Positions 1-64,000 of a stretch of 64,000 nucleotides of DNA are shown here, piece after piece. Below the pieces are notes generated by a model that had not been told where the DNA came from, made no database searches, and worked only from the letters and a program-made list of their open reading frames with translations. Source of the DNA: Campylobacterota bacterium (GTDB lineage Bacteria > Campylobacterota > Campylobacteria > Campylobacterales > Arcobacteraceae); the NCBI GenBank assembly GCA_003643835.1, contig QMKX01000004.1, forward strand, positions 1 to 64,000, in the 5' to 3' direction. Positions within the stretch are counted from its first letter, which is position 1. Each line of letters begins with the position of its first letter. A program made the translations under genes and the position numbers.

Positions 1-155
1 ACTGAAAAATCAAAAATCTCGAAAAGAAAACTAGGATATATAAACTGCACAGCAGATATAATTCCCATAAGCAGTTGAGCACCAAAAAGCACCACGGCTA
101 CCGTGAAATACCAAGTTGCGAGCTTTTGTCCTTCCCATTTTAAACTATTTGTCAT
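1..155 (-). CDS. norB: Nitric oxide reductase subunit B, N-terminus (partial)
   Basis: Only the first 51 codons lie in the window; the gene runs off the left edge. They read as a short cytoplasmic lead followed by a first membrane helix containing ATWYFTVAVVLFGAQLLMG, which matches the N-terminus of the large catalytic subunit of cytochrome-c-dependent NO reductase. NorB carries haem b and the haem b3/non-haem iron centre that reduces 2 NO to N2O in the inner membrane. Its ATG overlaps the TGA of norC by four bases (ATGA), so the two are translationally coupled. The His ligands and catalytic site lie outside the window, so the assignment rests on the N-terminal match and on norC. Confidence 0.85.
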   Translation of the reverse strand, partial: MTNSLKWEGQKLATWYFTVAVVLFGAQLLMGIISAVQFIYPSFLFEIFDFS

Positions 156-817
156 TGATTACCCCTTTTTTCATTTACTACTAAATTTTTCTTGCCAAAG
201 TTTCTTGGGAAACCATTGGTATCTATAGAGCTCATATGTTTCAAAAATGCAACTAAGCCTATCGCTTCATCAGCTGTGATTTTAAGATCTGGCATCATTC
301 TAGCATGAGTAGGGTATTGTGAAGGATGCATCAAAAATTCAGCTATAGCTTCCTCTTTTGTGCTTTTTCCTGTCATACCAAGATACACATTGTCCCAAGC
401 TGGATCAAGCCATGCTTTGGTTAAGTCAGGTGCATAATATGCGCCATTGCCAAGCAATGTATGACAATTCATACAGTTTTTAACTTGTGAAGCCAATTTT
501 CCTATATGAAGTAGCTTGCCAGCTTCCTCTTCGCTATAGTCATCTCTACCAAAAAATTTCTCTTTTTCGCCAATAAGTGGCACCTCATGACCTCTTTTTT
601 CACTAAATTCGTATTTAATGTTATAGTTTATAACAGTTGGTCCTGGAACCCTTTTTGCTATACCATTTTTGAGGTCATTGTCATTTCCCATTTGGATTTG
701 ACCCATCGTGTCAAATGTAAGCCAAATAAGCAACACAGCTGAAAAGCCAGTTACCCATCCTGCTGATCTCATCCAAAATCGATTGTCTGTCCATACAGAC
801 ACTGTTCGTTTTGACAT
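152..817 (-). CDS. norC: Nitric oxide reductase cytochrome c subunit NorC
   Basis: A 221-residue membrane-anchored monohaem cytochrome c. One membrane helix lies at about residues 18-36, followed by a periplasmic domain with the haem c motif CMNCH at 115-119. The segment HARMMPDL near 171-178 supplies the probable distal Met ligand. The N-terminus and the LGNGAYYAPDL stretch after the haem are typical of NorC. It passes electrons from soluble cytochrome c to NorB. The start at 817 is preceded by a purine-rich AGGAG-like site. Its stop codon overlaps the norB start, and a small membrane-protein gene lies just upstream in the same operon. Family assignment is firm. Confidence 0.95.
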   Translation of the reverse strand: MSKRTVSVWTDNRFWMRSAGWVTGFSAVLLIWLTFDTMGQIQMGNDNDLKNGIAKRVPGPTVINYNIKYEFSEKRGHEVPLIGEKEKFFGRDDYSEEEAGKLLHIGKLASQVKNCMNCHTLLGNGAYYAPDLTKAWLDPAWDNVYLGMTGKSTKEEAIAEFLMHPSQYPTHARMMPDLKITADEAIGLVAFLKHMSSIDTNGFPRNFGKKNLVVNEKRGNQ

Positions 818-836
818 CTATTTTCTCCTTTTTTAT

Positions 837-1172
837 TTATTGTTCATATCGTTGTTCACTTCTTTGGTTTAGATAATAATACAAATGAGGCAAAATAAGA
901 TAACCAACCATGGCTATCATAAGCACCTTAACTGTAAAACTATCTCCGCCCAAAGAAACAGCTACAAAATATAAACAATATGTCTGAAGTATCCAAAAGA
1001 TATATGCAAAAGGCATATATATACTTTTAAGATAGCCCATCTTCACCAATGTGTAAATTGCCACATAAAACAGCCCGAATAACAAAACAGCAGAAGAGGA
1101 TAAAAATATTGGAAGAAACATATCCAGCGGTATCTCTGGAAGGTTTAAAAACGGTGCATCTAATTCTATCAT
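837..1172 (-). CDS. Small three-helix membrane protein, first gene of the nor operon
   Basis: A 111-residue protein with about three hydrophobic helices (roughly residues 19-43, 50-74 and 80-100) and a charged C-terminal tail. A clear AGGAG ribosome site precedes its ATG. It lies 19 bp upstream of norC on the same strand, so it should be co-transcribed with norCB. I do not recognise the family. The position suggests an accessory or assembly subunit of the NO reductase, which is inference from context only. It lacks CxxCH or other cofactor motifs. Confidence 0.7.
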   Translation of the reverse strand: MIELDAPFLNLPEIPLDMFLPIFLSSSAVLLFGLFYVAIYTLVKMGYLKSIYMPFAYIFWILQTYCLYFVAVSLGGDSFTVKVLMIAMVGYLILPHLYYYLNQRSEQRYEQ

Positions 1173-1414
1173 ATATCCTCTCCTATCAGCTTTGAAATTA
1201 AAAGCTGAACAAATTTATCTAAATAGTCTTAAACTTAACCTGATAAAATAAATATATATATTTTATATTACATTAAAATTATTATTTATTTGAGATAACA
1301 TCTTAAATAATAGTCAATTTTTGTCTTTTTATAGTTAATTTTATCTTATTTTGATAAAATGCAATACAACTGTGTAGCTTATACACTTTGAATTTTTTTT
1401 AGGAGGATATGTTG
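1173..1414. promoter_or_regulatory. Divergent promoter region between nor and cco operons
   Basis: About 240 very AT-rich bases separate the minus-strand nor operon from the plus-strand cco operon, so both promoters must lie here. A TGATAAAAT stretch at about 1352-1360 is a possible -10 for ccoN. TTGAT/TTGAG half-sites occur, but I see no complete FNR-type (TTGAT-N4-ATCAA) or NssR-type (TTAAC-N4-GTTAA) palindrome. The AGGAGG at 1401-1406 is the ccoN ribosome site. Confidence 0.45.
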
Positions 1415-2887
1415 ATGTCAAATAGTTCAGCAATCGATTATGATTATAGCATAGCAAAAGCTTTTACCTTTGCTACTATTTTGTTTGGTATTATAGGTAT
1501 GCTTGTGGGTGTTATTTTAGCATTTCAGATGGCATTTCCGGAGCTAAACAATTTAGCAGGAGAGTATGGAACTTTTGGTAGATTAAGACCGCTTCACACA
1601 AATGGTGTTGCTTTTGGTTTTGCGCTTAGTGGTATATTTGCCACTTGGTATTATATATCGCAAAGGGTTTTGAAGGTTTCTTTAAAAGAGTCACCTTTTT
1701 TGATGGGAGTTGCTAGGTTGCACTTCTTGTTGTATTTTATTACAATTTTGTTAGCAGTAGTAACTTTAATAACTGGTTTTACAACATCAAAAGAATATGC
1801 CGAATTGGAGTGGCCACTTGATCTACTTGTAGTAGTATGGTGGGTGCTTTGGGGGGTATCTATATTTGGTATTATAGGTATAAGACGAGAGAGAACCATG
1901 TATATATCTATATGGTATTATATAGCTACATTTTTAGCTATTGCTATGTTTTATCTGTTTAACAATGTTGAGATACCTACGATGTTTTTTAGCAACGGGG
2001 CACCAAGTAGTTGGATGCATTCAATATCAGGATATGCAGGTACAAACGATGCTTTGGTTCAGTGGTGGTATGGACATAATGCTGTTGGTTTTGTATTTAC
2101 AGTGCCAATTATAGCTATGATATACTACTTTTTGCCAAAAGAAAGTGGACAAAATGTATTTTCATACAAATTGTCTATATTAGCTTTTTGGGGGCTTTTG
2201 TTTGTATATGTTTGGGCTGGTGGACACCATCTTATATACTCTACTGTTCCAGATTGGATGCAAACTATGGGTAGTGCTATGTCTATAGTGCTTATATTGC
2301 CATCGTGGGGTAGTGCTATAAATATGTTACTTACTATGAAAGGTGAGTGGAGTCAACTTCAAACAAACCCACTAATCAAGTTTTTGATTATGGCATCTAC
2401 ATTTTATATGTTATCTACAATTGAAGGTCCAATTCAATCAATAAAATCAGTCAATGCCATAGCGCACTTTACAGACTGGATACCAGGTCATGTTCACGAT
2501 GGAACACTTGGTTGGGTTGCATTTATGATCATGGCTGCTTTATTTCATATGGCACCTCGTATGTATAAAAGAGAGATATACTCAAAATCACTCATGGAAA
2601 CACAATTTTGGATTCAAACTGTAGCTATTGTATTATACTTTACATCTATGTGGATAGCTGGTATCACGCAAGGTATGATGTGGAGAGCTTATGATCAGTA
2701 TGGTTCGTTGGTTTATTCGTTTATAGATACAGTTAATGTGCTTCAACCTTATTATACGATAAGAGGTGTAGGTGGATTACTATATTTTATTGGATTTATA
2801 ATGTTCGCTTGGAATATGTATAAAACCGCTACAAGTAGTAGAGTGCTTGATAAAGAGCCTGCGACTGCATCGCCTATGGGCTTATAA
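1415..2887 (+). CDS. ccoN: cbb3-type cytochrome c oxidase subunit I
   Basis: The catalytic subunit of the high-affinity cbb3 terminal oxidase (490 residues, about 12 membrane helices). It carries the haem b and haem b3/CuB centre that reduces O2 to water while pumping protons. Recognisable blocks are the early RLRPLHTNGVAFGF (low-spin haem His), WWYGHNAVGF and GGHHLIYSTVPDW (CuB histidines), and IPGHVHDGTLGWVAF (haem-binding histidines). An in-frame ATG six bases upstream (1409) lies only two bases from the AGGAGG at 1401-1406, whereas the ATG at 1415 is spaced eight bases from it, so 1415 is preferred. It is first in the ccoNOQP operon. Confidence 0.97.
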   Translation: MSNSSAIDYDYSIAKAFTFATILFGIIGMLVGVILAFQMAFPELNNLAGEYGTFGRLRPLHTNGVAFGFALSGIFATWYYISQRVLKVSLKESPFLMGVARLHFLLYFITILLAVVTLITGFTTSKEYAELEWPLDLLVVVWWVLWGVSIFGIIGIRRERTMYISIWYYIATFLAIAMFYLFNNVEIPTMFFSNGAPSSWMHSISGYAGTNDALVQWWYGHNAVGFVFTVPIIAMIYYFLPKESGQNVFSYKLSILAFWGLLFVYVWAGGHHLIYSTVPDWMQTMGSAMSIVLILPSWGSAINMLLTMKGEWSQLQTNPLIKFLIMASTFYMLSTIEGPIQSIKSVNAIAHFTDWIPGHVHDGTLGWVAFMIMAALFHMAPRMYKREIYSKSLMETQFWIQTVAIVLYFTSMWIAGITQGMMWRAYDQYGSLVYSFIDTVNVLQPYYTIRGVGGLLYFIGFIMFAWNMYKTATSSRVLDKEPATASPMGL

Positions 2888-2906
2888 AAAGAAGGAGGAA
2901 AAAATT

Positions 2907-3572
2907 ATGTTTAATTGGTTAGAACGAAGACCATTTTTCTTTGCTGTGGGTGTATTTTTGACAGTCGCATTTGCAGGAATTATAGAAATAATACCAGATT
3001 TTGCAAAACAATCACAACCAACTGTTGGCACCAAGCCATACACGGTGTTGGAGTTAGCAGGACGACAGGTATATATAAAAGACAGTTGCAATGCTTGTCA
3101 TTCACAAATGATAAGACCATTCAAATCAGAGACCGATAGATACGGTATGTATAGCTTAAGTGGTGAGTATGCTTATGATAGGCCATTTTTATGGGGTTCA
3201 AAAAGAACAGGTCCAGACCTTCTAAGAGTTGGAAACTATAGAACAACAGACTGGCATGAAAATCATATGAAAGACCCTGCGTCTGTTATGCCGGGAACTA
3301 TCATGCCCGCGTATCCGCATATGTTTGAAAATATCGCCGATATAGCGACAGCTTATGCAAATGCAAACACACAAAAGCAAGTATTTGCAGTGCCATACGA
3401 TCAAGAAGGTATGCCAAAACTTGGAAGCTGGAGCGACACACAAGCAAAAGCACTTGAATATGCGAAAATTATAGCAGCAGATATGAAAGACCAAAAAGTT
3501 AAAGACGCTATAGCAGATGGAAAAATACCTGAAATTGTTGCGCTTATAGCTTATTTGAACTCATTAAAATAG
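2907..3572 (+). CDS. ccoO: cbb3-type cytochrome c oxidase subunit II (monohaem cytochrome c)
   Basis: A 221-residue membrane-anchored cytochrome c that passes electrons to CcoN. An N-terminal helix (about residues 9-29) is followed by the haem motif CNACH at 61-65. The downstream KRTGPDLLRVG and DPASVMPGTIMPAYP segments are CcoO hallmarks and include the Met ligand region. The start is fixed by a strong AAGGAGG at 2892-2898, eight bases before the ATG. A longer in-frame reading beginning inside ccoN has no such support. It is co-transcribed between ccoN and ccoQ with an intact, typical sequence. Confidence 0.97.
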   Translation: MFNWLERRPFFFAVGVFLTVAFAGIIEIIPDFAKQSQPTVGTKPYTVLELAGRQVYIKDSCNACHSQMIRPFKSETDRYGMYSLSGEYAYDRPFLWGSKRTGPDLLRVGNYRTTDWHENHMKDPASVMPGTIMPAYPHMFENIADIATAYANANTQKQVFAVPYDQEGMPKLGSWSDTQAKALEYAKIIAADMKDQKVKDAIADGKIPEIVALIAYLNSLK

Positions 3573-3582
3573 GAGGTTTGAA

Positions 3583-3777
3583 GTGAATTATGAATCAATA
3601 TTGACACTACAAGGGTATCTAAAGTTTTTTATAATATTGTTTGTGTTTGTTATATTTTATGCATATGCATACTCTATATACAAACGACAAAAAACTGGAG
3701 AGAGGGATTTTGAAAAATATTCAGACCTAGTTCTTGATGATTCATTTGACGCAAAACCTCTAGAAAAACGAAAATAA
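3583..3777 (+). CDS. ccoQ: cbb3-type oxidase small subunit CcoQ
   Basis: A 64-residue protein with one membrane helix (about residues 12-32) and a polar tail. It sits between ccoO and ccoP, as expected for CcoQ, which stabilises the cbb3 complex. The start is GTG at 3583, preceded by AGGAGG at 3571-3576. The KRQKTGERDFEKYSDLVLDD stretch after the helix resembles CcoQ proteins of Campylobacterota. The assignment is mainly by size, topology and position. Confidence 0.88.
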   Translation: MNYESILTLQGYLKFFIILFVFVIFYAYAYSIYKRQKTGERDFEKYSDLVLDDSFDAKPLEKRK

Positions 3778-3792
3778 AAAGGAGAAAATAGT

Positions 3793-4476
3793 ATGAAATC
3801 TATGATAATAGGTGGTTTAATACTTGTTATAGCATTGATGGCTGGAACATATTTCGTAGCTGGCGATTCTTTTAAGCTGGGTGATGATTATATCAATGAT
3901 ATAACCATGCTTGCTGGATTTGCGATTATTGCTATCACAGTATTTGTGGCTTTAAAGTACATAAATCAGATAAAAAACGATACAGCAAGCGGTGAATTAG
4001 CAGAAGAGAATTGGGACGGTATAGGTGAATATAAAAATCCTGTGCCAACTGGTTGGGCTATAATATTTGTAGGTACAATTGTATGGCTTATGTGGTATTG
4101 GACCATAGGATACCCTACAAGTGGATTTAGTCAAATAGGTCAATACAATGAAGAGGTAAATGAGTATCAAGCAAAATTTGAAGATACTTTTAAAAATATT
4201 GACCAAGCTGGCCTTGAGGCTATGGGACAAAGTGTATTTTTGGTGCAATGTGCTCCATGTCATGGTGTAGATGCTGAAGGAATAGCTGGTAAAGCTCAAG
4301 ACCTCACAGTGCCTATGTATCAAGCTTATGGGGTAGCTGGGTTAGGCGCTTCTATAGGTGCTGGTAAAAAAGGCGAGATAGGCGAGATGCCTGCATTTAA
4401 AGGCAGACTTACAGATAAACAAATAGAAGCTGTATCTACTTATATACTCACATTAGGAGCAAAAAATGGCAGTTAA
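3793..4476 (+). CDS. ccoP: cbb3-type cytochrome c oxidase subunit III, with one visible haem motif
   Basis: CcoP receives electrons from soluble cytochrome c and passes them to CcoO. The protein is 227 residues, with membrane helices at about 4-22, 36-55 and 86-104. The CcoP hallmark NPVPTGW lies at 82-88. Only one haem c motif (CAPCH, 153-157) is present, whereas CcoP of this phylum usually has two and is around 280-290 residues. After the first haem the sequence goes quickly into a GKKGEIGEMPAFKGRLTD segment (about 191-208) of the kind that normally closes the second haem domain. The protein is therefore complete at both ends but seems to lack the middle. An AGGAG site precedes the ATG. Confidence 0.93.
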   Translation: MKSMIIGGLILVIALMAGTYFVAGDSFKLGDDYINDITMLAGFAIIAITVFVALKYINQIKNDTASGELAEENWDGIGEYKNPVPTGWAIIFVGTIVWLMWYWTIGYPTSGFSQIGQYNEEVNEYQAKFEDTFKNIDQAGLEAMGQSVFLVQCAPCHGVDAEGIAGKAQDLTVPMYQAYGVAGLGASIGAGKKGEIGEMPAFKGRLTDKQIEAVSTYILTLGAKNGS

Positions 4477-4699
4477 CACACAAATGGACGAACACGAAAG
4501 AAGAGTTTTCTCTTTGCTTCATGGGCTAACTGGTATGCTTATAGCTACAGTGTTGTTGTTATCAATCTTGGGTGTTTTGACATACTATAGCTTTATAACA
4601 CAAGCGGCAAATGCTACAAACACTTATGAAGTAAATCAAGATATAAATGGCTTGAAGTTTATAGGTGATAGCAAATCACAATATGAAAATAGAAAATAG
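4466..4699 (+). CDS. DUF4006 family membrane protein
   Basis: A 77-residue protein with one long helix (about residues 17-43) and short polar ends. It resembles the DUF4006 family found downstream of ccoP in Campylobacterota. It overlaps the end of ccoP by 11 bp, so it is translated with the oxidase genes. The function is unknown. Context suggests a role in assembly or stability of the cbb3 oxidase, which is inference. The family name is from memory of the motif and its position. Confidence 0.8.
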   Translation: MAVNTQMDEHERRVFSLLHGLTGMLIATVLLLSILGVLTYYSFITQAANATNTYEVNQDINGLKFIGDSKSQYENRK

Positions 4700-4708
4700 G
4701 AGGACACT

Positions 4709-4801
4709 ATGGATAAAATTATTGGAATAATGTTGGTTGTAGCTGCGGTGCTGTCTGTATATTTGTCATTTATGGACCCTACTAGACTCTATATAGGATA
4801 A
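4709..4801 (+). CDS. 30-residue single-helix membrane peptide, last gene of cco operon
   Basis: A very short frame (30 codons) with a perfect AGGAGG at 4698-4703 five bases before its ATG. It begins MDKIIGIMLVVAAVLSVYLS and ends in a short polar tail. It consists of one hydrophobic helix. The strong ribosome site, the tight nine-base spacing to the preceding gene and the terminator just after the stop support it as a real gene. It may be a small oxidase-associated peptide comparable in size to CcoH/CcoS-like accessory chains, but no homology can be claimed. Confidence 0.65.
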   Translation: MDKIIGIMLVVAAVLSVYLSFMDPTRLYIG

Positions 4802-4812
4802 ATGTTTTATCG

Positions 4813-4843
4813 ATAAAAGCCAAGTTTTAAGCTTGGCTTTTAT
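4813..4843 (+). terminator. Intrinsic terminator of the cco operon
   Basis: A self-complementary stretch with arms ATAAAAGCCAAG and CTTGGCTTTTAT around a short loop. It lies 12 bp after the last cco-operon stop codon. The T-rich right arm acts as the tract. The stem is symmetric, so it could also terminate transcription from the minus-strand side. Confidence 0.8.
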
Positions 4844-4907
4844 TCAAGCTAACAAAGCTAATATACCGCAAACTGTCACTACAATACATACAAAAATAAA
4901 ACTTTTG

Positions 4908-5504
4908 TTAAATTTTTAACCCTTTCATCATTTTTATTGTCAAAATATCATCATGGTTTGCTCTTTGTTTAAGGTGTTTGATAACATTGTCAAATTTTTC
5001 TTGACTTAAATTTTGCCCAAATTTAAACTTCGCTTTTGTTTTGGTTGGTATTAGTTTATAAACTATTGTGGCGTTTATCATTTTTTTATAAATATCTTCA
5101 CATAGAGGTTTGTATCTACCCTCTTTTTGTAACTTTTTCATAAGCTGTGACAATATCTCAACTTTTTCACAATAATTTTCAACAAATTGAATTTTTCCAT
5201 CTATTATAACTGACTGAAAAAATTGTGTAGCAGGACAAGCGAGCTTATCGTTTAAGCTAAAATATGACTGTATTATCGAATATGATTTAACAACACAAAA
5301 TGAAGCGAGATTGTTATTTTTGATAATATCAATTTTTTTGCCTTTTTTAGACCCATGAAAACATATTTCTTCGTTTAGCTTTACAAAGTTTATTGGTAAG
5401 CTATATGGTGTGTTGTTGTCACATATTGATAATGTTCCGTATTCTGCGTTGTCTAAAACTTCATTTATAGTTTCTTTGTTTGTTATCTCAAATATCTGTT
5501 TCAT
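4908..5504 (-). CDS. Pyridoxamine 5'-phosphate oxidase-like FMN-binding protein
   Basis: A 198-residue protein of the split-barrel flavin-binding superfamily (Pyridox_ox_2/NimA-like). Support comes from the N-terminal layout: a helix, then EYGTLSICDNNTPYSLPINFVKL and the short strand ICFHGSKKGKKID, a pattern shared by NimA-type reductases. Members bind FMN or haem and reduce diverse substrates; the substrate here is unknown. The start at 5504 is chosen because AAGGAGAAT lies just upstream. A longer in-frame extension to 5582 has no ribosome site. It stands alone between the cco terminator and a gene-poor region. Confidence 0.8.
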   Translation of the reverse strand: MKQIFEITNKETINEVLDNAEYGTLSICDNNTPYSLPINFVKLNEEICFHGSKKGKKIDIIKNNNLASFCVVKSYSIIQSYFSLNDKLACPATQFFQSVIIDGKIQFVENYCEKVEILSQLMKKLQKEGRYKPLCEDIYKKMINATIVYKLIPTKTKAKFKFGQNLSQEKFDNVIKHLKQRANHDDILTIKMMKGLKI

Positions 5505-5582
5505 AGTTGTATTCTCCTTATTTATTACATAGATTAAACAAATAATGGTTGCCAATTTTTTATAAATTATACCAACTTGCAT

Positions 5583-6327
5583 ATAACATAAATTTAGTGT
5601 TGGTCAATTTTTTTAAATATTTTAACATAATATCACAAAATCCTTATGATCGTATAAATAGAGATATTTCTAATGATAGTTTCTAAATTTCCCTTGATAC
5701 AATAAAACTTGTTTGGAATAAAAGTTTTGTTATACACCTTTAAAGCACCCGTAGAAATAAAATGAAAAAATTTCTTACTTATTGATATATATAAAAATAT
5801 TTGAACTTCAAATATCTATATAAGGGCACCTCTAAAAACCTCTATGCTCATAGCTTTAGGTTGCTTTTTCTTATTTTAAAGTTTTAGCTTGAAGGATTAA
5901 CGGGTTAATTCAAAAGCTAAAACTTTAAAATAAGAAAAAGCAAACAAAGCCCGTAGGGAAGGGAAGTTTTCGCGAAAAAAGTTCATAAAATTTCTTGAAT
6001 TAACCCGTTAGTCCTTCAAAAGTAGCCGTGGCGATTTTCGCATAGCGAAAAACTTTCTGTGAAATTTTTATGAACTTTTATTCATCAAAAACTGCTCCTT
6101 CTATGAGCTATAGATGTTTTTAGAGGTGTCCATAATAATAAAAAAACTATTTTAAATGACGATATTTTACACAAAACAATTCAATTTACACAATAAATAC
6201 ACAGTTAAAGCAAACTGTTGATACAAATAAATTACAACTATAGTCCCAAAACAAAGGCTTTGAAAGAGTATTTACTCTAAATTTAACAATTTTTACCATT
6301 TTTTGAGTAAGTAAAAGTATTTTGTGT
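5583..6327. other. Gene-poor intergenic region
   Basis: Roughly 750 AT-rich bases with no coding frame that I can support. They hold the nested inverted-repeat element at 5823-6131, described separately. The remainder (5583-5822 and 6132-6327) shows no recognisable gene, tRNA or clear terminator. Confidence 0.6.
5823..6131. repeat. Nested inverted-repeat element, MITE-like
   Basis: About 309 bp bounded by imperfect terminal inverted repeats of about 30 bp (GGGCACCTCTAAAAAC... at 5824 and ...GTTTTTAGAGGTGTCC ending at 6131). Inside, a perfect 30-bp inverted repeat (5861-5890 with 5914-5943) surrounds a 23-base loop. That loop, 5890-5913, is complementary with one mismatch to 5995-6018. A further pair, 5981-5994 with 6061-6075, crosses this pairing. 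No coding capacity is evident. Short relatives of the outer arms occur at about 13580 and 19992. It could be a non-autonomous mobile element or a structured RNA. Confidence 0.75.
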
Positions 6328-6353
6328 TATAATTATTGATAACGATTATCAAT
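6328..6353 (+). promoter_or_regulatory. Promoter -10 with overlapping Fur box
   Basis: A TATAAT at 6328-6333 is followed at once by ATTGATAACGATTATCAAT (6335-6353). This is a palindrome of two 8-base arms around three bases and closely matches the Fur operator consensus GATAATGATAATCATTATC. The operator covers the expected transcription start, a classical repression geometry. It faces the frameshifted gene, the porin remnant and the ABC/NnrS/ferritin/Feo block, implying iron control of at least the first transcript. Confidence 0.7.
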
Positions 6354-6441
6354 ATCACATCACAAAAAAGAGCTAAAATTATACAGCCATATTTTCTCCT
6401 AAAAATTAGCCATATTTTTAGCTCTTTTTTGTGATGTGATA
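6353..6441 (+). ncRNA. Leader stem-loop or small RNA candidate behind the Fur box
   Basis: A perfect 26-bp inverted repeat (6353-6378 with 6416-6441) with a 37-base loop begins at the edge of the Fur operator. The right arm contains GCTC followed by TTTTTT, so a transcript starting near 6340 would form a long stem and could end around 6430. That fits a Fur-repressed RNA of about 90 nt, or an attenuator in the leader of the next gene. The loop contains CTCC/AGGAG-like and AGCCATAT repeat elements but no obvious reading frame. This is inference from sequence symmetry; expression is unknown. Confidence 0.45.
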
Positions 6442-6463
6442 AACGATAATAAAAAGGAAAAGT

Positions 6464-6810
6464 ATGTCAGATAAAATCTTAAAAAATGAACTAAAAAAGC
6501 TTGTGCTAAACTCTGGTTTTGAAAAGTCTACTAAAATGTCTTGCTCTTTAGCAAAGATATTGAAAATGAGACACAAAGATATAGGTCGTGAGCAAATATC
6601 TCGCGTAGTCTCTCAAGTAGTGTAGATATAATAGACAAAATAAACAGCACTATGTGCTTTTGGTTTGACAAACACTCAAATAAAATAAGAAGTATAAAAT
6701 CAAACAGCGATACAGATATAGATGAGTTTTTGTATATCAATCTTTTGCTTGACCGAAACCATATAGAAAATAGTCTAGACAAAAATTTTGAAATAAACTT
6801 GAAAGGATAA
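6464..6810 (+). pseudogene. Frameshifted gene of unknown function
   Basis: A frame starts at ATG 6464 behind AAAAGG and stops at 6625 after 53 codons. The continuing sequence remains protein-like in the next frame to TAA 6810, ending ...DKNFEINLKG. A single lost base between about 6590 and 6622 would join the two into one protein of about 115 residues. The N-terminus is Lys-rich and helical; the C-terminal half contains a WFDKHSNKIRSIKSN segment. I do not recognise the family. Its place directly behind the Fur box suggests an iron-regulated gene. A sequencing error is an alternative. Confidence 0.55.
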
Positions 6811-6840
6811 TCATATAAAATAAGATATAAAGGCAAATAT

Positions 6841-6919
6841 GACTACAGACAAGATGTTTCAAAGTTCAAGTCTGTAGTCAAGGTGTTCGGATATTTATAA
6901 AAATATAAATACCGAACCT
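6841..6919. repeat. Two consecutive hairpins before the porin remnant
   Basis: GACTACAGAC (6841-6850) pairs perfectly with GTCTGTAGTC (6870-6879). Immediately after, 6884-6898 pairs with 6905-6919 (GTTCGGATATTTATA against TATAAATACCGAAC, one bulged base). Neither is followed by a long T tract, so they may be processing or regulatory stems rather than terminators. Confidence 0.5.
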
Positions 6920-6954
6920 GATTTTAACGAAAAAAGATTAATTAAAGGAAAATC

Positions 6955-8104
6955 ATGACAGAAAGATTAAATATAACACTCGCAACGGTGCTACTGGCTA
7001 CTTATAGCTATGCAGGAAATGTAACTGCACCAAATAGCGTAAGCATAGATATAGGTGGAGATATAGAGCTAAAGTTCAAAAAGTAAAAAGAACAAATAGA
7101 CGAAAGCACCACACAGACAATAAACAAAAGGACAGCAGAAGCAAACTTAAATATCAAGGCAAAACTAGATAATGGTATCAATGCCATAGCTAAATTTACA
7201 GCATATGATGACTCACAAGGAAACACAACTGCCGACAAAAAACTTACGCACAAAAGAGGCATATGTAGTAGTGCCGTTTTTAGGTGGCGAGGCAAAGGTT
7301 TTGTCTGGACTTGCACCAAATATCCAATACGGCACACCAGCATTTGACGATGGTGGAGAGGACTGGAATACAGCGTTGTTTGTGCCTATAGCACCAAAAA
7401 CTATGATAGGCTTGGTATCAAAGATAAAAAACGAAGAGCACAACGATAGCAACCAAGGCAATAGCGGAGCAGAAGTTCTAATAGTAGATACAAAAATAAA
7501 AAAGATATACAAATAGGAGTAAGATATGGACAAGCATATGCCAATAAAGGAGATGGGCAACTCCACCAAACCAACAAGACAAAGAAAAAAAAGTAGATAT
7601 AGTATCTGCATATGTAGTCGGCGATGTGGTAGGATTTGATGTAGGACTAGAATATCTTTCAAAAGATATAGAGATGGTAGATGCCCCAGAAGCACAACAA
7701 CCAGACAAACAGTCAGGATATTATCTATCTGTAGGCAAAATGTTTATGGACAAGATAAGTGTAGGTATAGGTCATATATATATCTTGAAAAAGGTTTAAA
7801 AGGTGGCAATGATTTTGCTCCTGGTATGATACTATATGGCAACATAAACTCAAGCAAGACAGAAGAGACGACAGCAACTATAGTGCCTATAAGCTACAAA
7901 GTGCTGGACAATCTTGTGGTATCTGCTACGATGATAAAAGCAGATATCCAAGGTGTAGATGCTACAGAGGGCAACTTAAAAGTAGAATACGGATTGGGCA
8001 AGACATCTAAAGTAAGCTTCGCTTATGGTAAATTTGATGGTGACGATGGTTGTAGTATAAATGACCAGACAAATATGGCAATAGCTCTAAGTGTAGAGTT
8101 TTAA
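6955..8104 (+). pseudogene. Decayed outer-membrane porin
   Basis: The start (ATG 6955, behind AAAGGAAAATC) encodes a signal peptide ending LLATYSYA and then a barrel-like SVSIDIGGDIELKFKK. An in-frame TAA follows at 7084. The same frame continues as porin-like sequence to about 7240. The frame then changes near 7240, near 7510, near 7590 and near 7795, ending with ...NMAIALSVEF, a terminal aromatic strand. The pieces together give a major-porin-like barrel (KLDNGINAIAKFTAYDD, VGFDVGLEYLSKD, GMILYGNINSSKT). With one stop and several frameshifts it cannot make a full product. The intact protein would have been an Epsilon-type porin controlled by iron. Confidence 0.75.
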
Positions 8105-8124
8105 AAAATAAAAAAGGATAAAAA

Positions 8125-9099
8125 ATGTTAAAAAAATTAAGTTTGATAGTAGCACTTATATTTACCACAAATATAAGTGCACAAAAGTTAGAGAAGTTGG
8201 TGCTAAGTGGTCCTGTGGCATCTGTGTCCCACCCACTTGTGCATATGGTCCAAACTGGAGCATTGAACGATATAGCAAAGAAGGTTGAGTTTAGGTTGTG
8301 GAAAAATCCAGATGAGCTACGGGCTTTGACTCTCAAAGGACGAGCAAATTTTATAGCAGTGCCATCAAATGTAGGAGCTAACCTTTACAATAAAGGGGTG
8401 GATATAAAACTTCTCAATATCTCTGTGTGGGGGATATTGGGTATGATAACTAGGGACAAAACTCTAAAAACTCTGGCGGACTTCGAAGGCAAGGAGATAG
8501 CTATGCCATTTCGTGCCGATATGCCTGATATATTGTTTGAAGAGATAATCAAAGCACAAGGCATGGACCCAAAAAAGGATTTTAAACTCAAATATATGAG
8601 TAGTCCTTTTGATGCTATGCAAAGCTTGATATTAAGACAAGTAGACCATGCACTTCTAGCAGAACCTGCTATATCTATAGCATTGAGAAAAACTGGGTCG
8701 TTTCCACTAAAACTTATAGCTCCAGACTTATACAGAAGCACAGACTTACAAGTAGAATGGGGCAAGACCTTTAAAGTCGAAGCCAAAGTGCCACAAGCTG
8801 GTATGGCAGTGCTAGGAGATATGGGCAAAAACAAACATATAGTCCAAAGATTTAACGAAGAGTATAAAAAGTCTTTAGCATGGTATAAAGCAAATCCAAA
8901 AAAAGCAGGAGAGCTAGTAGTCAAATACATACCCATGTTAGATGCAGTTGGAGTAGCCGATAGTATAAAATATGTTCAACTTGATGCCATCAAAGCAAAA
9001 GATGCAAAAAAGAATTTGGAATTTTTCTTTGGTATGCTCAAAAAGAACAATCCCAAGACAATTGGTGGCAAACTGCCAGATGATAAGTTTTATTATTAG
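8125..9099 (+). CDS. ABC transporter substrate-binding protein, NMT1/SsuA-like
   Basis: A 324-residue periplasmic protein with a signal peptide ending near residue 19 (SLIVALIFTTNISA). The fold pattern is that of the SsuA/TauA/ThiY-type binding proteins: VSHPLVHMVQTGALN, then the Lys/Arg-rich LRALTLKGRANFIAVPSNVGANLYNKG, and the AEPAIS segment. Partners are the permease at 10130 and ATPase at 10900. The substrate cannot be read from sequence. Relatives carry nitrate, sulfonates, bicarbonate or thiamine precursors, but the iron/NnrS context here suggests something different. RBS AAAAAGGA precedes the ATG. Confidence 0.88.
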   Translation: MLKKLSLIVALIFTTNISAQKLEKLVLSGPVASVSHPLVHMVQTGALNDIAKKVEFRLWKNPDELRALTLKGRANFIAVPSNVGANLYNKGVDIKLLNISVWGILGMITRDKTLKTLADFEGKEIAMPFRADMPDILFEEIIKAQGMDPKKDFKLKYMSSPFDAMQSLILRQVDHALLAEPAISIALRKTGSFPLKLIAPDLYRSTDLQVEWGKTFKVEAKVPQAGMAVLGDMGKNKHIVQRFNEEYKKSLAWYKANPKKAGELVVKYIPMLDAVGVADSIKYVQLDAIKAKDAKKNLEFFFGMLKKNNPKTIGGKLPDDKFYY

Positions 9100-9111
9100 A
9101 AAATTGGTTTG

Positions 9112-10133
9112 ATGATTGTGGAACTTTTATTGAAAATATTTGAAAATATGATTATACTGTCAAATGCTATGAGTTTTTTTATCTTAGCTGGTCTTTTGAT
9201 AGTAGCAGTGTTAAAACAGATTGTTCCAGATGACTACATAGTATCACATCTGGGCAAAAATAGTATAGGCTCAGTGATAAAGGCTACGGTATTTGGCATA
9301 CCTATGCCTGTGTGTTCTTGTAGTGTGATTCCTCTAGCAAAATCACTTCACAAAGAGGGTGCTAACAAAGGTGCGGTGCAGAGCTTTTTGATATCTGCTC
9401 CTATCACTGGGGCTGATTCTATCATGGTTACATATAGTTTTTTTGGTTGGATTTTCACTATATATAGAGTGATAACATCTAGTATCATGGCAGTTGCTAC
9501 AGGGCTACTACAAAATTATATCACAAAAAATGACAAGAAAATCACCACAATTGATACAACTTGTAGTGGTTGTTGTAGCAGTGATACAAAAAAACACAAT
9601 AAAAACTTTAATATAAAACAAACTTTTTATTATGCTTTTGTGACACTTTTTGAAGATATATATCTAGCATTGTTTGTAGGCATAATAGTTGGTGCTGTTT
9701 TTACTACACTACTACCCAAAGAGATATTAGCACCACTATTTGAGTATCAATTTTTGACATATTTTGCTGTGTTGGTTATATCTATGCCTTGTATGTATGT
9801 GCTACTGCATCGCTACCTATTGCGGCAGCATTTTTACTAAGCGGTATAAGTAGTGGGGCTGTGTTTGTATTTTTGAGTGCTGGTCCTGCTACAAATTCTG
9901 TGACTATGGGGGTCGTGTCTTCTATGTTTGGAAAAAAATCATTTTTCTTGTATCTTATATCTATCTCTATGATTAGTATATTGTTTGGTTATATTTTTGA
10001 CACTTTTTTTGACAAATTAGAGCTTTTTGATACTACAAGCGAGATAGAAAATATAGGTTTATTGGATACTATAAGCACAACTGTTATGTTTGCTTTGATT
10101 TTTTATTATATATACAAAAGGATTTTTAGATGA
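9112..10133 (+). pseudogene. Permease of the ArsP/SO_0444 (PF03773) family, broken by one base
   Basis: The first frame (from ATG 9112) encodes eight-helix permease sequence with the motif PVCSCSVIPLAKSLHKEGANKG that marks this metal/arsenical efflux permease family. A CSGCCSSD cysteine patch lies in the central loop. The frame runs out at 9840. The second half continues in the next frame from about 9789 with YVCATASLPIAAAFLLSGIS and FLSAGPATNS, the paired conserved motif. Restoring one base in CCTTG at 9787-9791 (to CCTATG) yields the expected SMPMYVCATAS. Hence a single-nucleotide deletion splits the gene. Its end overlaps the next start by ATGA. Confidence 0.8.
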
Positions 10134-10912
10134 AGTTTACAGTTAAACTGCTCAAGGATTTTCCACAATATCTTTGGAGTGGTTGGGGAGCTATAGCTTC
10201 CATACTGCTTTTTGTAGCTACTTGGGATATAGGGCATCAAATTTATGGTAGTTTGGTGTTGCCATCGCCACTTGAAACTTTCGGCACACTTGGTGCTATG
10301 CTAGGAGACCCAGCGGTCATAGACGATATAAACACGACTTTGTATCGTGCTTTTTTGGGTTTTTTCATATCTTTGACACTGGGTTCTGTGCTGGGACTTC
10401 TAGCTGGGTTTTTTGCCACTGCGTCCATGATGAGCCGTCCAATTGTCACAATACTTATGGGTATGCCACCAATTGCTTGGATAGTTCTAGCTATGATATG
10501 GTTTGGTATGAGCGATGAGACCGTGATATTTACAGTAGTTGTGGCATCGTTTCCTATCATATTTGTAGGTGCCTTACAAGGCACTCGCACACTCGATGGT
10601 GAGCTTAAACAGATGGCAGACAGTTTTAAGCTACCTTATCGTATGAAGTTTTTTGATATTTATTTTCCACATATCTTTTCATATCTGTTTCCTGCTTGGG
10701 TTAGTGGACTAGGAATGAGTTGGAAGATAGTCATCATGGCAGAACTTCTTGCCTCAAACGATGGCTTAGGAGCCGGACTAGCAGTAGCACGAAGTCATCT
10801 GGATACTCCCACAGCTTTAGCAATTGTATCTATCATGATAGGTTCGCTTATGTTTATAGAGTATATCGTGCTAGAACCCATCAAAAGGGAGGTAGAGTTA
10901 TGGAGAGATTAG
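10130..10912 (+). CDS. ABC transporter permease, SsuC/TauC-like
   Basis: A 260-residue inner-membrane permease with about six helices, the first at about residues 20-38. An EAA-type cytoplasmic loop occurs near residues 161-180 (MADSFKLPYRMKFFDIYFP), where it contacts the ATPase. The WSGWGAIASILLF opening and MPPIAWIVLAMIWFG segment are typical of the nitrate/sulfonate/bicarbonate group. Start overlaps the preceding gene by four bases and its end overlaps the ATPase gene by 13 bases, so the transporter genes form one tight operon. Confidence 0.92.
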   Translation: MKFTVKLLKDFPQYLWSGWGAIASILLFVATWDIGHQIYGSLVLPSPLETFGTLGAMLGDPAVIDDINTTLYRAFLGFFISLTLGSVLGLLAGFFATASMMSRPIVTILMGMPPIAWIVLAMIWFGMSDETVIFTVVVASFPIIFVGALQGTRTLDGELKQMADSFKLPYRMKFFDIYFPHIFSYLFPAWVSGLGMSWKIVIMAELLASNDGLGAGLAVARSHLDTPTALAIVSIMIGSLMFIEYIVLEPIKREVELWRD

Positions 10913-11649
10913 AAGTATCAAAACTAAACCATCATTTTGGTTTCACTGAAGTTTTAAACAATATAAACTTCACTTTAGAACAAGGTCAAGTTCTAAGTGT
11001 AGTAGGTCCATCTGGCGGAGGCAAGACTACTTTGCTGCATTTGTGTGCTGGACTACTAGATGTAGAAGAAGGTAGGGTTGAAAATAGTTTTGTGAGTTCA
11101 TCTTTTGCTTTTCAAGATGCCAGACTACTGCCATGGAAAAATGTGATTGACAACATATCACTGGGGCTTTTAGCAAATGGTTGGGACAAGACAGTTGCTA
11201 CAAAAAAGTCTCAAGAGATAGCACTGAAGTTTGGGCCAGAAGCAGATGACTTTGACAAATTTCCAAAAGACTTAAGCGGTGGTATGAGACAGAGAGTTAG
11301 TTTTGCTAGGGCTTTAGCGGTAAGACCCTCTTTGCTATTTCTTGATGAGCCATTTTCGGCACTCGATATAGGTCTAAAACAAGAGTCACAAACGATATTG
11401 ATAGATATGATAAGCAAAAAAAGCATCACGATACTATTTATCACCCATGATATTATGGAAGCTATCAAGCTAAGCGACAAGGTATTGCTACTAGAAGCAG
11501 ACCCAGGACATATAGTCAAGGAGTTTAGCTTTGAACTACCACAAAAACAGCGAGACGACAAGTTTGTATACGAACAAACAGCGAAAATACTACAAGATAA
11601 AACTATCATCAATACATTTGAACTGCGACCAATAGGAGCGAAACTATGA
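10900..11649 (+). CDS. ABC transporter ATP-binding protein, SsuB/TauB-like
   Basis: A 249-residue ATPase that powers the transporter. Walker A GPSGGGKTT lies at 36-44, Q-loop Gln at 72, signature LSGGM at 125-129 and Walker B LLFLDEP at 145-151. The H-loop His follows in ILFITHD. The start at 10900 is preceded by GGGAGG and gives the canonical MERLEVSKLNHHFG opening; a longer frame reading back into the permease gene is not credible. Fully intact. Confidence 0.93.
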   Translation: MERLEVSKLNHHFGFTEVLNNINFTLEQGQVLSVVGPSGGGKTTLLHLCAGLLDVEEGRVENSFVSSSFAFQDARLLPWKNVIDNISLGLLANGWDKTVATKKSQEIALKFGPEADDFDKFPKDLSGGMRQRVSFARALAVRPSLLFLDEPFSALDIGLKQESQTILIDMISKKSITILFITHDIMEAIKLSDKVLLLEADPGHIVKEFSFELPQKQRDDKFVYEQTAKILQDKTIINTFELRPIGAKL

Positions 11650-12899
11650 AAAAAGAGCGACAAACAAAAGAACAAAGCCTACATGCGACAAATCATTATC
11701 TCTATTATCCGGCAGAGAAAAATGTGCCGCCATATCTAGCTTATGGCTTCCGTCCTGTATTTTTGCTACTTGCTCCATATATGATCATTTCTATGGTTTT
11801 GTGGGGACTTGTATGGAGTGGTATTGTCAATATCCCATTTATGAACGATACATTGACATGGCATATATATGAGATGTTATTTGGGGTTTTGACAGCAGGG
11901 GTGATGGCATTTTTGACCACTGGGTTGCCTGAACTTTTTCCAGGTATGATACCTTTTATAGGTAAACGACTTTATAATATCATGGCTTTGTGGGTTTTGG
12001 GGCGGATTAGCTTTTGGTTTATAGATATTACAGGTATTTGGCTATCTGCTATTTTAAATCTATCTATGCTAGCATGGCTTATATGGTTTGCAAAAGATGT
12101 AGTGCTTGACAAACTTCAAAGACATAGTAGTTTGGGCTATACTTTGGTGGCTATATTTTTTGTAGAAGTTTGGTTTTTTGCTTCAAAGTTGGGATTTGCT
12201 ACAACTGATGGTTTGAGTATATTGAAAGTGGCTACTGGCTTGATAGTGGTTTTGGTGCTGTTGGCTTTAAGGCGAGTAAATATGGAAGCTATCAATGAAC
12301 TTATGGAAGACAAAGCTATAGATGATATCTACATAGCTAGACCGCCTTTGACAAATCTAGCCATATTTAGTGTGCTTGTATTTACTCTTGTAGAATTTTT
12401 GTATCCCACAAACTCTGCTTTGGGCTGGATAGGTTTAGCATGTGGCGCTTCTATATTAGCTATCACGGGTGACTATATCTTGAAAGACAAAAATATACTC
12501 ACTCAACCATATGTGATATATTTGGGATCTATATTTGTCTTGTTGGCAGTTGGTTATGGTTTGATAGGTTGGGATATTTTAGACAAAGATATCTCCGGTA
12601 TCAATCATTTCAGGCACTTTATCACTACTGGTGGCATAGGATTGGCATATCTTGTGATCATGATAATCATATCTTGGATACATACAGGCAGACACCTTAC
12701 ATCAAATATCTATACGCACTTGATGGTGTTATTCATCATCATAGCTACTTTTATGCGAGGGTTTATACAATTTTTTGAACAATATACCAGTGAATTGTAT
12801 CTGTGGTCGGCTATAGTTTGGACCTTGCCTTTTGCGATATATATCAAGCTATTTTTCAAGTTTTTAGTGACACCTAGAGCAGATGGCATAAAGGGCTAA
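11646..12899 (+). CDS. nnrS: NnrS family haem/copper membrane protein
   Basis: A 417-residue protein with about 12 hydrophobic helices. Recognisable NnrS blocks are AYGFRPVFLL near the N-terminus, WHIYEMLFGVLTAGVMAFLTTGLPE, and the late RHFITTGGIGLAYLVIMI and HTGR motifs with conserved histidines. NnrS proteins contribute to tolerance of NO and nitrosative stress and influence metabolism of nitrosylated iron; the exact chemistry is not settled. Overlaps the ABC ATPase gene by four bases, linking it to the transporter operon. It fits the presence of norCB 10 kb away. Confidence 0.92.
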   Translation: MKKERQTKEQSLHATNHYLYYPAEKNVPPYLAYGFRPVFLLLAPYMIISMVLWGLVWSGIVNIPFMNDTLTWHIYEMLFGVLTAGVMAFLTTGLPELFPGMIPFIGKRLYNIMALWVLGRISFWFIDITGIWLSAILNLSMLAWLIWFAKDVVLDKLQRHSSLGYTLVAIFFVEVWFFASKLGFATTDGLSILKVATGLIVVLVLLALRRVNMEAINELMEDKAIDDIYIARPPLTNLAIFSVLVFTLVEFLYPTNSALGWIGLACGASILAITGDYILKDKNILTQPYVIYLGSIFVLLAVGYGLIGWDILDKDISGINHFRHFITTGGIGLAYLVIMIIISWIHTGRHLTSNIYTHLMVLFIIIATFMRGFIQFFEQYTSELYLWSAIVWTLPFAIYIKLFFKFLVTPRADGIKG

Positions 12900-12971
12900 A
12901 TAAAAAATATTGGCATATTTGGAGCATAGCTCAAATTTGTAAGACCAAGAAAAGAAAAGAAAAGGAACATT

Positions 12972-13469
12972 ATGTTAAAAAAAGAGGTATTGGACAGATT
13001 AAACGAACAGATAAATCTGGAGCATTTTTCGGCAAATTTATATTTGTCTATGGCATCGTGGGCGAGCGCCCAAGGTTTAGCAGGAACTGCAAAGTTTCTA
13101 AAAGAACACAGCAACGAAGAGATGGAGCATATGCATAAACTTTTTGACTATGTTAATGAAACAGGAGCACAAGCAGTAGTGGGAGCTTTGAAAACACCAC
13201 CAAATGAGTTTAAAGATATCAAAGATGTCATCACACAAACTTACAAACACGAGAAGTTTATCACTTCAAAGATAAATAGTCTTGTAGATTTGACTTTGAC
13301 ACAAAAAGATTTTGCTACATTTAACTTTTTGCAATGGTATGTAGCAGAGCAACACGAAGAGGAAGCGCTGTTTAGTGGGTTGATAGACAAGATAGAGATC
13401 ATAGGCACAGATGGACGAGGACTACACTTGATAGACAAAGAGCTCGGCACTACTATAGCTGTAGGATAG
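12972..13469 (+). CDS. ftn: Non-haem ferritin
   Basis: A 165-residue cytoplasmic iron-storage protein. The ferroxidase ligands line up with E. coli FtnA numbering: Glu17, Glu50, His53, Glu94, Glu126 or nearby and Gln127. The HFSANLYLSMASWA helix and the C-terminal WYVAEQHEEEALF helix are standard. Start ATG 12972 has AAAAGGAA upstream. It lies between NnrS and feoAB and so belongs to the iron block, apparently with its own transcription unit after a 72-bp gap. Confidence 0.95.
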   Translation: MLKKEVLDRLNEQINLEHFSANLYLSMASWASAQGLAGTAKFLKEHSNEEMEHMHKLFDYVNETGAQAVVGALKTPPNEFKDIKDVITQTYKHEKFITSKINSLVDLTLTQKDFATFNFLQWYVAEQHEEEALFSGLIDKIEIIGTDGRGLHLIDKELGTTIAVG

Positions 13470-13579
13470 ATATGCCATGCAAATTTCACTTGTATCTTGG
13501 TTTTTATATATTGTACTTGAATATCTCAAAAGCTATAAAAACAAAAAAACTAAGATATAAAGTGACAAATACACAAGGC

Positions 13580-13625
13580 TATCTCTAAAAACATCTATGC
13601 TTATAGTTATAGAGATTTTTAGAGA
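13580..13625. repeat. Short palindromic element between ftn and feoA
   Basis: Arms TCTCTAAAAACATCTAT and ATAGAGATTTTTAGAGA face each other around a short centre. They match the outer arms of the 5823-6131 element and of the 19992-20042 palindrome. It lies 110 bp after the ferritin stop, so it may also serve as a terminator before feoA. Confidence 0.7.
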
Positions 13626-13653
13626 GAATCTTAAAAAATAAAAAAGGACAAAT

Positions 13654-13872
13654 ATGAAAATAACCGAGGCCGTAATAGGTCAAGAGTATGTAGTGAAAAA
13701 ACTACACACAACAGGAGCACTGAGACAACGACTAATATCGTTTGGCATACTAAAAGGTGTGCATATCAAGTATTTAGCACATACAAACTTGAAAAGCACA
13801 TATGAGATACGAGTAGGCAAAATGAACATAGCTTTGCGAAAAGATGAAGCCCAAAAGATAGAGGTGCAATAG
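13654..13872 (+). CDS. feoA: Ferrous iron transport protein A
   Basis: A 72-residue SH3-like cytoplasmic protein. The layout KKLHTTGALRQRLISFGILKG, then IRVGKMNIALRKDEAQKIEV, is that of FeoA, which helps FeoB import Fe2+. A ribosome site AAAAGGAC precedes the ATG. Its TAG overlaps the first base of feoB, so the two are coupled. No Fur box is evident directly upstream. Confidence 0.93.
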   Translation: MKITEAVIGQEYVVKKLHTTGALRQRLISFGILKGVHIKYLAHTNLKSTYEIRVGKMNIALRKDEAQKIEVQ

Positions 13873-16001
13873 TGAAAAATATAAAGATAGCCCTAGTAGG
13901 GCAACCAAATGTCGGCAAGAGTATGCTACTAAATGCCATGGGCAAAGCTCGTGAGCATGTAGGAAACTTCACAGGTGTGACAGTAGAGAAAAAGACCATA
14001 GAGTTTGAATATCAAGGATATTTATTAAGTATGGTTGATTTGCCGGGTACATATATGTTGGCTGATTATTCGCAAGAAGAGAAGATTACCAGCGACTTTT
14101 TAAAACATGAACAATACGATATCATATTAAATATTGTAGACAGCACAAACTTAGAGCGAAACCTACAACTAACTAGCGAGCTTCTAAATATGGACAAAAA
14201 GATGGTCATAGCTTTAAATATGAGTGATGAAGCTACAAAAGAGAATATAAGCATAAACTCAAACTACATGAGCGAACTTTTAGGAGTAGATGCCATAAAG
14301 GTATCGGCGCTGACAAAAGATGGCATAGAACAACTTCTGTCAAATATCATCAAAACTCACAAACAAATAAAAAAAGAATCAAAGCTTGTATTTAGCGAAG
14401 CTATAGAAGAAGAGATAACAAATATAGTCCAGTTTTTAGACAAAAATAAGTTTGTCAATATACTTGAAAAACGACAATGCGACAACTTCAACACATCGTT
14501 GTCATATAGAAAAATAGCTATAGATCTATTGTCTGAACAAAAATATATTTACAAAAAACTTCACGATGAACCTATATGGACCAGCTTGCAACCAGTAGTT
14601 TTGAAAGCTATAGAACACATTAAAATACATCACAACGAAGATGTTATGATAGACATCATGGCAGATGAGTATATGTCGTTTAACCAAGGTATTATAAACG
14701 AGACGGTTGAAACCTCTAAAGATATTACCACCCAACCATCTATCACACAAAAAATAGACAATATTCTTATACATCCTATTTTTGGCATACCTATATTTCT
14801 GTTTTTCATGTGGGCTTTATTTCAACTTACATTTGAGATAGGTTCTATACCTATGGACTACATAGATGAATTTTTTGGCTCTTTTGGCGATACTGTAGGC
14901 GGATTTATAGCACACGATGAGCTACGCTCTTTGATAGTCGATGGACTTATCGCTGGTGTTGGAGCTGTGGTGCTATTTGTGCCAAATATCGTGATACTTT
15001 TTGTCGGTATTGCTTTGCTTGAAGGCACAGGATATATGAGCCGTGTTGCATATTTGCTTGATGGATTTTTTCACAAGTTTGGACTACACGGTCAGTCGTT
15101 TATACCACTTGTCACTGGGTTTGGGTGTTCGATACCTGCTTATATGAGTGCTAGGATACTCAAAAATGACAAGGATAGGCTGCTTACTATGTTTATCATA
15201 GGATTTATGAGCTGTGGTGCCAGGCTTCCTGTATATGTGCTGTTTGTTGGTGCTTTTTTCGCTCCGCAACACGCTGGAAATATACTTTTTGCTATATACA
15301 TGGGCGGAGCTTTGTTAGGGCTTGTGCTGGCAAAAGTCCTCAAGATGACCGCATTTAAAGGTGTGAGCGAACCGTTTGTCATGGAGATGCCAAAATACCG
15401 TATGCCATCTGTAGTGTTGGTATGGCACACTGTCAAGTCAAAGACCATGATGTATCTCAAAAAGGCAGGCACATTTATAGCAGCGGCTTCTATGTTGGTG
15501 TGGTTTGCGAGTAGTTATCCAAAAAACATAGAGCTGTCAAACTCTTATGAGACCAAGATAGAAACAGCAGGAGATGAGAAAAAAAGTGAGCTAACAAATG
15601 AACTAAACGAAAAACTACTAGAACTTAGCTACTTAGGTCAGGTTGGTAAGTTTATAGAGCCCGTGTTTACACCACTAGGTATGGACTGGAAGATGGCAGT
15701 AGCCCTACAGACAGGACTGGCCGCCAAAGAGGTAGTAGTATCTACTTTGGGAGTTTTGTATTCGCTTGGTGGCGATGTAGATGAAGAAAACAGCTCACTG
15801 ATTGAACGGTTGTCAAAAAACATATCGTTTGCATCTGCTGTGGCATTTATCATCATCATCATGACATATCTACCGTGCCTTGCTGCTACAATAGTATTTG
15901 CAAAAGAAGCAGGTGGATGGCGATATGCTGGATATTTATTTGTCTTTACTTCTATCGTGGCATATGCGCTGGCATTTATAGGATATAATATAGCCTTGTA
16001 G
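13872..16001 (+). CDS. feoB: Ferrous iron transporter FeoB
   Basis: A 709-residue Fe2+ importer. The N-terminal G domain has G1 GQPNVGKS (about 9-16), G3 DLPGTY near 57-62 and NMSD near 117-120, followed by a helical spacer domain. The membrane part begins near residue 300 and contains two Gate repeats with the conserved cysteines: GFGCSIPA (about 416-423) and FMSCGARLPVY. The start is GTG at 13872, overlapping the feoA stop by one base. Sequence appears complete, with eight or more helices and the normal C-terminus. Confidence 0.96.
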   Translation: MKNIKIALVGQPNVGKSMLLNAMGKAREHVGNFTGVTVEKKTIEFEYQGYLLSMVDLPGTYMLADYSQEEKITSDFLKHEQYDIILNIVDSTNLERNLQLTSELLNMDKKMVIALNMSDEATKENISINSNYMSELLGVDAIKVSALTKDGIEQLLSNIIKTHKQIKKESKLVFSEAIEEEITNIVQFLDKNKFVNILEKRQCDNFNTSLSYRKIAIDLLSEQKYIYKKLHDEPIWTSLQPVVLKAIEHIKIHHNEDVMIDIMADEYMSFNQGIINETVETSKDITTQPSITQKIDNILIHPIFGIPIFLFFMWALFQLTFEIGSIPMDYIDEFFGSFGDTVGGFIAHDELRSLIVDGLIAGVGAVVLFVPNIVILFVGIALLEGTGYMSRVAYLLDGFFHKFGLHGQSFIPLVTGFGCSIPAYMSARILKNDKDRLLTMFIIGFMSCGARLPVYVLFVGAFFAPQHAGNILFAIYMGGALLGLVLAKVLKMTAFKGVSEPFVMEMPKYRMPSVVLVWHTVKSKTMMYLKKAGTFIAAASMLVWFASSYPKNIELSNSYETKIETAGDEKKSELTNELNEKLLELSYLGQVGKFIEPVFTPLGMDWKMAVALQTGLAAKEVVVSTLGVLYSLGGDVDEENSSLIERLSKNISFASAVAFIIIIMTYLPCLAATIVFAKEAGGWRYAGYLFVFTSIVAYALAFIGYNIAL

Positions 16002-16094
16002 TTTTTCAGGAAATATTTTTAGCAAAAGTTAAAATAGTCACGGATAGTTTTGCAGCGACTTTGTTCGTGACATTTGTTCGTGGTGTCCCTCACT

Positions 16095-16748
16095 TTACCA
16101 TATCGCTCCTGTCTCATCGCTTATTGTTATGGTAGCATTGTTCTCTTTGTTGTCATATATTGTAAGTACACATGGGGCTTTTAGCATATACTTATTTGGT
16201 TCGTTGGGCTTTGCACTGAGGCGGTTGTGAGCATAGCCATACTCATCGAAACTCATAGCCATAGAAACAGTGCTGCTGCTATATGGCTTGCAGTGTTTAT
16301 TTGCTACTATTTTTTTCACTCCATATTTTTTTGTCAATAGTACATATGGACTTTCATCTACTATAGCTACACAGTCACTATTTGAGTATAGATATTTATT
16401 GTTCAATGGATCCAATGCGGTCTCAACTTTGTCTATATATCCTTCATGATCGCTATCTTTATACACTACAAAATAATACCCACCTATACTTTTTTTGCAG
16501 TGTTGGATTTTAAAAGTCCACCTACCTTTATACCATATGGTATCATTTTCTTCAAAATACCTATGATATTGGTTGTCGTGTAGTGCCAAATATCTTGTAT
16601 ACTTGAGATACAACGATATTTTCTTTGATGCTTCATCTATATCATCGTGTATCGGCCTAAAGATAGTCATAGAAGCTACAACAGCCACTATGACTACTAC
16701 AAAAAGAAGTTCATAAATTGTAAAACCGTTACGAGGATAATACCTCAT
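16095..16748 (-). CDS. Pseudopilin-like protein with type IV prepilin N-terminus
   Basis: A 217-residue protein with a short basic leader and the cleavage and methylation motif GFTIYELLFVVVIVAVVASM. Glu is at position +5 of the mature chain, with a long hydrophobic helix behind it. This is the substrate pattern of prepilin peptidase for type IV pili or type II secretion pseudopilins. The remainder is a polar domain rich in Tyr and Asp with a few cysteines. It lies nine bases downstream of aclA on the same strand, a curious but possibly conserved neighbourhood in this phylum. No other pilus genes are in the window. Confidence 0.8.
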   Translation of the reverse strand: MRYYPRNGFTIYELLFVVVIVAVVASMTIFRPIHDDIDEASKKISLYLKYTRYLALHDNQYHRYFEENDTIWYKGRWTFKIQHCKKSIGGYYFVVYKDSDHEGYIDKVETALDPLNNKYLYSNSDCVAIVDESPYVLLTKKYGVKKIVANKHCKPYSSSTVSMAMSFDEYGYAHNRLSAKPNEPNKYMLKAPCVLTIYDNKENNATITISDETGAIW

Positions 16749-16756
16749 AAAAACTA

Positions 16757-18562
16757 TTAGTTTTCTGGTAAACTATAAAGTATATCGTCCATAGGGTGCC
16801 TATACATAGGCATAGATAGTCTTTTTTCATCCAATATATGTCCTATGAAACCTATGCTTCGCCCTACGATAAAGAAAGCATTTAAAGTCCCTGACTCTAT
16901 AAACTCATCTATCTCGTTTTCACTATAACCCAAAGCTCTCCACATATCAACCATAAGTATACCAATAGTTCCATCAACATTTAAAATAAGATTCTCTTTT
17001 TTACTTGTGGTCAATGCTTCAATAGTTCTAGCATAATCAAGTAGCGATGTAGCAGGAAAATGCTCTTTTGCATATTTCATAAGTCCTGTTACTCGCAAAT
17101 CAGGATTTTTGAGTGATTTGATTCTATGTCCTATTCCAGGAATTGGCACACCCTCTTTTTTCATATAATCTAAAAACTCCTTTGGAGTTAGTTTTTTATC
17201 ATTAGCATATTTGAAGTATTTTGCTGCTCCATCTATGGCTCCACCAAATCTAGGTCCTATAGTCAAAAGTCCAGTCACAAGACTCTCTACGACACTTTTG
17301 CCTGCACGCGCTGTGACTTTTGCATTGTGTGCTCCACTAACCGCAGGACCATGGTCTGCAACTGTTTTCATAACTGTTTCTATAAAGTCAGTTGCCCACT
17401 TTGGATACTGTTTTTTAAACCAAAGCAAAGATACTACATCGCCAATAGTTTTGCCGGTCTGCGGTGTAGCTACACTTGATATTGGGAAACCAGCATATGT
17501 AGCCTCTTCACCTCTATCATCTGATATGGTGCATATAAAATTCTTTGACCTTCTGTTTTCTGGTATGACATTTATCTCTGGTTCAACTATATCGCCAATA
17601 ATTCCTTCGCCATGAAGCTCTTTGTATGCCCCATTTATAACTTCTGGCAGGTCATTAAATGATTTTGGAACTAAAATACCAGCTTCTCTCATAGCCTTGT
17701 TTTTTGCTTCTGCTGTTTCTGCGTCATCGTTTGCACTTGCACCTGCGTGTCCAAATTGCACACCACTATCATAGTGTTTTGCTATAGTGCCTATACACCA
17801 AGCTATCACAGGTTTTTTAATCAAACCTTTTTTTATAGCATTTATAAGTTTATACTCTTCAGTTCCGCCAACTTCACCCAACAACAACATATATTTTACA
17901 TCTGGGTTTTGTTCCATACGAAGTAGATTGTCTATAAATACACTTCCTACAAATCTATCCCCACCTATTGCGACACCTTCTGCTATGCCATCAGCGTTTA
18001 TTGATATTATATTTGCTAACTCATTGAATAATCCACCACTTCTTGTAACTAAACCACAAGAACCAACTCTGTGTAGTTTTGAGTTGATTATGTTTTGTGT
18101 TGTTCCACCTATATTTGCTATCTTGAAAGCTCCTGGTGATATACCACCTACTGTAGCAGGTCCAATAATCACAACTTTTTTTGATTTTGCATAGGCATTC
18201 ATACCACGAGATAGTCTTTCTGGTATACCCTCTGCTGTTATCATAATAGTTTTAAAACTACCTATATTGATAGCCTCAATTGTCACATCGTATGCTGTCC
18301 TAAATGATGCAAAATTAAGTAGCACATCGGCTTGAGGTTGTGCATATTTTGCTTGTGCTGTGGTTTTATAAAGTGGTATCATTATCTCATCGCCGCCATA
18401 AAAAAACTTATCAAATTTATTTGATGAAGTTGGTGCTACTATACCAGCAACTGATGGTGTCTCTCGCTTGATAATATAATCATAATCAAGCATTCGCTGA
18501 ATTGCCGAGCGATTATTGTTCCAAAATATCGCTTGTGATTGTTTTGTAAATAGTTTTCCCAT
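16757..18562 (-). CDS. aclA: ATP-citrate lyase, citryl-CoA synthetase/lyase subunit
   Basis: A 601-residue subunit. The N-terminal half is succinyl-CoA-synthetase-alpha-like, with the CoA-binding region and the catalytic phosphohistidine in GHAGA (271-275, His272). The C-terminal half is citrate-synthase-like, containing GVPIPGIGHRIKSLKNPDLRV, which performs citryl-CoA cleavage. With AclB it converts citrate, ATP and CoA to acetyl-CoA and oxaloacetate, the defining step of the reductive TCA cycle. It follows aclB by two bases. An intact aclBA pair is strong evidence for autotrophy by this cycle. Confidence 0.96.
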   Translation of the reverse strand: MGKLFTKQSQAIFWNNNRSAIQRMLDYDYIIKRETPSVAGIVAPTSSNKFDKFFYGGDEIMIPLYKTTAQAKYAQPQADVLLNFASFRTAYDVTIEAINIGSFKTIMITAEGIPERLSRGMNAYAKSKKVVIIGPATVGGISPGAFKIANIGGTTQNIINSKLHRVGSCGLVTRSGGLFNELANIISINADGIAEGVAIGGDRFVGSVFIDNLLRMEQNPDVKYMLLLGEVGGTEEYKLINAIKKGLIKKPVIAWCIGTIAKHYDSGVQFGHAGASANDDAETAEAKNKAMREAGILVPKSFNDLPEVINGAYKELHGEGIIGDIVEPEINVIPENRRSKNFICTISDDRGEEATYAGFPISSVATPQTGKTIGDVVSLLWFKKQYPKWATDFIETVMKTVADHGPAVSGAHNAKVTARAGKSVVESLVTGLLTIGPRFGGAIDGAAKYFKYANDKKLTPKEFLDYMKKEGVPIPGIGHRIKSLKNPDLRVTGLMKYAKEHFPATSLLDYARTIEALTTSKKENLILNVDGTIGILMVDMWRALGYSENEIDEFIESGTLNAFFIVGRSIGFIGHILDEKRLSMPMYRHPMDDILYSLPEN

Positions 18563-18563
18563 C

Positions 18564-19907
18564 TTATAAATCCTTATCTAATGCTATTTTGACAATCTCT
18601 GTCAAGTGGGTTTCAGGTCCATATACTCGTATATATAATCCCATATCATGTGCTGCTTTTTTTATATCTTTTAGACCTTTTTCATAATTTGGCCCACCTC
18701 TTCGCACAAATATTTTAGTGCCTACTTTTTTCATCTTGTCTTGATAATTTTCAAATGCCTGAATGATACCTGTAAATGTTTTCGCTACATCCGTGAAATT
18801 TGCTATTGCACCACCTATTATCAGTATCTTATCTCTACCTTTTCTATCTTCACTTCTTGTCATAAGGTCAAGCAAAGTTTCTGCATAAAACTTAGTTTCG
18901 CCTGTAGTAGGTCCGCCACTATATTCACCATAGTTTGCTAAGTCATCTATACCTGCTAAATCAGCTATAGTATCTGCATATACTACAGATGCACCGCCAC
19001 CTGCTACCATAGTCCATATCCTTGCATTTGGCTTGAGCAAAGTTAGTTTTAAGCTTGCTCCTGTTTTTGCATCTGCCTCTTCTATAGCTTGAACTTCTGG
19101 TGATTTTGCTTCCATACCAAATGGCGTAGGAAACAATACATCTCCCCACTGTTCAACCATCATAAATCCTGCAGTATCATCGAGTTTTGCTACCATATCA
19201 AGTAGTTCAATTTTATTGTCCTGCATCACAAATGGATTTATCTCAAGATATGCAAAGTTTAGTTTTTTGTATGCCTCAAAAAAACCTATTGCGAACTTAG
19301 CATAGTTTTCTTTATCCATATTTGGTATATCTTTTGGGATATTTGCCCTAATTTTACTCTCTATCTCATCTTGATTGTCTGTTATAGCGAAAGCGACTTC
19401 AACGACTTTATCACTCCAGCCATCTTCAACCTCCATACCACCTTCAGCTGACATATAAAGCACATCATCATCGCCAACGCAAGTAGCCGATATATAATAC
19501 TCCTCTTTTTGTTTATGTGGGGTAAATGGCTCAACTATAAAGTGAGTTAATTTATCTATTTGTGGCTCTCCTACTGGTGTATCACCGTCAAAATCAAAAT
19601 ACACACTTTGTGGTTTTGATAGCTTTTCATCTATCCAGCTTGCTGCTTTATTTAAGCTAATGTCACCTGGTTTTTGGTCTTTAAACAAAACCAAATTATT
19701 TTTACCTCTTTTGCCAAATAACATATCTGGTTTTACTACAAGCGGTTTTTTACTAACCCAATCCTTGACATTTGCCTCATTTAGTATCTGCTTGCCATTT
19801 GCTACCAACAATGTCTCATATGTATATGTAAACCCAGGAAAAAAATCATCCCAATGTTTCGCTAAGATAGACTTAGCATCATACTCTCGTATAGCTTTTT
19901 GTGCCAT
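18564..19907 (-). CDS. aclB: ATP-citrate lyase, ATP-grasp subunit
   Basis: A 447-residue subunit resembling succinyl-CoA synthetase beta. It has an N-terminal ATP-grasp domain (KPLVVKPDMLFGKRGK, then EPFTPHKQKEEYYISA, and the metal-binding FAYLEINPFVM), followed by a ligase domain with GGPTTGETKFYAET and IGGAIANFTDVA. It phosphorylates the AclA histidine and binds citrate. First gene of the aclBA operon; AAAGGAG precedes its ATG. The promoter must lie in 19908-20067. Confidence 0.96.
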   Translation of the reverse strand: MAQKAIREYDAKSILAKHWDDFFPGFTYTYETLLVANGKQILNEANVKDWVSKKPLVVKPDMLFGKRGKNNLVLFKDQKPGDISLNKAASWIDEKLSKPQSVYFDFDGDTPVGEPQIDKLTHFIVEPFTPHKQKEEYYISATCVGDDDVLYMSAEGGMEVEDGWSDKVVEVAFAITDNQDEIESKIRANIPKDIPNMDKENYAKFAIGFFEAYKKLNFAYLEINPFVMQDNKIELLDMVAKLDDTAGFMMVEQWGDVLFPTPFGMEAKSPEVQAIEEADAKTGASLKLTLLKPNARIWTMVAGGGASVVYADTIADLAGIDDLANYGEYSGGPTTGETKFYAETLLDLMTRSEDRKGRDKILIIGGAIANFTDVAKTFTGIIQAFENYQDKMKKVGTKIFVRRGGPNYEKGLKDIKKAAHDMGLYIRVYGPETHLTEIVKIALDKDL

Positions 19908-19991
19908 ATTTACTCCTTTGAAATTTGGCTATTATATCATAAATAGCTGAATTTAACAAAATTGTTTATAGAATAGTGAGCAACTATATTT

Positions 19992-20042
19992 AGGGCGCCT
20001 CTAAAAACTTCTATGAGCTATAGAGATTTTTAGAGGTGCCCT
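19992..20042. repeat. 51-bp near-perfect palindrome between aclB and dxr
   Basis: Arms AGGGCGCCTCTAAAAA and TTTTTAGAGGTGCCCT flank a centre containing CTATGAGCTATAG. The arms match the termini of the 5823-6131 element, with the large interior absent. It sits between the 5' end of aclB and the 3' end of dxr, so it may terminate dxr transcription or be a minimal mobile element copy. Confidence 0.75.
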
Positions 20043-20067
20043 TTATATATACTCTTATAATGTATTT

Positions 20068-21147
20068 TTAGATTAAATAGTCTTTTTGATTTTCTCGTAT
20101 CTGTTTATCTATAGCGTAGATATCATCAATAGAAGATATTTTGATATTGTGATATCTATTTACACACTTGATGACATTTGTAGCTATATCAACAAAAGAT
20201 ATTTTGTTGTTTAAAAATTTTGTTACTTCTATTTCATTTGCTGTGTTTAACACCACTGCTAAAGATGGATTATCAAGTATTGTGTCTTTTAAACTAAATA
20301 TTGGATATCTATTGATATCTATCTCTTTAAACTGCAAAGAACCTAAACCTATCAACGATATAGGCTTGACTATATTTGATTTACAATTCAAACCAAGTGC
20401 ATACGATATAGGAAGTTTCATAGATGGGTTCGCCATATGTGCTACCAAACTTCCGTCTTTGTATTCTATAAGTGCATGAACTATTGATTTTGGTTCTATT
20501 ATTGCATCTATATTTTTAGTTGAAAATAGCCAATATGCCTCAACTATCTCCAAAAGTTTATTTGCCATAGTAGCACTATCTATGGTGATTTTATCTCCCA
20601 TAGACCAATTTGGGTGATTTAATGCTTCTTTTATTGATACTGATTTAAGTTTTTCTAATGGCGTAAAACGAAAACTTCCACCAGATGCCGTGATAGTAAG
20701 CTTGTTTATATTTTTGTTTTTATCTAAAATATACTGCAAGCTAAAATGCTCGCTATCAATTGGTATGATTTTTGATTTATCTATAAATTTACCTGCAGCT
20801 ACAAGTGATTCTTTGTTTGCCAATGCTACTATTTTGCCACAAGATATCGCTTTGAGTGTTGGTCGCAGACCCAAAAACCCAACCAAAGCATTGACCACTA
20901 TTTTTGATTTTGATTCTTCTATGGCATCCAATATAGCTTTTTCACCATATCTTACACGATCGTGGTTGACTTTGTGCACATCTTGCTTGTGCGCTACAAC
21001 TACTATTTTAGGTTTTGTTGTTGTTATTTGCTTGTTTAGCAGTTCTATATTTTTGCCAGCAACCAACACATCTATATTGAGTTTGTTTTGAACTGCTACT
21101 TCTATACAACTTACACCGATAGAACCAGTGCAACCCAAGAGTATCAA
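20068..21147 (-). CDS. dxr: 1-deoxy-D-xylulose 5-phosphate reductoisomerase
   Basis: A 359-residue enzyme of the MEP isoprenoid pathway that converts DXP to MEP with NADPH. The NADPH loop is GCTGSIG (5-11), one Cys in place of the more usual Ser/Thr. Conserved blocks are ALANKESLVAAG, PIDSEHFSLQ (metal-binding Asp/Glu), ASGGSFR, HPNWSMGDKITIDSATMANK and ANEIEV. Length suits Campylobacterota. The ATG overlaps the cdsA stop by four bases. This is a normal pairing of cdsA with dxr. Confidence 0.96.
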   Translation of the reverse strand: MILLGCTGSIGVSCIEVAVQNKLNIDVLVAGKNIELLNKQITTTKPKIVVVAHKQDVHKVNHDRVRYGEKAILDAIEESKSKIVVNALVGFLGLRPTLKAISCGKIVALANKESLVAAGKFIDKSKIIPIDSEHFSLQYILDKNKNINKLTITASGGSFRFTPLEKLKSVSIKEALNHPNWSMGDKITIDSATMANKLLEIVEAYWLFSTKNIDAIIEPKSIVHALIEYKDGSLVAHMANPSMKLPISYALGLNCKSNIVKPISLIGLGSLQFKEIDINRYPIFSLKDTILDNPSLAVVLNTANEIEVTKFLNNKISFVDIATNVIKCVNRYHNIKISSIDDIYAIDKQIRENQKDYLI

Positions 21148-21893
21148 ATAAAAAACCTTATCATCACAACCAATATGATGCCAGCAAACAAGTATCCATC
21201 GGCTCTATCGAGCACACCGCCGTGTCCTGGAAATATATTGCCACTATCTTTTATATTTGCTTCTCTTTTTAAATAACTTTCAAAAAGGTCGCCAAATATA
21301 GCCGACACCGCAACAACAAATGATATCAACAAACCTGCCAAAAAACTTATATTTGTTATAACAAACAAAGAACCCAATATAGTGGCTACTACCACACCTG
21401 CTATCGCACCTTCTATAGTTTTGTTTGGACTTGTAGCACAAAATTTAGTTTTGCCAAATTTTTTGCCGAACAAGTATGCTCCTGCATCTACACTTATTAC
21501 GACAACTACAAGCCATACAAGTGCTTTCATACCATATGAGACATAAAGTGAAAATATAAATAAATATGGTGCCAATGGATATGCCAATGGCAATAAATTT
21601 TTCAACTTAACACTTTTGTTATAAGATACCATTGAAAGCAAGATAATCGCTACAACAAATACTAAATCTTCAGGTTTTTCATAAAACAATGCCACCACCC
21701 AAGTTGCGATAGCATATACATAGATATCATTTTGTGTAAGTTTTAATATATTTTTTATCTCTTTTATGGATAGTATCATCAAAGCACCAACTACAAGCCA
21801 AGTTAAAAACAGATTGTCTAATAAACCAACAAATACAAAACCTAAAAACAATAAAGCAGATGTAAAAATTCTTTGTTTAAAATCATAACTCAT
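21144..21893 (-). CDS. cdsA: Phosphatidate cytidylyltransferase
   Basis: A 249-residue integral membrane enzyme making CDP-diacylglycerol for phospholipid synthesis. The CDP-alcohol signature is seen near the C-terminus as SYLKREANIKDSGNIFPGHGGVLDRADG. About seven hydrophobic helices precede it, with VDAGAYLFGKKFGKTK in the middle. Operon with dxr downstream. A TATAAT-like box on the minus strand near 22013 may be the promoter. Confidence 0.95.
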   Translation of the reverse strand: MSYDFKQRIFTSALLFLGFVFVGLLDNLFLTWLVVGALMILSIKEIKNILKLTQNDIYVYAIATWVVALFYEKPEDLVFVVAIILLSMVSYNKSVKLKNLLPLAYPLAPYLFIFSLYVSYGMKALVWLVVVVISVDAGAYLFGKKFGKTKFCATSPNKTIEGAIAGVVVATILGSLFVITNISFLAGLLISFVVAVSAIFGDLFESYLKREANIKDSGNIFPGHGGVLDRADGYLFAGIILVVMIRFFI

Positions 21894-21897
21894 AAAT

Positions 21898-21990
21898 TTA
21901 TACTCTCAAATTTTCAAATATTTTATTATTAACTTTTGTTATATAAGAACAAGAACCACAAGAATAGATGAACAAGATATGATTTGTCAT
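21898..21990 (-). CDS. Possible 30-codon ORF ahead of cdsA
   Basis: A short frame on the minus strand starts at ATG 21990 with AAAGGG six bases upstream. It encodes MTNHILFIYSCGSCSYITK... with one CxxC pair and stops five bases before the cdsA start. The ribosome site and the closeness to cdsA argue for translation, perhaps as a leader peptide. No homology is recognised, and the coding case is weak because of its length. Confidence 0.3.
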   Translation of the reverse strand: MTNHILFIYSCGSCSYITKVNNKIFENLRV

Positions 21991-22057
21991 ATTTTACCCT
22001 TTTTAAAAGTATTATATCATATTAACATTATTTTAAGTCATATAAACACAAAGAGTA

Positions 22058-23917
22058 TCAAGAAACAACTCTTGTTGTTTCTTTTGCCATATTTAGCACA
22101 ACATCTCTTATGTCGGCGGCCTTTGTGTCTATGTGTAAATAATCGCCAAAATAGATATCTACTTTTGTATTTGATATTTTTCTTCTACTTTTGGGGGCAA
22201 GCGAGAAAATATCGCCATAAAGTCCGCTTATATAAAATGGCACAATTTTTGCATTTGTTGTATCTTTGAGAGCTACTTCATAACCTTTCTTAAATCTTTG
22301 TAGTTCTCCTGTTTTAGATATGCTACCTTCTGGAAACAATGCTACTGTTTTGCCTTCATTTAATGCTTTTGCTACTTGGCTGAGTGCTGTTTTACTTCTA
22401 TTTTGCGATATTGGTATGGTTCTAAAAAATTTTAACACTGGTTTAAAATACCATTTATCATAATACTCTTTATCTATGACATATATTATATTTGCTGGAT
22501 ATGCTACTTGCAACACTGCCCAATCAAGATACGATATGTGGTTTCCTAACAAAAGTGTGCCTGTAGTTTTTTGATTGTTTTTAAGTCCGTGTGAAACTAC
22601 ATCATATCTAAGAGCGATAAAAAACTCAAAAAAATACCTGACAAAAAAACGCGATAGTTTAATCACAAAATACAAACTCATCAACACCGCAACAATAAAA
22701 ATAAAATCAAACAACACAACACTATTAAACTTAAAATACCCAAATAAAGCTGAAATACTCAAAAACACAAGCATAAATATATTTTGTATGAAATTATTTC
22801 CAGACAACACTTTGCCTAAATGTTTTGTTTGGGTATGGTGCTGGATAAGTGAATTTAACGGCACTATCAATAGTCCAGCAAAAAAACCAAACCCAAGAAT
22901 AGCCATAGATAACCAAAATATATTTTCAAGCATAGGAATTAGGTATAAACAAACAGCTATGCCTATAGCACCCACCGGTATTATACCTTTTTGTATAAAA
23001 TATCTACTTATTTTTGACACATAAATAGAACCAACTACGATGCCGACGCCACTGATTGCCAATAAACCTTGAGCTACTATTGTGTTTGTAATATATAGGT
23101 TTGTTTTGATATATTCACCAAATATGGAGACAACGATTTGAGATATAGCCCAAAATACTCCAAGTGCCACTATACTTATCCATACTATTTGGTTGCTAAA
23201 TATAAACTTAAAATTTTCTTTGAAATATGATAAAGTTATATATCGTTTAATATCAAATTTTAAGCTATCTATTTGTATTTTATCGTTAGTTTGTTTGATA
23301 AGCCTCAAAGCGAATAAATACTCTATCACGCTAGCAAGCACAAGCAAATATCCTAACGGTGCTATGGCTTGTAATATATCTGCTGTATTTGTGTATTTAT
23401 TTTGAACGATAATCTCAAACAACACAGAATAAAGCACAGAACCTACAAGTATAGATACTATAGTAACAGTTTGGACCAAACCATTGCCCACTGATATATT
23501 TTTATCTCCTCCTAACTGTTTGATTAGTCCATATTTTGCAGGCGAATATATGGCACTTTGGGCAGCGAGAACAAATGTAAGACAAAATGACAGCCAAAAC
23601 AAACCCATATAATAACTAATGAGTATAAATATAGTGATAAACACAGCAAATGCAGAAGCATATTTTATAACCATAGTTTTTCTATATTTATCGCTTAAAA
23701 AACCTGCTGGCGAAAATAAAAATATAAATGGCATAAGTATCAAGGCATTGACTATAGAGGTCAAAACAATTAGCTGCGAAGATTCATAAACTTTAAATAT
23801 AGTATTTTGTAATATAATTTTATGGCCTAAATCCGTCATAGCATTTAGACATATTATGATTGTATATGAAAAAAAACCAGATATTTTAAAAAGTTTTAGC
23901 ATCAGTAAATTTACCAT
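22058..23917 (-). CDS. LplT-like MFS transporter fused to PlsC-type acyltransferase
   Basis: A 619-residue two-domain protein. Residues 1 to about 410 form a 12-helix major facilitator domain resembling the lysophospholipid flippase LplT (SPAGFLSDKYRKTMVIKYAS loop between helices 2 and 3). Residues from about 440 form a PlsC/LPLAT domain with the catalytic NHISYLDW (NHx4D) and the FPEGSISKTG motif. In many bacteria this pair is followed by an AMP-binding acyl-ACP synthetase (Aas), which is absent here. Likely role: flipping and re-acylating lysophospholipids, or a dedicated acyltransferase with a transport domain. Intact and divergent from rpsO. Confidence 0.87.
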   Translation of the reverse strand: MVNLLMLKLFKISGFFSYTIIICLNAMTDLGHKIILQNTIFKVYESSQLIVLTSIVNALILMPFIFLFSPAGFLSDKYRKTMVIKYASAFAVFITIFILISYYMGLFWLSFCLTFVLAAQSAIYSPAKYGLIKQLGGDKNISVGNGLVQTVTIVSILVGSVLYSVLFEIIVQNKYTNTADILQAIAPLGYLLVLASVIEYLFALRLIKQTNDKIQIDSLKFDIKRYITLSYFKENFKFIFSNQIVWISIVALGVFWAISQIVVSIFGEYIKTNLYITNTIVAQGLLAISGVGIVVGSIYVSKISRYFIQKGIIPVGAIGIAVCLYLIPMLENIFWLSMAILGFGFFAGLLIVPLNSLIQHHTQTKHLGKVLSGNNFIQNIFMLVFLSISALFGYFKFNSVVLFDFIFIVAVLMSLYFVIKLSRFFVRYFFEFFIALRYDVVSHGLKNNQKTTGTLLLGNHISYLDWAVLQVAYPANIIYVIDKEYYDKWYFKPVLKFFRTIPISQNRSKTALSQVAKALNEGKTVALFPEGSISKTGELQRFKKGYEVALKDTTNAKIVPFYISGLYGDIFSLAPKSRRKISNTKVDIYFGDYLHIDTKAADIRDVVLNMAKETTRVVS

Positions 23918-24046
23918 ATTTTTCTTAAAGTTTATAAGATTTAAGTTTCTTTAGATAAAATATACTACATTTTGTGTAATGCAGATACTTATGTGTTTGA
24001 TACCAATAAAACACACTATGAAAAAATACCTATCAAGGAGGTCAAT

Positions 24047-24319
24047 ATGGCTTTAGATTTGGACATAAAACAAAACATAGTCTCGCAGTTCCAAAGAGAC
24101 GAAAATGACACAGGCTCGCCAGAGGTGCAAATAGCAATACTAAGCGAACAAATCAAGGTGCTGACAGAACATCTCAAGACAAATCACAAGGACCACTCTA
24201 GCAGACTGGGACTTTTGAAAATGGTCGGCAAGAGAAAACGACTCTTAAAATACCTCAGGGCAAAAAACTACGAGAAATTTACTTCTATAGTTTCGCAACT
24301 AGGTATAAGAGCAAAATAA
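24047..24319 (+). CDS. rpsO: 30S ribosomal protein S15
   Basis: A 90-residue S15, matching the usual length and conserved blocks ([51 protein letters not shown]). The start at 24047 has the strong site CAAGGAGGTC at 24034-24043. A longer in-frame extension upstream to 23972 is rejected. It binds 16S rRNA helix 22 in the small subunit. The upstream 130 bp may carry its autoregulatory leader, but I see no clear structure. Confidence 0.97.
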
Positions 24320-24325
24320 GTAGAT

Positions 24326-24613
24326 ATGACAATAGACGACAAAACTATTGACAAGCTAGCTCGTCTTTCGTCTTTATATATAGACGACAAAGACAAAAAA
24401 GCACTAGCAGTAGAGATAGAAGAGATAGTCCAGTTTGTCAACAATCTTGACGATATAGATGTATCTCATGTCCGCTCTACATTTACTACGATAAAAGGCG
24501 GGCTCACTCTTCGTAGAGATGAAGTAGTATCAAACCCTGATTTTGGAGCGAAGCTTCTAGCAAATGCACCAAAATCAGATGATGGCTACTTCATAGTGCC
24601 AAATATACTTTAG
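24326..24613 (+). CDS. gatC: Glu-tRNA(Gln)/Asp-tRNA(Asn) amidotransferase subunit C
   Basis: A 95-residue subunit that stabilises GatAB in the transamidation route to Gln-tRNA and Asn-tRNA. The pattern IDKLARLSSLYIDDKDKKAL, EEIVQFVNNLDDIDVS and LRRDEV is characteristic. The C-terminus ends DDGYFIVPNIL, as in GatC. Six bases after rpsO, so co-transcribed; gatA and gatB are not in the window. Confidence 0.94.
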   Translation: MTIDDKTIDKLARLSSLYIDDKDKKALAVEIEEIVQFVNNLDDIDVSHVRSTFTTIKGGLTLRRDEVVSNPDFGAKLLANAPKSDDGYFIVPNIL

Positions 24614-24633
24614 CAACTTCTAAAAATCTCTAT

Positions 24634-27600
24634 TTACTCCACTTTTCCTACTTCATAAAATTTTCTAAAAAACCTATCTATAGGATTTATCATCTTATAT
24701 ATAGCCGGCACTACCAACAAAGTCAATACCATAGAGCTGATAAGCCCACCTATGATAGATATAGACATAGGAGCTTTTGTCTCGCTGCCCAGCCCAGAGC
24801 CCAGAGCCAGTGGCAACATAGCAAATATCATGGCAACAGTAGTCATGAGTATGGGTCTTAATCTTTTTTCGCCAGCTTCTAGCAAAGCATCGTCCGTGTT
24901 TTTGCCATTTTCTATAGCATCGTTTGCAAAATCCACGAGTAGGACTGCATTTTTGCCGACCATACCCATAAGCAGCATAAACCCTATCATCACAAACAAA
25001 CTAAACTGCAATCCGATTAGATACAAAGCTAGCAAAACACCTATGATACTAAGCGGAAGTGCAATCATGATGATGATAGGTTGTATCAAAGATTCGTATA
25101 AAACCGCTAGTATGATAAACATCAGTACCACAGACAATCCAAGAGCCACAGCAAATGCATCTGCTGTCTTGCCCATCTCCTCTGCAAACCCGGTAAAACG
25201 ATAAGAGACACCATCTGGCATCAGATTGTCTATCTCATCTTTTGTATATGCCAAAGCTCCGCCCAAGTCCAGACCAAACAGATCGGCATATATCGTGACT
25301 TGTCTTTGTCTATCAAAATGATATATAGTAGCAAGTGATTTTGACTGTTTAAACTCCACTAAACCATCGAGATATACTAGCTGACCGTTTTTTGCTCGAA
25401 GTTGTATCTTTCGTATATCTTCTATACGAGATCTTTGGTCGTCGTCTAGTCGTAGTGTGATATTGTATTGTTTGCCTTTCTCTTCAAAATAGCTTATCTC
25501 AAGATCGCTTGAAAATGCGATATTTATAGCCTGTGCTATTTGTGAAGCGGTTATGCCCAATCTGTTTGCACTTTCTCTTGCTATGACTATATCAATCTGT
25601 GGTTTGCCATCGTCTAAGTTGGTGTCTATATCCATAAAGCCCGGCTTTTTTGATAGATATGAGGTCAAGTTATTTGTAGCTATCTGTAGCTGTTCAAACG
25701 AATCTGACTTCAGCACCACTTGATACGGCACAGAGACACCGGCACCTTTTATGGTTGGTATAGCTGCGACAGTTATAAACAGCTTGTTTTTGTATTTTGC
25801 TAACTCTCCTCGTAGATTTTGGATGATTTGCTCTTGGGTTATCTCTCTTTGAGCTCTGTCTAGTAGCTTTACATATATGAGGGATTTGTGTTTTTCTTGT
25901 GATGTCGTGTAGCCTACTGTCATGGTAGTATAATCCACATTTGGATTTTGTCGGACAAACTTCTCTACTGCTTTTGACTCTTTGATCATCTGTTGTAGTG
26001 ATATACCTGCATCTGCTTTGAGCTTGATCTCAAACTCTGCTTTGTCTTCTTTGGGTATGAAGTCCATACCTATCATAGGAAACAGACTTAAAGACCCTAT
26101 AAATATAGCCACCACCAACACTAGAGTCAATATCTTAAATCTCAGGACAAGTTTCAATATCTTGACATAAGCTTTCTCAAGTGCTACAAAAAATGGTTCT
26201 GTTTTGTCATAAAAGCGACTATGCCCTTTGTGTAAAATTCTAGCACTAAAAGAGGGTATAAATGTCAATGCTATAGTATATGAGATGATCACAGCAAAGC
26301 CCACAGTCATGGCAAACGACTCAAAAAATTTGCCGACTATTCCACCCATAAAAGAGACAGGCACAAACACAGCTAACAGCATAGCAGATATGGCAAGTAT
26401 GGCAAATGCCATCTCCTTTGTGCCTTCATATGCTGCTTGAAACTTAGTCGCACCGGCCTCTAGCTTTTTGTAGATATTTTCTATGACGACTATAGCATCG
26501 TCTATGATGATACCTATAGCTAGTGTAAGTCCTATGAGTGTCATCTTGTTAAGGTCATATCCCATATAGTCCATCAAGGCAAATGTGCCAGCGATAGAGG
26601 AGGGTATAGACAAAGCAGATACAAATGTGATAGTCCAGTTTCTCAAAAACATAAACACTATGAATATAGCCAGAAATGCCCCATACACCAAGTCAAACTT
26701 CACATCGTCTAAAGAATGCACGATATGTGGAGCTGTGTCGTTTAGCACTTGAACTCCATAGTCATCGCCAGCCATAGCTTTGAGAGACGGCACTACTGCT
26801 TTGACATTTTGAACTATATCTATAGTATTTGTGCCAGATATCTTTTGAACTTCTAACATGACACCCTGTGCTCCATCATAGGAGGCATAACTTTTTGCAT
26901 CGCTTAGACTATCTAGGACTGTGGCTATATCTTTTAGCTTGGTGCTGTTTTTTATCTTGATATCTTTTAGCTCCTCTAAGTTGAGGACATCGCTTTGGAC
27001 TTTGATGGTAAATTCGTTGTTTTTAGTGATAAGCTTACCGCTACCTAGCTTTTGGTTTTCTGCTTTTATGATAGCATTTAGCTCTGCGATAGTTATATCA
27101 AATTTGTTTAACAGTCTTATATCTGGATATATCTTTATCTCTCTATCTTTGTAGCCTATGATGTTGATAGCACCGACTCCGTTTATTTTTTGGAGTTTTG
27201 GCTTGATCTTTTCATCGGCAAACATCATAAGCTCTTTCATATTTTCTTTTTTTGCAGTCAAAAACAGATTGATGACCGATGCTCCACCAATATCAAGTTT
27301 GCTAACCAGCGGTGTCTTGGCATTTGATGGCAAAATCACAGCCGACACTTTGTCTCGCACATCGTTTGTGGCTTCATCTATGTTTCGGCTTAGAAAAAAT
27401 TGTACCATGACTACACTGATACCATCACTAGAAGTGGAGGTAATACTATCTATACCGCCTATTTTTGATATCGCTTCTTCTATCTTGTCTGTCACTTGTG
27501 ATTCTACTGTGCTTGATTGAGCTGCTGGATATACTGTCTTTATAGTCACCATAGGTAAGTCAATATTTGGAAAAAGTGCCGATGGCATACTTTTGAAACT

Positions 27601-27675
27601 CATAAGCCCAAATATCACCAATGTAAGTGCATACATCAAGGTCATGATCGGTCTGTTTATCGCTAGTTTATACAT
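24634..27675 (-). CDS. RND-family multidrug efflux pump (AcrB/HAE1 type)
   Basis: A 1013-residue inner-membrane proton/drug antiporter. The N-terminal helix is followed by a porter domain, and the proton-relay pair DD occurs in LTLAIGIIIDDAIVVIENI. The Lys in MGMVGKNAVLLVDFA completes the relay. Periplasmic and membrane repeats are full-length. The start is put at 27675, where AGGAG sits seven bases upstream; five extra in-frame codons upstream lack support. Its first eight bases overlap the patatin gene. Adaptor is the gene at 28894. No outer-membrane channel gene is nearby. Confidence 0.94.
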   Translation of the reverse strand: MYKLAINRPIMTLMYALTLVIFGLMSFKSMPSALFPNIDLPMVTIKTVYPAAQSSTVESQVTDKIEEAISKIGGIDSITSTSSDGISVVMVQFFLSRNIDEATNDVRDKVSAVILPSNAKTPLVSKLDIGGASVINLFLTAKKENMKELMMFADEKIKPKLQKINGVGAINIIGYKDREIKIYPDIRLLNKFDITIAELNAIIKAENQKLGSGKLITKNNEFTIKVQSDVLNLEELKDIKIKNSTKLKDIATVLDSLSDAKSYASYDGAQGVMLEVQKISGTNTIDIVQNVKAVVPSLKAMAGDDYGVQVLNDTAPHIVHSLDDVKFDLVYGAFLAIFIVFMFLRNWTITFVSALSIPSSIAGTFALMDYMGYDLNKMTLIGLTLAIGIIIDDAIVVIENIYKKLEAGATKFQAAYEGTKEMAFAILAISAMLLAVFVPVSFMGGIVGKFFESFAMTVGFAVIISYTIALTFIPSFSARILHKGHSRFYDKTEPFFVALEKAYVKILKLVLRFKILTLVLVVAIFIGSLSLFPMIGMDFIPKEDKAEFEIKLKADAGISLQQMIKESKAVEKFVRQNPNVDYTTMTVGYTTSQEKHKSLIYVKLLDRAQREITQEQIIQNLRGELAKYKNKLFITVAAIPTIKGAGVSVPYQVVLKSDSFEQLQIATNNLTSYLSKKPGFMDIDTNLDDGKPQIDIVIARESANRLGITASQIAQAINIAFSSDLEISYFEEKGKQYNITLRLDDDQRSRIEDIRKIQLRAKNGQLVYLDGLVEFKQSKSLATIYHFDRQRQVTIYADLFGLDLGGALAYTKDEIDNLMPDGVSYRFTGFAEEMGKTADAFAVALGLSVVLMFIILAVLYESLIQPIIIMIALPLSIIGVLLALYLIGLQFSLFVMIGFMLLMGMVGKNAVLLVDFANDAIENGKNTDDALLEAGEKRLRPILMTTVAMIFAMLPLALGSGLGSETKAPMSISIIGGLISSMVLTLLVVPAIYKMINPIDRFFRKFYEVGKVE

Positions 27676-28558
27676 CTTTCGTCTCCTCAATCATCTCTCT
27701 TGTTATTATTCTTCCAAGTTCGATTAGCTCATATGCTCTGTTAAACTCATAAAATCCACAAGCATTATTTGGAATACCTATGACTATATCTGGCATATAT
27801 CCTGCCATTTTTGATTCTAATATAGCATTTTGCATGATATCTATAGTTCTACCCATGATACCAAACATACCCATATCTTCGTAGCTGGTTTTTTGCTCTT
27901 TTGTTATTAACTGTCCTGCTTTTTGAGAAATCTCAAAAAATATTTTTTTCATATTTGTTTGCTGTTTTTTCTCCTTTTGTTTCATATCTATTTTGTATTT
28001 TTTTGTGTTCATAGCATTTAGACTTACTGCGATTGTCAAATCAGTAGAGTCTGATATAGTAGGTGCGATAGGTAGTGGATTTAGAACTCCGCCATCTATC
28101 AAGTATCGTCCATCTATCTCTTTGGGTGTTAGTATGCTAGGTATAGCTACAGAAGCTCTCACAGCATCCAATAGCTTTCCTTTTTGCATCCATACCTCTT
28201 TTTGTTTCATGATATCTGTAGCTACAGCAGTAAAAGATATAGGCAAATCTTCGATCATAATATCACCTATCATATCTTTTATGATGTCAAATACTTTATC
28301 TCCTCGTATGATGCCTTTACCAGTCAATGAAAAATCAACCAGCTTTACCACATCAAACATATCAAGAGTGAGAACCCATCTCTTAAGCTCCTCTAGTTTG
28401 CCACAAGCATACAAAGCCCCTATCAATGCTCCCATAGATGAACCACAAATAGAACCTATCTCGTATCCTTGTTTTTGAAGCTCCTCTATAGCTCCAATAT
28501 GAGCATATCCTCTAGCACCGCCACTACCCAAAACCAATGATATTGTTTGTTTGTGCAT
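27668..28558 (-). CDS. Patatin-like phospholipase, RssA/NTE group
   Basis: A 296-residue predicted serine lipid hydrolase. The oxyanion-hole motif GSGGARG is at 11-17, the nucleophile motif GSSMG at 39-43 (Ser41) and the catalytic Asp in the DGG of YLIDGGVLNPLP. The length and the AVRASVAIPSIL segment fit the bacterial RssA-like group that deacylates lysophospholipids. It is embedded between an SMR transporter and the RND pump in one operon, with an 8-bp overlap into the pump. A lipid-related function beside an efflux pump is noteworthy. Confidence 0.9.
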   Translation of the reverse strand: MHKQTISLVLGSGGARGYAHIGAIEELQKQGYEIGSICGSSMGALIGALYACGKLEELKRWVLTLDMFDVVKLVDFSLTGKGIIRGDKVFDIIKDMIGDIMIEDLPISFTAVATDIMKQKEVWMQKGKLLDAVRASVAIPSILTPKEIDGRYLIDGGVLNPLPIAPTISDSTDLTIAVSLNAMNTKKYKIDMKQKEKKQQTNMKKIFFEISQKAGQLITKEQKTSYEDMGMFGIMGRTIDIMQNAILESKMAGYMPDIVIGIPNNACGFYEFNRAYELIELGRIITREMIEETKDV

Positions 28559-28573
28559 TTTTATCCTTGTAAA

Positions 28574-28894
28574 TTATACTGTCGTCTGTAGTTTCAGCAA
28601 AACTACACCAAAGATGATAAACAACACTCCAGATATTTTCATAACATTCATATTTTCACCAAATATCAGCCAACCCAACAACACTACCAAAGCAGTGCCG
28701 ACTGCCGCCCATATCGCATATGCTGTGCCTATATCTAGCTTTTGAATCGCAAAATATATTAGCACAAATGACAATGCATAGCACACCACTATCACCACAC
28801 TCCAAAAGTATGTATGCCCTATGGAGGCTTGTTTGATAGACAAAGTGCCAGCGACTTCGAAAAGTATGGCAAATATCAAATATATCCAGTGCAT
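28574..28894 (-). CDS. Small multidrug resistance (SMR) transporter, EmrE/SugE-like
   Basis: A 106-residue four-helix protein. The essential membrane Glu is present as Glu13 in FEVAGTLSIK, and GTAYAIWAAVGTALVVLLGWLIFGE is the family signature. SMR proteins export cationic compounds or guanidinium as dimers. It overlaps the adaptor gene by one base and precedes the patatin gene by 15 bp. Which SMR subtype cannot be told from sequence. Confidence 0.92.
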   Translation of the reverse strand: MHWIYLIFAILFEVAGTLSIKQASIGHTYFWSVVIVVCYALSFVLIYFAIQKLDIGTAYAIWAAVGTALVVLLGWLIFGENMNVMKISGVLFIIFGVVLLKLQTTV

Positions 28895-29610
28895 TATTTG
28901 CCTACTTTTTGGATATAACCATCGCCAAACAGTCCTGTCACAAAATCTTTTGTCGCGACTTCCGCCCTCATCTTTCTGTTGCTACTAGAAGCAGATGGAT
29001 ATATTTTTGATATTTTGCCTTCGTGTGTCGTGCCATCTCCATCTACTTTATATTTGAAAATTTGACCCACTTTGACTATTTTCCAATACCTTTGGTCAAA
29101 CTCCAACACAAGTTTCCTAGCAGTTTTGCTCTGTATTTTAAAGGCTGTTTTGACCATCTGTCCGCTTACAACATCGCCTACCTCTACAAGTTTGTCGTAT
29201 ATTACACCATCAAACGGTGCTTTTAGCACGGTTTTGTCCAGTAGCGACCGCTGGTATCTTAGCTGTGCTTTGGCTGTCTCATATTTGAGTGCATATTTGT
29301 CAAACTCAAATTTTGATACGATATTTTTCACCTTTTTTTGTCTATCATAATCAATCTTTGCATATTTCAAAGCAGTTCTCGCCACTTGCAAAGCACTTTT
29401 GAGGTCTTCGTCTTTTAACACGGCTAACTTTTCACCCTTTTTTACTTCCGCGGTAGTATCTACATATATATTCTCTATAGTCCCACTACTACTAAAAGCC
29501 AGGCTAGCATCTTGTTTTGCTTGCACGGTAAATGTCGCATATATCTGCGCAGCTTCTAAACTACTAGCAAGTATCAATATACCTACAAATCCTATTATCC
29601 ATCTTTTCAT
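28894..29610 (-). CDS. Periplasmic adaptor (membrane fusion protein) of the RND pump
   Basis: A 238-residue protein with a signal peptide ending near residue 20 and no C-terminal membrane helix. The lipoyl-like domain halves are FSSSGTIENIYVDTTAEVKKGEKLAVL and LKAPFDGVIYDKLVEVGDVV, separated by a short helical hairpin. It is shorter than most adaptors, implying a short hairpin. First gene of the operon adaptor-SMR-patatin-RND. Confidence 0.88.
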   Translation of the reverse strand: MKRWIIGFVGILILASSLEAAQIYATFTVQAKQDASLAFSSSGTIENIYVDTTAEVKKGEKLAVLKDEDLKSALQVARTALKYAKIDYDRQKKVKNIVSKFEFDKYALKYETAKAQLRYQRSLLDKTVLKAPFDGVIYDKLVEVGDVVSGQMVKTAFKIQSKTARKLVLEFDQRYWKIVKVGQIFKYKVDGDGTTHEGKISKIYPSASSSNRKMRAEVATKDFVTGLFGDGYIQKVGK

Positions 29611-29620
29611 CTTATTCCTT

Positions 29621-30475
29621 TTATATATTTATCGTCTTATCCAGCACTATCAACAGCAGATATATTATACTTAAATATCCATTTATCGTGAAAAATGCTT
29701 TGTCTATCTTCTTAAAATCTTTTGACACTATGTAGTGTTCAGCTCCTAGCATAACCGCACTTAACACCACAGCCACATACCCAAACACACCAACACCATA
29801 CGAAAAACTAAATAGCGCCCAAAAAACTACTGCTACACCATGAAAGCACCTTGATATAATTATGCTTGCATCAAAGCCATATTTTGAAGGTATAGAATAA
29901 AGTTTAAGCTGTTTATCTATTTTAATATCTTGAAGCGAATACAATATATCAAACCCAGCTACCCAAAACATCACAGCAAAACTTAAATATAAAGACCATA
30001 TAGGAACGCTCTCTTGCACTACTATGGCACCAGCTATTGGGGCAAATCCCAATGAAACCCCAAGAACCAAATGAGACAAGCTGCTAAATCTTTTAAAATA
30101 CGAATAACCAGCCAAGCAAGCAAGCACCGGAAAACTCAGTTTAAAAGCTAAACTATTTATGAAATATGCTACGAATACAAATACTAAAGCATTTGACCAT
30201 ATAAAAAAGATCAAATATTTTCTACTTATTCTACCATCTACACTTGGACGAGATGCTGTTCGTTTGTTTTTTTTATCTATATCTATGTCCACATATCTGT
30301 TAAATCCCATGGCAAAATTCCTAGCGCCAACAGCACACACCGTTCCTAAAAACAAAAATTTCCAACCAAACCACCCTTGAGAGCTTATAATCATAGCAAT
30401 AAATATGAAAGGCAAAGCAAAAACTGTATGCTTGAACATCACCAATTCGCTGAAATTTTTTATTGTTTTAATCAT
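29621..30475 (-). CDS. UbiA-family prenyltransferase, probably menaquinone pathway
   Basis: A 284-residue membrane prenyltransferase with about eight helices. The first Asp-rich motif is NRYVDIDIDKKNKRTASRP; the second is SLQDIKIDK. Campylobacterota make menaquinone by the futalosine route, where a UbiA homologue (MqnP) prenylates the intermediate, and this is the likely role. The ancestral annotation as 4-hydroxybenzoate octaprenyltransferase cannot be ruled out by sequence alone. Confidence 0.88.
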   Translation of the reverse strand: MIKTIKNFSELVMFKHTVFALPFIFIAMIISSQGWFGWKFLFLGTVCAVGARNFAMGFNRYVDIDIDKKNKRTASRPSVDGRISRKYLIFFIWSNALVFVFVAYFINSLAFKLSFPVLACLAGYSYFKRFSSLSHLVLGVSLGFAPIAGAIVVQESVPIWSLYLSFAVMFWVAGFDILYSLQDIKIDKQLKLYSIPSKYGFDASIIISRCFHGVAVVFWALFSFSYGVGVFGYVAVVLSAVMLGAEHYIVSKDFKKIDKAFFTINGYLSIIYLLLIVLDKTINI

Positions 30476-30494
30476 ATTTAAACATCAACAAACC

Positions 30495-31640
30495 CTAAAA
30501 TTGTTCCAGATTTTTTATAGCTATAGTGTTGTTTTTTTTTATATTCTTATATTTTTTTATATTTTTTGTCTTGTTCGTTATGAATTTTTCTATATTATAT
30601 AGTTTGACATTTTGAGTATATTTTGAGTTTTTTATATTTACTGATGTTAGATATGTCTCTATAGTTTCAAATTTCCAATTATTCTTTTTTAGTATTTTTA
30701 TCAATTTTGTTAATTTTTGTTTGCCTTTGTATCTATCTTGAAACATAATATCGTGCATCAAAACTACAATTTTATTTTTAGTTGTGGATAGATTATTTTT
30801 GTGCATATATTCAATCTTTTGGGCGATTTGTGATGCTGTTTGCCTATATTTGTTGGTTCTTGCATTTAAACTCCACTCTATATCCCAGCCATACAAATAA
30901 AATCCGGCATTCCATATAGCATCGTAACTTTTTCTTTCTCGTTTTAATTGTCTTTTACTTATATAAGGATCATTGGTCTTGATAGTAGGAAGTCTATATA
31001 CATTTCTGCCGGCCAACCTTGTATATGGAGGACTATTTGGCTTGACATCCTTTTTGAGAAGTATGTGATTTTTATTTATGTCTTTTATTATATTTTTATA
31101 CCCACTTGTATAAAACCAATTGTATCTGTCGTGTGCATGCGAATATGTATGATTTGCCAACAACATATATGGACTATTTTTCACTTGATTATAATAACTT
31201 TTATATAGTTTGCTACTATTTATATGTGCGCCCACAACAAACATAGTTACTGGAACTTTTTCTTTATTTATGACATCTATCACTTTTGTAGTGCCTTTCA
31301 TAGGTCCGTCATCAAATGTCAAATAAACAGTTTTTTGTTTTTGTTTTTGTTTTTGTTTTGTTGTTTTTCGTTTTTGTTGTTTTGCCACTTTGATAGCATA
31401 CGATAATTTTTTTGATAAAGTTTGTATTCTATTTTTTGACAAACTATATGTTTTTACATGGTCTAATAAAATTTTAGCTTTTTGAAAAGAGTTATTTCTT
31501 ATAGCTGTGTCTATCTTTTTCAAAACAATATTTATTTTATATCTATTGTTATTTATGTCGTCATAATTTACAAATTTTATTTGTGGTATACTATTAAATG
31601 GTAACAATAAAAGTATCAGCAAACCAACTATTTTATACAT
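30495..31640 (-). CDS. Polysaccharide deacetylase-like protein with Lys-Gln linker
   Basis: A 381-residue protein with a hydrophobic N-terminus (signal or anchor) and a NodB-type deacetylase domain. The catalytic motif TFDDGP lies at 108-113 and the metal-binding HTYSH at 164-168. WDIEWSL and IVVLMHDIMF follow as later motifs. Between signal and domain is a Lys/Gln repeat (KQKQKQKQK) with matching TTTTTG simple repeats at 31326-31360. Targets of such enzymes include peptidoglycan and surface polysaccharides; the substrate is unknown. Confidence 0.85.
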   Translation of the reverse strand: MYKIVGLLILLLLPFNSIPQIKFVNYDDINNNRYKINIVLKKIDTAIRNNSFQKAKILLDHVKTYSLSKNRIQTLSKKLSYAIKVAKQQKRKTTKQKQKQKQKTVYLTFDDGPMKGTTKVIDVINKEKVPVTMFVVGAHINSSKLYKSYYNQVKNSPYMLLANHTYSHAHDRYNWFYTSGYKNIIKDINKNHILLKKDVKPNSPPYTRLAGRNVYRLPTIKTNDPYISKRQLKRERKSYDAIWNAGFYLYGWDIEWSLNARTNKYRQTASQIAQKIEYMHKNNLSTTKNKIVVLMHDIMFQDRYKGKQKLTKLIKILKKNNWKFETIETYLTSVNIKNSKYTQNVKLYNIEKFITNKTKNIKKYKNIKKNNTIAIKNLEQF

Positions 31641-31641
31641 A

Positions 31642-32202
31642 CTATTTAATCTTTTCTATATATTGTGCTGTTTTTGTATCACACTTGATTATATCGCCCT
31701 CCAATACATGAAAAGGAACTTGCACAACCGCACCACACTCAAGTGTTGCTGGTTTTTTGCCGCCTTGACTATCGCCTTTGAAGTTTGGCGGAGTTTGCTT
31801 TACTTTCATACAGACTGTTTGGGGCACCTCTATAGTGATAGGTTTTGAGTTGAAAAACATAATATCCACACTATCGCCGTCTATTATCCAGTTTATATTA
31901 TCGCCAACTTGTTCATAACTCAAATTGATTTGTTCATAGCTTTTTACATCCATAAATTGTAAGTTTTCACCATCATCGTATAAAAACTGCATAGTTTTTT
32001 GTTGTAAATTGGGCGAATTAAATTTATCGCCTGCGTGAAATGTCTTTTCTATGGTTTTACCATTTAAGAAATTTTTAATTTTGCATCGCACAAACGCAGC
32101 ACCCTTGCCTGGCTTCACATGTGCATAGTCTGATATCCTATATGGTATACCATCTATTTCTATTTTGAGTCCTTTTTTAAGCTCCCCCATACTCATTGCC
32201 AT
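31642..32202 (-). CDS. efp: Translation elongation factor P
   Basis: A 186-residue three-domain factor that relieves ribosome stalling at polyproline. The tip loop KPGKGAAF carries Lys33, the residue modified by EpmA-type enzymes in some bacteria. The KOW-like N domain ([13 protein letters not shown]) and C-terminal [22 protein letters not shown] are as expected. RBS GGAG lies seven bases before the ATG at 32202. It is 10 bp from serA. Confidence 0.96.
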
Positions 32203-32212
32203 ATTTTATCTC

Positions 32213-33799
32213 CTATATGTTTACAAAGCAAACGGTTTTGGCTTGTTTTAAGCTTGATATCTCTTCTACGGTGCTTTCGTCTATGTTATTGTCTACTAAT
32301 ATAACAGCAAGTGCGCCGTCTTTGTGTCTGCCTAATCTAAAGTCAGATATATTTATATCTTTGTCACCTAATATCTTACCTACCTCACCAACGACTCCTG
32401 GCACATCTGAGTTTCGCACAAATAGCATTTTCCCTGCTGGCTCTATATCCATCTCATAATTATTTATATTTATAATTCTATGAACATCCTCGTCAAATAC
32501 AGTACCAGATATCTTATTTTTTGTATTTTTTGTCGTGATTTTGACTGTAATTTTATTTTTATATCCTGAGTTGTTAGGCTGTTTTATGGTTTCTAATTCG
32601 ATGTTTTTCTCTTTGGCTATAAATTTTGCATTTACATAGTTTAGTTTCTCATTTGACGATGAATTAGTCAACGATCCAACTATAGCAAATGTTATCAAAC
32701 TATCAAGATATGTTGCTATATCTCCTTGAGCTTCAAGTCTTATTGATCTTATTTGTGATTTATCAAGTTGTGATATCAAAAAAGCTATCTTTTGTGTTAG
32801 CTCCATATATGGTTTGACAAATTTTGGTATTTTGGTCTCATCAATTGGCAAATTGAGTGCATGTGGATATGATATGCCTTTAAGTGCTTGCATCGCATTG
32901 GTAGCTGCTTGCGTAGCTATATTGTATTGCGATTCAATTGTATTTGCTCCTAAATGAGCTGTGACTATTATATTGTTCAAATCAAAAAGTTTACTATTTG
33001 TAGTTGGTTCTTTATCAAATACATCTATACCTGCTATTGATATTTTGCCACATTTTAAATTATCATAAAGTGCTGTTTCATCATACAATCCACCTCTGGC
33101 ACAATTTATCAAAACAACACCATCTTTCATTTTGTTTATCTCTTTTTGTCCGATCATACCAATAGTTTCATTATTTTTTGGTGTGTGTATCGTGATAATA
33201 TCACATGCCAAAATATCATCAAAATTATTTGTGTAGTTTATATCCATATCTGTAGCTTTTTTAGGGTCAATATATGGGTCAAATGCCACTATATCCATGC
33301 CAAATGCTTGTGCCCTTTCACCAACTCTCGAACCAATATTGCCAAAACCTATTATACCTAATTTTTTACCGTATAGCTCACTCCCATACCAATCTTCTCT
33401 TTTCCAAATTTTGTCATTTTTCAATTGGTTGTGGGCAAATGGCATCTTTCTCATGCATGATAATATATGTGCCATTGTTAGCTCTGTAGCAGCTATAGTA
33501 TTAGCAGTGGGTATATTCATCACTATTATTCCTAATTTACTACAGCCATCTATATCTACATTGTCTACACCCACTCCGGCTCTTACTATTGCTTTCATAT
33601 TTTTTGCATTTTTTAAAAACTCATCGTCTATTGTCGTAGAACTTCGAGTGATAGCAACAGTAGCATCTTGTATAGCTACGAGAAGTTCTGTTTTGTTCAA
33701 GTCACTTGCATCTACAAAGCTAATTTCATTTGAATTTTCAAGTATATTTATACCACTTTGGTGCAAGTGATCGCATACTATTATTTTTTCTTTTTTCAT
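32213..33799 (-). CDS. serA: D-3-phosphoglycerate dehydrogenase
   Basis: A 528-residue enzyme that starts serine biosynthesis by oxidising 3-phosphoglycerate. Substrate domain has RAGVGVDNVDID; the NAD motif GFGNIG is at 151-156, with the catalytic Arg (NCARGG), Glu (DKEPTT) and His (TAHLGANTIESQ). An intervening ASB domain and a C-terminal ACT domain (from about 455) complete the long form. Follows rpsA by four bases; the start has no strong Shine-Dalgarno, so coupling with rpsA is likely. Confidence 0.95.
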   Translation of the reverse strand: MKKEKIIVCDHLHQSGINILENSNEISFVDASDLNKTELLVAIQDATVAITRSSTTIDDEFLKNAKNMKAIVRAGVGVDNVDIDGCSKLGIIVMNIPTANTIAATELTMAHILSCMRKMPFAHNQLKNDKIWKREDWYGSELYGKKLGIIGFGNIGSRVGERAQAFGMDIVAFDPYIDPKKATDMDINYTNNFDDILACDIITIHTPKNNETIGMIGQKEINKMKDGVVLINCARGGLYDETALYDNLKCGKISIAGIDVFDKEPTTNSKLFDLNNIIVTAHLGANTIESQYNIATQAATNAMQALKGISYPHALNLPIDETKIPKFVKPYMELTQKIAFLISQLDKSQIRSIRLEAQGDIATYLDSLITFAIVGSLTNSSSNEKLNYVNAKFIAKEKNIELETIKQPNNSGYKNKITVKITTKNTKNKISGTVFDEDVHRIININNYEMDIEPAGKMLFVRNSDVPGVVGEVGKILGDKDINISDFRLGRHKDGALAVILVDNNIDESTVEEISSLKQAKTVCFVNI

Positions 33800-33803
33800 A
33801 AAT

Positions 33804-35465
33804 TTATTTTTTTAATTTATCTCTTAAAACATCGCCAAATTTTGCTGTGTCGTCATCGTTAACTTGATTTAGCAACTCTTTACCTCTTTGGTATTCAAGT
33901 TTTTTTATAGATAATTTTATCTTATTTCTTGTTGTATCTATATTTGTAATCACCGCTTCTACTTCGTCACCTATTTTTGCATCGTCTTTTTCAAATGGAC
34001 CAAAATCCTCTGTCCTGACTAACCCATCAATACTTGGTGTCAATAAAACAAACATTCCAAAATCCTTGAAATCTTTTATTGTTCCTGTGACAATTGATCC
34101 TACTTTGTTTGTTTTTATAAACTCATCTAAAGGTGATTCTAAAGTAGCTTTAATACTAAGTGACACTTTTTTATTTTCATAGTCTATATTAAGTATTTTT
34201 ACATCTACTTCATCGCCTTTTTTGTATTTTTCTTTTTGTTTTATTTGATCACGCCAACTTATATCTTCGTTGTGTATCAAGCCATCGACACCGGGAAAAA
34301 TATTTGCAAACAAACCAAAACTGGTGATACTTACAATTTTTCCTTTTACCATCTCTTTTGGCTTAAACTTTTTTGAAAACTCATCAAATGGCCTTGGTTG
34401 AAGTGATTTTAAACTCACTCTTAATCTTTTGCTTTCTACATTTAACTCCATGACCTCAACTTCTATCTCATCGCCTATACTTAATACATCTTGTGGTTTT
34501 TGCAAGTGTTTTTCCCAAGATATTTCAGATATATGCAGCAACCCTTCTATGTCGTTGCCCAGATCAACAAATGCACCATAACTCTCAAAATTTGAAACCG
34601 TCACGGCTATAGTGTCTCCTTTTTCCAATTCATTTTCTATCTCAACCCAAGGATCTGGCAAACACTGTTTTATAGACAAAGCTATTTGGTCTTTTTCTTT
34701 ATTGTATTCGATAACTTTGACCATGACCTCATCGCCTTCTTTATAATAATCAGAAGCTTTTACAGGTCCTTTGTGGCTAATCTCTTTAAAATAGCATAGC
34801 CCATCTACTCCGCCTATATCTATAAATAAACCAAAACTCACTACTTTTGAGACTATACCATTTATCGGTTCGTCTGAAAGTGAAATTTTTTCTATAATTT
34901 CTTTCTTTTTTGCGTTTCTTTCTTCTACTATAGCTTTTCTTGATATAATTATTGAATTTTTATTTGTATCGACGCTCAAAACTTTGGCTTTAATTCTTTT
35001 ACCAACTGCCCCTTCGCTTTTCAAATAAGCCAGCCCCATAGGCATAAAAAACTCCAATGTATCTTGATCTTCCAAAACAAATCCGGCACCTCTTTTGACT
35101 GATATAACTTTTACATCGACAACTAAATCTTCTGGTGCTTCACCATGTTTTTCAAAATACTCTTGCACCAACTTTTTTTGTTTGACTTTTTTATGCGACA
35201 AAGATGGTCTCTCACCACTACTTGGTGCTATCATAACATCAATTTTGTCACCCTTTTCAAACAAACACTTTCCATCTTTTGTAATCTCTTTTATGTTGAC
35301 TACACCTTCAACTTTTTGACCTACATCTACCAAAGCTCCATTTTCATTGATAGAGACTATAGTTCCTGTCGCTATCCTCTCTTTGCTATTTTGCTTTTCG
35401 CTCTCTTCAAACATTTTTGCAAAATCTTCATCTTCACCTACTTCTATATCATCAACCAATTTCAT
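33804..35465 (-). CDS. rpsA: 30S ribosomal protein S1
   Basis: A 553-residue protein with six S1 RNA-binding repeats, each with the G-x-V-x-G/F-GxFVD/AN pattern (for example GTIVSINENGALVDVGQKVEGVV, VSFGLFIDIGGVDGL, YGAFVDLGNDIEGLLHISEISW). It recruits mRNA to the small subunit. The extreme N-terminus is acidic, as normal in this group. Intergenic space 35466-35651 upstream (186 bp) holds its promoter; no clear terminator is seen there. Confidence 0.95.
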   Translation of the reverse strand: MKLVDDIEVGEDEDFAKMFEESEKQNSKERIATGTIVSINENGALVDVGQKVEGVVNIKEITKDGKCLFEKGDKIDVMIAPSSGERPSLSHKKVKQKKLVQEYFEKHGEAPEDLVVDVKVISVKRGAGFVLEDQDTLEFFMPMGLAYLKSEGAVGKRIKAKVLSVDTNKNSIIISRKAIVEERNAKKKEIIEKISLSDEPINGIVSKVVSFGLFIDIGGVDGLCYFKEISHKGPVKASDYYKEGDEVMVKVIEYNKEKDQIALSIKQCLPDPWVEIENELEKGDTIAVTVSNFESYGAFVDLGNDIEGLLHISEISWEKHLQKPQDVLSIGDEIEVEVMELNVESKRLRVSLKSLQPRPFDEFSKKFKPKEMVKGKIVSITSFGLFANIFPGVDGLIHNEDISWRDQIKQKEKYKKGDEVDVKILNIDYENKKVSLSIKATLESPLDEFIKTNKVGSIVTGTIKDFKDFGMFVLLTPSIDGLVRTEDFGPFEKDDAKIGDEVEAVITNIDTTRNKIKLSIKKLEYQRGKELLNQVNDDDTAKFGDVLRDKLKK

Positions 35466-35651
35466 CGTAACCCTTTTTAAATTCCTTCATTTTATCTAAT
35501 TTTGTTTAATCTAATCAAAAAATAGACCCTTAAACCCAAATATACAAAAAATATCAACAAAAATTTAACAACTCATCGCAAAACACAAAACCAAACACTC
35601 TAAGTTATGATTTTCTTGAGTTTTTACATTAAACCTTTTTTGTTTGCTTTT

Positions 35652-36953
35652 TTATACTCTTATTTGTCTTGTAATATCACCTGCGCCTACAGCTAATACA
35701 GCTGATTTTGTTATAGTTTTTATCAAATTTTTATTCTCATCAAAAATATCTATTTTGCCTTGTTTTGCTTTTATATTTTTTGCGAAAGTTAGATTATAAA
35801 ACTCAAACTCTTTTTTAAAATTTATACTCAGAACCGGCTCGTTTACAGTCCATACCGGCAGTATTATAAGCTCCTTGCAGCCCTTGAAACAAGTTTTAAA
35901 TGCTTCTAAATTATCTTTTGTTCGACTATATTTATGTGGCTGCCAGATAACAATGATATCTTTTATATTTGCTTTGAGACAATACATCTTAGTAGCTTTT
36001 ATAGTAGCTTTTATCTCTGTTGGGTGGTGGGCATAGTCATCAATAACTACAAAATTTTTCTCTTTTTGCACTATGTCGAATCTTTTTTTGATACCTCTAT
36101 ATTTTAATAAGTTTTCTTTTATTTGTTCTAATCCTATCTCATTTAGTCCTGCGAGTATAGCAAGCGAAGCATCTATAGCTATATGTTTTCCAAATCCCCA
36201 AACCTCAAAATCTCCTATGTCTTTTAATACAAACGATGTATATGGTTCGCCATTTTTTAGATTGTATTTTATATCTTTTATATCTTTGCTCGGATACAAC
36301 TTGATACAATTTTTCATATTTCTCATATTTAAGAACTCATCTTCAGCATTGACTACTCTTATGGTTGCTTTACTTAAAAACTGTTTATAAGAATCAAAAA
36401 AAATCTCTTTGTTATAATTATAATACTCCATATGCTCTGGTTCTACATTTGTGACAATTGCACAATATGGATTAGAATACAAAAAACTTCCGTCGCTCTC
36501 ATCTGCTTCAAAACATATTGTATTGCCTATATACCTGAAATTCGAATTAAACTCCTTGCTAACAGCACCTATCAAGGCAGAGCTTTGCAATATCGCTGTT
36601 AGCATAGCTGTTGTTGTGCTTTTTCCATGAGCTCCGCATACAGAGTAATTTTTTTTATTTTCCAACACTATAGGCAAAGCTTCTTTTCTTGAGATTATTT
36701 TTATTGATTGTTTTTTTGCTTCTTGTATCTCTTTGTTGTTGTCATTTATTGCTGCTGAGTATATCAATATATCTTGATTGTGTATTGCTGATTTATTGTG
36801 TGGTATAGTGATTTTTATATTTTCACTTTCAAGCTGTTTTGTCAACGATGTTTCATGCATATCACTTCCTGATATATTATGTCCGCTATTATTTAGGAAT
36901 CTTGCTAATGCAGATAACCCTATACCTCCAATACCAACAAAATGTATATTCAC
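35652..36953 (-). CDS. murC: UDP-N-acetylmuramate-L-alanine ligase
   Basis: A 433-residue peptidoglycan precursor ligase. It has the N-terminal GIGGIGLSALA Rossmann motif, the ATP loop GAHGKSTTT, the central EADESDGSFL, and DDYAHHPTEIKATI with WQPHKYSRT near the C-terminus. The start is GTG at 36953, which shares its G with the TAG of clpA, a one-base overlap. No other mur genes are in the window. Confidence 0.95.
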   Translation of the reverse strand: MNIHFVGIGGIGLSALARFLNNSGHNISGSDMHETSLTKQLESENIKITIPHNKSAIHNQDILIYSAAINDNNKEIQEAKKQSIKIISRKEALPIVLENKKNYSVCGAHGKSTTTAMLTAILQSSALIGAVSKEFNSNFRYIGNTICFEADESDGSFLYSNPYCAIVTNVEPEHMEYYNYNKEIFFDSYKQFLSKATIRVVNAEDEFLNMRNMKNCIKLYPSKDIKDIKYNLKNGEPYTSFVLKDIGDFEVWGFGKHIAIDASLAILAGLNEIGLEQIKENLLKYRGIKKRFDIVQKEKNFVVIDDYAHHPTEIKATIKATKMYCLKANIKDIIVIWQPHKYSRTKDNLEAFKTCFKGCKELIILPVWTVNEPVLSINFKKEFEFYNLTFAKNIKAKQGKIDIFDENKNLIKTITKSAVLAVGAGDITRQIRV

Positions 36954-39154
36954 TACACTATTTTAAACTCTTTGTTGACAAAATCAACTTTAAGTTTATC
37001 TCCATATTTTATATCGCCAAATAATATCTTGCGACCTATAAGTTCTTTTATATGCTTGTTTATAACTCTTTGAAGCGGTCTAGCGCCCATGTCTTTGTTA
37101 TATCCCAATTCTATTATTTGTTCTTTTGCTTTTTTTGTGATAGATATTGTTATGTTTTTCTCTTTTAAATTGTTTTGCATATTGTTGATAAACTTATCTA
37201 CAATTAACCCTATGTATTGTTTGTTTATATGTGAAAATGGCACAATATCATCTATCCTATTCCTAAACTCAGCAGAAAAAAACTCTTTTAGTGCTCTGTT
37301 CTCATTTATGGTTTCATCTTTTTCAAAACCCATGACATTTGGCTCTTTTTGGCCTATGTTAGATGTCATGATTAGTATAACATTCTCAAAGTTTATAACT
37401 TCGCCATTATTGTCTGTTAGTTTTGCCCTATCCATAACTTGTAAAAGCAAAGACAATAAATCTTTATGAGCTTTTTCTATCTCGTCTAACAACAAAACAG
37501 TATATGGATTTTTCTTTATAGCATTGGTGAGCAACCCTCCTTTTTCGTATCCTACATATCCCGCAGGCGAACCAATAAGAGAACTAGAAGTGTGTGATTG
37601 TTGATACTCACTCATATCAAATCTTGTAAATTTTATATTTAAATTCAATGCCAATTGTTTAGCCAGCTCTGTTTTGCCTACCCCTGTTGGGCCAGTAAAC
37701 AAAAAACTTGCTATTGGTTTATTTGCATCTTTTAGTCCTGACTTACTGACATAAAGAGCAGCTGCTATTTTATCTATAGCTTCATCTTGGCCGAAAATTT
37801 CATTTTGTAGATTTTGTTTTATGTTTATCAAGCTTTTCTGTTTTTTTGATGCTGTTTTTTCATATGGTATGTTTGCCATATTGTAAACAACTTGCTTTAT
37901 GTCTGTGTTTTCTATTTTTGTAGTTTTTTCAAGTTTGCATTTTGTAGCAGTCTCATCAAGCACATCGATAGCTACATCAGGAAAATGCCTATCATATAAA
38001 TATCTATTTGACAATTTTATAATAGATTTTATAGATTTTTCATCAAACTTGACATCATGGTATTTTTCATAATCAGTTTTTATTCCATCTAATATGGCGA
38101 CACACTCTTCATCATTTGGCTGGTCTATATCTATCTTAGAAAATCTCCTACTTAGTGCTTTGTCGCTGTTGAAAATATTTCTGTATTCATCATATGTAGT
38201 AGCGCCAATACACCTCATATCGCCATTGGTCAGTAGTGGTTTGAGCATATTTGCAATATCTATAGAACTATCACCCACTGCTCCAGCTCCTACTATGTTG
38301 TGTATCTCATCTATAAATAATATACTATTTTTTTTCTTCAGTAGCTTTTTGAGTAGCTTTTTAAATCGTAATTCAAATTCGCCTCTAAATTTTGTGCCGG
38401 CTATCAAACTTGAAGTATCTAGTGAATATATTTTAGATTTTTTTATACTATTTGTTATAGTGTTGTTTGCTATTTGTTTAGCTATCTCAAGAACTATAGC
38501 TGTCTTACCAACTCCTGGTTCTCCTACAAGTATGGGATTGTTTTTGATTTTGCGATTTAAAACTAATTGTAGTTTTTTTATCTCTTTTTCTCTACCTATC
38601 AATTTATTATTTGCTTGGTTTGCTTTTTCTACAAGTTCATCACAATATAACTTCAAAACAGACTTTTTTTTCTGTTTTTTCTTTTTTATTTTTGTTTTAT
38701 CTTTTTTTGTTTCTATTTTGCTTTTTTCTTCTGTGGGGTTACCTGTTTTGTTGTGTATTACGAAGCTTTCTATGCCTTCGCTTCTTAGTAAATATGTTCC
38801 GTGTAGATTGTCATCGTTCATAAGCATAGCAAGCATATCCTCTATGTCAGCTTGGTTATAATCATTTTTATTTAGATACTCCATAACTTTTTTTGTAAGC
38901 TCACTAAATGATGTCGTAGCTACTGGATTTCTCTCTTTTGTTGGATGAAATTTAGGAATATCAAACTGCAAATAATCCATATATTGTTTCATAAAATTAT
39001 CGAAATCTATCCTAAGAAGTATCAAACAATTTTTTACGAACTTATCTTGTAGTATAGTATAATACAGATGCTCCACAGTTAGATATTTGTGAAACATCTT
39101 CACAGAAAGTTGGTTTGCCTCCATGAAAGCAGTATATAACTTATCTGTCAGCAT
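36953..39154 (-). CDS. clpA: ATP-dependent Clp protease ATP-binding subunit ClpA
   Basis: A 733-residue AAA+ unfoldase that feeds substrates to ClpP. It has an N-terminal Clp-N domain, a Lys-rich linker, AAA-1 with Walker A GEPGVGKTA and DEIH, and AAA-2 with GPTGVGKTE, LLLDEIEKAH and sensor motifs. The ClpP-docking loop tripeptide is present as MGF in NVMGFEKDE, so proteolysis coupling is retained. It overlaps the ClpS-like gene by 14 bp. clpP is not in the window. Confidence 0.95.
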   Translation of the reverse strand: MLTDKLYTAFMEANQLSVKMFHKYLTVEHLYYTILQDKFVKNCLILLRIDFDNFMKQYMDYLQFDIPKFHPTKERNPVATTSFSELTKKVMEYLNKNDYNQADIEDMLAMLMNDDNLHGTYLLRSEGIESFVIHNKTGNPTEEKSKIETKKDKTKIKKKKQKKKSVLKLYCDELVEKANQANNKLIGREKEIKKLQLVLNRKIKNNPILVGEPGVGKTAIVLEIAKQIANNTITNSIKKSKIYSLDTSSLIAGTKFRGEFELRFKKLLKKLLKKKNSILFIDEIHNIVGAGAVGDSSIDIANMLKPLLTNGDMRCIGATTYDEYRNIFNSDKALSRRFSKIDIDQPNDEECVAILDGIKTDYEKYHDVKFDEKSIKSIIKLSNRYLYDRHFPDVAIDVLDETATKCKLEKTTKIENTDIKQVVYNMANIPYEKTASKKQKSLINIKQNLQNEIFGQDEAIDKIAAALYVSKSGLKDANKPIASFLFTGPTGVGKTELAKQLALNLNIKFTRFDMSEYQQSHTSSSLIGSPAGYVGYEKGGLLTNAIKKNPYTVLLLDEIEKAHKDLLSLLLQVMDRAKLTDNNGEVINFENVILIMTSNIGQKEPNVMGFEKDETINENRALKEFFSAEFRNRIDDIVPFSHINKQYIGLIVDKFINNMQNNLKEKNITISITKKAKEQIIELGYNKDMGARPLQRVINKHIKELIGRKILFGDIKYGDKLKVDFVNKEFKIV

Positions 39155-39458
39155 TGTTTATCTCATTTGAATCTGCGTCCAATATGTAGTTATCATTTTT
39201 TGCATAATACTTTATATCTGACAACTTTGTTCTTGAAATTTCAAAAGAGTAGTTGCCAAAAGTTATTTTGCCATTTTTTTCAAGCTTTTTTAATGTCTCT
39301 TTTGCTTCTTGTTCATCTTGATCGCAAAAATCTGCCAATATCTTTATATAGTTTTTTTGTTTTATATTTTTGTTGAAGTAGTGTGTAAGATTGTATCTTT
39401 TTGGTATTTTGACAAAATCTTTACTTTGACTTCTAATAACTTGTGCTATCTCACTCAT
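39141..39458 (-). CDS. ClpS-like adaptor with altered N-degron pocket
   Basis: A 105-residue protein encoded at the usual clpS position, overlapping clpA by 14 bp and nudix by four. From RYNLTHYFNK to the C-terminus it aligns without gaps with ClpS (YKVxLxNDDYTxMxFV...), including the spacing of the later G-x-YSFEIS, TK and YA positions. At the substrate pocket the residues known in E. coli ClpS (Asn34, Asp35, Asp36, Thr38, Met40, His66) are replaced by Phe, Asn, Lys, Ile, Gln and Glu. This suggests that N-end-rule degron binding is lost or changed while ClpA binding may persist. Alignment is by eye from memory of ClpS. Confidence 0.65.
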   Translation of the reverse strand: MSEIAQVIRSQSKDFVKIPKRYNLTHYFNKNIKQKNYIKILADFCDQDEQEAKETLKKLEKNGKITFGNYSFEISRTKLSDIKYYAKNDNYILDADSNEINNADR

Positions 39459-40042
39459 AATTTATCCTCCATATGCCAATAAAATGCAAACATCAATCCA
39501 GATGTTTTTGCTTTTGCTTCATCAAATATAAACTTTTTTGCATCTTTTCTATCAATAAATTCAAGCTCTATAAATTCATCGTTTATGCCTCCGCCTTTGT
39601 GTTTTTTCATACTTTCATCAATAGTAGCTTCATATATATGTTGTTTAGAGCCACTAACTCCAACATTTGAAAAAAATGTGTTTATTTTATTTATTTTATT
39701 TATATTCACACTGTATCCGCACTCTTCATATATCTCTTCTTTAGCTATTTGGTTTATCGGTTTATTTTTGTCCAATATACCGGCACACAACTCATATGTG
39801 AAACTAAACTTATCATCTGTCAAATAAACTGGTGGTCTAAACTGTTTGACTACAAGATATGCATCAAAATCTTTATGATACAACAACACAGACACACTAT
39901 CAAAACTTCGCACTGTCTCCCAGATTTTAGCTACGCCATTTTGTTCGTATTTTATAGACAATGGTTTTATATATTTTGGGTCTTTCAGCCTTGTGGTTTC
40001 AAAGTTTCTGATATTTATATTTTTCAAGACAAACCTTTTCAT
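39455..40042 (-). CDS. NUDIX hydrolase
   Basis: A 195-residue protein of the ADP-ribose/UDP-sugar pyrophosphatase group. The Nudix box is recognisable as GILDKNKPINQIAKEEIYEE followed by CGY; the first Glu of the consensus is Lys here, and Arg is Glu. FTYELCAGIL before the box and SVLLYHKDFDAYLVVKQFRPP are family features. Substrate probably a nucleoside diphosphate derivative; not decidable from sequence. Overlaps the ClpS-like gene by four bases. Confidence 0.85.
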   Translation of the reverse strand: MKRFVLKNINIRNFETTRLKDPKYIKPLSIKYEQNGVAKIWETVRSFDSVSVLLYHKDFDAYLVVKQFRPPVYLTDDKFSFTYELCAGILDKNKPINQIAKEEIYEECGYSVNINKINKINTFFSNVGVSGSKQHIYEATIDESMKKHKGGGINDEFIELEFIDRKDAKKFIFDEAKAKTSGLMFAFYWHMEDKL

Positions 40043-40128
40043 AAATATGTTTTGTATTTTTTGTTATTGTATCTAAACTTTATAAATTTATATATACTAT
40101 TAGGTAATCTATACTTCTTGATGGTGTA

Positions 40129-40512
40129 TCAATGATAATCAGACGCCTTAGCTATTATATCTATCTCTATAAGTGCATTTTTAGGCAAGGTTTGCACTGC
40201 AACTGTGCTTCGCACTGGTTTGTGGTCACCAAAAAAGTCGGCATATATGACATTAACCACTCCAAAATCCTTCATATCATTTAGATATATTGTAGTTTTG
40301 ATGACATCGTCTATGTTGCATTCATTATCTTCTAATATCACTTTGATATTATCAAGGACTTGTTTAGTTTGTAATTTTATATCATCGTCACACATTTGCC
40401 CATGTCTGTCGAGTGCTATTTGTCCTGAACTGTATAATAAACCATTGTGCTTGATAGCTTGAGAATACGGCCCTATGGCCTGAGGTGCATTTTTTGTGTT
40501 TAAAAACTCCAT
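40129..40512 (-). CDS. ridA: RidA-family enamine/imine deaminase
   Basis: A 127-residue YjgF/YER057c/UK114 protein. The conserved PQAIGPYSQAIKHNGLLYSSGQI start, catalytic-region Arg in KPVRSTVAVQTLPKNALIEIDIIA and length are typical. It hydrolyses reactive 2-aminoacrylate-type enamines produced by PLP enzymes. Nine bases downstream of prs. Confidence 0.94.
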   Translation of the reverse strand: MEFLNTKNAPQAIGPYSQAIKHNGLLYSSGQIALDRHGQMCDDDIKLQTKQVLDNIKVILEDNECNIDDVIKTTIYLNDMKDFGVVNVIYADFFGDHKPVRSTVAVQTLPKNALIEIDIIAKASDYH

Positions 40513-40521
40513 TGTTTATCC

Positions 40522-41457
40522 TTATATGTTGTCAAACATTGTATTGATTGATTCTTTATTGTATATTTTATCTATAGTTTGAGCTATGATATTTGTAGCA
40601 CTTAACACTACTATTTTGTCATGTGGTTTTGATAGTGGTATAGTGTCGGTTATGGCTAATCTATCCAAACTACTATTTTCGAGCCTATCCAATGCAGGAC
40701 CACTCAACACTCCGTGAGTGCAACATGCTAAGACACTATTTGCTCCATCTTTTTTTAGTGCTAAAGCGGCATTTGTAAGAGTTCCTGCTGTATCAACTAT
40801 ATCATCTACCATGATTATATCTTTGTTTTTGATATCGCCTATGATATTCATAACTTCACTTTTGTTTTTTTTGTCTCTATTTTTATCTACTATTACAAGA
40901 TCATAGTTCAAAGCTTTGGCATATGTCCTAGCTCTCGCTACTCCTCCTACATCTGGCGATGCTATGATAGGGTTTTTTAGGTTCAAATTTTTGATATAAT
41001 TTACAAACACCATAGAACCCAACAAATGATCTACCGGTATGTTGAAAAATCCTTGTATTTGTGCGGCATGTAAGTCTATAGTGACTACTCTATCTACTCC
41101 TGATTTTTCTATCATATCAGCTACAAGTTTAGCAGTAATTGGCACACGCGGTGCTGCTTTTCTATCTTGTCTGGCATATCCAAAATACGGTAGCACCACA
41201 GTTATCTCTCCTGCGCTACTTCGCTTAAATGCATCTACGAGTATCAAAAGTTCCATAAGATTGTCATTTGTCGGGCTACAGGTGCTTTGGATGATAAATA
41301 TGTCATCTCCACGCACTGAATTTATGATATTTACATCTATTTCGCCATCACTAAATGTGCCTATTTTGACATCTTCTACTTTTTTGTTCAAAATCGTTGC
41401 TACATCATTTGCGAATTTTAAACTCGCAGTGCCTGCAACTATTTTATATCTTGCCAT
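40522..41457 (-). CDS. prs: Ribose-phosphate pyrophosphokinase
   Basis: A 311-residue enzyme that makes PRPP from ribose 5-phosphate and ATP. Landmarks are FSDGEIDVNIINSVRGDDIFIIQS, LPYFGYARQDRK (ATP-binding flexible loop region), DLHAAQIQGFFNIPVDHL and the PRPP loop DDIVDTAGTLTNAA. Follows the 41466 gene by eight bases and precedes ridA by nine. Confidence 0.96.
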   Translation of the reverse strand: MARYKIVAGTASLKFANDVATILNKKVEDVKIGTFSDGEIDVNIINSVRGDDIFIIQSTCSPTNDNLMELLILVDAFKRSSAGEITVVLPYFGYARQDRKAAPRVPITAKLVADMIEKSGVDRVVTIDLHAAQIQGFFNIPVDHLLGSMVFVNYIKNLNLKNPIIASPDVGGVARARTYAKALNYDLVIVDKNRDKKNKSEVMNIIGDIKNKDIIMVDDIVDTAGTLTNAALALKKDGANSVLACCTHGVLSGPALDRLENSSLDRLAITDTIPLSKPHDKIVVLSATNIIAQTIDKIYNKESINTMFDNI

Positions 41458-41465
41458 ATTGTCCC

Positions 41466-42656
41466 TTAAAAATGTATTCTAAACCCGACAGATAAACCAA
41501 GCTCACTTTGATGTGTGAGTTTTTCATCGCCAATTTCTGTGTTTAAATCTTTTATGATATATCTCAATCTTGTGTATATGCTAGTCGAATTTATAAACTT
41601 ACTATCTAATCCTACTTGTGCTCCAACCGCAAAGCCTGTAGCTTTCACGCCGCTATTTATATTTGTTGTGTTTGGTTTTTCATTCCACACCAAATCACTC
41701 ATACCTATAACTATACCTATATATGGTTTTGCATCTATTGGTTTTGTGAATTTGTAGTTATACGAATAAAGCAGGTCTGTTACGGTAGCCCTTTTTAGAT
41801 TAAGTGACTTGTTTAAACTTAAAGTTGAAAAAGTAGAAACACCATGAACTACCCCAAATCCAATTTCACCTGTTGTTGTATATTGGTCTAAACTATCTTC
41901 ATATACGACAGTATTTTGTGCTTCATTTTTGATAGAGTATTTTGAAGCTCCAAGACCCATATACACAAAATAATATTCTCCTAGTATATTTGGGTCGCTG
42001 TAAAGCTCATCTTCATTTAACAACTCATTGAGTTTTTCATTATCTATGAACTCTTGTTGTGTTGTGTCGTTGCAGTCGCACTCTTCTACTATGACCAAAT
42101 CATGCTCACCTGTGATTGATACTATCATATCGTATGTATCAAATTTTTCTACTGTGTTTGTTTGTTTTGTATAATAATGTGCATGAGTAATATTTTCTTT
42201 TAGTTTTAAACTTTTAAAATTGTTTGAATCAATTGTGTCAAATTCTGACAATTTTATATATGAAGTTTTGTCCAAAACCTTACACCACCCATAACTATCA
42301 CAAAATTCTGCTACTATGATATCATCTTGAAATATAATCAAAGTTTCATCGACTCTTCTTGATATATCATAAGTAATCTCACCATCTGTAGTGAGCTTTT
42401 TTTCATAAAAATGAGTATGATCTTGAGTGTCGTCATTCATGACATAAAATCTATCATATTCAGCTACAAAATAAGAGCCATTTATATAAAATGGTTTATC
42501 TTCAACCTTACACCAACCATCAAGATTGCAAGATTGAACTTTAACCTTGTCTCCGGGATGTATGATATTTTTTACTGCATATTTTTCAAGATCAACCGAT
42601 AGCAGAACAACGGGCACAAACAATATCGCAATCATAAATAAGATAATTTTTTTCAT
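41466..42656 (-). CDS. Exported protein with two SH3-like repeats and outer-membrane barrel
   Basis: A 396-residue protein starting MKKIILFMIAILFVPVVLLS, a signal peptide; a start 24 bp upstream is possible but neither has a strong ribosome site. Residues about 30-115 and 115-190 are two related units, each with a CxxxGWCKV core and a following HxHxY region, reminiscent of bacterial SH3 domains. From about 240 the sequence alternates amphipathic strands and ends in RIHF, the terminal aromatic of a beta-barrel. An EECDCNDTT acidic segment links them and contains an N-glycosylation sequon (D-C-N-D-T). The family is not recognised. Confidence 0.75.
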   Translation of the reverse strand: MKKIILFMIAILFVPVVLLSVDLEKYAVKNIIHPGDKVKVQSCNLDGWCKVEDKPFYINGSYFVAEYDRFYVMNDDTQDHTHFYEKKLTTDGEITYDISRRVDETLIIFQDDIIVAEFCDSYGWCKVLDKTSYIKLSEFDTIDSNNFKSLKLKENITHAHYYTKQTNTVEKFDTYDMIVSITGEHDLVIVEECDCNDTTQQEFIDNEKLNELLNEDELYSDPNILGEYYFVYMGLGASKYSIKNEAQNTVVYEDSLDQYTTTGEIGFGVVHGVSTFSTLSLNKSLNLKRATVTDLLYSYNYKFTKPIDAKPYIGIVIGMSDLVWNEKPNTTNINSGVKATGFAVGAQVGLDSKFINSTSIYTRLRYIIKDLNTEIGDEKLTHQSELGLSVGFRIHF

Positions 42657-42745
42657 AGGAGTATTGTATCTAATAAACATAAAATAACCCAAGTTTATCA
42701 AATTTTATATTTTTTTGGTAAAATTAATTTTTATAAGGGAATCAA

Positions 42746-45319
42746 ATGAACATAAAAAAACAATTTTTAAATTTTTTTAAATCAAAACATCATACAATAT
42801 TGCCAAGCTCTTCGCTTGTACCAGATGACCCCACGCTTATGTTTACAAATGCAGGTATGGTTCAGTTCAAAGACATATTTACAGGCAAAATCAAGCCGCC
42901 CACAAACAAAAGAGCAGTGAGTTGTCAGCTGTGTTTACGAGCAGGAGGCAAACACAATGACCTCGAAAATGTAGGTTTTACAAGTAGGCATCATACCTTG
43001 TTTGAGATGCTTGGGAACTTTTCTTTTGGTGACTATTTTAAGCAAGAAGCGATATCGTATGCTTGGGAGTTTATCACAAAAGTTTTGAAACTACCGGTTG
43101 ATAAACTATGGGTAACTGTGCATGAAAACGATGACGAAGCATATAAACTATGGCAAAAACATATTAGCACAGACCGTATCAAAAAGATAGGAGACAAAGA
43201 CAACTTCTGGTCTATGGGCGATACAGGAGCTTGTGGTCCTTGTAGTGAGATATTTTTTGATCAAGGCGAAGAGTTTTTTGATACCAAAGAGGATTATTTA
43301 GGTGGCGATGGTGATAGATTTTTAGAGATTTGGAACTTGGTGTTTATGCAGTTTGAAAGAGACAAAAGAGGCAATATGACCGCCTTGCCTAAGCCATCTA
43401 TCGATACTGGTATGGGTTTGGAAAGGGTTGTTGCTATCAAAGAAGGAGTTAATAACAATTTTGATACAAGTTTATTTACTCCCTTGATAGAGACTATAAA
43501 AAAGATATCAAATACAAAAATTACCAAAAAAAATATATCAAGCTTTCGTGTCATAGCAGACCATACTAAAGCAGTGTCATTTATGCTTTGTGATGGTGTG
43601 CTTTTTGACAATGATGGCAGAGGATATGTGCTTCGTCGTATCTTAAGACGAGCCATAAGACATGGCTATTTGTTGGGTCTGAGAGAGCCATTTGTAGGTG
43701 AAGTTGTAGATAGTTTGGTTAAAATTATGAAAGATGATTATGAATTTTTGCAAATCAAAAAGTCATATATAAAAGAGCAGATATTTCAAGAAGAGTTAAG
43801 ATTTTTCAAAACTATCAAAAATGGTATGAAACTATTTCAAGATGAGTTAGATAACACCACAGACGATATGTTTGATGGTGCGATAGCTTTTAAACTATAC
43901 GATACATATGGTTTTCCTCTTGATTTGACAGAAGATATGTTAAAAGAACACGATATTGCATTGGATAAAAAAAGTTTTGACAATGCTATGAAAGAACAAA
44001 AAACAAAAGCCAAAGCTTCTTGGAAAGGTAGTGGAGACGAAAATAAAACTGGTGATTTTATAGTGTTAATTGAGAAGCATGGAAAAAATAATTTCGTAGG
44101 CTATGACACAAACGAAACTAATAGCAAGATATTAGCGATATTGGATCATGATTTCAAAATTGTGACAGACACAAAAAACAAAAATGAATATTGGATAATG
44201 TTTGACAAAACTCCATTTTATGCAAATAGTGGTGGTCAAGTTGGTAGCACGGGGCAAATGACCGTAAACGATACTGTCATAAATGTGATTGATACAAACG
44301 AATTCTTTGGTATAAATATCTCTAAAATAAAAACAAGCAATATAGTCATAAATACAAATGACAAAGCAAAACTAATCGATACTAATATAGCAGAAACAAG
44401 CAAACACCATAGCGCCACACATCTACTCCAAGCTTCACTAAAAGAGGTGTTGGGGGATAGTGTTACACAAGCTGGTAGTTATAACGATCACGAAAAACTT
44501 AGGTTTGATTTTACTTATGCTAAACCCGTAGATAGCGAAGATTTAGAAACAATTGAAAAAAAAGTAAATGAACTAATATATAAAAGTATCGATTGTCAAA
44601 CACAAGTGTTGCCTATAAAACAAGCAAAAAAAACAGGAGCTACATCGATATTTGGCGAAAAGTATGGCGATGTGGTTAGAGTAGTTAGTTTTGAATATAA
44701 AAGTATTGAGTTTTGTGGAGGGGTGCATGTCGCAAATACATCTCATATTGGGTCATTTTTCATAACTAAACAAAGCAGTGTTAGTGCTGGAGTTAGACGA
44801 ATAGAAGCTGTGTGTGGCAAAAAAGCAAAAAGCTTCAACGATGAAAACATAAATAAAATAAAAAAATTAGAACATATTTTAAAAACAAAAGATATAATAA
44901 CCAAAACAACAAAACTAATAGACCACATGAAGCAGTTAAAAAATAGCGAGAAAAAAGATAAACATAAGATAGAGTATGATGTTCTAACTATAAATGATAT
45001 CAAAATAATAGTTGATATTGTAGATGGTAGCGATATTAAAGACATGATAGATGAACAAAAAATAAAATACAATAAAATAGCTATATTTTTATTGAAAATT
45101 GAAAACAATACGATTAAATTTTGTTGTGCTACAAAAAATGCAAACTTAAACTCAAATAGTTGGATAAAAGAGGTATGCAAGGAGATAGGTGGCAGTGGTG
45201 GCGGCAAAGAGAGTTTCGCACAAGGCGGAGCAAAAGAGATAAAATATATACAAATAGCAAAAACTAAAGCTATAGAGTTTGCAACAAAAAGTTTAAAGGA
45301 TACAAATGATAAAGCATAA
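42746..45319 (+). CDS. alaS: Alanyl-tRNA synthetase
   Basis: An 857-residue class II synthetase charging tRNA-Ala. The catalytic domain has the motif 2 region GRKHNDLENVG and PKPSIDTGMGLERV; the editing domain has HHSATHLLQASL and the zinc-binding CGGVHVANTSHIG. The C-terminal GSGGGKESFAQGG completes the C-Ala region. Start ATG 42746 has AAGGGA upstream. The end overlaps pglB by 14 bp. Confidence 0.97.
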   Translation: MNIKKQFLNFFKSKHHTILPSSSLVPDDPTLMFTNAGMVQFKDIFTGKIKPPTNKRAVSCQLCLRAGGKHNDLENVGFTSRHHTLFEMLGNFSFGDYFKQEAISYAWEFITKVLKLPVDKLWVTVHENDDEAYKLWQKHISTDRIKKIGDKDNFWSMGDTGACGPCSEIFFDQGEEFFDTKEDYLGGDGDRFLEIWNLVFMQFERDKRGNMTALPKPSIDTGMGLERVVAIKEGVNNNFDTSLFTPLIETIKKISNTKITKKNISSFRVIADHTKAVSFMLCDGVLFDNDGRGYVLRRILRRAIRHGYLLGLREPFVGEVVDSLVKIMKDDYEFLQIKKSYIKEQIFQEELRFFKTIKNGMKLFQDELDNTTDDMFDGAIAFKLYDTYGFPLDLTEDMLKEHDIALDKKSFDNAMKEQKTKAKASWKGSGDENKTGDFIVLIEKHGKNNFVGYDTNETNSKILAILDHDFKIVTDTKNKNEYWIMFDKTPFYANSGGQVGSTGQMTVNDTVINVIDTNEFFGINISKIKTSNIVINTNDKAKLIDTNIAETSKHHSATHLLQASLKEVLGDSVTQAGSYNDHEKLRFDFTYAKPVDSEDLETIEKKVNELIYKSIDCQTQVLPIKQAKKTGATSIFGEKYGDVVRVVSFEYKSIEFCGGVHVANTSHIGSFFITKQSSVSAGVRRIEAVCGKKAKSFNDENINKIKKLEHILKTKDIITKTTKLIDHMKQLKNSEKKDKHKIEYDVLTINDIKIIVDIVDGSDIKDMIDEQKIKYNKIAIFLLKIENNTIKFCCATKNANLNSNSWIKEVCKEIGGSGGGKESFAQGGAKEIKYIQIAKTKAIEFATKSLKDTNDKA

Positions 45320-47459
45320 CAAAGCATTGCAAGCAACAGCACTGATACTTGTGGCATTTATATTTTCTGTAGCAGTGCGTATGATATGGGTTTATAAGTT
45401 TAGTGATACTCAACAATTTAGATACGATGGCACATTTATGCTTACTACAACCGATGGCTACTATTTTGCTGAAGGCGCAAGAGATATCATAAAAGAAACA
45501 AACCACATAGAAGCACAAGCATATCGTTCTCCTACGACACAAGCATTATCGCAACTTACAGCTGTATTGTATAAAATTTTGCCATTTACTTTAGATGAGA
45601 TTATGTTTTATATGTCTGCTTTTTTTGCATCACTTTTAGTTATACCGCTGGTGCTTATAGGTTTGGCATATGGAAGTTTAACATTTGGTTTTATAGCAGC
45701 CTTGGTGGGCTCGGTTGCTTGGAGTTATTATAACAGGACTATGGTAGGGTATTATGATACTGACCTGTTAAATATCGTATTTCCTACACTTTTGTTGTGG
45801 TCACTTATAGGTGCTATTGCCACTAAACACGACAGATATATACTGTTCATAGCCATAGAGACGATACTATATCGCTGGTGGTATCCTCAGTCATACTCGC
45901 TAGAGATTGCATTTATATGTCTTCTGGCGGTGTTTACATTCTATACATGGTTCAAGAAAAGGGATAACTTTTATAATTTTGCTTTGATAATATTTATGCT
46001 ATTGTCCACACTAAACATAGATATGATTTATAGAGCTTCTTTGATGGGTGTATTATTGGTATTTTTACACTTTAAAAAAGATATATTTAGAAAGTATATC
46101 TATTATATACTGGGGTTTTCTATAGCACTATTTTTTGCTACTGGAGGCTTAAATCCTATTATAAGCCTACTTGATACCTATATTTTCCAAAGAAAAGCCA
46201 TAATTGCCCAAAATATATTAGATTTACATTTTTTTGCCGTTATACAAACTATAAGCGAAGCACAACATATACCATTTGAAACATTTGCAAACAGAATTAG
46301 CGGACATACCATCACATTTTTTCTTAGTATCGCTGGTTATATTTGGTTATCAATAAATAAAAAAAGTATGATTATAGCAATTCCTATGATAGGACTTGGG
46401 TTTTTAGCTATTTATGGAGGGCTTAGGTTTACCATATATGCTGTGCCTGTTTTTGCTATGGGTATCGCTTATTTGATAATACAACTCACAAATACTATAG
46501 ATGATATCAGAATTAGAATTGTATCTATAATAGTATTAACTTTATTGGCTCTATATCCAAATATATCGCATGCATACAATTACAATGCATCAACTGTGTT
46601 TTATAAAGATGAGGTAGCTACACTAAACAAACTCAAATCAATAGTTTCAAAAGATGATTATGTTGTAGGATGGTGGGATTATGGTTATCCTATTAGATAC
46701 TACACAGACGCACACACATTTATAGATGGTGGCGCACACTCTGGAAGCGATAATTTTCCAACAAGCTATTTTTTAACAAAACCACAAAATGTGGCAGCTA
46801 AGATGATAAGATTAGAGGCTAAATATATTGAAGAAAATGCAAACAGAATAAAAAATTCTCTCATGGGCAAACCAGATAAAAACAGAACAAATAGCTCACG
46901 CATAGCAAATATGACTACTGATTATGGCTTTAGTGATACAAATGATTTTTTATATAGCTTAAGCACAGATATCTCTTTGCCAAAGATGACAAACGATGTG
47001 TATCTATATCTACCATTTAGGATGCTGGACATCTACCCGGTTATTGAAAGATTTTCAAATATCGACCTCATGACAGGAGCACAAAAAACAGCTGGTTTTT
47101 ATTATTATCCAGCTCAATATAAACAAAACAAAGAAGCAATAATCTTTGATAACAATATGATGCTGGACAAAGCTACAGGAGTGATAACAGTAGGCAAAAA
47201 TAACAAATTTAAGGTCAAAAGATATGTAACTACAAACTATACAAGCAACTCAAAAATGGAAAAAAACATCCAATTAGCACACGATGACGGTGATTTAAGT
47301 ATAATATTTATGCAAAATCAAAACAAATTTATCATCATAGATGAAGAGAAATACAACTCTACATATTTTCAACTATATGTGCTGGACAATTATAACAAAG
47401 ATCTATTTGAATTAGTTGTTTATCATCCATTTGTAAAGGTTTATAAATTAAAAATATAA
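45306..47459 (+). CDS. pglB: Oligosaccharyltransferase PglB (STT3 family)
   Basis: A 717-residue membrane enzyme that transfers a lipid-linked oligosaccharide to Asn in D/E-X-N-X-S/T sites in the periplasm. It has the STT3 catalytic features: TTDGYYFAEGARD (first Asp), YYDTDLLNIVFP (DxD), and WWDYGY at 456-461. Thirteen or so helices form the N-terminal half and the C-terminal domain is soluble. It stands alone without glycan-building pgl genes nearby and overlaps alaS by 14 bp. The start codon 45306 has AAAGGA about eight bases upstream. Confidence 0.94.
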   Translation: MIKHNKALQATALILVAFIFSVAVRMIWVYKFSDTQQFRYDGTFMLTTTDGYYFAEGARDIIKETNHIEAQAYRSPTTQALSQLTAVLYKILPFTLDEIMFYMSAFFASLLVIPLVLIGLAYGSLTFGFIAALVGSVAWSYYNRTMVGYYDTDLLNIVFPTLLLWSLIGAIATKHDRYILFIAIETILYRWWYPQSYSLEIAFICLLAVFTFYTWFKKRDNFYNFALIIFMLLSTLNIDMIYRASLMGVLLVFLHFKKDIFRKYIYYILGFSIALFFATGGLNPIISLLDTYIFQRKAIIAQNILDLHFFAVIQTISEAQHIPFETFANRISGHTITFFLSIAGYIWLSINKKSMIIAIPMIGLGFLAIYGGLRFTIYAVPVFAMGIAYLIIQLTNTIDDIRIRIVSIIVLTLLALYPNISHAYNYNASTVFYKDEVATLNKLKSIVSKDDYVVGWWDYGYPIRYYTDAHTFIDGGAHSGSDNFPTSYFLTKPQNVAAKMIRLEAKYIEENANRIKNSLMGKPDKNRTNSSRIANMTTDYGFSDTNDFLYSLSTDISLPKMTNDVYLYLPFRMLDIYPVIERFSNIDLMTGAQKTAGFYYYPAQYKQNKEAIIFDNNMMLDKATGVITVGKNNKFKVKRYVTTNYTSNSKMEKNIQLAHDDGDLSIIFMQNQNKFIIIDEEKYNSTYFQLYVLDNYNKDLFELVVYHPFVKVYKLKI

Positions 47460-48391
47460 CCAAATATATCTTTATAGTTTTTATATTGTATCAAAATATG
47501 CAAGCAGACGACAATAGTAGTCAAACCATAAAAACACTACAAAAGTATATAAACAACTTGCAATGGAAACTTGACAGCAAGATAGATAAAAACAAACATA
47601 AATACAATCTTATGGGACACTACTCAAACTACATTTTATTTGCTGGATATACACCAACAAAACTATACAAAACTACAAACGAGAACAATACTACATCCAC
47701 CCCAAGAGACAAAAACGAAGCACAGTTTCAAGTTAGCATCAAAGTTCCAATATTCAACAACATATTCAACTCCAAAGGCGATATATTTGTAGCTTATACC
47801 CAAAACTCATATTGGCAAGTATATGACAAAGACGATTCATCGCCTTTTAGGGAGACGAACTACCAACCAGAAGTTTTTTGGCAAACAGACAAAATAAACA
47901 AAAATAGATATGGTTTAAAAACTCTTAGAGTCTCTGCTATTCATCAATCAAATGGCGAATCATCGCCAAAATCAAGAAGCTGGAACAAAACAGATATCTT
48001 TATGCTTTTTGAAGCAGATAAATTTTTCTATGGCTTCAATGCTTGGAGCAGATGGGACGAACCATATGAAAATGACATAAACAATACAAGAGACGATGAC
48101 AACCCACTATTGACAGATTATATCGGCAATCAAAAGATATTTGTAGGCTTCAAATACAAAAGATTTAAAAATACTTTAACATATCAAAACGATATTTTAG
48201 ATTTCAAAAAAGATAAAGGTTCTATAATACTTGACATAATTTTGCCGTCTATCAATGACAATTATAATTATTTTTTCAGATACTTTAATGGATATGGCGA
48301 AAGTTTGATAGATTATGACAAAAGAATCAAAAGATACAGTATAGGAGTGATGGTGGCAAATATATTATGGCAAGGAGAAAAATATGAATGA
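47447..48391 (+). CDS. pldA: Outer-membrane phospholipase A
   Basis: A beta-barrel phospholipase of the outer membrane. The catalytic His-Ser pair is in HQSNG (His166, Ser168 from the start used here) and the third residue Asn follows in SRSWN. The frame has no good ATG at its beginning: reading from ATT at 47447 gives a signal-peptide-like IKNITKYIFIVFILYQNMQA before DDNSS, with AAAGG seven bases upstream. The alternative TTG at 47486 cuts the signal in half. Three D/E-X-N-X-S/T sites (D-D-N-S-S, E-N-N-T-T, D-I-N-N-T) are present. It ends inside pheA by eight bases. Confidence 0.85.
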   Translation: MKNITKYIFIVFILYQNMQADDNSSQTIKTLQKYINNLQWKLDSKIDKNKHKYNLMGHYSNYILFAGYTPTKLYKTTNENNTTSTPRDKNEAQFQVSIKVPIFNNIFNSKGDIFVAYTQNSYWQVYDKDDSSPFRETNYQPEVFWQTDKINKNRYGLKTLRVSAIHQSNGESSPKSRSWNKTDIFMLFEADKFFYGFNAWSRWDEPYENDINNTRDDDNPLLTDYIGNQKIFVGFKYKRFKNTLTYQNDILDFKKDKGSIILDIILPSINDNYNYFFRYFNGYGESLIDYDKRIKRYSIGVMVANILWQGEKYE

Positions 48392-49451
48392 AGCAGGACT
48401 AAAAAGTTTGCGAGACAATCTTGATAAGATAGACAACAAAGTTTTAAAACTATTAAATGAAAGAATGGAGCTAGTAAAACAAGTAGGAGAACTAAAGGCA
48501 AAAAGTGGAGGATCTATATATCGACCAGATAGAGAACGAGATATCATAGATAGACTTCACAAACAATCCCATGGTATATTAGACAGATCAGCAATAGAAG
48601 CTATATTTTTAGAAGTTTTTGCGATAAGTCGCAACTTAGAACTTCCTGAAAATATTGCATATTTGGGTCCTCTTGGTAGCTTCACCCACCAAGCAGCCGA
48701 GAGCAGGTTTGGTGCTATGAGTTCGTATCTGCCTATTAGCACTATCACTGGTGTATTTAGAGAGGTATCAAACAAAAAAGCAAAATACGGTGTCGTGCCT
48801 ATAGAAAATAGTAGCAACGGAATAGTCAGCGAAACAATAACTTGCTTTAGCAAATACGATGTCAAGATCATAGCAGAAGTGATGGTCGATATTCATCATA
48901 CATTAGCTTCAACTGTCGACAACATCAAAGATATACGGCGGATTTACTCAAAAGATATAGCTATCGAACAGTGTCGAGAGTTTATAGTGGATTTGGGGTT
49001 AGATGAAGTCGAACTCATACCAGTAGAGAGCACAGCAAAGGCTGCCAAACTCGCAGTGGGCGAAAAATATTCTGCCGCCATATGCTCACATGTTGGTGCA
49101 AAGTTATACAACTTGCCTATACTGTTTGAAAATATCGAAGACAAAGGCGACAACCGCACTAGGTTTTTGATAGTGTCGGATTTTGAAAATGGTATGAGTG
49201 GAGACGACAAAACATCTATTGTAGCTCATCTTCAAAACAAAGCTGGTGCTTTGGTGGAGTTTCTAAACAGTTTTGAAAAAATAGGTGTAAATCTAACCAA
49301 GATCAAATCACACACAGTAGGAGGCATTTCCACATTTTTCATAGAGTTCAATGCCCACAAAGATGAGATAAACATCAAAAAGATATTCCACGCATACAAA
49401 GAGGAGATAAAATTTCTCGGTAGTTATGTGAGAGAAGGCGATGATATATAA
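48384..49451 (+). CDS. pheA: Bifunctional chorismate mutase/prephenate dehydratase
   Basis: A 355-residue phenylalanine-pathway enzyme. The N-terminal helical AroQ-type chorismate mutase (residues 1 to about 90, LDKIDNKVLKLLNERMELVKQVGELK) is followed by the prephenate dehydratase domain (AYLGPLGSFTHQAAESRF, VPIENSSNGIV, DKGDNRTRFLIV) and a C-terminal ACT domain (KTSIVAHLQNKAGALVEFLN) for feedback control. RBS AAGGAG precedes ATG 48384. Confidence 0.96.
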   Translation: MNEAGLKSLRDNLDKIDNKVLKLLNERMELVKQVGELKAKSGGSIYRPDRERDIIDRLHKQSHGILDRSAIEAIFLEVFAISRNLELPENIAYLGPLGSFTHQAAESRFGAMSSYLPISTITGVFREVSNKKAKYGVVPIENSSNGIVSETITCFSKYDVKIIAEVMVDIHHTLASTVDNIKDIRRIYSKDIAIEQCREFIVDLGLDEVELIPVESTAKAAKLAVGEKYSAAICSHVGAKLYNLPILFENIEDKGDNRTRFLIVSDFENGMSGDDKTSIVAHLQNKAGALVEFLNSFEKIGVNLTKIKSHTVGGISTFFIEFNAHKDEINIKKIFHAYKEEIKFLGSYVREGDDI

Positions 49452-50251
49452 TACAAAAAAACCAAAGCATAGGTCGTATCTGAGACAAATACTTGGCAAA
49501 GAGTATTTTATACTCAAAAGAAAGATTAGCAGGTTATTTTCAAAAAGTTCGTGGGCAAAATAAATAAAAAATTTGATGGCTTTGTCATAGCCACTCACAG
49601 ATCAATTATCTTGCGAAAGCTCAAAGATGTTGATATATGTCTACAAGAAAACAAAAGGACAAATCTATCGCTGGCGATACAAAAGATAAACAATATCATC
49701 ATAGAACCCAACCAAACTTTGTCTTTTTGGAAGCTTGTAGGTAGGCCTACAAAAAACAAAGGTTATCTTACAGGACTTGTTTTAAATCAAGGCAAGATAG
49801 ATACAGGTATCGGTGGTGGTCTTTGTCAGCTTGGAAACTTGATATTTTGGATATTTGCCCACAGTCCGCTTGATATCACCCAAAGATTTAGGCATAGTTT
49901 TGATGTATTTCCAGATATAGACAGAAAAGTTCCATTTTGAGCAGGAGCTACTTTGTCGTATAACTATATCGATTTTCAAGTCAAAAACAACACAGATAAA
50001 TCTTTTCAGCTTAAACTTTGGCTGGACGACACATATCTAAATGGTGAACTTTTGTGCTCACGCAAACTATCCTCTACATACAACATAGAGGAACGAAACC
50101 ATATCATCAAACACAGTTTTGGGGTGGTTATACAAGACACAATCAAATATACAAGATAGAAAAAGATGGTGAATGTATTTTAAAAGAGAGACTATTGGTT
50201 CAAAATCATGCTATCATGATGTATGATCAATTTATAAAACACAGTAGTTAA
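49441..50251 (+). pseudogene. VanW-family protein, disrupted
   Basis: ATG 49441 overlaps the end of pheA and opens a frame that stops at 49561 after HRSYLRQILGKEYFILKRKI. The VanW hallmark follows in another frame from about 49551, with NLSLAIQKINNIIIEPNQTLSFWKL, GIGGGLCQLGNLIFWIFAHSP and RHSFDVFPD. An in-frame TGA at 49938-49940 sits where PFG-x-GATxxYNY is normal, so one base change of GGA to TGA explains it. Near 50115 the frame shifts again to TRHNQIYKIEKDGE and runs to 50251. Two frameshifts and a stop make a dead gene. Confidence 0.8.
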
Positions 50252-50287
50252 GCGTATCTTAAAAATCTTTTCATATCCGTTTTAAAT

Positions 50288-50785
50288 TTAACAAATAGAT
50301 ATCTCTTTTTTCGCCATATTCATAAGCCCGCCACATTTTACTAATTCGCACATAAATTTTGGTATAGGTTTAAAATTATATATTTTTTGGTTTGTTGTAT
50401 TTTTTATTGTGCCTTTTATCTCATCTATAGACAACATATCAGCTTCATTTATCTCTTGTGTGTGTGATAATTCATATATAGGCAAACCCATATTAAATGA
50501 GTTTCTATAAAATATCCTAGCAAATGATTTAGCTATGACCGCCTTGATACCAGCAGCTTTTAGAGCTATTGGTGCATGTTCGCGGCTACTTCCACAGCCA
50601 AAATTTTCGCCAGCTACTATTACATCGCCGATACTTATTGATGCCGCAAGAGAGCTATCCATATCTTCAAATACATATTTTTTTAAGTGTTCTGGATCGC
50701 TACTACTTAGGTATCTTGCGGCGATGATAATATCTGTATCTATGTTGTCTCCCATTTTCCAAGTTTTACTTTGTTTTATAGACAT
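50288..50785 (-). CDS. leuD: 3-isopropylmalate dehydratase small subunit
   Basis: A 165-residue swivel-domain subunit for leucine biosynthesis. GDNIDTDIIIAARYL, GENFGCGSSREHAPIALKAAGIKAVIAKSFARIFYRNSFNMGLP are diagnostic. The large subunit leuC is not in the window. It faces the dead vanW gene tail to tail. Confidence 0.95.
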   Translation of the reverse strand: MSIKQSKTWKMGDNIDTDIIIAARYLSSSDPEHLKKYVFEDMDSSLAASISIGDVIVAGENFGCGSSREHAPIALKAAGIKAVIAKSFARIFYRNSFNMGLPIYELSHTQEINEADMLSIDEIKGTIKNTTNQKIYNFKPIPKFMCELVKCGGLMNMAKKEISIC

Positions 50786-50844
50786 ACTTATCTCATAAAA
50801 GATATGGTATTATTTGTTTTCTTGTTGACAAATTAAATACACTA

Positions 50845-51255
50845 TTATTCATATTCTGCAATATCGCCTTTTTTGACTTTTAGGCTAAATGGAGTATCTT
50901 TTCCTTCATTTAAAATTTTTGCCTGTCTTACCCAATTGTCTCTTTGTGCGCGACCTTTGAACACCTTAAGATATTCATCTATCCACAATATATTTTTCTT
51001 GCTCCAAGATGCTATTTGGTCAAAATAATATATACCATTTTCGTTTAAGGTTTTTTCTATGTTAGTGCCTATGCCAGAAATATATTTTAAGTCATCCTTT
51101 GGCTCGGTTGGCTTATCTATAAGATGTGGTTTGTGCTCATCTGTGATTTTCTCATCACCACAAAAAAATATTTTTGCTATAAGAAAACCTATAACTGCCC
51201 CTATTATTGCTGCTATTATCAAACAAATAGCTATGTCTATTGCTAACTGTGTCAT
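50845..51255 (-). CDS. Membrane-anchored helix-hairpin-helix (H3TH-like) protein
   Basis: A 136-residue protein with an N-terminal membrane helix (about 7-30) and a C-terminal region with LKYISGIGTNIEKTLNENGI, a helix-hairpin-helix DNA-binding type motif as in small predicted flap-nuclease-like or polymerase-associated proteins. It lies 4 bp into the OmpA-like gene and is co-directional with it. The function is unknown; similar fusions are usually seen near respiratory or envelope genes. Confidence 0.75.
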   Translation of the reverse strand: MTQLAIDIAICLIIAAIIGAVIGFLIAKIFFCGDEKITDEHKPHLIDKPTEPKDDLKYISGIGTNIEKTLNENGIYYFDQIASWSKKNILWIDEYLKVFKGRAQRDNWVRQAKILNEGKDTPFSLKVKKGDIAEYE

Positions 51256-51782
51256 TTTAATTCTCCTTTAAATTCTACTCGCCTATTTTTGGCTTTGTTT
51301 TCATCTGTGTCGTTTTTTGCTATTGGCGATATATCACCTTCGCTTATAGTTGTCAATCTGTTTTTTGCTATACCATTGTTTACAAAATAGTTTTTTATAC
51401 TATTTGCCCTTTTTGCACCAAGAGTGTTGTTATATTTTTTATCTCCTTTGTTGTCAGTGTGTCCTATTATTGTAAGTTTTATCTTTTCATCTTTTTTCAA
51501 AATATCAACAATATCATCTAAAGCAGATATATCATCTGTTTGGTATGAGTTTGATTTAAAATTTATTGATTTTTTATTTAAGATACTCAAATAATCTATC
51601 TTTGGTTTGACTTTAGTTTTGTCTTGTTGGTTTATCTCTTTAAACACCTCATCTACAACCTCTTGTATAGTCTCTTTTGCAATAGGTTGTTGCTTCTTTA
51701 TTCCACATTCGTTATATACACACAATGCTATATATATTATAAGCACAATAGTGCTTATAATTAGTAAATTTTTTTTATTCAT
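51252..51782 (-). CDS. OmpA-family C-terminal domain lipoprotein-like/membrane protein
   Basis: A 176-residue protein with an N-terminal hydrophobic segment (about 5-22) and a C-terminal OmpA-type peptidoglycan-binding domain (TIIGHTDNKGDKKYNNTLGAKRANSIKNYF, then DENKAKNRRVEF). It probably ties the inner membrane or periplasm to the cell wall. Overlaps the H3TH gene by four bases and lies 11 bp downstream of the SPFH gene. Confidence 0.88.
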   Translation of the reverse strand: MNKKNLLIISTIVLIIYIALCVYNECGIKKQQPIAKETIQEVVDEVFKEINQQDKTKVKPKIDYLSILNKKSINFKSNSYQTDDISALDDIVDILKKDEKIKLTIIGHTDNKGDKKYNNTLGAKRANSIKNYFVNNGIAKNRLTTISEGDISPIAKNDTDENKAKNRRVEFKGELK

Positions 51783-51793
51783 AACTTTCTCCT

Positions 51794-52852
51794 TTATTGA
51801 GTTAATACTGTGTTTTGTTTGTTACTTTTGCTATCTACCCATATATTTGGTGTGCTTCCACCAGGGGTTAGAAATATCTTAGCATCTTTATTTGTTTTTA
51901 ATGCTTCGTTAAATTTACCTTGCACCGCTATTTGCTGCATATGTAGAAGTTTTGGTGTCAATGAGTTTGCTATAAGTATATTTGCTTTGGCTTGTGCTTG
52001 TGCTTCTATCGCCACGGCATCTGCTCGTCCTTGTGCTTCTATACGATTTTTGTTTGCTTCACCTTCAGCCAGAGCAGCTTTTTTTTCTGCTTCTTGTTTG
52101 GCTCGTTGGACTTCATATTTCACTCTTTCTGCTTCTTGATTTGCTATTTGCACTTTTTCTATCTGTTCTTTGATCTTAGTTGGTAGCATAATCTCACGAA
52201 GCTGTACTGACTCTATAGTCACTGGTTTGTCGGCATTTGCTTCTATTTTAGCTCGTATTCCGTCTTCTATTAGCACTGCTATCTCATTTCTTTTTACTGG
52301 TAGAGCTTCTGCATTAAATCTACCTACTACATTTCTCACTATATTTCTCACTACTGGATTTACGATTTTCTCTTCCCAAGATAATCCCCAATTGGCTATG
52401 GTATTAGGAGCTTTATGTGGATCAAGCTTGTATTGAACGGTTAGTTCGATAGACACGGGCAAACCTCTGGCATCTAGTATATTTATGGCACGATATGTTT
52501 TGATACCGCTGTTGCTGGTAGTTTGCTCTTCTACTTCTTTGTAGTTTATCAAACGAACTTTTGTATCTACGGTGATAACTTTTTGAACTACAGGCATATA
52601 TATATGAAACCCAGGAGTTAGAGGCTGCGGTTGGTATTTACCAGTAGTCACTTTGATACCAACTTCGCCTGATTCTATTATCACAAATGGTTTTGCAAAT
52701 ATAAGCAAAACTATCAAGCCTATTATCACATAACCAGCCCCTCCTAGGCTGGAGAATTTGTTGAAAAACTCTGGCGGCTTAAATGGTGGCTGGTATCCCC
52801 CACCGCTGTTGTTTTGTTGTTTGTTTTTAAAATAATCATTGTCTATTGGCAT
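51794..52852 (-). CDS. SPFH/Band 7 (prohibitin/HflK-like) membrane protein
   Basis: A 352-residue protein with a proline-rich N-terminus, one membrane helix (about 40-58) and the SPFH domain (ESGEVGIKVTTGKYQPQPLTPGFHIYMP). An Ala/Glu-rich coiled coil follows (about 225-290). Such proteins form large ring or cage assemblies in the inner membrane and modulate FtsH or other proteases. It starts the three-gene SPFH-OmpA-H3TH operon. Confidence 0.9.
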   Translation of the reverse strand: MPIDNDYFKNKQQNNSGGGYQPPFKPPEFFNKFSSLGGAGYVIIGLIVLLIFAKPFVIIESGEVGIKVTTGKYQPQPLTPGFHIYMPVVQKVITVDTKVRLINYKEVEEQTTSNSGIKTYRAINILDARGLPVSIELTVQYKLDPHKAPNTIANWGLSWEEKIVNPVVRNIVRNVVGRFNAEALPVKRNEIAVLIEDGIRAKIEANADKPVTIESVQLREIMLPTKIKEQIEKVQIANQEAERVKYEVQRAKQEAEKKAALAEGEANKNRIEAQGRADAVAIEAQAQAKANILIANSLTPKLLHMQQIAVQGKFNEALKTNKDAKIFLTPGGSTPNIWVDSKSNKQNTVLTQ

Positions 52853-52961
52853 AAATATCCTTTTTTGATTATTATATCTAAATTTAGTTTAATATAGCTA
52901 AAATTCTTGACAAATTAAACTAATTTATTTTTTTTTGCTATAATTAAAAAAAGGAATATTT

Positions 52962-53462
52962 ATGTATTTATGGAAAATAGACAAACTCGTCGATGATTTT
53001 AGACAAAAAAAAGTATCTCAAAAAGAACAGTTTAAGTATCTACTTTTATTTACCATATTTACACTCTTGTGTAGCGATCCATTTCTTTATGTAGGTTTGC
53101 CATATAACAATTATGACACTTTGCAATCTATTTTGATTTTAGCTATGAGTGTATTTGGTGTGTATTATTGTTATAAAATCAACTCACAAGGAGACAACAA
53201 AGAGTTTATGATAAGGTTTATATGTTTAGGTTTGCCAGCTGTCATTAGAATTTTAGCTATGTTTTTGCCATTTTTTGTTGGTGCCATTATTATAGAAGAT
53301 TTATTTTTATTAAGCCCAGAAGCGTTAGTATCAGGTGCTACTGAAACCACTTTAATCCAAGTTGCAACTATATCGTTATTTGTTTTTGTTTATTATTGGT
53401 ATCTATCTAAAAAGATCACAATAGTCTCAAGATGTGCTGCACCAAACAAACCATCAGTATGA
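52962..53462 (+). CDS. Hypothetical four-helix membrane protein
   Basis: A 166-residue protein with about four hydrophobic helices (roughly 27-47, 55-72, 88-110 and 125-148) and a short Lys-rich N-terminus. RBS AAAGGAAT precedes ATG 52962. I do not recognise the family. It stands alone, divergent from the SPFH operon and convergent with the EamA gene. Confidence 0.75.
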   Translation: MYLWKIDKLVDDFRQKKVSQKEQFKYLLLFTIFTLLCSDPFLYVGLPYNNYDTLQSILILAMSVFGVYYCYKINSQGDNKEFMIRFICLGLPAVIRILAMFLPFFVGAIIIEDLFLLSPEALVSGATETTLIQVATISLFVFVYYWYLSKKITIVSRCAAPNKPSV

Positions 53463-53543
53463 GACGTCCACAGTAAAAAATTATGTTGCTATTGCTACTT
53501 TTTTTGTTCACTAAATTGCCCATATGATATTAGTTTTTATTGG

Positions 53544-54473
53544 TTAGGAAAATATCAATTTTATTTTGCTCATAGGTATTTGAGTTATTAGCACTCCAAA
53601 AAGTATTACAACAGATGCTACCATTTGTATATAAGCCAAAGTTTCTCCAAGAACTAAAAATGCTAAAACAATAGTAAATATTGGAATTAGATTTATAAAC
53701 ATACCAGCCTTGCTAACTTCCATACGACCTAAAGAAAAATTAAACAATCCATATCCACCCAAAGTTACCACAACTCCAAGATATACAACCCACAATATAG
53801 CATTTAAATTGAAATTCATCATAACTGTATTATATTCCCATATAGCAAACGGCATAAAAAAGAAAAAACCAGCAAAAGATTGAATAGCTGTCAAAAACAA
53901 AGCAGAAAACTTTTTAGATAGATACCTTATAGTTATAGCATATCCAGCTCCACATACCATAGCCATAAACTCCAGACTATTACCAAGTATTGGGTTTGTT
54001 GCATATTCGGTGCCAATAGATGACAAACTCAACCACAATGCGCCTGCCATAGCTATGACAGAACCAAGAATAAGCTTTTTTGATATAAACTCTTTTAGAA
54101 ATATGCCTGCCCCAATTGCCGTGATTAGTGGCATCATAGAAGTCATCATGCCAGCTTGTCCTGCTGTTGTATATAAAATTGCTTGTGCTTCAAAGATAAA
54201 ATACAAACAAGGCTCAAACAAAACCATCAACATTATAAATTTGACATCTTTTTTTGTAAAATTAAATTTCTTAAAACTTTTTATAAAATAAACAAAACAC
54301 AAACTAGCAACAAACATACGCCCAAAGATTATACTCATAGGCTCAATTGATGGCAAAGTAGCTTTTATAGCTATAAATGAACTTGCCCACACAATCATAG
54401 CTATTATTAAAGCACCTATTGCTACGATATCAAAACTTTTTTTTCTTATAAATTTATTTTTAGTTATTAGCAT
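53544..54473 (-). CDS. EamA/DMT-family transporter
   Basis: About 309 residues with ten helices in two homologous EamA halves (first beginning IVAIGALIIAMIVWASSFIAIK, second near LEFMAMVCGAGYAITIRYL). It probably exports a metabolite or amino acid; substrate unknown. I chose ATG 54473; an in-frame ATG at 54494 adds seven residues and neither has a good ribosome site. The gene overlaps the GNAT gene end. Confidence 0.88.
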   Translation of the reverse strand: MLITKNKFIRKKSFDIVAIGALIIAMIVWASSFIAIKATLPSIEPMSIIFGRMFVASLCFVYFIKSFKKFNFTKKDVKFIMLMVLFEPCLYFIFEAQAILYTTAGQAGMMTSMMPLITAIGAGIFLKEFISKKLILGSVIAMAGALWLSLSSIGTEYATNPILGNSLEFMAMVCGAGYAITIRYLSKKFSALFLTAIQSFAGFFFFMPFAIWEYNTVMMNFNLNAILWVVYLGVVVTLGGYGLFNFSLGRMEVSKAGMFINLIPIFTIVLAFLVLGETLAYIQMVASVVILFGVLITQIPMSKIKLIFS

Positions 54474-54945
54474 GACATTTACTTTTAATTTCATACTCCA
54501 AAGCTATCTCATCACATATAGGAAAATGTTTACACCTTATACAATCAGCCCATATTTTATGTTCTGGTATTTTCTCTTTTTCTATGATTTTGAAGTTCAA
54601 TTTTTCAAAAAACTCTTTTTTATATGTTAGGCTTAAAACTCTTGAGATTTTATAATTTTCTGCTTCTTCTAAAGACATTTGCACTAATTTTTTGCCTATA
54701 CCTTTGCTTTGAAAACTTTTTTTCACGATTAAACTTCTAATCTCTGCCAAAGCGATACTATGTATATGTGTTGCCACAAATCCTACGATACTTCGCCCTG
54801 CTTTTGCGCAGGTGTATGACCTTATTGTTGTAGCTATCTCATCATCTGTTCTATGTAGTATTGTTCCATCTTTGACATAACTTGACACAAGTCCTTGCAT
54901 AGTTTTTATATCTTTGACTGTCGGTTTAAAATATTCTATTTTCAC
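54460..54945 (-). CDS. GNAT acetyltransferase, N-acetylglutamate synthase-like
   Basis: A 161-residue GNAT with the acetyl-CoA loop SFQSKGIGKKLVQMSL and a C-terminal CxxC-type cluster WADCIRCKHFPICDE. The size and this Cys-rich tail match a group in Campylobacterota proposed to start arginine biosynthesis by acetylating glutamate. The assignment to argA-like function is inference. Confidence 0.85.
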   Translation of the reverse strand: MKIEYFKPTVKDIKTMQGLVSSYVKDGTILHRTDDEIATTIRSYTCAKAGRSIVGFVATHIHSIALAEIRSLIVKKSFQSKGIGKKLVQMSLEEAENYKISRVLSLTYKKEFFEKLNFKIIEKEKIPEHKIWADCIRCKHFPICDEIALEYEIKSKCHANN

Positions 54946-54947
54946 TA

Positions 54948-55553
54948 TTATTGACTACTATCAACAAATAAAAATTTTGTAATTTTATCGTTTAATATAT
55001 CTATACCAATATTTTTTGTATTTGATACAAATGTTGCATTCTGATTTTTTTGTTTTAGTTTTTGTAGATGAGTTTTTTTAAGTTTATCTATTTTGGTATA
55101 ACAACATATCACTATTTGGTCTGGTTTTTTTATATTGCTTAAAAACTGCTCAACTTGATGATCTAAAATTATATCATCATGCCTGCTATCTATAAGACGC
55201 ACAAATACTCGTATTGTTTGTCTTTTTTCTACAAAATTAGTGAGATTTTCACTCCAATTTTGTTTTTGTGATTTTGATACTTTTGCATATCCAAACCCCG
55301 GTAGATCCACAAAACTACACAAAAAATTCTCTTTTAGTTTATTTTGATAGTTGATATCAAAAAAATTTATCAACTTTGTTTTTCCAGGTGTTTGCGATGA
55401 TTTAGCTAAATTTTTACGCTTTGTCAAAGAGTTAAGCAAGGAGCTTTTACCCACATTGCTTCTACCCATAAATACAACCTCGCTCAAATTCATAGGAGGA
55501 CTATCGAGATAAGTTTGTGCGGATTTTATAAATACTGCTTGAGTTAAGTTCAT
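54948..55553 (-). CDS. engB: Ribosome biogenesis GTPase EngB (YsxC)
   Basis: A 201-residue GTPase needed for 50S assembly. G1 is GRSNVGKSS at 30-38, G3 DLPGFGYAK and G4 TKIDKLKK are present. Three bases downstream of lptA and two bases from the GNAT gene, typical operon spacing in Campylobacterota. Confidence 0.95.
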   Translation of the reverse strand: MNLTQAVFIKSAQTYLDSPPMNLSEVVFMGRSNVGKSSLLNSLTKRKNLAKSSQTPGKTKLINFFDINYQNKLKENFLCSFVDLPGFGYAKVSKSQKQNWSENLTNFVEKRQTIRVFVRLIDSRHDDIILDHQVEQFLSNIKKPDQIVICCYTKIDKLKKTHLQKLKQKNQNATFVSNTKNIGIDILNDKITKFLFVDSSQ

Positions 55554-55556
55554 AAT

Positions 55557-56036
55557 TTATTTTTTTGTATCAAACTTCATTATAAACTTGACAGGTTTAT
55601 TTTTAGTTCCAACTATGGTTGCTTCGCCTTTAACTACATCTATGATTATTTTCTCTCCGTGGAGTTCTTTTTGTTCTGTTATATCATGCACAAAACCATC
55701 TCCTGTTATGACATATACATCATCAATAGGCTTAAACAATATTTTATCACCTTGGCACAAAAACTCTTTGGATTTTGTTTTGATATTTAGTTTTACCCCA
55801 CCAGTAGCCTCAAATTTCACTGGGGTTTTTCTATTGTTTATAACTTTTAGTTTTATCAATAATTTTTTTGCAGTTAGATAGTCGTCTCCCATGTCAAGTT
55901 TGACATTGCCATCTAATTTGATTATGTTTTTTGCATCGCTTGCATAGAAACTCGTAGCTTGCACTTTGATATTTTCTTTATTGAGTTGTGCCGCAAAAGA
56001 ACACAGTGCTACAATAAGCAAAAGTATAAATCTCAT
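55557..56036 (-). CDS. lptA: LPS transport periplasmic protein LptA
   Basis: A 159-residue periplasmic bridge protein with a signal peptide (RFILLLIVALCSFAA) and the OstA-like domain (SFYASDAKNIIKLDGNVKLDMGDDYLTAKKLL) that forms a jelly-roll stack carrying LPS. It abuts lptC, and engB follows. Confidence 0.92.
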   Translation of the reverse strand: MRFILLLIVALCSFAAQLNKENIKVQATSFYASDAKNIIKLDGNVKLDMGDDYLTAKKLLIKLKVINNRKTPVKFEATGGVKLNIKTKSKEFLCQGDKILFKPIDDVYVITGDGFVHDITEQKELHGEKIIIDVVKGEATIVGTKNKPVKFIMKFDTKK

Positions 56037-56540
56037 CTAATCTCCTTGTGTCATCGTAATTTTATTTGATTTTATAATCTTTTGTTTGATATCCACATAT
56101 AATTTTTCACCACTTATATGCAATCCACCATAAACAGCGTTGTATTTATCATCTGTTTGTGCTATAGTTTTATTTGTATCATATTTTAGCTTATTTGTTT
56201 TGAATTGTATATCTTGATTTTCAAATATTATATTATCTTCAAGCGATAATATATTTTCTGTTTTTTTTATTTTGTTAGTAGCTATTTTCGTGTATTTATT
56301 TTCATATTTTATATTTAATATAACATTTTCAAAATACTCATATTTTAAATATTTCGTGTATTTTTTCCCAGCTATTTCATCGCCTGTGTTATTGTTGTCG
56401 TGTCTATTCAATACAAAATTTTCTACTATCATAAGCGGGTTGTCCTGTTTTTTTATCTGCTTTATTGTTGTGTTTGTTGATATGAAGATTAAAGCAAAAA
56501 CAACCACAACCAACACATAAAAAAATTTATCAACTACCAT
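56037..56540 (-). CDS. lptC: LPS transport protein LptC
   Basis: A 167-residue protein with an N-terminal membrane helix (about 6-24) and a periplasmic beta domain (YFENVILNIKYENKY..., GLHISGEKLYVDI) like LptC, which links the LptBFG complex to LptA. It overlaps kdsC by seven bases and touches lptA. Identified mainly by topology and position. Confidence 0.82.
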   Translation of the reverse strand: MVVDKFFYVLVVVVFALIFISTNTTIKQIKKQDNPLMIVENFVLNRHDNNNTGDEIAGKKYTKYLKYEYFENVILNIKYENKYTKIATNKIKKTENILSLEDNIIFENQDIQFKTNKLKYDTNKTIAQTDDKYNAVYGGLHISGEKLYVDIKQKIIKSNKITMTQGD

Positions 56541-57028
56541 ATATCTATAAACTTATGAAAACTATTCTCTTGTTTTAAAATATGCTCAATCATCTCTCGC
56601 ACAGCTCCATCTCCTCCAGATTTTTTTGTAGTTTTTGTAGCAATTTTTTTTATCTGTTTAGCTGCATCTTTTGGAGCATAGGATATGCCAACTGCCTTTA
56701 GCATTGATAAGTCATTTAAATCATCGCCAATAGCCGCAACCTCATCTAACTTTATATTTTCTGTAGCACATATCTCTTGGAGTAGCTTTAGTTTGTCTTT
56801 CACGCCTTGATGAGTATAAGTTATATTTAGCTCTTTTGCTCTTTTTTGAACTATTTTTGATATTCTGCCAGTAATTATAGCGCATTTTTTATTTAAAATT
56901 TTTGTCCATACGGCGATTGCGAGACCATCTTTGACGTTGAAACTTTTTGTTTCATTGCCTGTTTCATCGTATATGATTTGCCCATTTGTCATGGTGCCAT
57001 CTACATCTAAAACAATCAGTTTTATCAT
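56534..57028 (-). CDS. kdsC: 3-deoxy-D-manno-octulosonate 8-phosphate phosphatase
   Basis: A 164-residue HAD phosphatase of KDO synthesis for LPS. The motif DVDGTMTNG (with the nucleophile Asp), IITGRISK and the late GDDLNDLSMLK are present. Sits between hisB and lptC, as usual in this phylum. Confidence 0.94.
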   Translation of the reverse strand: MIKLIVLDVDGTMTNGQIIYDETGNETKSFNVKDGLAIAVWTKILNKKCAIITGRISKIVQKRAKELNITYTHQGVKDKLKLLQEICATENIKLDEVAAIGDDLNDLSMLKAVGISYAPKDAAKQIKKIATKTTKKSGGDGAVREMIEHILKQENSFHKFIDIW

Positions 57029-57603
57029 TATAATACACCTTTGGTGCTAGGCACACTACCACTGTCATTTTTTTCTAAAGCAGTTTTGAAAGCGATAGCA
57101 AATGACTTAAACATAGATTCTACGATATGATGTTTATTTTTTCCTCTATTGTTCATGATGTGAGCGGTTATTTTGCTATTTGTTATAAAACTATTAAAAA
57201 ACTCTTCTACAAGTTCTATGTCTAATTGTCCAACTTTTCCTGTAGCTTCACCTATGTCATACACTAAAAATGCCCTATTTGATATATCCACATTTGTTGT
57301 TGAGCTAGCTTCGTCCATAACCACAGTAGATGTAGCAAATCGTCTGATACTTGATATCGGGTGTATCTCTTGTGCTATAGCTTGACCCAAAACTATAGCA
57401 CAATCTTCAACTGTATGATGTGCATCTATATGTAAGTCTCCTTTACACTGGAGACTAATATATGTGCCGCTATGTTTTGACAAAGTTTCAAGCATATGAT
57501 CAAAAAATCCTATACCTGTATCTATGCAAGCTTGTTTGTCATCGTGTATATTTACTTCGCATGATATTGTTGTCTCTTTTGTTTCTCTGTTTAGCTTAAC
57601 CAC
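57028..57603 (-). CDS. hisB: Imidazoleglycerol-phosphate dehydratase
   Basis: A 191-residue monofunctional dehydratase of histidine synthesis. Metal-binding motifs DAHHTVEDC and KHHIVESMFK and the opening GIGFFDHMLETLSKHSG are diagnostic. Its TAA/TGA end overlaps the kdsC start by one base. Confidence 0.96.
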   Translation of the reverse strand: MVKLNRETKETTISCEVNIHDDKQACIDTGIGFFDHMLETLSKHSGTYISLQCKGDLHIDAHHTVEDCAIVLGQAIAQEIHPISSIRRFATSTVVMDEASSTTNVDISNRAFLVYDIGEATGKVGQLDIELVEEFFNSFITNSKITAHIMNNRGKNKHHIVESMFKSFAIAFKTALEKNDSGSVPSTKGVL

Positions 57604-57614
57604 TTATTATCTCC

Positions 57615-58493
57615 TTATTGATTTTGAATTACCAAACCATCTGGGTATTGGTTTTCTTTAAATCGTCTTGCTTCATCTTCGCTACCAAAACCAGTGAATA
57701 TCACTCTGTTATACACTTGACCATCTATCTCTTTAGATACTATTTTTGTCTCATAATCACTAACATTGCTTTGTGCTTTGTTTTTATACTTAATTGCTTT
57801 ATCATAATTTAAAAATGACGCTATTTGCACCACATATATGCTTGTAGAGTTGTTCGTTGGTTGTGTTGGTATTGATATATCTTCATATTGTTTGTCATCT
57901 GGAATAGTTACAGGAGTTTTGTTGCCACAAATATCAGGTGCGCTTATGACTACAACTTTGACATCTGCTATGCCTTTGTTGTGCATAGCTATAGTTCTCG
58001 CTGCTTTGTTTGACAAATCGATTATCCTACCGGTTACAAATGGCCCCCTATCATTGATACGCACCACAACGGTTTTATTGTTTGATTTGTTTAAAACTTT
58101 TACCATAGTATTCATAGGCAAAGTTTTGCTAGCTGCTGTATTTTTATACATATCGTATATCTCACCATTTGATGTTTTTTTACCATTAAATGTTGGCCCA
58201 TACCAAGAAGCGATACCATGAAACTCATCTCCAGCTTTCACTTCAATAGGATAATACCTTTTGCCATGAACCACATAAGATCTTTGTGTTGATGGTTGTT
58301 TGCAATCTGTGTTTGACGATATGCCACCTTGGCTTTGTGTTTGGCCGTTATTGTTATTAGGATCTTCATCGTTGATTATACGAAACCCTTCATTGTGGTC
58401 TGATTCTACCCTATCGTGCGATTGTTGAATTTGCGAACAGTTAGTTATCGTCAATATCATAAAAGATATGGCTATATATCTATAAATACTCAT
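57615..58493 (-). CDS. rlpA: RlpA-like septal ring lytic transglycosylase lipoprotein
   Basis: A 292-residue lipoprotein with lipobox TITNC (Cys19). A double-psi beta-barrel domain (GIASWYGPTFNGKKTSNGEIYD, VRINDRGPFVTGRIIDLS) and a C-terminal SPOR domain (about 220-290, VQIASFLNYDKAIKYKNKAQ). RlpA cleaves denuded glycan strands at the septum. Overlaps the mltD gene by 14 bases. Confidence 0.93.
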   Translation of the reverse strand: MSIYRYIAISFMILTITNCSQIQQSHDRVESDHNEGFRIINDEDPNNNNGQTQSQGGISSNTDCKQPSTQRSYVVHGKRYYPIEVKAGDEFHGIASWYGPTFNGKKTSNGEIYDMYKNTAASKTLPMNTMVKVLNKSNNKTVVVRINDRGPFVTGRIIDLSNKAARTIAMHNKGIADVKVVVISAPDICGNKTPVTIPDDKQYEDISIPTQPTNNSTSIYVVQIASFLNYDKAIKYKNKAQSNVSDYETKIVSKEIDGQVYNRVIFTGFGSEDEARRFKENQYPDGLVIQNQ

Positions 58494-59574
58494 TTTTATC
58501 CTTTTTTATTATCTTGTTTTTCAACCAATACAACAAATTTTGATTTATATTTTTGTATGGCACATATAGATTATATCTTTTTTTTGCTGAAAATACCTCT
58601 TTGTTTAAGATATGTTTGTTTAAATTTACCAAATTGCTTAATCTCATATCAGAAAGTATCGCAATATTTTCAAGCATGATGTCACCTTTTATCACAAATT
58701 TTTTTATAGTGTCGCTTGTGCTTATATTTAGCAAATAGCTCTCGCTGCTATTTTGCAAAAAACTCTTGTCGCTCATGATATACAAAGACAGTATCTTTAG
58801 TAAATATCGCCTACTTTCTTGCGGGAAGTATTGTCTACGCATATTTTTTTGAATTTTTAGCAAATAACCAAGCGGTATATCTTTTGTATGGGGTTTAATT
58901 TTTTTATATATTTTCAAAAGAGAACCAAACTTAACTTTACCTTTTTGATATTTTCGTATCGTTTTTGCGTATTTTTTTGTTTTTGTTGTGGATTTTGTTT
59001 TTATAACATATCTATCCAATCCGGCTCTCGTGAGGGCTTCATATACTCTACCCTCACCACAATTATAACCCAATATCGCAAGATACCAAGAACCAAAAAG
59101 TTTTTTTTGGTATTTGAGATATTTTGTTGTGGCATGTGTCGCTTTGATTATATCCATTCGTTCATCTATTTGATTATTGATTTTCAAACCATATCTTTTG
59201 GCAGTTGGTTTCATAAACTGCCATATACCTTTAGCTTTTGTTTTTGATGTGGCACTTGTATCAAAATATGACTCAGCCATAGCAAGATACAAAAAACCAT
59301 CTGGCATATTGTTTTGTTTGAGTATTTTTTTTATAATAGGCAAAAAAAGTATAGAGTTTTTTAAGCTATTTTTATAACTATTTTTACTCATTGTTAGAAA
59401 TTTTCTATATGTTTGTTGAAATTTTGGGTCTTTTATGTAAGTATCATCTATATCAAACTGTTTTATTTTGTGCAAATCGTCGGCAGACAATACTGGTTTT
59501 GTATCTTGTGCAAAAAGTATAGTAGAACAAAAGACTATAAAAAAAAGTTTAAATACCAAAAAGTTTGTTTGCAT
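58480..59574 (-). CDS. mltD: Membrane-bound lytic murein transglycosylase D-like
   Basis: A 364-residue exported SLT-type transglycosylase. A signal peptide (LFFIVFCSTILFA) is followed by the catalytic Glu101 in AMAESYFDTSATSKTKAKGIW and by YNCGEGRV. No LysM domain is visible, so it is MltD-like with a short tail. Start overlaps the tatD end by 26 bases. Confidence 0.9.
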   Translation of the reverse strand: MQTNFLVFKLFFIVFCSTILFAQDTKPVLSADDLHKIKQFDIDDTYIKDPKFQQTYRKFLTMSKNSYKNSLKNSILFLPIIKKILKQNNMPDGFLYLAMAESYFDTSATSKTKAKGIWQFMKPTAKRYGLKINNQIDERMDIIKATHATTKYLKYQKKLFGSWYLAILGYNCGEGRVYEALTRAGLDRYVIKTKSTTKTKKYAKTIRKYQKGKVKFGSLLKIYKKIKPHTKDIPLGYLLKIQKNMRRQYFPQESRRYLLKILSLYIMSDKSFLQNSSESYLLNISTSDTIKKFVIKGDIMLENIAILSDMRLSNLVNLNKHILNKEVFSAKKRYNLYVPYKNINQNLLYWLKNKIIKKDKNEYL

Positions 59575-60322
59575 TTTTTGTTGTAATATTTTGTATATTT
59601 GTGTCGCTTATGTTTAAAATATCTGCGATATTTTTTGATACATATTTGCAATATTTTGGCTCATTTCTTTGTCCTCTATATGGCATAGGAGACAGATAAG
59701 GAGCATCAGTTTCTATTAGTAATTTGTTTTTTGGAATTTGTGGCAATATATCTACAAGTTCTTTTGCATTTTTAAATGTCACAACTCCACCTATACCAAA
59801 ATAGAAGTTATGTTCAGCCATATCCAATAAAATAGACGAAGCATTGTAGCAGTGCAACACTCCGCCTACATCGCCAGCTTGGCGGTTTATCAGTATATCC
59901 TTGGAGTCATATGATGCATCTCGTATATGCACTATGAGTGGTTTGTCGTATTTTTTTGCGATATCTATTTGTGATATAAATATATCTTTTTGTTTTTGTA
60001 TATTTGAAGTTTTTTCTGTGTCATTTTTTGGCAACCTAAAATAATCCAGCCCACACTCGCCTACGGCTACACATTTTTTGTGGTTTATGTATTGCAGCAG
60101 TCTGTTTTCATCATATTTATCGATATCGTATGGGTGACAACCAACTGCAAAATAGACTTCGTCATATCGCTCACTTAAATTTACAGCTTTTGATAAGTCG
60201 TCTATGTCGGCTCCCGGGATTATAAATTTTTTCACACCACTATTTATAGCATCTTTGATGACAACATCTATATCGTTGTCAAATTTTTTGTGATCTAAGT
60301 GAGTGTGAGTGTCTATTATCAC
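59549..60322 (-). CDS. tatD: TatD-family metal-dependent DNase
   Basis: A 257-residue TIM-barrel hydrolase. Metal ligands appear in DTHTHLDH near the N-terminus, the Glu in GECGLDYFR, and His residues in IVHIRDAS, LHCYNAS; ETDAPYLSP ends the active site. Overlaps hslU by four bases. Confidence 0.95.
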   Translation of the reverse strand: MIIDTHTHLDHKKFDNDIDVVIKDAINSGVKKFIIPGADIDDLSKAVNLSERYDEVYFAVGCHPYDIDKYDENRLLQYINHKKCVAVGECGLDYFRLPKNDTEKTSNIQKQKDIFISQIDIAKKYDKPLIVHIRDASYDSKDILINRQAGDVGGVLHCYNASSILLDMAEHNFYFGIGGVVTFKNAKELVDILPQIPKNKLLIETDAPYLSPMPYRGQRNEPKYCKYVSKNIADILNISDTNIQNITTKNANKLFGI

Positions 60323-61650
60323 AAAATATACCTTGTGATATCTTCACTTTCTATGATAGCTTGAAGTTTTTGTTCTACCAATTTTTTATCTATTTTTATG
60401 GTTTCTCCGTTTTTCTCATCGGCATCAAAACTGATATCTTCTAAAACTTTCTCAATAACCGTATGCAATCGCCTCGCTCCTATATCTTCTGTTTTTTCAT
60501 TTGCTTTTGCGCTCAATGAAGCAAATGCCTTTATAGCACCATCTTCAAATACGAGCTTAACCCCCTCAACTCCTAACATAGCTTCATATTGAGTTAGAAG
60601 TGAATTTTTGGTATTTGTTAATATCTTATACAAAGCACTCTCATCAAGAGCCTCAAGCTCAACTCTTAGAGGAAATCTACCTTGAAGTTCTGGTAGCATA
60701 TCGCTTGGACTACTTATATGAAAAGCTCCAGCTGCTATAAACAACACATGGTCTGTATTTACTTGACCATATTTTGTGCTGATACTACTTCCTTCTACAA
60801 TAGGGAGCAGATCTCTTTGAACTCCTTGTTTGCTAGGGTCTTGTCCTTTATTGGAGCCGCTTTCTACTATTTTGTCTATCTCGTCTAAAAATATAATACC
60901 ACCATTTTCTACATTTGATATAGCATCTTTCGTGATAAGCTCCTCATCTACGAGCTCTTCTTTGACCACTTTTTTCAAGAGTTTTTTAGCTTCTTTTATC
61001 GTAACTGTTTTGTCATAAGTATTGTTTTTTGCATTTTTTATCATATTGCCAATAGCATCTGTCATGATACTTATATCTGCCATAGGAGCACCACTATCAA
61101 ACACCTCTACATGAGTATTTTTAGGTAGTTTTATAGTGATAAACTTATCGTCCATACTACCATTTAGAACCTTTTTTTCCATGGTATTGTATGTCTTTAT
61201 GAACGACTCTTGTGCTGATTGTGTAGCATTTGTTGGCAATTTTGGCACCAATATCTCTACAACTTTTTTGACAATCTCTTTGTCTATATCTTTTTGGATT
61301 TTTTTCTCATATTTTTCTCTTGATATTCTCACAGCATTTGCCACAAGGTCTCGCACCATAGACTCAACATCGCGTCCTACATAACCCACTTCAGTGTATT
61401 TACTCGCCTCCACTTTGACAAATGGTAGCTCCATCATTTTGGCTAATCGTCTTGCTATCTCTGTCTTGCCTACACCTGTGTTGCCTATCATCAATATATT
61501 TTTTGGCATTATTTCGTCTTGAAGTTCTTTGTCTAATTGCATTCGTCTGTATCTGTTTCGCAAAGCTAATGCTATGGCTTTTTTGGCATCTTTTTGACCT
61601 ATGACATAATCATCGAGATATGCTACTATTTGTTTTGGGGTCATCTCCAT
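60319..61650 (-). CDS. hslU: ATP-dependent protease ATPase subunit HslU
   Basis: A 443-residue AAA+ unfoldase for HslV. Walker A GNTGVGKTE is at 56-64, Walker B GIIFLDEIDKI, and sensor GARRLHTVIEKVLEDI. The acidic/basic I domain is in the middle (about 110-230). Adjacent to hslV by one base, with tatD following. Confidence 0.96.
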   Translation of the reverse strand: MEMTPKQIVAYLDDYVIGQKDAKKAIALALRNRYRRMQLDKELQDEIMPKNILMIGNTGVGKTEIARRLAKMMELPFVKVEASKYTEVGYVGRDVESMVRDLVANAVRISREKYEKKIQKDIDKEIVKKVVEILVPKLPTNATQSAQESFIKTYNTMEKKVLNGSMDDKFITIKLPKNTHVEVFDSGAPMADISIMTDAIGNMIKNAKNNTYDKTVTIKEAKKLLKKVVKEELVDEELITKDAISNVENGGIIFLDEIDKIVESGSNKGQDPSKQGVQRDLLPIVEGSSISTKYGQVNTDHVLFIAAGAFHISSPSDMLPELQGRFPLRVELEALDESALYKILTNTKNSLLTQYEAMLGVEGVKLVFEDGAIKAFASLSAKANEKTEDIGARRLHTVIEKVLEDISFDADEKNGETIKIDKKLVEQKLQAIIESEDITRYIL

Positions 61651-62190
61651 CTATTTTCCTAATTCTAATATTTTTATATTGTTGTTTGTGTATATACATA
61701 ACTCACTGGCAATTTTAAGTGACTCTTTGACTATAGCTTCTGGCTTGAGTTTTGAGTGGTTTTTCAAAGCTCTTGCCGCACTAATAGCATAGTTGCCACC
61801 ACTTCCTATAGATGCTATACATCCATCTTCTGGCTCTACTACATCGCCTGTGCCACTGAGTATATATATATGTTTTTGGTTTAAAACTATCATCATAGCT
61901 TCAAGCTGTCTTAAGTATTTGTCTTTTCGCCACTCTTTTGAGAAAGCCACAACCGACTTGAGCAGGTCGCCTTTTTTGCTATTGAGGTGTTTTTCAAACA
62001 TATCAAACAGGTTGAAAGCATCGGCTGTGCTACCAGCGAAGCCAGATAGAACTTTACCATCTCCTACTTTTCGTATCTTGGTTGCATTGCCTTTTAGAAC
62101 CGTGCTGCCAAATGTCACTTGTCCATCGCCTCCTATGACTGCCTCACCGTCTTCACTTCTATATGCCAGTATTGTAGTCGCATCAAACAC
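61651..62190 (-). CDS. hslV: ATP-dependent protease peptidase subunit HslV
   Basis: A 179-residue proteasome-like Thr peptidase. The N-terminal Met-Phe-Asp-Ala is removed to expose the catalytic Thr5 in [17 protein letters not shown] and [14 protein letters not shown] are conserved. Overlaps rplI by one base. Confidence 0.96.
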
Positions 62191-62639
62191 TATTTTATCT
62201 CCTCTATGATATCAAGTGTAGCTATAGCATGGACACCAAATCCTAGCTTGCAGTCTGCTTCATATATACCTACCGTTTTGATCTTCTCTTTTATGGTTAT
62301 GTTTTTTTTGTCTATAGTTATATCATTTAAAGCTAACACAGATGCTACTTCTTTGTTTGTGATACCACCTATCAAGTGCCCGTTTGCTCCTATTTTGTGT
62401 CTTATTGTGTATTTTGAGGACTCTATCATATCTTTAAATTTATTTGCATCACTTAACTCTTGAGTTTTTTTGGTTTCTAATAGTTTTTTTTCTATCTCAA
62501 ACTGCTTGATTACTTCTGTGGTGGCGTTTTTTGCCAAACCTTTTTTGATCAAAAAATTTTGACCATAACCTGGCTTGACCTCTTTTATCTCACCGGCAAC
62601 TCCCAAAGCTTTGACATCTTTTATCAATAAAATTTTCAT
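62190..62639 (-). CDS. rplI: 50S ribosomal protein L9
   Basis: A 149-residue L9 with the N-domain ([36 protein letters not shown]), a central helix and a C-domain. First gene of the rplI-hslV-hslU-tatD-mltD-rlpA string. Confidence 0.96.
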
Positions 62640-62837
62640 ATTTAACCTTTTTTGTTATTGTATCGCAAACAACTTATATTATCATCCATTTAGAACCCCG
62701 AACTTTGTTCGGGGCTGAAGTTTCAACAATCTACAACTATAAACAAACCAGCATATGTATAGCTATTTTTATATTTTGCGCCGAACCAGAAAAGCTGGTG
62801 CAGTTTGCGAAGCAAATTTCTCTGATAAGTAGTTTAG

Positions 62838-62982
62838 GGTTCCAAAAAACTCAAAACAACTCGGAACCCCTGACTTGTCTGGGGCCATTCGTTCTAAACT
62901 ACTACAAACAAAAATATATTATATTTTGTTGGTATATCGCTTCAAGCGGACAAACTATCATTGTGAGGTAAAGCCGAAACAA
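62838..62982. repeat. Diverged direct-repeat unit, copy 1
   Basis: Matches copy 2 at 63347-63494 over most of its length, by eye about four-fifths identical. The 3' part, reversed, resembles the TTGCTTCG...CGCAATGA type intergenic repeats seen in many bacterial genomes. Confidence 0.6.
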
Positions 62983-63346
62983 CTCCTCGTATCTGGTTCG
63001 CTTTGTCATTTCAGGAAAAAGATATTTTTGATAAATTTCGTATAGAAAATGAAACTGTTTGAGTTTGAAAAACGAGTTTTTCATCAATGGATGTCTCACT
63101 CGTGCTATCGCTTCACAGATATAAAATCTGTTTTGCTCTCTAGCTCGTGGTAGCAAGCGAGTTGCTACAAAAGAAATTTTGAGAAAATATCACAGAAATT
63201 ATAACTGCCGATACCGATTTTTTCGTGTCTTTTTCTAAAAAAGGCACATAAGAGTGAAAGATTACAAAGTAGAAGTTTAAAACTACTACAAACAAAAATA
63301 TATTCTATTTTATTGGTTGGTTTATATTTTGCCCCGAACAAGTTAC

Positions 63347-63494
63347 GGGGTTCCGAAAAACTCAAAACAACTCGTAACCCCGCAACTTGTTCGGGGCTGA
63401 AGTTTCAAACTACTAAAAACAAAAATATATTATATTTTGTTGGCATATCGCTTCAGTGGATAAACTATTATTGTGAGGCAAAGCCGAAACAATT
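63347..63494. repeat. Diverged direct-repeat unit, copy 2
   Basis: Second copy of the unit at 62838-62982, preceded by CCCCGAACAAGTTACGGGG and containing CCCCGCAACTTGTTCGGGG hairpins. Confidence 0.6.
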
Positions 63495-63569
63495 CAGCTG
63501 CAAGTAAACATATAAAAGTATCTTGATTATAGATATATATATATATTTCCAAATGCGAGACAAAGCTAT

Positions 63570-64000
63570 CTAAAACAGCCTACCATGAAGCCATCCTTTG
63601 TTTGTCAAGACAAACATATCGTTCCTCTCGTGCTCTTTTGGTGGTATTTTCACCCACTGGGGATAATCACCTACAATATATTTGTATTTCACTTCTGATA
63701 GAGTTTTGCCACCAATATCTTGTGGTATAGTAAAATTGACAATCTCTTTAAGCTTTGGAGTGCCTATACACACATATCCACTATTAAACAAACTCTTTTT
63801 ATAAAAAGGTTTTGCTTTTTCGGCTAACATATAAACTTTTGTATCTGCAAATTTTTTCGGACGAAAACTTTGATAATATAAATTTTTCTTTTCAATATTT
63901 TTGATTTTTGATATCATTATGCCTTGCTGTTCTAACTTGTCATTTTTTTTCTTACTGCCTTTGGTATAATCTTTTTTGTCTCCAATATCAACACTAACAC
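63570..64000 (-). CDS. Hypothetical protein (partial, runs off right edge)
   Basis: The frame is open from the right edge of the window to TAG at 63570, so the N-terminus lies outside. The visible 142 residues are polar and Lys-rich; the last 115 begin MISKIKNIEKKN and end GWLHGRLF. It contains IGTPKLKEIVNFTIPQDIGGKTLSEVKYKYI. An internal ATG at 63917 is possible but has no obvious ribosome site. Family not recognised. Confidence 0.5.
   Translation of the reverse strand, partial: VSVDIGDKKDYTKGSKKKNDKLEQQGIMISKIKNIEKKNLYYQSFRPKKFADTKVYMLAEKAKPFYKKSLFNSGYVCIGTPKLKEIVNFTIPQDIGGKTLSEVKYKYIVGDYPQWVKIPPKEHERNDMFVLTNKGWLHGRLF

Follow-up and report, generated by a model that had tools for sequence, protein, structure and literature searches.

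The window analysed here, a stretch of 64,000 nucleotides from an Arcobacteraceae genome (G000; 1.43 Mb, 96% complete), encodes before clpA a protein, clpS*, which belongs to ClpS by fold and descent and in which all the residues that hold the substrate alpha-amino group, and nearly all those of the side-chain pocket, are replaced. On comparative sequence grounds, we give about an even chance to the view that clpS* is a ClpS descendant without N-degron recognition, which persists as a ClpA-docking regulator of the ClpAP protease.

The clpS* locus

The gene lies within a compact group of reading frames, the main members of which are listed below.

39455..40042, minus strand: NUDIX hydrolase (YffH/AdpP family), with a 4-nt overlap with clpS*
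39141..39458, minus strand: clpS*, a ClpS homologue that lacks the N-degron pocket; 105 aa, ATG start, coordinates including the stop
36953..39154, minus strand: clpA; 733 aa, its N-domain far from relatives and conserved within the clade
35652..36953, minus strand: murC, immediately 3' of clpA

Along the minus strand the gene order is prs, ridA-like, NUDIX, clpS*, clpA, murC. The ClpS-like gene placed before clpA by the sequence-only reading was found exactly there, sharing 4 nt with the upstream NUDIX gene and 14 nt with the downstream clpA. The region after clpA, occupied here by murC, is where many family members have aat close to clpA. A search of the 96% complete genome for a second, canonical clpS, as the same reading had proposed, found no other ClpS homologue, clpS* being the sole match. 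Both ClpP and tmRNA are encoded, the tmRNA tag being ANNTNYSPAFAKVA; tags of the clade (L092, L091, L090) end in AKVA or AKIA instead of LAA.

Two further genes of the window deserve mention in their own right. At 9109-10133 (plus strand), an SO_0444-family Cu/Zn efflux transporter gene consists of two overlapping ORFs, covering positions 4-242 and 240-348 of the 351 of the family model: as read from these ORFs, the gene is split by a frameshift, either genuine or from assembly. A PglB-type oligosaccharyltransferase gene, located at 45306-47459 (plus strand), scores 567 bits, far under the NCBIfam cut-off of 1300.

Homology and fold

Profile searches place the protein at the edge of the ClpS family. 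Pfam ClpS (PF02617) recognizes it with 24.3 bits (cut-off 23, E 2.7e-5), and the NCBIfam ClpS equivalog models with E-values of 3e-7 to 5e-6, far under their cut-offs; its identity is about 20% with the E. coli protein and 21-28% with relatives. A gapless alignment to ClpS over some 80 residues, noticed from the sequence alone, was recovered by two routes: E. coli ClpS provides the best phmmer matches in the PDB, with clpS* residues 6-91 lying on E. coli 12-97 with no gap, and hhalign, comparing three divergent proteins, those of G000 and of two relatives described below, with 24 normal ClpS, returned 94 gapless columns (probability 97%, E 8.8e-11).

Structure prediction, suggested earlier as a check, led to the same family. 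AlphaFold2, run on the three divergent sequences alone and thus unguided by normal ClpS, arranged the structural elements as in ClpS, at a modest pLDDT of 57, and the top 36 matches of this model in a PDB fold search were ClpS throughout. A second model, with normal ClpS in an alignment that biases it towards ClpS, reached pLDDT 76 and fitted E. coli ClpS with an rmsd of 1.2 A across 82 columns. Fold searches with both models rule out an unrelated fold; a phage origin was also considered, and rejected, the search having given no phage relative.

A divergent ClpS in one Arcobacteraceae genus

Divergent ClpS proteins were found in three of the four genomes of one Arcobacteraceae genus, all three from uncultured bacteria. 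Besides G000, these are G037 and G039, the proteins of which are 44-45% identical to clpS* and feature an identical NUDIX-clpS*-clpA arrangement; the records matching them are the Arcobacteraceae MAGs GMC3_bin_14 and GMC7.metabat2.111. In an order-wide sample of 399 genomes, G000 and G037 scored 187-200 bits and the next best match 38 bits; G039, presumably not drawn, is not among the matches listed from this sample. Sequencing or assembly error was rejected as a source of the divergence, since the same change is present in two further genomes.

In the one remaining genome of this genus, G038, ClpS (L044) is normal, with N-D-N and His in the pocket, and an lgt-like gene lies directly upstream of clpS, where the others have NUDIX. 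Its ClpS can be used as an ancestral-state control.

Loss of the N-degron pocket

The two parts of the recognition site were located as follows.

39348..39377, minus strand: pocket stretch, residues 28-37, corresponding to E. coli N34-D35-D36-Y37-T38-P39-M40 and V43
39279..39281, minus strand: E60, at the site of His66, from the column table of 52 normal ClpS

The earlier observation of Phe, Asn, Lys and Glu in place of Asn34, Asp35, Asp36 and His66 is exact by alignment: the equivalents are F28, N29, K30 and E60, and the pocket stretch reads F28 N29 K30 N31 I32 K33 Q34, plus Y37. The observation can be widened, the same change being found in two further species: in the three divergent proteins Asn34 is replaced by Phe/Tyr, Asp35 by Asn, Asp36 by Lys/Glu and His66 by Glu/Lys. 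Among 52 normal ClpS of the family and the order, by comparison, Asn34 and Asp35 are invariant (52/52), position 36 holds either Asp or Asn, and 51 of 52 have His66. The loss also reaches the side-chain pocket, where the gatekeeper M40 is changed to Gln/Asp, V43 to Tyr and M62 to Leu in all three proteins, and Leu32 and Leu33 of the strand (the latter being Val33 in E. coli) have given way to other residues too; the pocket-floor Leu99 is retained, as L93. When positions at least 90% conserved in the 52 normal ClpS are considered, none of 8 in the pocket is kept in all three proteins, versus 10 of 24 elsewhere (Fisher P 0.035).

An Asn-Asp-Asp motif and a His placed elsewhere in the chain would have undone this picture, and were looked for. 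No homologous motif was found, and no aligner introduced a gap in the region. The sole His of clpS*, H26 in strand 1, is not the equivalent of His66, and its sole Asn-Asp-Asn, at 88-90 near the C-terminus, is missing in relatives; the pocket loss therefore stands. Both defining features of an N-recognin, the amino-group residues and the Met40-gated hydrophobic pocket, are absent, and because this defining sequence test fails, clpS* should be annotated as an N-degron adaptor only on the basis of experiment.

Loss of the N-degron-making enzymes

The enzymes which produce N-degrons are widespread in the family, Aat (PF03588) being found in 93 of 104 genomes and ATE/Bpt (PF04377) in 97 of 104. Searches for PF03588 and PF04377 gave no match in any of the four genus genomes (94-99% complete). 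Since all four, G038 included, are devoid of both, these enzymes were lost first or more widely; the distribution across genomes suggests an order in which the transferases went first and the pocket followed. The normal pocket of G038 could serve only primary N-degrons. A more distant member of the same family, G052 (genus g8; small, 97% complete), is without clpS, clpA, aat and ate, a ClpB-like match remaining: judged by gene content, the N-degron branch was here lost entirely, and independently.

These data bear on whether clpS* may still be an N-recognin, binding ordinary N-terminal residues through a pocket built differently. The retention of Leu99 as L93 would fit such a pocket, as would the remote Leptospira ClpS1, which is also without the His (PMC12493166). 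Against it, Asn34, Asp35, Asp36 and His66 were lost together with Met40, Val43 and Met62, the residues replacing Asn34 and Val43 (F/Y28 and Y37) are aromatic and may plug the pocket, and Aat and ATE are missing. Normal N-degron reading is, on this sequence evidence, very unlikely, and it is the least probable of the explanations considered.

Docking face and N-terminal extension

Two other parts of the protein had a different fate.

39225..39257, minus strand: ClpA-facing stretch, residues 68-78, with contact residues from PMC12493166
39393..39458, minus strand: N-terminal extension MSEIAQVIRSQSKDFVKIPKRY (residues 1-22); of the usual junction, one proline is present

In the ClpA-facing stretch, G68 (G74 in E. 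coli numbering), Y70 (76), E73 (E79), I74 (80), T77 (T83) and K78 (K84) have been retained by each of the three divergent proteins, position 76 being Tyr in relatives, as in clpS*, and Phe (F76) in E. coli. In E. coli ClpS, Glu79 contacts ClpA Glu28 and Thr81, and Lys84 contacts ClpA Glu23 (PMC12493166).

The extension is predicted to be disordered, with pLDDT below 50 over residues 1-18 in the three-sequence model, and reaches the core through the junction K-I-P-K-R-Y. Between clpS* and its G037 homologue, it is 62% identical, versus 41% for the core. This is unusual, the extension being as a rule the part of ClpS that varies most: among pairs of normal ClpS whose cores are no more than 75% identical, an extension more conserved than the core is seen in at most 3%.

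A third conserved region coincides with the former ligand site. Over strand 1 and the loop behind it, clpS* and its G037 homologue share 64% of residues, but only 8-9% are shared with normal ClpS, and all three divergent proteins have the strand 1 motif L-T-H-Y-F/Y-N. This new constraint supports the idea that clpS* is a genuine adaptor whose ligand has changed: the altered surface around strand 1 and helix 1 would bind another degron or one particular partner protein, to be delivered to ClpAP by pulling on the extension; the extension and the docking face, which such an adaptor would need, are indeed still kept. Helix 1 and helix 2, however, are only 36% and 19% identical between clpS* and G037, which makes a conserved second half of the pocket unclear, and no candidate substrate is at hand. 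We regard a new-ligand adaptor as the strongest rival reading, though less probable than a regulator.

Co-divergence of the ClpA N-domain

The partner protein changed as well. The ClpA N-domain encoded next to clpS* has 19-21% identity to its counterparts in relatives from other genera, 30% to that of G038 and 69% to that of G037, the corresponding figures for the D1 domain being 47-49%, 56% and 70%. Control proteins are much better conserved, HslU sharing 88% of its residues with G037, 77% with G038 and 64-72% with the family, and the NUDIX protein 77%, 67% and 54-59%, respectively; the N-domain has therefore diverged far beyond the remainder, and become conserved again within the clade. The ClpA N-domain is the docking platform of ClpS and, according to these identities, is changed alongside clpS*. 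Some contact residues survived this change: Glu28 and Thr81 are retained in all three ClpA proteins, while Glu23 is Lys in all three, with numbering from what we take to be the E. coli ClpA N-domain sequence, on which the family comparisons do not depend. The Glu23 to Lys change would remove one salt bridge to ClpS Lys84.

Descent and selection

In a tree of the ClpA D1 domain, the three genomes with a divergent ClpS group with G038 (support 99/94), on a long branch of 1.16 changes per site. The tree disfavours horizontal replacement of the clpS-clpA pair, although the long branches leave less than certainty, and by its grouping of the three with G038 makes vertical descent with rapid change the simplest account.

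Rapid change could also denote a decaying gene, left without purpose by the loss of the N-degron enzymes and drifting, held in place by translational coupling to clpA. The core does evolve fast: identity between G000 and G037 is 45% for the whole of clpS*, 72% for ClpA and 88% for HslU. Moreover, Aat and ATE are gone, the genomes are small, and the relative G052 went as far as losing clpS, clpA, aat and ate entirely. Drift is hard to reconcile, however, with frames which are intact in three species, those of G000 and G037 having been retained at a saturated synonymous distance (1.5 or past estimation). In the close pair G037-G039, a test based on 21 nucleotide differences counted 9 amino-acid-changing codons in clpS* versus 14.5 expected under neutrality by simulation (P 0.005), and dN/dS is 0.19-0.37 for clpS* (two methods), 0.21 for NUDIX and 0.11-0.15 for clpA; as measured by these codon changes, clpS* is under purifying selection in this pair. 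Decay would further have to spare specifically the extension, strand 1 and the docking residues, and to leave the ClpA N-domain as well conserved within the clade as D1. We hold it to be unlikely, less so than continued N-degron reading; the sequence comparisons place it below both a regulator and a new adaptor.

A proposed regulator of ClpAP

What clpS* has kept, the ClpA-facing residues and the extension which enters the pore, favours its being a regulator of ClpA. In E. coli, ClpS docks on the ClpA N-domain and its extension enters the channel, where the pore loops grip it as a mimic of a degron; the ATPase activity of ClpA then drops, and SsrA substrates escape degradation (PMC9663308; PMC6274998). 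On the strength of these E. coli studies, restraint of ClpA by ClpS would need the docking face and the extension, but not the pocket. Leptospira ClpS1, which has an altered pocket, inhibits the ClpA ATPase by 57% via the ClpA N-domain (PMC12493166). Since clpS* keeps the parts for restraint of ClpAP and has lost those for N-degrons, regulation of ClpAP is its most likely role. Two observations weigh against this role: one contact, that of ClpS Lys84 with ClpA Glu23 (now Lys), appears to be broken, and the core of clpS* evolves fast.

According to this mechanism, clpS* would bind the N-domain of the ClpA encoded beside it, which has diverged along with it, and pass its extension into the channel of that ClpA, so as to slow ClpA as a pseudo-substrate; alternatively, it would alter which targets ClpA selects, be they SsrA-tagged proteins, ClpA molecules or others. 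In either case, N-end-rule proteins would go undelivered by clpS*. The sequence-only reading had interpreted the protein as ClpS-like with a rewritten pocket, which is well supported by the alignments, the models, the occurrence in three species and the loss of Aat and ATE; its alternative label of anti-adaptor is not quite apt, because the genome search gave no normal ClpS with which clpS* might compete.

In broader terms, we find it rather probable that functions were separated here, adaptor and ClpA N-domain having co-evolved into either a dedicated regulatory pair or a new adaptor-degron system. If this is true, then of the two activities of ClpS, N-degron delivery and restraint of ClpA, the second, or else a replacement cargo, was worth keeping alone after the first had gone. 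A pocketless ClpS is a reagent for testing how ClpS slows ClpAP, and clpS* with its ClpA offers an example of an adaptor and an unfoldase N-domain changing together.

Comparison with known systems

A literature search, conducted mostly without subscription journals, returned no ClpS that is the only one of its genome and lacks the whole amino-group site, which supports novelty weakly. The closest frame of reference is given by the ClpS of E. coli, Caulobacter and Campylobacterota (PF02617), with which clpS* shares fold, length, order before clpA and a disordered extension with a proline junction, as well as, with E. coli-type ClpS, the ClpA-facing Glu79, Thr83 and Lys84. It differs from the E. 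coli type in the recognition site, where the alpha-amino residues are all replaced in clpS* and those of the side-chain pocket nearly all.

Leptospira ClpS1 is, like clpS*, distant from other ClpS and changed in its pocket, which has Asp for His and Tyr for Met; it still inhibits the ClpA ATPase via the N-domain. Unlike clpS*, it keeps the Asp and Asn of the amino-group site, has lost Lys84, and is encoded apart from clpA alongside a normal ClpS2; clpS* is the sole ClpS of its genome, has lost the whole site and has kept Lys84.

The ClpS2 of Agrobacterium and Synechococcus and the plant and apicoplast ClpS are also variants of the ClpS fold, some of them shifted in specificity, and Agrobacterium ClpS2 and plant ClpS1 are among the fold-search matches of clpS*. 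The characterised Synechococcus and apicoplast proteins still read N-terminal residues (PMC7966870), while clpS*, unlike the characterised variants of this group, is without the residues to do so.

HspQ, MgtC and ClpF resemble the proposed regulator as modulators or anti-adaptors that alter the substrate choice of Clp, but they are not classed among the homologues of ClpS. The targets of HspQ and MgtC are ClpS or its substrate (PMC7966870); clpS*, in contrast, is predicted to act on ClpA.
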